DNA from: a virus
IMG/VR virus record: IMGVR_UViG_3300044612_000754
Coordinates: 1-21,640 of that record
Direction: 5' to 3' (one strand)
Length of the DNA stretch: 21,640 nucleotides
Part shown: in pieces, positions 1-21,640 of the stretch
Layout of the letters: each line of letters opens with the position of its first letter
How positions within the stretch are numbered: position 1 is the stretch's first letter
Program-made: the position numbers and the translations under genes
The notes under the pieces: model-generated
Database searches by the model: none
What the model was told of the DNA's origin: nothing
Seen by the model: only the letters and a program-made list of their open reading frames with translations

Positions 1-60
1 GAACATCTATCAAGTAATACACCAACCAAACCAGCAATAGAAAAAGGAGCGGACGAATAA
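1..60 (+). CDS. C-terminal end of an upstream gene (partial)
   Basis: An open frame enters from the left edge and ends at the TAA at 58-60, giving the last 19 residues (ending KGADE). The stop overlaps the ATG of the next gene by one base (TAATG), the same junction used by other genes here. The fragment is too short to identify. By position just before the tail tube genes it is probably a head-tail connector or tail terminator gene, but that is only inference. Confidence 0.55.
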   Translation, partial: EHLSSNTPTKPAIEKGADE

Positions 61-467
61 TGGCCCGTTTAGTTCTTACCAACGCATATATTACTATCAA
101 TGCAGTTAATCTTTCTGATCATATTGCAAGTGTTACTCTAACAACAAATGACGATGTTGTAGAAACAACTGCATTCGGTTCAACCGCACGTACACGTATT
201 GGTGGACTTGGTGATAATTCAGTAGCAATTGAATTCCATCAGGATTATGCAACAAGCAATGTTGAAGCAACAATTTATCCACTACTTGGAGCTACAACAG
301 CAGTTGTAGTTAAGCCAAATGGTTCGACAACAGCAGCTGATAATCCATCTTACACATTCACGGCTTTAGTTTCAGAGTGGACTCCATTGAATGGAGCAGT
401 TGGAGAATTAGCAACTGCATCTGTAACCTGGCCAATCAGCGGCGAAGTAACTAAGGCGGTAATTTAA
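60..467 (+). CDS. major tail tube protein, copy 1
   Basis: A 135-residue protein resembling the major tail proteins of actinobacterial siphoviruses, which polymerise into the tube through which DNA passes. It is rich in beta-strand-forming residues, Thr, Val and Ala, and contains the family-like pattern of an N-terminal strand (LVLTNAYITI), DVVETTAFGSTARTRI near residues 32-47, and a C-terminal TALVSEWTPLNGAVGELA stretch. A purine-rich AAAAAGGAG lies upstream. It is followed directly by a second copy (467-856) with an almost identical C-terminal third. Its position before the tail chaperone and tape measure genes fits the usual tail order. The family is recognised from pattern memory; which copy is the main tube subunit cannot be told. 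Confidence 0.8.
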   Translation: MARLVLTNAYITINAVNLSDHIASVTLTTNDDVVETTAFGSTARTRIGGLGDNSVAIEFHQDYATSNVEATIYPLLGATTAVVVKPNGSTTAADNPSYTFTALVSEWTPLNGAVGELATASVTWPISGEVTKAVI

Positions 468-856
468 TGGCACGTATTGTATTAACTAACGTAGCAGTTA
501 CTTTCGGAACAACAGATATTTCATCTTATGTTACTTCTGTGACATTAGGATCTACTTATGATGTTGTAGAAACTACAGCTTTTGGCAATACCGCACGCAC
601 ACGTGTGGCTGGACTTGCTGATAACAGCGTTGCTGTTGAGTTTAATCAAGATTATGCTGCAGGAGCTTTAGAAGCAGTTATTTACCCAACACTTGGTACT
701 GGAGTCTCAATGACTGTGCGCCCGGTTGCTGGTACGTCACCTGCGTATAGTTTTACAGCTTTAGTTTCAGAATGGACACCACTAAATGGTGCCGTTGGTG
801 AACTTGCAACTGCATCAGTAACTTGGCCAATCAGTGGTACAATCACCAAATCCTAA
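467..856 (+). CDS. major tail tube protein, copy 2
   Basis: A 129-residue paralog of the preceding gene, starting at the ATG that overlaps the previous stop (TAATG). Both proteins begin MAR(L/I)VLTN, share DVVETTAFG(S/N)TARTR near residue 32, and share 29 identical consecutive residues near the C-terminus. The middle is shorter and more diverged. In the identical protein stretch many third codon positions differ, so the duplication is not recent, or the codons have drifted under strong protein constraint. It may be a second tube subunit, a minor tube variant or a tail decoration. Confidence 0.78.
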   Translation: MARIVLTNVAVTFGTTDISSYVTSVTLGSTYDVVETTAFGNTARTRVAGLADNSVAVEFNQDYAAGALEAVIYPTLGTGVSMTVRPVAGTSPAYSFTALVSEWTPLNGAVGELATASVTWPISGTITKS

Positions 857-874
857 TCTAACAAGGGGGAAATC

Positions 875-1153
875 ATGGACGGTCTTGGAATCAAAGTAAA
901 AACAACAGATGGCAATCAGATAACTTACAAACTAACTCCTCGTGTCATAGTTGCATTCGAGCAACAATATGGCAAGGGAATGCCTAAACTGCTTGGTGAA
1001 GAACAAAAAGTCGAGCATATTTATTGGTTAGCATGGAAGTGTATGCAATCTAACGGAGTTATTGTAAAACCATTTGGTCCAGAATTCTTAGATACAATTG
1101 TATCGGCTGAATTGGACTCAGATGATTCTTTCGGATCCACCGAGACAGCTTAA
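875..1153 (+). CDS. tail assembly chaperone, short form (0 frame)
   Basis: A 92-residue protein preceded by a strong ribosome site (AAGGGGGAAATC then ATG). It lies between tail tube and tape measure genes, where siphoviruses place the pair of tail assembly chaperones (lambda G/GT type) that coat the tape measure protein during tail assembly. It begins MDGLGIKVKTTDGNQITYKL and has WLAWKCMQ near residue 50, the sort of mixed beta/alpha pattern seen in these small proteins. The 0-frame stop lies inside a strong hairpin (1136-1181). The -1 frame stays open to 1275, implying a longer frameshifted form. Identification rests mostly on position and frameshift architecture. Confidence 0.75.
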   Translation: MDGLGIKVKTTDGNQITYKLTPRVIVAFEQQYGKGMPKLLGEEQKVEHIYWLAWKCMQSNGVIVKPFGPEFLDTIVSAELDSDDSFGSTETA

Positions 1154-1275
1154 CGTATAACGTAGCAGCTATCTCGGTGGAAACTGGTATTTCACCAATA
1201 GATCTAATAGATGCGCCTGAAGGCATACTTGAGGCTATTACTATTTATCTTAAAGAGCGAGCAAAAGGTAAATAA
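875..1275 (+). CDS. tail assembly chaperone, long form made by -1 frameshift
   Basis: If ribosomes slip back one base near 1126-1132, translation continues in the -1 frame to the TAA at 1273-1275, giving about 133 residues. The -1 frame is open from 1126 and encodes a convincing protein tail (RDSLTYNVAAISVETG, then SPIDLIDAPEGILEAITIYL and a basic end), with the helical character of the T domain in lambda GT-type chaperones. There is no ATG of its own; the only near start is a GTG at 1177 inside the hairpin. The long form would be made at low ratio to the short form. The frame analysis is direct; the slip site is inferred. Confidence 0.72.
1126..1181 (+). promoter_or_regulatory. programmed -1 frameshift signal: slip site plus hairpin
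   Basis: The candidate slip heptamer is T TCT TTC (1126-1132): Phe TTC re-pairs perfectly on TTT, and Ser TCT on TTC needs only one G-U pair. It is not a canonical XXXYYYZ. Three bases later a hairpin starts: 1136-1145 (TCCACCGAGA) pairs perfectly with 1172-1181. After a C/A mismatch, 1147-1150 pairs with 1167-1170, and ACGT at 1153-1156 pairs with 1160-1163 around an ATA loop. The 0-frame stop at 1151-1153 lies within the structure. Confidence 0.72.
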
Positions 1276-1833
1276 GTGGAAGACGATACAAGAATCATTT
1301 TGACTGGTATAGAACCAACTATCAAAGCTCTAAAAGAGTTTGATAAAAAAGCTGTAGCTAAGTTTAACAAAATAGTCAATACTGAATTAAATAATGCTGA
1401 AGGTGCTGCTCATCGTTTAGTAGATAGCATTCAGAGTAGAACAACCAATACTCCAATGCGTAATTGGAGACCAACAGCAGCTGTAAGTGGACGAACTTGG
1501 GGTGGTTCTGGTTGGCCTGCTTGGGATCAGTCAACAATTAAAGCAGGAATTACTGTTTCTAAAGCACAAAGACGTACTCGTAAAGATTACACAACTAGTG
1601 CTGGTGCTTTGCTAAATACATCTGATGCCGGTAAAGTATTTGAACTTTCAGGACGCAATAAAAAAAGTGGATCATTTATTGAAAGACTTAATTGGTTTGG
1701 TAAAGCTTCTCGTCTTGTCTGGAAAGTTGTAGATAAAGAAAGACCACGTATTGAAAAAGTAGTAGCAAAAGCTTTAGAAGACGCAAAACGTGAATTACAA
1801 ACTCATCTTGATTCAGCGGGAAAGGTAAACTAA
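1276..1833 (+). CDS. tail-region protein of unknown function
   Basis: A 185-residue basic protein that starts at GTG 1276, right after the chaperone stop; AAAGGT six bases upstream supports this start. It has a helical N-terminus (residues 12-50), a central region rich in Thr, Arg and Trp (MRNWRP, WGGSGWPAWD) and a helical, lysine-rich C-terminus. Its place between the chaperone frameshift pair and the tape measure gene argues for a virion or tail assembly role. A distant relation to HK97 gp10-type tail completion proteins is possible from the general layout, but no specific motif is visible. Function is left open. Confidence 0.6.
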   Translation: MEDDTRIILTGIEPTIKALKEFDKKAVAKFNKIVNTELNNAEGAAHRLVDSIQSRTTNTPMRNWRPTAAVSGRTWGGSGWPAWDQSTIKAGITVSKAQRRTRKDYTTSAGALLNTSDAGKVFELSGRNKKSGSFIERLNWFGKASRLVWKVVDKERPRIEKVVAKALEDAKRELQTHLDSAGKVN

Positions 1834-1834
1834 T

Positions 1835-3400
1835 ATGGCAGTTGGTGCGGTAGTTGCCCGTATTCTTACCCAATACTCTGATAAAGGCACAAAATCAGCA
1901 ATAAAAGATATTGGCAAGATGGAAAAAAAGTTTAACGACTTTGCCAACAAGACCGCAAAAGTTTTTGGTGTAGCCACTTTAGCAGCGGCGGCATTTGCAG
2001 CAAAAATTGGAAAAGACGCTGTCCGTGGTGCAATGGAAGATCAAAAGCAACAGACAGCACTAGCAACAGCTTTACGCAATGTTACCGGAGCAACTGATGG
2101 TGCAATTGCTGCAACTCAATTATACTTAGACAAACTCGAGTTAATGGTTGGCGTTGATAATAAAGAATTGATTCCATCTCTTCAGATTTTAACTCAAGCT
2201 ACTAGAGATGTAACACAAGCGCAAACACTTCAAGCATTAGCTTTAGATGTTTCTGCTGCGACTGGCAAGGACTTACAAGCAGTTTCTATTGCACTTGCAA
2301 AAGCTGTTGGTGGAAATGTTACAGCTTTAACTCGACTGGGTGTTCCACTTGATGCAGATGCAGTTAAAGCCAAAGACTTGACCGCTATTCTGAAATCACT
2401 TGGTGATACTTTTGGTGGTCAAGCAAATGAAAGAGCTAAAACTTTTGAGTTCCAGTTAGTCCGATTGCAACTTGCATTTAATCAGATTTTAGATCAAATT
2501 GGTTATGCACTAATTCCTTTCTTAGAAAAACTAGCTGGCGTTATTAGAGATAAAGTACTTCCGGCACTTTCTGCTTGGATTGAACAAAATGGTGCAAAAC
2601 TTGCTGGAGCCTTTAAGACGGCAATTGCCTACGGTGTTGCTTTCTTCCAACTTACTTTTGATCTTTTTAGTTTCGTAGCACGTAATGCAAAAGTATTTGC
2701 AACTCTAGGCGCAATAATTGTTGCTGCTTTTTTTGGTGGCAAAGTTGCAGCTGCTACAACTGCTCTTATCGGTGGTATTAAAGCAATTATTACTGTCATG
2801 AAAGCTTTACGTACAGTCTCTCTAGCATCTGCTGCCGCTACTGCTCTTGCTACAGGTGGAGTTTCAGCAGCCGCTGGTGCAGCAGCATTTGGTGTTGCTT
2901 TAGTTGGTATGGGTCTTGCTGCAAAGAAGTTTAATAGCGATTCTGATAAAGCAACAGATGCACTTGGTAAGTTTGGCGTAGATCTTAAAGGTCTTAGTGT
3001 TGAAGCAGATGATTACACTAAGGGTCTAGATAAAATTACATCAGCAACAAATAAAGTAACTGCAGCAACTAAAGGCGAAGTACAAGCAACTGAATTGTTA
3101 CTTAAACTACGCAATAAATTCGGATTAAAAGGACTTAAAGAAACTGATCCAATTACTCTTGAAGCAATTAGGAAAAATCAAATTAAGCAAGCAAAACTTG
3201 GTATTTCAAGTCCAACGATATCATTACTAGCATCTGCTGGACATGGAAATATTGCAAAGAACACAACTATGAATGGTGGAAACATCACAGTCAATGTTGC
3301 TGGTTCTGTTGTTTCACAAGGTGATCTTGTAAATGGTATTAAGAATGGTCTTGCAACTCTTATGCGCCGACGTGGTGGCAGTCAGTTTGCGGTGCTCTAA
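1835..3400 (+). CDS. tape measure protein
   Basis: A 521-residue protein that sets tail length and is threaded through the tube. It shows the typical pattern: a basic, coiled N-terminus, the conserved helical block with LQILTQATRD, QALALDVSAATGKDLQAVS and GNVTALTRLGVPLD (about residues 118-178), then hydrophobic segments around residues 285-320 and 330-365 that could insert into the host membrane during DNA ejection, and a Gly-rich end. It is short for a tape measure; at the usual 1.5 Angstrom per residue it would give a tail of roughly 78 nm. The start ATG follows GGGAAAGG. Its stop overlaps the next ATG by one base. Confidence 0.9.
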   Translation: MAVGAVVARILTQYSDKGTKSAIKDIGKMEKKFNDFANKTAKVFGVATLAAAAFAAKIGKDAVRGAMEDQKQQTALATALRNVTGATDGAIAATQLYLDKLELMVGVDNKELIPSLQILTQATRDVTQAQTLQALALDVSAATGKDLQAVSIALAKAVGGNVTALTRLGVPLDADAVKAKDLTAILKSLGDTFGGQANERAKTFEFQLVRLQLAFNQILDQIGYALIPFLEKLAGVIRDKVLPALSAWIEQNGAKLAGAFKTAIAYGVAFFQLTFDLFSFVARNAKVFATLGAIIVAAFFGGKVAAATTALIGGIKAIITVMKALRTVSLASAAATALATGGVSAAAGAAAFGVALVGMGLAAKKFNSDSDKATDALGKFGVDLKGLSVEADDYTKGLDKITSATNKVTAATKGEVQATELLLKLRNKFGLKGLKETDPITLEAIRKNQIKQAKLGISSPTISLLASAGHGNIAKNTTMNGGNITVNVAGSVVSQGDLVNGIKNGLATLMRRRGGSQFAVL

Positions 3401-4488
3401 TGCCAGCAAATGCACCTACACTTACAGTTTCATTTAGCAATGGTGGAGCTTTCACAGCTGTCAGTGCTGATCTTTTGTTATCTGTTGAGATCCGTAGAGG
3501 CCGTCAATATCAAAATGACTTTTTAGAAGCTGGAACTGCTGATGTTGTACTTAACAATCAGTCAGGTGCTTTTGATCCAAGCAACACATCAAGTCCGTGG
3601 TATGGAATTTTAATTGCAGGAATGCAAGTAAGAATCCAAGGCAATTCTACAACAATTTATACAGGTTTTTTAGAGAACAACGAAGTTAATCAAGGTATTT
3701 ATCCTACCGTGTCATTGACATTTGTTGATGGTCTTGCACAGATTGCCAAGGCAATTGCACCAGCATTAGCAACTAGTGATTTTTCAGAAACTGCTTCTGC
3801 TAGAGCAACTAGAGCACTTGATCTTGCTGAATGGACTGGTGGACGTAGTCTTACTGGAACAACAGTTATGCAAAAAACAAAACAAAACATGAGTTGTCTT
3901 GAAATGTTAGAACAATGTGCCAACTGTGTTGGTGGACGATTCTATGTAAGTCGATCAGGAGTTGCAACTCTTGTTCCATTATCCGATAAGTTTAGTCGTC
4001 CAACTAGATTATTATTCAGCGATCAAGGCGATGCAAACAGTGTTGGTTACGACGGCATTATTACTAATCCTGGAACTGATTATGTTTACAATGAGGCAAT
4101 AGTATTTAGAGGCCCAAAGAAAGCTCAAAAGACAGCAAAGTTTACATCCAGTGTTTCTACATATGGACTAAAGTCTAAAAAACTAGATGCGCCTATCTTA
4201 AATGAAACTAGTGCTGCAAATCTTGCTTTATATGCTGCTAGAAAAGATGCTGATGCTGTTGTATTGGCAGAACAAATTGATTTTACAGCAATCGGTATTG
4301 GCGCACTTGCAACGGATATGCTTGAGACTGAATTAAATGATCTTGTCCAAGTAAAGCGTTTAACTTATGATGGACGAAATATTACAATTAACTGTGTTGT
4401 AGAAGGATTAGCTCATTCAATAACAGCAGATAATTGGAGAGTTAGTTACTTCACATCTGTAGTTGATCCTTATACGATTACGATTTAG
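3400..4488 (+). CDS. minor tail protein (tail tip/hub type)
   Basis: A 362-residue protein directly after the tape measure gene, the usual place for distal tail or hub proteins. The N-terminal part has the pattern common in actinophage minor tail proteins: VEIRRGRQY, then ADVVLNNQSGAFDPSNTSSPW (about residues 46-67), then a short strand-rich section (VRIQGNSTTIYTGFLE). The middle has a possible metal- or disulfide-relevant cluster, CLEMLEQCANCVGG at about residues 166-179. The C-terminal part (QVKRLTYDGRNITINCVVEGLAHSI) looks like a beta sandwich. It probably builds the tail tip that docks on the host. No enzymatic motif is apparent. Confidence 0.75.
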   Translation: MPANAPTLTVSFSNGGAFTAVSADLLLSVEIRRGRQYQNDFLEAGTADVVLNNQSGAFDPSNTSSPWYGILIAGMQVRIQGNSTTIYTGFLENNEVNQGIYPTVSLTFVDGLAQIAKAIAPALATSDFSETASARATRALDLAEWTGGRSLTGTTVMQKTKQNMSCLEMLEQCANCVGGRFYVSRSGVATLVPLSDKFSRPTRLLFSDQGDANSVGYDGIITNPGTDYVYNEAIVFRGPKKAQKTAKFTSSVSTYGLKSKKLDAPILNETSAANLALYAARKDADAVVLAEQIDFTAIGIGALATDMLETELNDLVQVKRLTYDGRNITINCVVEGLAHSITADNWRVSYFTSVVDPYTITI

Positions 4489-4496
4489 GGGAAATA

Positions 4497-6131
4497 ATGC
4501 CACTTTGTCCGCAAATCACAATCACACCAATTACAGTTACTTCAACTGGAATGACTCAAACTTCTATTATTCCTATTGTTGCTGCAACAACAGAAGAAGT
4601 AGACGAACTTCAAGTTGAAATTGATTCTATTGAAGCATCTGTCAATGGAAAGAATCACATCTACCGACAAGCAACTGCTCCAGATGGATCTGTTTTTCCA
4701 TTAACAGAAGGCGATGTTTGGTTTGATACAGATGACGGCAATAAGCAATATTACTGGACTGGCACCGCTTGGGTTTCAGTTCAAGATCTTGGAATTGCAG
4801 CAGCGGAAACAGCTGCGGCGGCAGCGGCATCTGCGGCAGCAGCGGCTTCATCTGCAGCGGCATCTGCAACTTCAGCTGCGGCAGCGGCATCTGCGGCAGC
4901 TACAGCGGCGCAAACAACACCCGACGGTAAAAATAAAGTTTATAGACAAGCTACAGCACCAACAGGAACTCATGCAGTTGGAGATCTTTGGTTTAATACT
5001 AGTGCAACTAATCAACCAAATAGATGGACTGGTTCTGCTTGGGAAGCTTACGGTTTTGGAAATCTTGCTGTAGGAAACTTAGATGCAGCGGCTATTTCAA
5101 CTGGAACATTAAACGCAGATCGTATTGCTGCCGCTTCTATTACTGGAGCAAAAATAGTTGGTGGAACTATTGAAGCTGTAAACATTGCTGCAGGAACTAT
5201 TACTGGAGCAAAACTTGCAGTAGGAACCATTGAAGCAGTAAATATTGCCGCAGCAACAATCACAGGTGCAAAAATAGCTGCTACAACAATCACTGCAAGC
5301 AATATTGCGGTTGCAACTATTACAGCAGATCAAATTGCAGGTGGAACAATCACAGCCGCAGAAATTGCTGCAGATACTATTACCGCAGCAGAAATTGCAG
5401 CAGGATCGATTACGGTTGACCGATTAACCGCCGGTACGTTAACCGCTTTTACACTTAGAACCTCATCAGGCGCACGTCGAGTTACCGTATCTGCTTCTAC
5501 AAACTCAATTTCATTTACAGAATCCAGCTCAACTGTTGGACATATTGGTCCAGCATCTGTTGATGGTATTGTAATGCACTATGGATCAACATTTAATCCT
5601 AATGTTACAACTTATCCAAATGCTTATGTATCTTCTGGCGATGCTAGAATAGCCTACAGTTCAGGTATTTATGTCCAGGTTAGTTCAACGGGTGTTGTAA
5701 TGAATGGAAACGTTTATACACTAGATGCTTTCTACAATCAAGATGCGTCAACTAGTGCAAACGCTGCAAATACTCGTATGGATACAGATGGTCGTACAAG
5801 ACGAAGTACTGCTTCTAGTGCACGATTCAAAGAAGAAATTGTTGATCTTTCAACAGTTGCTGATCTAAACCCAAGTGGTTTATTAAGTTTACCAATTAGG
5901 GCTTTCAAGTTTAAGTCTGATTATTTAGATGCAACTGACAATAGATCAGGAATTCTAGTACCTGGACTAATTGCAGAAGAAGTTGCTGAACATTATCCGA
6001 TTGCTGCAGATCGTGGTGCAGATGGATTAGTTGAGAACTGGAATGAACGTTTTGTAATTCCAGGTATGTTGGCTTTGATTCAAGATCTAAACACACGTAT
6101 CAAAACACTCGAGGGGAATACAAATGGATAA
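4497..6131 (+). CDS. tail fibre protein with S74 intramolecular chaperone domain
   Basis: A 544-residue mosaic fibre. Residues 50-93 and 143-185 are two copies of one small domain (GKN..YRQATAP...GD.WF.T......WTG.AW), separated by an almost pure Ala/Ser/Thr linker (101-140). Residues about 201-320 form a near-perfect 10-residue repeat (pattern T-I-T-A-x-x-I-A-x-x), predicting a triple-stranded beta-helix-like shaft. The C-terminus (about 435-544) matches the S74 peptidase/chaperone domain of trimeric phage fibres: SSARFKEEI with candidate Ser440 and Lys445 as the self-cleavage dyad, GLIAEEV, and a final coiled coil (LIQDLNTRIKTLE). This domain helps trimer folding and then cuts itself off. 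AGGGGAAATA gives a good ribosome site. Confidence 0.88.
   Translation: MPLCPQITITPITVTSTGMTQTSIIPIVAATTEEVDELQVEIDSIEASVNGKNHIYRQATAPDGSVFPLTEGDVWFDTDDGNKQYYWTGTAWVSVQDLGIAAAETAAAAAASAAAAASSAAASATSAAAAASAAATAAQTTPDGKNKVYRQATAPTGTHAVGDLWFNTSATNQPNRWTGSAWEAYGFGNLAVGNLDAAAISTGTLNADRIAAASITGAKIVGGTIEAVNIAAGTITGAKLAVGTIEAVNIAAATITGAKIAATTITASNIAVATITADQIAGGTITAAEIAADTITAAEIAAGSITVDRLTAGTLTAFTLRTSSGARRVTVSASTNSISFTESSSTVGHIGPASVDGIVMHYGSTFNPNVTTYPNAYVSSGDARIAYSSGIYVQVSSTGVVMNGNVYTLDAFYNQDASTSANAANTRMDTDGRTRRSTASSARFKEEIVDLSTVADLNPSGLLSLPIRAFKFKSDYLDATDNRSGILVPGLIAEEVAEHYPIAADRGADGLVENWNERFVIPGMLALIQDLNTRIKTLEGNTNG
4820..4900 (+). repeat. GC-rich Ala/Ser codon repeat in fibre gene
   Basis: The linker-coding stretch is built from GCG, GCA and TCT codons and is much richer in GC than its surroundings. 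A 21-base word occurs perfectly twice, at 4820-4840 and 4880-4900, exactly 60 bases apart and in frame. Slippage between such copies would lengthen or shorten the linker by 20 residues without breaking the frame. Confidence 0.75.
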
Positions 6132-6270
6132 CTCAACAGAACTAGACATCAATGTTGTTATTGCTGTACTAAGAGAGCAGATCGGTCTGCTAGCTCTGGA
6201 CAAAGCAATGTTGACTGCTAGAGTGGGGGATCTCGAAGCAAAACTCAAGGAGAAGAATGACTGTGAATGA
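6124..6270 (+). CDS. small coiled-coil protein after the fibre gene
   Basis: A 48-residue protein whose ATG lies inside the last codons of the fibre gene and whose end overlaps the next ATG (6257) by 14 bases. It reads as one amphipathic helix: LDINVVIAVLREQIGLLALD, then MLTARVGDLEAKLKEKN, with heptad-like spacing of Leu, Ile and Val. Small coiled-coil genes are often found between fibre and lysis genes in tailed phages. Function is unknown; assembly of the tail tip or an accessory to lysis are guesses. The tight overlaps on both sides support it as a real gene. Confidence 0.55.
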   Translation: MDNSTELDINVVIAVLREQIGLLALDKAMLTARVGDLEAKLKEKNDCE

Positions 6271-6484
6271 CTGGGCTGCGTTAATACTTGCGGTCATATC
6301 GATACTAGGTTCGTTTGTAGTGGCCGTAAGGTGGTTAGTTAAACATTTCCTAAATGAATTAAAGCCAAATGGCGGATCTAGTCTTAAAGACTCTGTAACT
6401 AGATTAGAAACACAAATGGAATTAGTAATAACCATGCTAACTAATAAGGGGAAAGATGAAAAACCTAAAAGAAATAGCAGATAG
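6257..6484 (+). CDS. small membrane protein, possible holin or lysis accessory
   Basis: A 75-residue protein with a single N-terminal membrane segment (AALILAVISILGSFVVAVRWLV, residues 7-28) followed by a polar, amphipathic tail (SVTRLETQMELVITML) and a charged end (KGKDEKPKRNSR). The start follows AAGGAGAAG. It overlaps the endolysin gene by 29 bases, so the two are likely made together. One-membrane-segment proteins of this kind beside endolysin genes are commonly called holins or holin-like in actinophages. It could instead be an antiholin acting with the second membrane protein at 6933. Confidence 0.6.
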   Translation: MTVNDWAALILAVISILGSFVVAVRWLVKHFLNELKPNGGSSLKDSVTRLETQMELVITMLTNKGKDEKPKRNSR

Positions 6485-6923
6485 TTATATAGGTTATATC
6501 GAAGGCAAGAACAACGATACAGTTTTTGGCAAATGGTATGGACTTAATAACCAACCTTGGTGCGCAATGGCAGCATCAAAAGTTTATCATCAAGCAGGTT
6601 TAATAAGCAAAGTTGCACCAAAAAGCAAACCAAAAGGCTATGCTTCTTGTGATGAATGGCTTAAGTATTTAACAAAAAACAATCAGTTAGTGCCAATTGG
6701 TCAAGCAAAACGTGGAGATCTTGTATTCTTCCAGTTCGATACAGATGCTCAACCTGATCATGTAGGAATTGTCCAGTATCACAATACGACCTTAAAATAC
6801 GTAAATGTATGGGAAGGTAACACGTCGGACAATAAAACAGGTAGTCAATCCAATGGTGACGGGTTCTATCTAAAACGCAGAAAATACGATACAATTATGG
6901 CAATTGCACGTCCAAAGAACTAA
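6456..6923 (+). CDS. endolysin, CHAP-domain amidase/peptidase
   Basis: A 155-residue cell wall hydrolase made almost entirely of one CHAP (NlpC/P60-like) domain. Candidate catalytic residues are Cys36 in QPWCAMAAS, His102 in PDHVGIV, and Glu120/Asn122 in WEGNTS, in the right order and spacing. RGDLVFF (86-92) before the His is also typical. CHAP enzymes cut amide or peptide bonds in peptidoglycan. There is no signal peptide and no obvious wall-binding domain, so release would depend on a holin. AAGGGGAAAG precedes the ATG. It sits between two membrane protein genes, forming a lysis cassette. Confidence 0.88.
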   Translation: MKNLKEIADSYIGYIEGKNNDTVFGKWYGLNNQPWCAMAASKVYHQAGLISKVAPKSKPKGYASCDEWLKYLTKNNQLVPIGQAKRGDLVFFQFDTDAQPDHVGIVQYHNTTLKYVNVWEGNTSDNKTGSQSNGDGFYLKRRKYDTIMAIARPKN

Positions 6924-6932
6924 AGGAGTGTT

Positions 6933-7127
6933 ATGAAACTCAAGCCAAAGCATAAAGCAGCAATTAAATCTTATTTAAGAGCAGTTGCAGCATCTGGTAT
7001 TACCGTAATTCTTGCAATCGCAGCAGATATGCGCCCTGAATATGCAGTATTACTTGGATCCATTATTGCTCCAATTGTTAAGTCAATTGATCCAAACGAA
7101 AAAGAATACGGATTAGGAAGTAAGTAA
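6933..7127 (+). CDS. holin-like membrane protein
   Basis: A 64-residue protein preceded by AAAGGAGTG. A basic N-terminus (KLKPKHKAAIKSYLR) is followed by two short hydrophobic segments (about residues 17-31 and 37-50) separated by DMRPEY, and a charged C-terminus (DPNEKEYGLG). This two-segment layout with charged ends directly after an endolysin is typical of holins, which open the inner membrane at lysis time. The upstream membrane protein at 6257 is an alternative holin, in which case this one might be an antiholin or a partner. Assignment is by topology and neighbourhood only. Confidence 0.6.
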   Translation: MKLKPKHKAAIKSYLRAVAASGITVILAIAADMRPEYAVLLGSIIAPIVKSIDPNEKEYGLGSK

Positions 7128-7378
7128 TGATGAGCTCGGGGGACTTATCAAAAGCTATAAATGATCTTTTGAACGAACAAAGTAAACCACTCTGTGTGAT
7201 TGGCAAAATTAAATCTCAACTATTACCATCTGATTCAGATGCTTTAGAAAACTTAATCCAATCTAAAGTTACTATTCTGCAAATTGTTAATTTACTCAGA
7301 GCGCATGGTTTTCAACTAGGAAATACTGTACTTACAGTCCATCGCAAAAAACAATGCCCGTGTTTTAGGACCCCATGA
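7127..7378 (+). CDS. small HTH-like protein, probable DNA-binding
   Basis: An 83-residue protein starting in a TAATGATG junction (the second ATG at 7130 is also possible). It contains CVIGKIKSQLLPSDSDALENLI, then KVTILQIVNLLRAHGFQLG, then TVHRKKQCPCF. The order of a short helical region, a helix-turn-helix-like 'T-x-x-x-I-x-x-L-x-x-x-G-x-x-x-G-x-x-x-x-x-V-x-R-H' type pattern and a C-terminal HRKKQCPC end resembles small HTH proteins common in actinophages. The two Cys near the end might bind metal. It overlaps the phosphoesterase start by ATGA. Role unknown. Confidence 0.55.
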   Translation: MMSSGDLSKAINDLLNEQSKPLCVIGKIKSQLLPSDSDALENLIQSKVTILQIVNLLRAHGFQLGNTVLTVHRKKQCPCFRTP

Positions 7379-8424
7379 CTCTATCTGACGACGCCAAGAA
7401 ACTGCAACTAGAAGTAGACGAATCAGTTTCAGAACTTCGTCAGACTCTTGTACGGACACAAAAAGAATTGTCCAAAGCAAAACAACGGACAGAAGAATTA
7501 GTAGAAGCTACGATTCAAGCATGTAAAGATGCAACTTTGGCTTTAGGACCAATGAAACCTATTGAAGGTCCAAAGGTAGATAAACGCCGCAAAAGAGCAG
7601 AAGTTGCTTTGTGGCATCTTACTGATTGGCAAGGAGCAAAAGTAACTCCTAGTTATAACTCAGAAATCATGAGAACTAGAGTTATGGACTTTACAACTAA
7701 AGCAACTAAAATTACAGAAATACAAAGACAAGACCATCCAGTCAATGATGTTGTAATTTGCTTTGGCGGAGATATGGTTGAAGGTCTTTTTAACTATCCT
7801 GCTCAACTATGGGAAATAGATCTTAGTTTATACGACCAATACATAACAGTTAGCCGTTTAATAGTAGATGTTGTACGACAAGCATTAGCAGTTTACCATC
7901 ATGTAACTGTTATTGCAGAATGGGGAAATCATGGCCGAATCGGAAACAAAAGAGCGGACGTACCGAAGTCTGATAATTTTGACCGTATGTGTTATGAGTT
8001 GGCTCGTCAGTTATTATGTTCTGAAGAAGCGACTGCTAAAAGACTAACATGGGATCCACGCCATGGTGTTGAAGATATTCAGCGCATTGAGATCGGCAAC
8101 TATCGAGCTCTTCTTATGCATGGCGATGAAGTTGGTAGATCTGGTTTTGCTTCTCCGGCCGGATGGCAAGCAGCAGGAAACAGATGGAAAGCTGGAGCTT
8201 ACGACTGGAACTTTCAAGACATATACTTGGGTCATTACCATCGTCATGCACAAGAACCGTTATCAGATGGTCTTGGATCAGTATACTGGACCGGTTCAAC
8301 GGAGTCCGATAACCGCTACGCGCGCGACTCTATGGCCGCCTCAGGTGTTCCTTCTCAAAGACTCCACTTCATTGATCCCGAACGAGGTCGTGTCACTGCT
8401 TGTTATCAAGTTTGGCTAGACTAA
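7375..8424 (+). CDS. calcineurin-like metallophosphoesterase
   Basis: A 349-residue protein with a coiled-coil N-terminus (about 10-50) and a complete set of metallophosphoesterase blocks: HLTDW (Asp84), FGGDMVEG (Asp133), GNHGR (Asn185, His186), MHGDE (His249) and GHYHRH (His287/His289). The first block has Asp-x-x rather than the usual DxH, but all other metal-ligand blocks are intact. Enzymes of this fold cut phosphodiester or phosphomonoester bonds with two metal ions; the phage substrate is unknown and may be DNA (SbcD/Mre11 are distant relatives) or a nucleotide. It begins in an ATGA overlap with the HTH gene and ends in a TAATG overlap with the next. Confidence 0.82.
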   Translation: MTLSDDAKKLQLEVDESVSELRQTLVRTQKELSKAKQRTEELVEATIQACKDATLALGPMKPIEGPKVDKRRKRAEVALWHLTDWQGAKVTPSYNSEIMRTRVMDFTTKATKITEIQRQDHPVNDVVICFGGDMVEGLFNYPAQLWEIDLSLYDQYITVSRLIVDVVRQALAVYHHVTVIAEWGNHGRIGNKRADVPKSDNFDRMCYELARQLLCSEEATAKRLTWDPRHGVEDIQRIEIGNYRALLMHGDEVGRSGFASPAGWQAAGNRWKAGAYDWNFQDIYLGHYHRHAQEPLSDGLGSVYWTGSTESDNRYARDSMAASGVPSQRLHFIDPERGRVTACYQVWLD

Positions 8425-8690
8425 TGAATCGCAAAGAGATCTTAGATGAAGCAACACGTTTAATTTATAATGACAGGCAAGCAGATTATGGAACTCCACA
8501 AGAAAACCATGACCGCATTGCAAAGCTTTGGAGTGTAGTTTTAGGCATTACCGTAGAACCTTGGCAAGTTGCATTGTGCATGAATCAAGTCAAAGTTGCT
8601 CGATTAGTCCAATCACCTCAAAAATTAGATGGTTGGTTAGATGGTGCAGCTTATATGGCTATTGGCGGAGAACTGGCTACGGAGGAATAA
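8424..8690 (+). CDS. DUF6378-like phage protein
   Basis: An 88-residue protein. The ATG at 8424 overlaps the previous stop (TAATG) and is preferred over an in-frame start 24 bases upstream that lies inside the phosphoesterase gene. The sequence NRKEILDEATRLI, DRQADYGTPQENHDRIAKLW, EPWQVALCMNQVKVARL and KLDGWLDGAAYMAIGGE follows the pattern of a widespread phage family annotated as DUF6378, an all-helical domain often near nucleotide metabolism genes. The DYG-x(n)-N-x-x-R-I-A-x-x-W signature is well kept. Function is unknown; a MazG-like nucleotide-related role has been suggested by its shape, which I cannot confirm. Confidence 0.78.
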   Translation: MNRKEILDEATRLIYNDRQADYGTPQENHDRIAKLWSVVLGITVEPWQVALCMNQVKVARLVQSPQKLDGWLDGAAYMAIGGELATEE

Positions 8691-9286
8691 TGACAACACT
8701 CATTGCATATCAACATGATGACTATTGCATCATTGCTGCAGATACGCAAACAACTGGTTATGACATGAGAGCTGATTGTTCTCCTATGGGCAAAATTGCT
8801 GAAAATGGCAAATACTTAGTTTCTGCTGCCGGTTTAGTCCGAGGCATGAATCTGATCCAACATGCTTTTAATCCACCGGCGCCTCCAAGATCTAAAAATC
8901 TAGATAAGTTTATGGTAACTCAGTTTGTGCCAAACCTACGCAAAACCTTTGGAATCTCAGGCTATGACATCAAATCTGAAGGCTATCCATCATCTTTTGA
9001 GAATGATTTTATAGTTGCAGTCAATGGAACTATCTACTTTATCGATGAAGTGTATGGATTAGAAAAGACAAAAGATAAGGTCTACACAACAGGAACAGGT
9101 GCCAAACTTGCTCTTGGAGCTGCTCATGCTCTTGGAATTGACGAAGTAGATGAATATGAAGAAGCGATTGAGATCTTAGAACAAGCGGTTAAAACAGCAA
9201 TTCGATTCGATATCAATAGTGGTGGACAAGTGCAAGTAGCATTACAAACAAAAGCTGGAAAAAATCACATTGCATTCTTAGATTAA
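8690..9286 (+). CDS. proteasome beta/HslV-like Ntn hydrolase
   Basis: A 198-residue protein whose ATG overlaps the previous stop (TAATG), with GGAGG just upstream. Removing Met leaves an N-terminal Thr-Thr, the nucleophile position of proteasome beta and HslV subunits. With that Thr as residue 1, IIAADTQTT puts Asp exactly at position 17, the proteasome catalytic Asp, and a Lys at 34 near the expected 33. GTGAKLALGAAHALG matches the GSGxxYAxGxxxAL block (Thr replacing Ser129), and RFDINSGGQVQV matches the conserved D-x-x-S-G-G block (Asp174, Ser177 in full numbering). These enzymes hydrolyse peptide bonds in barrel-shaped chambers. No ATPase or alpha subunit gene is adjacent. It is the last gene before a strong terminator. 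Confidence 0.8.
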   Translation: MTTLIAYQHDDYCIIAADTQTTGYDMRADCSPMGKIAENGKYLVSAAGLVRGMNLIQHAFNPPAPPRSKNLDKFMVTQFVPNLRKTFGISGYDIKSEGYPSSFENDFIVAVNGTIYFIDEVYGLEKTKDKVYTTGTGAKLALGAAHALGIDEVDEYEEAIEILEQAVKTAIRFDINSGGQVQVALQTKAGKNHIAFLD

Positions 9287-9301
9287 AATAGCAAAAAAGA
9301 A

Positions 9302-9330
9302 GCCCCTGCCTTTCGGCAGGGGCCTTTTTC
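9302..9330 (+). terminator. strong bidirectional terminator
   Basis: GCCCCTGCC (9302-9310) pairs perfectly with GGCAGGGGC (9315-9323) around a TTTC loop. On the plus strand it is followed by C, T5, C, T5. On the minus strand it is followed by a run rich in T (the plus strand reads AAAAAAGAA just before it). It lies between two convergent genes and so can end both transcripts. The stem is by far the most GC-rich short segment nearby. Confidence 0.93.
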
Positions 9331-9338
9331 TTTTTGTC

Positions 9339-10307
9339 TTAGCGAACCATCTCCAAGACTCGATCTGATAGAGATGTTCCTTGATTCATCATGAATCGCT
9401 CACCAGCCGCAAAGTCATTAGCTGAACGAGTTGTGCGGGTCCATTGTTCGAACTCTGTGAAAGCATTAACAATTCCCCATGCTGTTCCTTTAATGTTTTC
9501 TTGAGTGTGACCATTCCATATACCTAGAAGCATTTGGTGACGCTCACGAACATTGTTTTGCTGACGCTCAGTCATATTGTCTTCATCTAGAGGAAGAACA
9601 TCTTTGACAATTGACCAGAAGTCAGAGTTAGCAACTTTCTTCTCAAATAGAGCAGATGAAAGAAGGTTGAATTCTTCATTTGACTTAAGAACAACACCTA
9701 GAGTTTGACGAACATCTTCGATTTTGACATTCATACGAGCTGAATGGCGGAAAGAAATAGAAGAAGCATTTGTCCAACGTGTCATTCCGTTTGTGCAGAT
9801 CAAGCGAAGATACTTGATTTCAAAGCGAAGTGAATCTGTTCCATCGTGAGTATTTGATGCAACTAAAAATGCTTCTACTGGATCAACATTCTTAAGAGTA
9901 AGATCAAGAGTGTTAGGAAGCTTTGCAGCCATGAAGATTTTCTTGCCACCGCGTAGTTCACCAGCTGACTGGTAAATTGCACCGGCTTCGTACATAACAG
10001 AATCCACAATGTTCACAATGTCGTTGTTCTGGACAATTGTATATGTAGGAGAAGTGATACCTAGAACAGAAGCTGATCCGTCCTTGTTAACACGAGTTGT
10101 AGCAACTTTGTCTTCAAGAGTAACAACAGTTACTCCATCATTGTTGATTGCTGTAGTTGAAAGTGGAGTGTGTTGAACTTCCCAATCAAGTTTTGCATTC
10201 TCAAGAACTTGAGCTGCAGAGATTTGCTCGTCACTTGAATTTACCCATGTTGCTGTGCTGATCCATGGTGCCTTGCGACGTGCTGCGTTCTGGATTTCTA
10301 CTGACAT
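9339..10307 (-). CDS. DUF932 family phage/plasmid protein
   Basis: A 322-residue protein of the DUF932 family (phage/plasmid-like protein, TIGR03299 type), recognised by APWISTATWV, LGITSPTYTIVQN (near residue 85), AGELRGGKKIFMAAKLP, SNTHDGTDSLRFE and RLICTNGM. The start chosen is the ATG at 10305-10307 because GCCAGGAGG lies six bases before it; an in-frame ATG 54 bases further upstream would put this ribosome site inside the gene. These proteins are widespread on phages and plasmids but their function is not known. It is one of only two clear minus-strand genes and shares a hairpin leader with three others. Confidence 0.85.
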   Translation of the reverse strand: MSVEIQNAARRKAPWISTATWVNSSDEQISAAQVLENAKLDWEVQHTPLSTTAINNDGVTVVTLEDKVATTRVNKDGSASVLGITSPTYTIVQNNDIVNIVDSVMYEAGAIYQSAGELRGGKKIFMAAKLPNTLDLTLKNVDPVEAFLVASNTHDGTDSLRFEIKYLRLICTNGMTRWTNASSISFRHSARMNVKIEDVRQTLGVVLKSNEEFNLLSSALFEKKVANSDFWSIVKDVLPLDEDNMTERQQNNVRERHQMLLGIWNGHTQENIKGTAWGIVNAFTEFEQWTRTTRSANDFAAGERFMMNQGTSLSDRVLEMVR

Positions 10308-10345
10308 TTGTTCCTCCTGGCGATTTATTCTGATGGACTCATCAG
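10308..10345 (-). promoter_or_regulatory. hairpin leader with extended ribosome site for the DUF932 gene
   Basis: On the minus strand CTGATG-AGTC-CATCAG (plus coordinates 10330-10345) forms a six-bp hairpin with a four-base loop. Five bases later comes AATCGCCAGGAG (10314-10325), one base different from the AACCGCCAGGAG of three other leaders, and six bases after that the ATG. The layout is the same as at 10573, 10919 and 11498. Confidence 0.7.
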
Positions 10346-10382
10346 CAGTGTCATTTAACACTGGACACTCCTTGCGGAGTGT
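10346..10382. promoter_or_regulatory. palindrome and hairpin between the two minus-strand genes
   Basis: 10346-10363 reads CAGTGTCATTTAACACTG, a six-bp inverted repeat around a six-base centre; on the minus strand it contains GTGTTAAATG, similar to the -10 region words before two plus-strand genes. Next to it ACACTCC (10365-10371) pairs with GGAGTGT (10376-10382) around TTGC. Together they may form an internal promoter/operator or a processing hairpin. There is no T-run to make a clear terminator. Confidence 0.45.
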
Positions 10383-10389
10383 TTCGTCC

Positions 10390-10572
10390 TTAGCGATATC
10401 CTGCTTCGTGTAAAGCTTTGAAAATATTATTTACACGCTCAACGTTAATTTTTTGGTGTTCAGTTTCTTGCATGTAGTTTTTCATTTCAAACTCTTGCAA
10501 TACACAATCAAGTTGTGCGATTTGCTTTGCATCGAATGTAACTGTGATTGTAGTTCCGATTGCTATTCCCAT
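10390..10572 (-). CDS. small protein of unknown function
   Basis: A 60-residue protein (starts MGIAIGTTITVTFDAKQIAQ) with an N-terminal strand-like part and a helical, mostly polar remainder (DCVLQEFEMKNYMQETEHQK, VERVNNIFKALHEAGYR). The start is supported by AACCGCCAGGAG six bases upstream on the minus strand, the extended ribosome site shared with other genes here. It is the first gene of the leftward transcript, ahead of the DUF932 gene. A place next to the divergent control region would suit a regulator, but no DNA-binding motif is evident. Confidence 0.65.
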   Translation of the reverse strand: MGIAIGTTITVTFDAKQIAQLDCVLQEFEMKNYMQETEHQKINVERVNNIFKALHEAGYR

Positions 10573-10610
10573 TTTTTACTCCTGGCGGTTTATGGCAACC
10601 GGTTGGTTGC
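10573..10610 (-). promoter_or_regulatory. hairpin leader with extended ribosome site, leftward transcript
   Basis: On the minus strand the leader reads GCAACC-AACC-GGTTGC (hairpin, plus 10595-10610), four bases, AACCGCCAGGAG (10579-10590), six bases, ATG. Just upstream it has CCTATGAGCAACC, the same word found in the rightward leader at 10918-10929. The two divergent transcripts thus begin with related 5' ends. Confidence 0.72.
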
Positions 10611-10660
10611 TCATAGGTACATTCAATACTGTCCACCGTCCTTTGTACACTTCATTGGAA

Positions 10661-10700
10661 AAGATCTTTTTAGATCCTTTTGGAACATTTTAGATCTTGA
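10661..10700 (+). repeat. four 10-bp phased repeats with T-tracts
   Basis: The blocks AAGATCTTTT, TAGATCCTTT, TGGAACATTT and TAGATCTTGA follow one another in exact 10-base register, so T-tracts recur once per helical turn. Such phasing bends DNA and is typical of origins and strong promoters. A related word, AAGATCTTTTAGAAACATTT, appears again near 10856-10875. GATC sites recur in the same phase. Confidence 0.65.
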
Positions 10701-10753
10701 TATGTCCAGATCGAGCGGCCAGGTTTGTCCCAGGACGACGGACATATTGATCC

Positions 10754-10769
10754 GAGTATATTTATACTC
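10754..10769. promoter_or_regulatory. palindrome near the centre of the divergent region
   Basis: GAGTATA (10754-10760) and TATACTC (10763-10769) are perfect inverted repeats separated by TT. The centre lies within about three bases of the middle of the 10573-10956 gap. It could be an operator for a dimeric regulator acting on both transcripts. Confidence 0.5.
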
Positions 10770-10884
10770 ACCACAAATGGACCCGCGTCCTGGTAAATCC
10801 TGGCGGTTCTGGCTAACTTATGTGCCACCGGCCAGAACAGATGTTCTGGTAAATAAGATCTTTTAGAAACATTTCCACAAATGG

Positions 10885-10913
10885 TGGATAAATGTCCACA
10901 AATAGTGTATATT
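10885..10913 (+). promoter_or_regulatory. candidate promoter of the rightward small-gene operon
   Basis: TGGATA (10885-10890) and TATATT (10908-10913) are 17 bases apart and resemble sigma-70/SigA -35 and -10 boxes. GTGGA (10884-10888) and TCCAC (10895-10899) form an inverted repeat over the -35 box, a possible operator. The stretch AGTGTATATTGATCC here is close to AGTGTATAATGGTCC of the promoter at 11470. Confidence 0.5.
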
Positions 10914-10918
10914 GATCC

Positions 10919-10950
10919 TATGAGCAACCGCTCATACTAACCGCCAGGAG
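10919..10950 (+). promoter_or_regulatory. hairpin leader with extended ribosome site, rightward operon
   Basis: TATGAGC-AACC-GCTCATA (10919-10936) is a perfect seven-bp hairpin with a four-base loop. Two bases later comes AACCGCCAGGAG (10939-10950), then six A's and the ATG at 10957. The hairpin follows the likely transcription start directly, so it would sit at the very 5' end of the mRNA. Confidence 0.75.
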
Positions 10951-10956
10951 AAAAAA

Positions 10957-11172
10957 ATGAACACAATGTCACAAGAACAAACATCATGGAATAACGTTTG
11001 TGGACTTCCAATCAAGTTTCACTTATTAAAGATTGTACTTGATTATGCAGATGGTTCTTCATCACAATCAGAATATGCAGATTATTATGGACGCATGACT
11101 GTAGAACAAAAGCAAATTGCAGATGACATGGTAATGGAAATTGCAATTGCTACAAAGAAGGAGATGATCTAA
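10957..11172 (+). CDS. small acidic protein of unknown function
   Basis: A 71-residue protein, first gene of the rightward operon, with the strong leader AACCGCCAGGAG and ATG at 10957. It has a short N-terminal part (NNVCGLPIKFHLLKIVLDYA), a Ser/Gln/Tyr-rich middle (DGSSSQSEYADYYGR) and a helical end (VEQKQIADDMVMEIAIATKK). No recognised domain. The stop overlaps the ATG of the next gene (TAATG), so the two are translationally coupled. Its place at the head of the operon suggests early, abundant expression, as for many small phage proteins that act on host targets. Confidence 0.7.
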   Translation: MNTMSQEQTSWNNVCGLPIKFHLLKIVLDYADGSSSQSEYADYYGRMTVEQKQIADDMVMEIAIATKKEMI

Positions 11173-11348
11173 TGACTCACTTAACTAAAGAATGGGCAAC
11201 TCAGTTTGCTGCAAAACTTCGTTCAGATTATCCTGAACTATCTAGCGTCAATGAAATTATTGACCGCGCAAAAGCTGATGGACGTTTCGAATCAGAAATT
11301 GAAATGCTTGCAGTATGGGGCAGACTTATGAGAGGATCTGAATCATGA
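11172..11348 (+). CDS. small protein of unknown function
   Basis: A 58-residue protein starting at the ATG that overlaps the preceding stop and ending in an ATGA overlap with the next gene. The sequence (MTHLTKEWATQFAAKLRSDY, then SVNEIIDRAKADGRFES and EIEMLAVWGRLM) predicts three helices and a charged surface. No family is recognised. The gene is short but its coupling at both ends and good coding character make it credible. Confidence 0.65.
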   Translation: MTHLTKEWATQFAAKLRSDYPELSSVNEIIDRAKADGRFESEIEMLAVWGRLMRGSES

Positions 11349-11497
11349 AAGTTTGTCACATGTGTGGTTGGGAAACTAACAATATGCAAAATCGTTGGTA
11401 TCAATATGACAACGGTCAGCGTTTCATTGCAAGTATATGCACAAATTGTGCTGAATTGCACAAAAAACTTTCGACTCAAAAAGTCCGCAGTGTATAA
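11345..11497 (+). CDS. small zinc-ribbon protein
   Basis: A 50-residue protein with two CxxC pairs: Cys4/Cys7 (VCHMCG) and Cys32/Cys35 (SICTNCAEL). This four-Cys arrangement is a standard zinc ribbon, which usually contacts nucleic acid or protein. The ATG overlaps the previous stop (ATGA). The -10 box of the next promoter (11493-11498) overlaps its stop codon. Specific function unknown; it is one of several stand-alone zinc ribbons in this window. Confidence 0.7.
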   Translation: MKVCHMCGWETNNMQNRWYQYDNGQRFIASICTNCAELHKKLSTQKVRSV

Positions 11498-11498
11498 T
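11470..11498 (+). promoter_or_regulatory. promoter for the metallohydrolase gene
   Basis: TTCGAC (11470-11475) and a perfect TATAAT (11493-11498) are 17 bases apart. The -10 box overlaps the stop codon of the preceding zinc-ribbon gene. Transcription would start near 11505, leaving a 5' leader of about 25 bases. Confidence 0.65.
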
Positions 11499-11524
11499 GG
11501 TCCAGTACCACTAACCGCCAGGAG
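11498..11524 (+). promoter_or_regulatory. leader with extended ribosome site for the metallohydrolase gene
   Basis: TGGT (11498-11501) can pair with ACCA (11507-11510), a weaker version of the leader hairpin. Two bases later AACCGCCAGGAG (11513-11524) follows, then GAAAA and the ATG at 11530. If transcription starts near 11505 the left arm would not be in the mRNA, so the hairpin may not matter for this gene. Confidence 0.6.
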
Positions 11525-11529
11525 GAAAA

Positions 11530-12021
11530 ATGAAAGTCAGAGATCAAGCAGGAAAACTCTACGCTGCCGAATCTTTAGCATTCCAGAAATCGTCTGAGGA
11601 TATGACGCTGAAAGAATGTCAGAAGTTCGTAGATAAAGTTATGTCTAGAAGTTTTGTGCAACGTAATTATCCATGGAATCGTGGACAGATTGTGGTTCAT
11701 GATGGACGCCGCAGAAGAAATGCCGGTGCAACTTGGCGGCATGGAAGTTATGCGATACTTCTGCCTAAGTGGGCAAGAAATGAGTTTGTAATCCTTCATG
11801 AAATAGCTCATCATATTAGTGGTGGCTCAGGTCATGATTACAAATATGCTGATTGTCTGCTGAATCTAGTAAGAAATGTTATGGGCAAAGAAGAAGCATT
11901 GCAACTTCAAGCAGCGTTTCATTTCAAAGGAGTAAAGGTCATTGGAAAGAATGGACCAGTCAAAGCAAGATGTCCGAAGGAGAAAAAGGAATGGATCCAG
12001 AATCTGAAGGTGGCATCATGA
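11530..12021 (+). CDS. putative metallohydrolase with HExxH motif (TIGR04338-like)
   Basis: A 163-residue protein with a classic zinc protease signature, LHEIAHHISGG, giving His90, Glu91 and His94, and a possible third ligand His102 in GSGHDYKYAD. The N-terminus DQAGKLYAAES matches the start of the actinobacterial/actinophage metallohydrolase family known as TIGR04338. The long middle insert (RGQIVVHDGRRRRNAGATW) is basic. It could cleave a host or phage protein; the substrate is unknown. It has its own promoter and the shared leader, so it seems to be set under the same control as the gene at 10957. The stop overlaps the next gene (ATGA). Confidence 0.78.
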   Translation: MKVRDQAGKLYAAESLAFQKSSEDMTLKECQKFVDKVMSRSFVQRNYPWNRGQIVVHDGRRRRNAGATWRHGSYAILLPKWARNEFVILHEIAHHISGGSGHDYKYADCLLNLVRNVMGKEEALQLQAAFHFKGVKVIGKNGPVKARCPKEKKEWIQNLKVAS

Positions 12022-12134
12022 CTTGTAATCTATGTTATGGAAAAGGATATATCTATCACTCTCATCAGGAGGAATATGATGTTGAAGTCTGCATTTGTCA
12101 GCAAACTAAGGAGACTAGCAATGAAACTAACTAA
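12018..12134 (+). CDS. very small zinc-finger-like protein
   Basis: A 38-residue protein starting in an ATGA overlap with the metallohydrolase gene. It begins MTCNLCYGKGY, a DnaJ-type CxxCxGxG half-site (Cys3, Cys6), followed by VCIC (Cys25, Cys27), so four Cys could hold one zinc ion. It is short, but the overlap at its start and the fact that the next gene starts inside its end suggest it is translated. Function unknown. Confidence 0.5.
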   Translation: MTCNLCYGKGYIYHSHQEEYDVEVCICQQTKETSNETN

Positions 12135-12267
12135 ACGTGGCAAACGAGTTAGAGCGATATTCATCTTAATTGGTTTATGGGCAATTTGGCAAGTGTCCAT
12201 GAATCTATGGTGGACAGATGGTGGTTATTGCTGGGGAACTATGGTTGAATGTATGTTGGACGATTAA
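12121..12267 (+). CDS. small membrane protein
   Basis: A 48-residue protein with a basic N-terminus (MKLTKRGKRVR), one membrane segment (AIFILIGLWAIWQVSM) and a short Trp/Cys-containing outer part (NLWWTDGGYCWGTMVECMLDD). The start at 12121 has AAGGAG seven bases upstream. An alternative start at 12079 in the same frame has a perfect AGGAGG six bases upstream and would add 14 residues; the choice is uncertain. The basic-in orientation puts the two Cys outside, where they could form a disulfide. Function unknown. Confidence 0.55.
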   Translation: MKLTKRGKRVRAIFILIGLWAIWQVSMNLWWTDGGYCWGTMVECMLDD

Positions 12268-12298
12268 CCGGAGAACCGCCAGGTAAACCGGTTAATCG
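12261..12298. promoter_or_regulatory. 11-bp hairpin presenting the AACCGCCAGG word in its loop
   Basis: CGATTAACCGG (12261-12271) pairs perfectly with CCGGTTAATCG (12288-12298). The 16-base loop contains AACCGCCAGG (12274-12283). The left arm includes the stop codon of the membrane protein gene. There is no immediate T-run, so it is a weak candidate for a simple terminator, and no ATG follows at ribosome-site distance. Confidence 0.65.
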
Positions 12299-12401
12299 CA
12301 TGCGGATTGTATAACATAATTTATTTTTATGTTTATGTCCGCTGATAAAACACCATGCGGCAATGGTCGAATGGTCACTACGGACAGTTTAGGATATGCA
12401 C
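12299..12401 (+). promoter_or_regulatory. AT-rich intergenic region with small repeats before the HTH gene
   Basis: CATGCGG occurs at about 12300 and 12354; AATGGTC occurs twice in eight-base register (12362-12368 and 12370-12376); TGTCCG (12336-12341) and CGGACA (12381-12386) are inverted repeats. An AT-rich core (TATAACATAATTTATTTTTAT, split across 12310-12330) could hold a -10 box. AGGA at 12391-12394 is the ribosome site of the HTH gene. The arrangement suits autoregulation by that protein. Confidence 0.45.
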
Positions 12402-12584
12402 ATGACAAATGAAAATAGAAAGTCCCTAACAACGGGGCAAGCTGCAAAGCTCATCGGACGCAACTCACGAACAGTACGACGTTGGGTTGATCTTGGAAAA
12501 GTTGAAGGTTACAAAACACCTTCAAACTTACGTTACGTTTATCAAGATGCATTAGATGCATTGATGAATGGAACCAAAAGCTAA
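12402..12584 (+). CDS. MerR/excisionase-type helix-turn-helix protein
   Basis: A 60-residue DNA-binding protein consisting of one winged HTH of the MerR/Xis type: LTTGQAAKLIGRNSRTVRRW (recognition helix RTVRRWVDLG), then KVEGYKTPSNLRYVYQDALD. The ATG at 12402 is chosen because AGGA lies seven bases before it; an ATG two codons earlier leaves only one base of spacing. No integrase gene is visible, so an excisionase role has no support and a transcription regulator is more likely, perhaps of the operon that starts just after it. Confidence 0.8.
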   Translation: MTNENRKSLTTGQAAKLIGRNSRTVRRWVDLGKVEGYKTPSNLRYVYQDALDALMNGTKS

Positions 12585-12609
12585 CTAACACAACGACTAG
12601 GAGGCAACT

Positions 12610-12663
12610 ATGTTTGTGTTTATTTATGCTGTATCTGCCCGCCGTCAGAGGAACGATGTCTGA
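12610..12663 (+). CDS. possible 17-residue leader peptide
   Basis: A tiny frame (MFVFIYAVSARRQRNDV) with the best ribosome site of the neighbourhood, AGGAGG at 12599-12604, five bases before the ATG. Its stop is five bases before the ATG of the lysozyme-like gene, which has only a weak ribosome site of its own. This suggests translational coupling. Alternatively the two frames were once joined and a frameshift or sequence error separates them, since RRQR would make a fitting basic start for the signal peptide. Confidence 0.45.
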   Translation: MFVFIYAVSARRQRNDV

Positions 12664-12668
12664 AGGTC

Positions 12669-13109
12669 ATGGCAATCGCTGTAGCCTTTTTATTAGTATC
12701 ACCAAATGCGAATGCGGTGGACTATAAAACAGCAGCAGCAAGAGTTCCAAAAGATCAGGTTGCTTACGCAAAATGTGTAAGCCATCATGAATCTAGAGGT
12801 AACTACAAAGCAGTAGGAGATCAGTCTTCAGCCAGAGGACGATGGCAATTCTTAGATAAGCAATGGCGACATGGTTTATCTTTTATGGTTGCAAACAGAT
12901 TAGTAGATTATGGAATGCCGAAGTCTAAGACTAAGAAGCTGGTGAAACACCTGCAATCAAAGTCCATAGATCAATGGGAACCTATCTACCAAGATGTAGG
13001 ATTTGTAGCAGCGTTGAATGCAAAATACCATTGGTCCGGTTGGACACATTGGGCAGTCAACTCAAAATGCAATGAACTAGTACCAACTCAACTAAAACGA
13101 AAGGCATAA
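12669..13109 (+). CDS. secreted lysozyme/transglycosylase-like protein
   Basis: A 146-residue protein with a hydrophobic N-terminus ending at ANA (residues 1-16), a likely signal peptide. The rest has the lysozyme-like layout of actinobacterial Rpf/transglycosylase domains: CVSHHESRGNYKAVG with candidate catalytic Glu41, then SSARGRWQFLDKQW, and a C-terminal NAKYHWSGWTHW. Cys36 and Cys134 could form a disulfide outside the cell. It would cut glycan strands of peptidoglycan. It lies far from the lysis cassette, at the head of the replication/nucleotide operon, so an early role in wall remodelling or superinfection control is conceivable. The start lacks a good ribosome site and follows the possible leader peptide. 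Confidence 0.75.
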   Translation: MAIAVAFLLVSPNANAVDYKTAAARVPKDQVAYAKCVSHHESRGNYKAVGDQSSARGRWQFLDKQWRHGLSFMVANRLVDYGMPKSKTKKLVKHLQSKSIDQWEPIYQDVGFVAALNAKYHWSGWTHWAVNSKCNELVPTQLKRKA

Positions 13110-13110
13110 A

Positions 13111-13446
13111 ATGTCAGAAACCGCCAGGGAATGGTTCGAACCAAAGCAATTATCTTTATTGGCAGATCCGATTGATGAACAGTTCAACAAGTTTCATCAT
13201 GAGAATCCACACATCTATCGTCAATTAGTTGATCTTGCTTATCAATGGAAATCAGCAGGCCACGATATTTGTTCCATTGATTTGCTAATCAACAAACTTC
13301 GATGGGAGATTGGTATCAGATCTTCGGGGGACCAATTTGCTATCTCGAATAATTATGCAAGTCGATACTCAAGACTAATTGAGGCAAACGAAAAAGGACT
13401 TGCCAACTTCTTTACCAAGAGAACCTTGAAGAGCTCATGGGACTAG
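13111..13446 (+). CDS. conserved phage protein of unknown function
   Basis: A 111-residue protein with a pattern widespread in phages: FNKFHHENPHIYRQLVDLAY, then WKSAGHDICSIDLLINKLRW, then AISNNYASRYSRLI and a final LANFFTKR. The order 'F-x-x-F-H-x-x-N-P-x-(I/V)-Y' followed by 'R-W-E' and 'N-N-Y-x-x-x-Y-x-R' is recognisable, although no function is known. The word AACCGCCAGG (13119-13128) lies in codons 3-6, overlapping coding sequence. It ends in a ten-base overlap with the nuclease gene. Confidence 0.75.
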   Translation: MSETAREWFEPKQLSLLADPIDEQFNKFHHENPHIYRQLVDLAYQWKSAGHDICSIDLLINKLRWEIGIRSSGDQFAISNNYASRYSRLIEANEKGLANFFTKRTLKSSWD

Positions 13447-14207
13447 AACGCATTGAAACAAAGCGTGGTCACAAGTATGTTCTTGACGGCCAACCTGTCA
13501 AAGGTGTTACCACTCTAATTGGATCTGGTATGCCTAAACCTGCACTTCCATATTGGAGTGCAAAACTAGTTGCAGAATATGTTTACGATAATTTTGCAAA
13601 TCTTCCTAATCTAATTAACCGTGAACGTGAAGAAGCTGTCAAGTTCTTGAAAATGATTCCTTGGAATCAAAGAGACAAAGCAGGAGCACGAGGCACGGAG
13701 ATCCATTCAATTGCTGAAACCATTATTCATGGCGGAGAAGCAGAAGTTGCTGGCGAGTTTGCTGAATATGTCAACGGCTATGTAGAATGGCTAGATCAAT
13801 GGGAAGTAATTCCTGTATTGACTGAGAAAGTTGTAGCAAACAGAGTTCACGGTTATGCTGGTACTTTTGATGCAATTCTGAAGTTTGGCAATGGTCCATT
13901 AGCTGGTAAAACCTATCTTTGTGATTGGAAAACCAGCGCTGGAGTCTATGGCGAAATGGCAATGCAAATTGCAGCATACGCAAATGCAGATTTCTATCTT
14001 GATGAAGAAGGCAATGAACAATCTTTGCCTGTTCTAGATGGTTTAGGCATTGTTCACGTATCTGTTAATGGTACAACTTTCCATGAGGTGACAGATGCAG
14101 ATCTAGCATGGGATTCTTTTCTAACTGTTATTGATTTGGCAAACAGATTAGAACACATTGAAAGTTTATTGACACAAATAGGGGGATTAAATGGACAAGC
14201 GTCTTGA
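13437..14207 (+). CDS. PD-(D/E)XK nuclease, RecB/Cas4-like
   Basis: A 256-residue nuclease with the full motif set of the RecB/Cas4 branch: RGTEIHSIAE (His90), LTEKV (Glu130), GYAGTFDAI (Asp145), LCDWKTS (Asp163, Lys165) and MQIAAYANA (Gln177, Tyr181). These enzymes process DNA ends as exonucleases. The gene directly downstream, a candidate single-strand annealing protein, suggests a lambda Exo/Bet-like recombination pair. No cluster of four Cys is seen, so it lacks the iron-sulfur site of true Cas4. Both neighbours overlap it (10 and 17 bases). Confidence 0.85.
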   Translation: MGLERIETKRGHKYVLDGQPVKGVTTLIGSGMPKPALPYWSAKLVAEYVYDNFANLPNLINREREEAVKFLKMIPWNQRDKAGARGTEIHSIAETIIHGGEAEVAGEFAEYVNGYVEWLDQWEVIPVLTEKVVANRVHGYAGTFDAILKFGNGPLAGKTYLCDWKTSAGVYGEMAMQIAAYANADFYLDEEGNEQSLPVLDGLGIVHVSVNGTTFHEVTDADLAWDSFLTVIDLANRLEHIESLLTQIGGLNGQAS

Positions 14208-14742
14208 AAATTATGTAGATGTACCTCACAGAATTAAATTATTCTATGAGAAGTATCCAGAAGGTTCATTGCAAATGGATCCTGATTTGCAGTTCCAGAC
14301 AGTTGGAGATCAAGTGATTGTAATAGGCAGAGCTTATGCTTATCGCAATCCACAAGATGAAAAACCTGGTGTTGGTACTGCTCAAGAATATTTACCTGGT
14401 AAAACTAACTTCACTCGAGGTAGTGAAATACAGAACCTTGAAACAAGTTGCTGGGGTAGAGCCATTGGCGCTTTAGGTATTGGCATCGATAAAGCAATTG
14501 CAAGCAAAGAAGAAGTAGAACTTGCAATTGAACGCAACAAACCAGATAAAGTCATGATGAAACGTGCAAATCCTGGTTTGAAGCAAATAGTAGAGTTGCT
14601 AGGAACGCAAGGCATCACGGAGAAGGATGCCATCCTAGCGGCAGTACGCGGCCTAGTAAGCCGTGAAATAAGTTCGAGTAGTGACTTAACTGATGATGAG
14701 ATTGCTCTTATCATTAAACACCTGGCGGTTGTTGAGTCATGA
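14191..14742 (+). CDS. candidate single-strand annealing/recombination protein
   Basis: A 183-residue protein with AGGGGGATTAA before its ATG. It starts YVDVPHRIKLFYEKYPEGS and has TRGSEIQNLETSCWGRAIGA then LGIGIDKAIASKEEVELA, a pattern reminiscent of ERF/Rad52-type annealing proteins common in actinophages, in which a W-G-R-A-x-x-x-L-G-I core is flanked by strands. The last 50 residues form a small helical domain (LKQIVELLGTQGITEKDAIL). Coupling to the RecB-like nuclease upstream supports a recombination role. The family call is from pattern memory and could be wrong; other ssDNA-binding functions are possible. Confidence 0.6.
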   Translation: MDKRLENYVDVPHRIKLFYEKYPEGSLQMDPDLQFQTVGDQVIVIGRAYAYRNPQDEKPGVGTAQEYLPGKTNFTRGSEIQNLETSCWGRAIGALGIGIDKAIASKEEVELAIERNKPDKVMMKRANPGLKQIVELLGTQGITEKDAILAAVRGLVSREISSSSDLTDDEIALIIKHLAVVES

Positions 14743-15164
14743 CTCGAATGTCTTGGGACAAATATGGATTGGAGATTGCGAGAGCAGCCTCCTATCGCAG
14801 TGAAGATCCATATCTAAAAGTTGGTGCATGTGTTCTACGCGGGGATAGAAGCATAATTAGCATCGGCTACAATGGGGCTGCGCCTGGCGTCACGATTCCG
14901 TGGGAGGATAGAGACGCTAGGCGTGGTTTTGTGATACACGCAGAGGTGAACGCATTGCGTTATTGCACACCAGATCAAACAAAAAATGGCTACATGTATT
15001 GTACACATCATCCATGTTCTGAATGTATAAAAGTAATTGCTAGTTACGGAATTACTTCTGTCATGTATTCTGATCTGATAGATGGAACAATTTACGATCT
15101 AGGTGCCATTGCTGAGTTAGCAAGAACATGTAACATTTCATTAAAACAGGAGGTAAAACCGTGA
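14739..15164 (+). CDS. dCMP deaminase family protein
   Basis: A 141-residue zinc-dependent deaminase. HAEVNAL (His67, Glu69) supplies a zinc ligand and the catalytic Glu, and HHPCSECIKVI (Cys93, Cys96) the other ligands. ARAASYRSEDPYLKVGACV and SIGYNGAAPG are typical of dCMP deaminases, which turn dCMP into dUMP. The ATG overlaps the preceding stop (ATGA). It opens a cluster with dUTPase/dCTPase, a small kinase and a dCMP hydroxymethylase-like gene, matching the T4 set (cd, 56, 1, 42). In such a setting it balances the dCMP and dUMP pools. Confidence 0.88.
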   Translation: MTRMSWDKYGLEIARAASYRSEDPYLKVGACVLRGDRSIISIGYNGAAPGVTIPWEDRDARRGFVIHAEVNALRYCTPDQTKNGYMYCTHHPCSECIKVIASYGITSVMYSDLIDGTIYDLGAIAELARTCNISLKQEVKP

Positions 15165-15592
15165 GTGCTTTACAAATGATTTTAGATAATCAAAGAAAAC
15201 TACAACTTAAGTCATATGGAGTAGATGTTACTGCTCTTGATGAAGAACAACGAGCTCAATACATTCGTGACATGTCCTTGGCTTTAACAGATGAATTGCA
15301 TGAAGCATTGAATGAAACTGGTTGGAAACCATGGGCTACAAGTCGGCATTTCAATCGTGCTGCTTTTGTAGGCGAAATGATAGATGTGCTCCATTTCTGG
15401 GCTAATTTAGTCTTAGTTGCAGGTGTTAATGAACAGTCCATTCTAGATCTTTACTTTGAAAAGGCAGATAAAAATGCTAAACGCCAACTTTTAGGTTACG
15501 ATGGCGTAGAAGGTAAGTGCAAAACCTGTGGACGAGCATTTGATGACGCGGCTGTTCTATGTACTCCAATTGCTTGTGAGCACATAGAATGA
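15161..15592 (+). CDS. dimeric all-alpha dUTPase/dCTPase with C-terminal zinc ribbon
   Basis: A 143-residue protein starting at GTG 15161, with AGGAGG seven bases upstream. LTDELHEALNETGWKPW (Glu45, Glu48) and GEMIDVLHFWANL (Glu72, Asp75) are the metal-binding motifs of the all-alpha dUTPase_2/MazG superfamily; KADKNAKRQLLGYDG completes the family pattern. It hydrolyses dUTP, and in some relatives dCTP, to the monophosphate. Residues about 119-139 add CKTCG and further Cys, a small zinc ribbon uncommon in this family as far as I know. If it also acts on dCTP it would play the role of T4 gp56: keep plain dCTP out of DNA and feed dCMP to the hydroxymethylase. Confidence 0.82.
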   Translation: MSALQMILDNQRKLQLKSYGVDVTALDEEQRAQYIRDMSLALTDELHEALNETGWKPWATSRHFNRAAFVGEMIDVLHFWANLVLVAGVNEQSILDLYFEKADKNAKRQLLGYDGVEGKCKTCGRAFDDAAVLCTPIACEHIE

Positions 15593-16623
15593 AATACGTA
15601 TTAGATGATGTAGTCACCTCATTTACAGATCGAATTGCTAGTCATAGATCTGCTTGGCCAAGAATGCAGAAGTGCATGGTCGACAATGCTTTTAATACTA
15701 AATCTGAAATTGCTTTTGGCAATGACCAACTTGTCAAAGAAGGCACATGGTTAATATCAACTCCTATGGAATTCAAAGGTGAAGTCTTTAATCTATTTGG
15801 TGGGTATACTCGAGAAACTAGAGACAGAATCGCCAGAGTTTTAGATATGGATCTTGCAAATATCAAAGCTTTAGATATGCCTATCGGTGACATTGAAAGA
15901 ATTCTACGTCCACGTGCCGCAAAGACTGATTTTGATTTTACAGAATCAGAATGGACTAAGATTCGTGATCTCATGAAATGCGAAGTTATTAAACATGAAG
16001 ATCTTGTTTTGGACATTCAGCGAGTAGTTATTGGCGATTCTCATTCAATTTCTAGATACAGAGCAAACACGGTTGTTTATCGTCATGATGGTTTGACTTT
16101 ACATGGTTTAACTGAAAGAGGAATAGAACCTTACCTTCCCGATTATTTTGTACCTCATCTAGTAATTTACGCAGGAAATGTAGACATAAGACACCATTTA
16201 TGCAGACAACTAGATCCTGAAGGTTCAGCACGTAGATTAGTCAGTAATCTTAGAATGCATTTAGAACACATGCAGCAAAAAGGAAAAATAGGAACATTTG
16301 AGGTTACTGCTCCATATCCTATTGAGTTCGAAGAGCGTAAAATTCCAAAAACAGGATTCTACAAAGGCACAGCTTTTTATGGGTCTCATCCTTCACGTGA
16401 CAGGGTTCGTCAAGTTATGACCAATGAAATGAAATATCAATTTGACAATGTTCATGAGTGGCCAACAAATTGGTACATGATTGATCCAGAAGACTACGCT
16501 AAAACTTACATGGAAAAACCTGGATCTGTCCATTTATCTCCTGAATTCTATGAGTGGGACTTAGTTAATAACTATGAAAACTTTTCTCCTGAAGTATATC
16601 CAGGGAAGTTATTAGATGTCTAA
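15589..16623 (+). CDS. SGNH/GDSL-hydrolase-like protein of unknown role
   Basis: A 344-residue protein. Residues 1-140 form a domain I do not recognise (TWLISTPMEFKGEVFNLFGG near 53-72). From 145 the sequence has the block order of SGNH hydrolases: VVIGDSHS (Ser151), LVIYAGNVDIRHHL (Gly196, Asn197) and GSVHLSPEFY (His315), although the Asp normally three residues before that His is absent. SGNH enzymes are esterases or acyl transferases. It sits inside the nucleotide cluster with ATGA coupling upstream and an eight-base overlap downstream, so its substrate may be a modified base or nucleotide. That link is inference. Confidence 0.6.
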   Translation: MKYVLDDVVTSFTDRIASHRSAWPRMQKCMVDNAFNTKSEIAFGNDQLVKEGTWLISTPMEFKGEVFNLFGGYTRETRDRIARVLDMDLANIKALDMPIGDIERILRPRAAKTDFDFTESEWTKIRDLMKCEVIKHEDLVLDIQRVVIGDSHSISRYRANTVVYRHDGLTLHGLTERGIEPYLPDYFVPHLVIYAGNVDIRHHLCRQLDPEGSARRLVSNLRMHLEHMQQKGKIGTFEVTAPYPIEFEERKIPKTGFYKGTAFYGSHPSRDRVRQVMTNEMKYQFDNVHEWPTNWYMIDPEDYAKTYMEKPGSVHLSPEFYEWDLVNNYENFSPEVYPGKLLDV

Positions 16624-17668
16624 AATAACTGAAACTATTTATTGGGAAGACTTTAAGAAGTATTACGAGAAGGCTGTTGTTTTGCAAACAATTAACATTG
16701 CTAGTGAAAACGGTCGTGATACATCTGAAGATCTTCACGTAGATGATCCGTTGCAACATCACATCACAATCTATGACACGGTAGATCGTGAGTTTGCTGG
16801 ATTTAGTAATGCTATCCAGCAGATTTGGTATGGCAGTGACAATCCTAAAAAATGGCAAATCGATAAGCGCTTTGATAGTTACAAGTTACATCCAATGGAC
16901 TGGATGTTTCTATTCATGATTCACCGAGTAACTGGTTCAGGTGCTTCATTTTCATATGACCATGGATTTAGGAATAGCATTCTTTCTGATATGGCATTAG
17001 AAGCTGATAACATGATTCACATGCGAAACTTTGTATTGAGTCAAATGAAGTCTGGTAGACCAATATTTACTAGTATTGGTAATCAGATACCACAGTTTCC
17101 AAAGCCAAATGAGCAATATCCTCGTGGATCTCAGCTCTATATAGCAGAGTATATGCCTCATCTAGTAAAAGATTTTTATACTCATTTAAGTTACAATCCT
17201 TTGTCCATGTCAATACGAGATGGAGTAGATTGGATAAATGAATGGCACAAAGCTCAAGGTCTAAAATGCTTTCATTTTGTTATGACTGCATTTGTAATGG
17301 ACGTTGCTCAGTATTTTCCTGATTTAATAGATCCATGGAGCAGAGTTAACTATGGTTCTAATGCAATTCAAGCATTAAACTTAATATTTAAGAACGAAGG
17401 TTACAAACAAAAAGACTTTCTAGATGCCGCAATGGATCGTATTTGCGAGGAATTTAGATCTCCATATGACCCACGTGACCATCAAAGAAATCTAGGAAAA
17501 GGTTTAAGCCTAGAAGATGTTGCTTGTGACTATGTCCGATATGTTGAATGCTATGTACCAAAAGGTTATGAACATCTCAAACCATGGCAAGTGACAAACA
17601 AATCACTTATACCTCATCACACAAAACATTGGACTTACAACAAACATTTGGAGGCTCACAATGTTTAA
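16616..17668 (+). CDS. unknown helical protein in the nucleotide/DNA-modification cluster
   Basis: A 350-residue, mostly helical protein. Notable segments are SYKLHPMDWMFLFMIHRVTG then GSGASFSYDHGFRNSIL (88-123), and, in the second half, WSRVNYGSNAIQALNLIF. The compact 'HRVTGSGASF-x-x-x-H-G-F-R-N' stretch looks like an active or binding site. I do not recognise the family. Helical proteins derived from DNA glycosylases act as amino acid:DNA transferases in thymidine hypermodification pathways, and this would be a place to look for one, but no specific motif of theirs is evident. It overlaps its neighbours by eight bases on each side, so it is made together with the PLP enzyme. Confidence 0.55.
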   Translation: MSKITETIYWEDFKKYYEKAVVLQTINIASENGRDTSEDLHVDDPLQHHITIYDTVDREFAGFSNAIQQIWYGSDNPKKWQIDKRFDSYKLHPMDWMFLFMIHRVTGSGASFSYDHGFRNSILSDMALEADNMIHMRNFVLSQMKSGRPIFTSIGNQIPQFPKPNEQYPRGSQLYIAEYMPHLVKDFYTHLSYNPLSMSIRDGVDWINEWHKAQGLKCFHFVMTAFVMDVAQYFPDLIDPWSRVNYGSNAIQALNLIFKNEGYKQKDFLDAAMDRICEEFRSPYDPRDHQRNLGKGLSLEDVACDYVRYVECYVPKGYEHLKPWQVTNKSLIPHHTKHWTYNKHLEAHNV

Positions 17669-18548
17669 GATAACCACAGATTCGTCAAGTAAGTACTCAC
17701 ATCGGCATCGAGATCAGTGGTTAGATCTTGCTGGTGATTGGACTGATGAAACACAAGCACCAAATATAGGTACATTTCATGGAGCAACAATATGGGATGA
17801 TTCTGTAACTGGAGTTGGCACAAAAGGTCGATGGGGAGATCTATTAGTTAAAACTATGGAATCAGATCATTTAGTTTATGTACAACCAAGAGTAGGTTGG
17901 GCAGGAGTTTCGTTAGCTGCTCTTGCAAAGAAATATAACAAAAAGTTAACATTGTTTATGCCTTCCTCAAAAGTGGTCAGTGACCATCAATTAGTTTGCA
18001 TTGAAAGAGGAGCAAATCCAATCTTTCGAAGAATTGCAGCAATGCCAGTTCTCAACAAATATGCCAAAGATTGGGCAGAACAAAATAATGCTCAATTTGT
18101 GCCATTTGGTTTAGATCATCCCCTAGTTGTTGCGGCTGGAGTTAAATCTACAATCCAACAATGGGGAGACCGAGATGAACCAAGAGATGTTGTATCAGTT
18201 ATTAGTACAGGAGTTCTCACGAGAACTCTCCAAATTGCTTGGCCAAATGCAACATTCCACGGAATTGCAGTTGCAAGAAACCTACATCCAGGAGAGATCG
18301 GAAGAGCGGACGTTACAACTTACCATAAAGCTTTCAGAGAAAAAGCTGAGTATGCAGACAAAATCAATGAGGAAATTAACTCCGCACCAACATACGATTG
18401 CAAAGGTCTAGAGAGATTTATGTTGGACAAAACAGCTGCTCCTAAAACACCTTCTACTTTATTGTGGAATGTAGCAGGTGACGTAAAACCAGTTACAATG
18501 GTCCATTCACAAGTCGATAGTTTTAGAGAATGGGGTGAGTTTAGATGA
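17661..18548 (+). CDS. PLP-dependent enzyme, fold type II (TrpB/ACC deaminase-like)
   Basis: A 295-residue protein with the layout of fold type II PLP enzymes such as ACC deaminase, cysteine synthase and threonine synthase. GVGTKGRWGDLLV holds the likely Schiff-base lysine (Lys55), similar to the GNKxRKLEYL of ACC deaminases. YVQPRVGWAGVSLAALAKK (73-91) fits the helix and loop after it, KLTLFMPSS the next strand, and VISTGVLTRTL (about 195) the place of the phosphate-binding glycine loop. Such enzymes rearrange amino acids by elimination or replacement. Its substrate is unknown. It lies among dCMP hydroxymethylase, kinase and SGNH-like genes, so a role in decorating a modified base is a reasonable hypothesis. 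GGAGG precedes the ATG. Confidence 0.7.
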   Translation: MFKITTDSSSKYSHRHRDQWLDLAGDWTDETQAPNIGTFHGATIWDDSVTGVGTKGRWGDLLVKTMESDHLVYVQPRVGWAGVSLAALAKKYNKKLTLFMPSSKVVSDHQLVCIERGANPIFRRIAAMPVLNKYAKDWAEQNNAQFVPFGLDHPLVVAAGVKSTIQQWGDRDEPRDVVSVISTGVLTRTLQIAWPNATFHGIAVARNLHPGEIGRADVTTYHKAFREKAEYADKINEEINSAPTYDCKGLERFMLDKTAAPKTPSTLLWNVAGDVKPVTMVHSQVDSFREWGEFR

Positions 18549-18988
18549 TTACAATCATCGAAGGTTCTGATGGAACAGGTAAAACAACTTACGCTCAAAA
18601 ATTAACTGAACGATACAATGCACAATATTTACATGCTCAACAACCTAGAACAAGGTTATGGTCAGATGAATACATTCGACCGTTAACTTCTAGCAACATG
18701 GTTTTAGATCGATGGCATTTAGGTGAAGTTGTATGGCCAAAAATCTATGGAAGAGTATCATTGTTTGATGAAACAACATTTGATTATTGCAATTGGGAAC
18801 TTGCTAAACTAGGAGCTAGGTTAATCCTATTAACAAGATCAGAAGATGCGATAGCTGAAGAATTGTTAAGACGGGGTGAAGAACTAGAGATTGATTTTGT
18901 TCTACACTCAAGATCTTTATTTGTAGAAGCTTTTAGACAAGTAAAATATTTAGACAAAACAATAATCCATAGTGAGGTGGTCAGGTAA
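18545..18988 (+). CDS. small P-loop kinase, dNMP or hydroxymethylated-base kinase
   Basis: A 147-residue P-loop kinase. EGSDGTGKTTYA (Walker A, Lys13) starts the fold, VLDRWHLGE (Asp55, Arg56) resembles the thymidylate-kinase DR motif, and RRGEE (109-113) is a short lid. At 147 residues it is smaller than bacterial Tmk. It overlaps the PLP gene (ATGA) and the hydroxymethylase-like gene (TAATG). It could phosphorylate 5-hydroxymethyl-dCMP, as T4 gp1 does, or phosphorylate hydroxymethyl groups in DNA as in thymidine hypermodification, or simply be a dTMP kinase. Sequence alone does not decide. Confidence 0.78.
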   Translation: MITIIEGSDGTGKTTYAQKLTERYNAQYLHAQQPRTRLWSDEYIRPLTSSNMVLDRWHLGEVVWPKIYGRVSLFDETTFDYCNWELAKLGARLILLTRSEDAIAEELLRRGEELEIDFVLHSRSLFVEAFRQVKYLDKTIIHSEVVR

Positions 18989-19797
18989 TGCATATAATTA
19001 CAGAAAATCCAAGCGAAGCTTTAGAGTTAGCAACTCAATACGTAATTGAGCATGGTGAAGCAATATCTCCTCGTGGTATGGTCACTAGAGAGCTGCTTAA
19101 CGTCACTTTACAAGTTGAAAAACCATGGAACATACCTGTATCTATGGAAAACCGCAAACTTAACCACAATATTGGTATCAAAGAAGCATTACAACTTGTT
19201 GGACAAGTTACTGATCCAGAAGCAATGACAAATACCAGTCAAGTGTTTGGAAAGTACATGGATAACGGAATACTTCATGGTGCTTATGGTCCACGTATTC
19301 ACGGTAATCTCAATAAGGTTGTAGATCAATTAAAGAAAGATTACTCTACAAGACAAGCAGTTTTGACTATATTTGACTCAAATAAAGATCTAAATGTCGA
19401 TGTAAAAGATGTTCCTTGTACATTAAACCTTCAGTACTTCATCAGAGACAATAAGTTAATTGCTAGAACAAACATGAGAAGCAATGACGTATTTTTAGGT
19501 CTTCCATATGACCTGACTCAATTTATTGCATTACAAGGTGCAATTGCCAAAGCTTTAGATATTGAAATGGGTCAATATGTACATGTTGTAGGTAGTTTAC
19601 ACATTTACGATGAACACATTCCACAAGCTCAATGGATCAAGGCATATTTTAATGGTTCATTTAAGGATTACGAACCAATGTGGACTGGAAATACAATTGG
19701 CGAGATCAGTCACACTGCTAGATCTATACTAAAAGGCAACATTCCGGATTATTTAACTCGCTTTGAAAGATTCTTGGCAGGTAAAATCAATGACTGA
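18988..19797 (+). CDS. thymidylate synthase-fold enzyme, probable dCMP hydroxymethylase
   Basis: A 269-residue enzyme. The active-site residues keep a constant offset of -2 from E. coli ThyA: Cys144 (DVPCTLNLQY), Arg164-Ser165 and Asp167 (MRSNDVFLGLP), His205 and Tyr207 (VGSLHIYDEH). ThyA Asn177, which recognises the uracil ring, is Asp175 here (LPYDLTQF). T4 dCMP hydroxymethylase has Asp at this place, and from memory its MRSNDV and NVGSLHVY segments match better than ThyA's. No Trp is found in the region of ThyA Trp80, whose loss favours hydroxymethyl transfer. Expected reaction: dCMP plus methylene-tetrahydrofolate to 5-hydroxymethyl-dCMP. A dCMP methylase is an alternative. TAATG couples it to the kinase. 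Confidence 0.8.
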   Translation: MHIITENPSEALELATQYVIEHGEAISPRGMVTRELLNVTLQVEKPWNIPVSMENRKLNHNIGIKEALQLVGQVTDPEAMTNTSQVFGKYMDNGILHGAYGPRIHGNLNKVVDQLKKDYSTRQAVLTIFDSNKDLNVDVKDVPCTLNLQYFIRDNKLIARTNMRSNDVFLGLPYDLTQFIALQGAIAKALDIEMGQYVHVVGSLHIYDEHIPQAQWIKAYFNGSFKDYEPMWTGNTIGEISHTARSILKGNIPDYLTRFERFLAGKIND

Positions 19798-19924
19798 GCC
19801 AGTTGCTAGATGTGAAGCATGCGGAGCATGGACTTATCTCTATGCTTTAGATAAACTTATGGGTCATCCTCATTTTTGCATTGATTGTAAAGCAAAGCAG
19901 AAAGGAAAACGCCGTGTTGCCTAA
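19790..19924 (+). CDS. small zinc-ribbon protein
   Basis: A 44-residue protein whose ATG lies eight bases before the end of the hydroxymethylase-like gene. It has two CxxC pairs, Cys8/Cys11 (ARCEACGAW) and Cys30/Cys33 (HFCIDCKAK), then a basic tail (KQKGKRRVA). The spacing is that of a stand-alone zinc ribbon able to bind nucleic acid. Its last codons overlap the start of the next gene. Function unknown. Confidence 0.65.
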   Translation: MTEPVARCEACGAWTYLYALDKLMGHPHFCIDCKAKQKGKRRVA

Positions 19925-20267
19925 TCAAACTGAAGTAGTCAAGCGACTTAGCGAACTTTCTCGTATGTTAGACTCTGCAACAGATGAAATTGCTATTAGT
20001 GACGATAAAGCAGTAAGAGCAAAAGGTTCTTATGAGGTTGCCTATGCAAGATCTTTTTTGCAATCAAATGGATCGATGGACGTCAGAAGACAAGAAGCAA
20101 TTTTGGCTTGCGCTGATTTACGTCTAGCAATGGAAATTGCAGAGGCAGAAGTAAGAGCAATTAAAGAACGAATAAACACTTTACGATCTCAAATATCTAT
20201 TGGGCAATCACTTTCAGCCGCAATTAGACAACAGTTTAGCGCAGAAGGTGTTGGTCAATATACATGA
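19914..20267 (+). CDS. coiled-coil phage protein of unknown function
   Basis: A 117-residue protein. The start GTG at 19914 is preferred because AGGA lies about seven bases upstream; a TTG at 19881 would overlap the zinc-ribbon gene more deeply. The protein is almost all helix: LPNQTEVVKRLSELSRMLDS, SYEVAYARSFLQ, RRQEAILACADLRLAMEIAE and VRAIKERINTLRSQI, with heptads suggesting a long two-helix coiled coil. Similar helical proteins beside HNH or resolvase genes are common in actinophages, but no function is known. It ends in an ATGA overlap with the HNH gene. Confidence 0.65.
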   Translation: MLPNQTEVVKRLSELSRMLDSATDEIAISDDKAVRAKGSYEVAYARSFLQSNGSMDVRRQEAILACADLRLAMEIAEAEVRAIKERINTLRSQISIGQSLSAAIRQQFSAEGVGQYT

Positions 20268-20530
20268 GAGCGAGAAGTAAAAAAATGGCAAACAAGTACA
20301 TTCAAAGACGAATTCTAGTTAGATATATGCTAGAAACTTATCCAATGTGCCAACGTTGTCATGTGAAAGCTTCAGAAGAAGTGCATGAAGTCAAAAGTAG
20401 AGCACGTGGTGGCTCTATTTTAGAAGTGGAAAATTGCCGTGCTCTTTGTCATAATTGCCATTTTTGGATAACAACCAATCCTGCAGAAGCGCTTAAAACA
20501 GGCTGGTTAAAGAATTCATGGGATAAGTAA
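20264..20530 (+). CDS. HNH endonuclease
   Basis: An 88-residue protein with a complete small HNH domain: CQRC (Cys29, Cys32), EVHEVKSRARGGS (His41, the catalytic region), an Asn in EVENCRALCHNCH and the second metal pair Cys62/Cys65. HNH enzymes nick or cut DNA with one metal ion in a beta-beta-alpha site. Small free-standing HNH proteins in phages often assist packaging or recombination. The basic N-terminus (MRARSKKMANKYIQRR) should bind DNA; an internal ATG at codon 8 is an alternative start. It ends in a TAATG overlap. Confidence 0.82.
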   Translation: MRARSKKMANKYIQRRILVRYMLETYPMCQRCHVKASEEVHEVKSRARGGSILEVENCRALCHNCHFWITTNPAEALKTGWLKNSWDK

Positions 20531-20694
20531 TGCCAACTTATGACTACAAATGCCAAAGATGTGGAATCACCGTTGAAGTCAGCCACTCAGTATCAGAACA
20601 CGGTCCTAGATGTGATTGTGGAGAGGTTATGCAAAAGATTTTTACCGCTGTACCCGCTATTTTCAAAGGTGACGGATGGGGAGGCAAAGAATGA
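20530..20694 (+). CDS. FmdB-type zinc-ribbon protein
   Basis: A 54-residue protein starting in TAATG. MPTYDYKCQRCG is the hallmark start of the FmdB/CxxC_CxxC_SSSS regulatory family, followed by the second pair in PRCDCGEVMQKI (Cys28, Cys30) and the typical FKGDGWGGKE end. The second pair is CxC rather than the usual CxxC. Members are thought to be regulators but are poorly known; they are frequent in actinophages. It couples to the next gene by ATGA. Confidence 0.8.
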   Translation: MPTYDYKCQRCGITVEVSHSVSEHGPRCDCGEVMQKIFTAVPAIFKGDGWGGKE

Positions 20695-21029
20695 CTAATC
20701 TATCTAGAAAACGAAGAGGTCGAGAGACTGAGTTGATCTTTGCTGAATACTTAAAACGAGAAGGTTGGATTTATGCTGAGGCAAGCAGTTCTTCAGCTGC
20801 AGGAACAGACATAAAAGGTGTTATCGGAGTTGATTGGGAACTTAAAGCTAGAGCAGACTTTGATCCTAAATCAGCAATGAAACAACAAGCAAAAAGAATA
20901 AAAGAAGGCGTAATCCCTATCGCTGTATTAAGACAGAATGGACAAGGTGAAGCCGACATTGAGAATTGGCCAGCTTGTGTTCCAGTAAGCGTAATGATAC
21001 AACTACTGAAAGAAGCGGGATACTTGTGA
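20691..21029 (+). CDS. Holliday junction resolvase-like PD-(D/E)XK nuclease
   Basis: A 112-residue protein starting at the ATG in an ATGA overlap. It has the compact resolvase/VRR-NUC layout: KRRGRETELIFAEYLKREGW (Glu14), SSAAGTDIKGV (Asp40), and VDWELKARADF (Glu50, Lys52), then KQQAKRIKEG. The E...GTD...E-x-K order is the core of Hjc-type and related nucleases that resolve branched DNA before packaging. The substrate could also be another branched or nicked DNA. It partners functionally with the recombination genes at 13437-14742. Confidence 0.78.
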   Translation: MTNLSRKRRGRETELIFAEYLKREGWIYAEASSSSAAGTDIKGVIGVDWELKARADFDPKSAMKQQAKRIKEGVIPIAVLRQNGQGEADIENWPACVPVSVMIQLLKEAGYL

Positions 21030-21304
21030 CGATTAGAGATTTAGATTTTAAGGTTGAAGCAGCAGAATGGACTAAAGATGCCAATTGCACTGATCCAAGC
21101 ATAGATCCTGATTGGTTCTTTCCTGATAGTGAACATCCAACGAATTTAGAACAAAGAGCAGCTTTAAGTATATGCAAGAACTGTCCAGTGCAAATGAATT
21201 GCTTAGGTTATGCAATCAAGCATTGGCCAGTGTATGGAGTATGGGGTGGCATGAAAAATAAAGATATAAAAGATCTAGTCCGACAAATAAAGGAGCAAAA
21301 ATGA
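21026..21304 (+). CDS. WhiB-family iron-sulfur transcription regulator
   Basis: A 92-residue protein with the four Cys of WhiB proteins: Cys21 (DANC), Cys50 and Cys53 (ICKNC) and Cys59 (QMNC), which hold a 4Fe-4S cluster, and the GVWGGM turn (71-76) that contacts the vegetative sigma factor. A GTG at 21026 overlapping the previous stop is the likely start, giving MTIRDLDF. WhiB-like genes are restricted to actinobacteria and their phages, where they rewire host transcription or block superinfection (as shown for mycobacteriophage TM4). The C-terminal basic tail is short (DIKDLVRQIKEQK). Confidence 0.92.
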   Translation: MTIRDLDFKVEAAEWTKDANCTDPSIDPDWFFPDSEHPTNLEQRAALSICKNCPVQMNCLGYAIKHWPVYGVWGGMKNKDIKDLVRQIKEQK

Positions 21305-21640
21305 GTGCAGCAATAACCATCAAAGGTCGTATAGGCAAAGATATGGACATCAAGTTTACGCAACAAGGTAAAGCTTATGTTCCATTCAGCGTGGTGTCTA
21401 ATACACGAAAGAAAGTTAATGATGAATGGGTAGATGCAGACACAAGTTGGTGGGAATGCAAAGCCTTTGGAGGTTACGCGGAGGCTCTTGTAGATAACAT
21501 TAAACGAGGCGATCTGGTAACCATTACAGGAACGATTAAGCAAACTACATGGATTGACAAAGACGGTAATAAGCGCTCGTCATATGAGGTTCTGGTTGAT
21601 ACTATTGCCAAGCAAATTGTTGTGCAAAAATATCATGGCA
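21301..21640 (+). CDS. ssb: single-stranded DNA-binding protein (partial, cut by window end)
   Basis: An open frame from ATG 21301 (ATGA overlap with WhiB, AAGGAG upstream) to the window edge, about 113 residues. It has the OB-fold pattern of bacterial SSB: ITIKGRIGKDMDIKFTQQGK, AYVPFSVVSN, SWWECKAFGGYAEALVDNIK, RGDLVTITGTIKQTTW and KDGNKRSSYEVLVDTIA. It coats single-stranded DNA during replication and recombination. The C-terminal tail is outside the window, so the acidic tip cannot be checked. Confidence 0.9.
   Translation, partial: MSAAITIKGRIGKDMDIKFTQQGKAYVPFSVVSNTRKKVNDEWVDADTSWWECKAFGGYAEALVDNIKRGDLVTITGTIKQTTWIDKDGNKRSSYEVLVDTIAKQIVVQKYHG

Follow-up and report, generated by a model that had tools for sequence, protein, structure and literature searches.

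A phage gene cassette predicted to supply hydroxymethylcytosine and to decorate it by means of an SGNH-like protein, an all-helical protein and a PLP enzyme

Which modified base is specified by a cluster of seven overlapping phage genes in which a set of enzymes for hydroxymethylcytosine appears to be interleaved with three genes of less obvious purpose? The window analyzed here, by which we mean the whole stretch of DNA, is a 21,640-base IMG/VR record, and the cassette occupies positions 14739-19797 on the + strand as seven open reading frames (P1 to P7). Their coordinates and their matches in Pfam and PHROGs bore out the original prediction of seven overlapping genes and of their enzyme families, with adjacent frames overlapping by 4, 4, 8, 8, 4 and 1 bases from P1 to P7. 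The entire set is also present in many close contigs, and P3, P4, P5 and the hydroxymethylase recur in phages that are just 30 to 45% identical, with other gene orders. Recurrence both of the whole set nearby and of the reordered trio and hydroxymethylase at this distance argues that the grouping is not due to chance. A search of bacterial genomes matched only three metagenome-assembled contigs. A candidate WhiB-like protein, read from its cysteines, is encoded at positions 20966-21304 of the window and would suggest an actinobacterial host.

The last gene of the cassette, P7 (18988-19797, + strand), matches the Thymidylat_synt family (PF00303) at 2e-22, and its best match in the PDB is the CMP 5-hydroxymethylase MilA (3.7e-21). 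In an alignment of P7 with its relatives (A7), the catalytic residue Cys144 is invariant, and Asp175, which aligns with Asn177 of E. coli TS, is aspartate in 16/16 aligned relatives. Aspartate at this position is a mark of cytosine-specific enzymes (PMC8670742). With MilA as its nearest solved protein, P7 is predicted to be a dCMP 5-hydroxymethylase, and the earlier claim that the cassette holds a cytosine-type enzyme is upheld by the aspartate. Outside the window's near relatives, 38 records that carry P3, P4 and P5 were searched for any TS-family gene, and 33 proved to have one; all 33 have the aspartate and none has asparagine, and the five records without a TS-family gene are fragments of 9, 22, 25, 27 and 54 kb. 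The background rate is approximately 5%, since P7 matches 2,442 of 50,697 phage records, ordinary TS counted in. The proposed link between the three extra genes and the hydroxymethylase is thus near-obligate, and homologs of the trio, far from lying mostly away from hydroxymethylases, are mostly accompanied by one.

P1 (14739-15164, + strand) matches dCMP_cyt_deam_1 (PF00383) at 4e-19 and the dCMP deaminase family phrog_174 at 8e-37 and contains the zinc motif HAE...PCSEC; we assign it to dUMP supply or pool control. P2 (15161-15592, + strand), an all-alpha dUTPase/dCTPase, matches dUTPase_2 (PF08761, 1e-11) and phrog_18650 (4e-33), and we infer for it a role like that of T4 gp56. P6 (18545-18988, + strand), a small TMK-like P-loop kinase with a weak match to Thymidylate_kin (PF02223, 4e-5) and one to phrog_761 (2.6e-7), is probably an hmdCMP kinase, although it may instead be a DNA kinase; its proposed equivalence to T4 gene 1 is tentative. 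The cassette thereby resembles the T4 hydroxymethylcytosine pathway (cd, 56, 42 and 1) in its deaminase, dUTPase/dCTPase fold, cytosine-type hydroxymethylase and small kinase, but its seven genes include no glucosyltransferase and hold a trio of SGNH, ADDT-like and PLP proteins instead. It is similarly like the 5-hydroxymethylcytosine carbamoyltransferase contigs of MetaGPA, which combine an Asp177-type hydroxymethylase, a deaminase, a pyrophosphohydrolase and a decorating enzyme; there, however, the decorating enzyme is an O-carbamoyltransferase (PMC8670742), a type of enzyme that did not turn up in the present cassette. By analogy with T4, P2, P1, P7 and P6 would form a supply branch that makes hydroxymethyl-dCMP and feeds it to the dNTP pool, which would place hydroxymethylcytosine in the phage DNA.

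The trio lies between these supply genes, and its members are closely tied to one another. Relatives of P4 were clustered at 80% identity, which left 28 evaluable clusters, and the neighborhood was taken as the surrounding 5 kb. P3 was present near P4 in 28/28 clusters and P5 in 27/28, as against 21 for the hydroxymethylase, 18 for the deaminase and 8 for P6; in the sole cluster without P5 in range (L303), P5 is situated just beyond the fetched stretch. Co-occurrence of the homologs in other phages, which had been put forward as a check, was therefore confirmed for both partners of P4. The order was P3-P4-P5 in 20 of 30 listed representatives, P4-P5-P3 in 4 and P3-P5-P4 in 3, with genes that mostly overlap or abut, and in one record (L120) P3 and P4 are fused into a single ORF. 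Conservation of the trio over 30 to 45% identity despite this reshuffling supports a single pathway. Identification of P6 as the 5-hmdU DNA kinase was rejected because P6 had no match to PF18748 at E<=1 and is near the trio in so few clusters.

P5 (17661-18548, + strand) provides the clearest link to known chemistry. Matches to PALP (weak, 0.002), to phrog_7093 (1.3e-28) and, by profile, to cysteine synthases identify it as a fold-II PLP protein. The family phrog_7093 is also that of YuA gp11 (8e-157), and comparison of P5 with the M6-type PLP enzyme by hhalign gave 98.6%; these sequence matches place P5 and the M6/YuA PLP enzyme in one phage family. Lys55, the predicted Schiff-base lysine, is present in 27/27 sequences and the STG loop is conserved; PR-x-G-x-A stands in place of the usual SGN loop. 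In YuA and M6 the PLP gene comes right after the amino acid:DNA transferase gene, and the thymidine cassette comprises the PLP gene with aGPT-Pplase2, rSAM, a kinase and aGPT-Pplase1 (PMC9476957). P5 has further relatives in phages of Erythrobacter and Microcystis, in which no TS-family gene was found. In these, a P5-like PLP domain is fused to or lies beside ParB and N6/N4 DNA-methylase parts (L091:2326-4764 and L090 from Erythrobacter phages; L092:11105-12696 from a Microcystis phage), and these genes perhaps represent another PLP-based DNA modification.

P4 (16616-17668, + strand) was harder to place. It had no Pfam match and no significant PHROGs result, and tblastn against all phage records returned nothing. 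Pfam searches with 11 and then 30 of its relatives gave nothing useful, and ADDT was absent from the matches of the 30. An initial AlphaFold model, built from a shallow alignment, had a pLDDT of 55 and was discarded; the model from a 30-sequence alignment is all-helical, with a pLDDT of 92.0 and a pTM of 0.91. A Foldseek search of BFVD with this model retrieved ADDT-labelled proteins (3.9e-18 and 8.6e-6), the SP10 5-hmdU DNA kinase (2e-5), and alpha-GPT-PPlase and HMUDK_hel proteins, with a probability of 1.0 for the best eight, as well as a weak match to the SGNH fusion of Aeromonas phage 31. The fold search of the PDB yielded chance matches only, with no ADDT among the 50 matches listed, though 8z2m is a solved ADDT. 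With the ADDT HMM (PF18724), neither 44RR2.8t nor phiAS4 nor any of seven viral records that carry P4 or P3 relatives gave a match at E<=1. Profile-profile comparisons of P4 with ADDT or HMUDK_hel were not significant and scored lower with deeper alignments, these being scores without an empirical null. Alignments of P4, ADDT and HMUDK_hel nevertheless share a C-terminal E-x3-C signature, and P4 takes the top ranks, weakly, in an ADDT-profile rank test. Setting the fold match, the signature and the weak rank test against the non-significant profiles, we predict from the model that P4 is a member of the amino acid:DNA transferase/HMUDK-helical superfamily and not ADDT proper. A profile match between P4 and P3 (82%) was set aside, since the L120 fusion most likely produced it. 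That fusion apart, the best match to the P4 profile outside the P4 family (13 bits; BLAST 8e-4) is a 319-aa gene next to P4 relatives (L130:8999-9955, L136:8990-9943 and L264:2118-3074), which in L130 and L136 lies between the P4 relative and the PLP gene and is a possible diverged tandem paralog of P4.

P3 (15589-16623, + strand) itself has no Pfam match, and its assignment as SGNH-like draws on conserved residues and on matches of its relatives. Lipase_GDSL is matched by 4 of 28 relatives (best 2.7e-4) and the SGNH family PF19040 by 2. The alignment contains a GDSH motif with Ser151, together with Asp199, Glu309 and His315, all invariant (27/27), and Asn197 in 25/27; Ser151, Asn197 and His315 are the predicted catalytic residues. 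P3 thus has the GDS serine, the G-N-x-D block and the catalytic histidine that mark the SGNH superfamily. The aspartate of the usual D-x-x-H block (block V), three residues before the histidine, is absent from the P3 alignment, where position 312 is G, S, R, Q, K or N. P3 is the constant partner in the triad records, and no counterpart was found in the thymidine cassettes examined, which makes it the sole trio member without one. The suggestion that the trio stands outside the thymidine pathway consequently survives for P3 but is not supported for P5, a member of the YuA/M6 family phrog_7093, or, by predicted fold, for P4.

Either P4 or HMUDK_hel is close by in 16 of 17 evaluable P3 clusters. 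Where P4 and P5 are missing, P3 also adjoins inositol-phosphate synthase, the TAGT (TET-associated) glycosyltransferase and HMUDK_hel. One such cluster (L174:7887-13117, and likewise in L184, L186, L201 and L204) contains the SGNH gene, inositol-1-phosphate synthase, a TET-associated glycosyltransferase, HMUDK_hel and a dUTPase-like gene, and is possibly a second decoration cluster of sugar or inositol type. In phiAS4 (L094:5775-9044), UDP-galactopyranose mutase, a 358-aa protein and the SGNH gene stand in a row; some relatives of the 358-aa protein carry a glycosyltransferase annotation. The Aeromonas T4-like phages 44RR2.8t and 31 have an SGNH domain of the same family (approximately 32% identity), and 44RR2.8t has a cytosine-type hydroxymethylase too, but in both phages the domain is fused to an HMUDK_hel-like domain and no trio was found. 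The fusion of 44RR2.8t (L093:8001-10388) is 795 aa long and adjoins a sodium:solute symporter gene. Given its proximity to inositol-phosphate synthase, TAGT and HMUDK_hel, or to UDP-galactopyranose mutase, P3 may take part in an acyl or sugar step of wider use.

Further close parallels are the thymidine cassettes of M6, YuA and Pam3 (5-NedU) and of ViI (5-NeOmdU), which likewise cluster a pyrimidine hydroxymethylase with a helical protein whose superfamily P4 would share, judging from predicted structure; those of M6, YuA and Pam3 also include a PLP enzyme of the P5 family. The present cassette differs in its cytosine-type hydroxymethylase, in a P4 that the ADDT profile does not recognize, and in an SGNH partner in place of the PF18748 kinase and radical SAM enzyme. 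PF18748 was detected in ViI, M6, YuA and Pam3 but in none of 21 triad records, most of which may be fragments, and in none of five records that carry P3 without the trio (three viral records, 44RR2.8t and phiAS4). Radical SAM matches, weak in M6 and YuA, were absent from 26 triad records, again perhaps mostly fragments. The CmoA/CmoX/CmoY carboxymethylcytosine-glycine system also places an amino acid on a 5-substituted cytosine, but through other enzymes, with a carboxymethyl handle and an ATP-dependent amide ligase (PMC12783734).

We favor, with somewhat better than even confidence, a pathway in which hydroxymethylcytosine is made, incorporated, and then decorated within DNA by P3, P4 and P5, as a counterpart of amino-acid hypermodification. 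The analysis shows the gene content, the cytosine-type residue, the co-occurrence, the fusions, the family relations of P5 and the predicted fold of P4; we infer that the proteins act on DNA, in what order, to what product, and what P3 and P5 each do. Weighing against this pathway are the non-significant profile comparisons of P4, the P5 relatives in phages where no TS-family gene was found, the P3 genes that occur apart from P4 and P5, and the missing block-V aspartate of P3. P3, P4 and P5 would act on the hydroxymethyl group. P4 would attach an amino acid or amine at the 5-methylene carbon, and P5 would process an attached amino acid with a free alpha-amino group or make the donor. P3 might activate the hydroxymethyl group by acyl transfer, the step performed by a DNA kinase in thymidine phages, or might acylate or deacylate the product. 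More tentatively, the SGNH enzyme would replace the DNA kinase outright, acylating the 5-hydroxymethyl as a leaving group that the ADDT-like partner, in some phages fused to the SGNH enzyme, displaces with an amino acid, which the PLP enzyme then remodels; we regard this full scheme as unlikely. An amino-acid-derived or acyl group, the product direction originally proposed, is retained as the best direction, and the link to amino-acid chemistry comes from the family of P5 and the predicted fold of P4. In the M6 route, N-linked glycine must first be made C-linked by a radical SAM enzyme and then enters a PLP step, whereas the ViI route uses O-linked serine. Because no radical SAM enzyme was found, a side-chain-linked residue would fit better, by analogy with ViI, and as the product we would prefer, for example, O-linked serine, which may have been decarboxylated to an aminoethoxymethyl group.

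A different decoration deserves the most serious attention among the alternatives, although we consider it unlikely: the hydroxymethylcytosine could bear an acyl or sugar-type group, with P3 as the acyltransferase and P4 and P5 supplying or positioning the substrate. SGNH proteins include O-acyltransferases, and P3 recurs with the inositol-phosphate synthase, TAGT glycosyltransferase, HMUDK_hel and UDP-galactopyranose mutase genes described above, but the seven genes yielded no match to a glycosyltransferase or sugar enzyme, and the pairing of an M6/YuA-family PLP enzyme with an ADDT-like protein speaks for amino-acid chemistry. Alternatively, the trio might act on free hydroxymethyl-dCMP or -dCTP, so that the finished base is incorporated ready-made. 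In the window's group the trio is tightly coupled to genes of the nucleotide pool, which would suit this arrangement, as would the hydroxymethylase aspartate, a nucleotide-level feature; we nevertheless hold it improbable in view of the structural relatives of P4. These relatives include amino acid:DNA transferases, whose substrate in thymidine hypermodification is DNA. The same holds for the 5-hmdU DNA kinase, also among them (PMC6449724). Least probable of all is plain T4-type hydroxymethylcytosine DNA, for which the supply genes would suffice, with the three extra genes serving host take-over or metabolism, since the trio stays with cytosine-type hydroxymethylases across 30 to 45% identity, several gene orders and one fusion.

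Amino-acid hypermodification of the ADDT/PLP kind has so far been described for thymine. From the occurrence of the same enzyme families beside cytosine-type hydroxymethylases across a range of uncultured phages, we predict that decorated cytosines form a class of their own, and the SGNH partner is common to several hydroxymethylcytosine phages, the cultured 44RR2.8t and phiAS4 among them. The enzymes of the trio are possible tools for labelling hydroxymethylcytosine. For the phages themselves, decorated bases can protect DNA from restriction and CRISPR.
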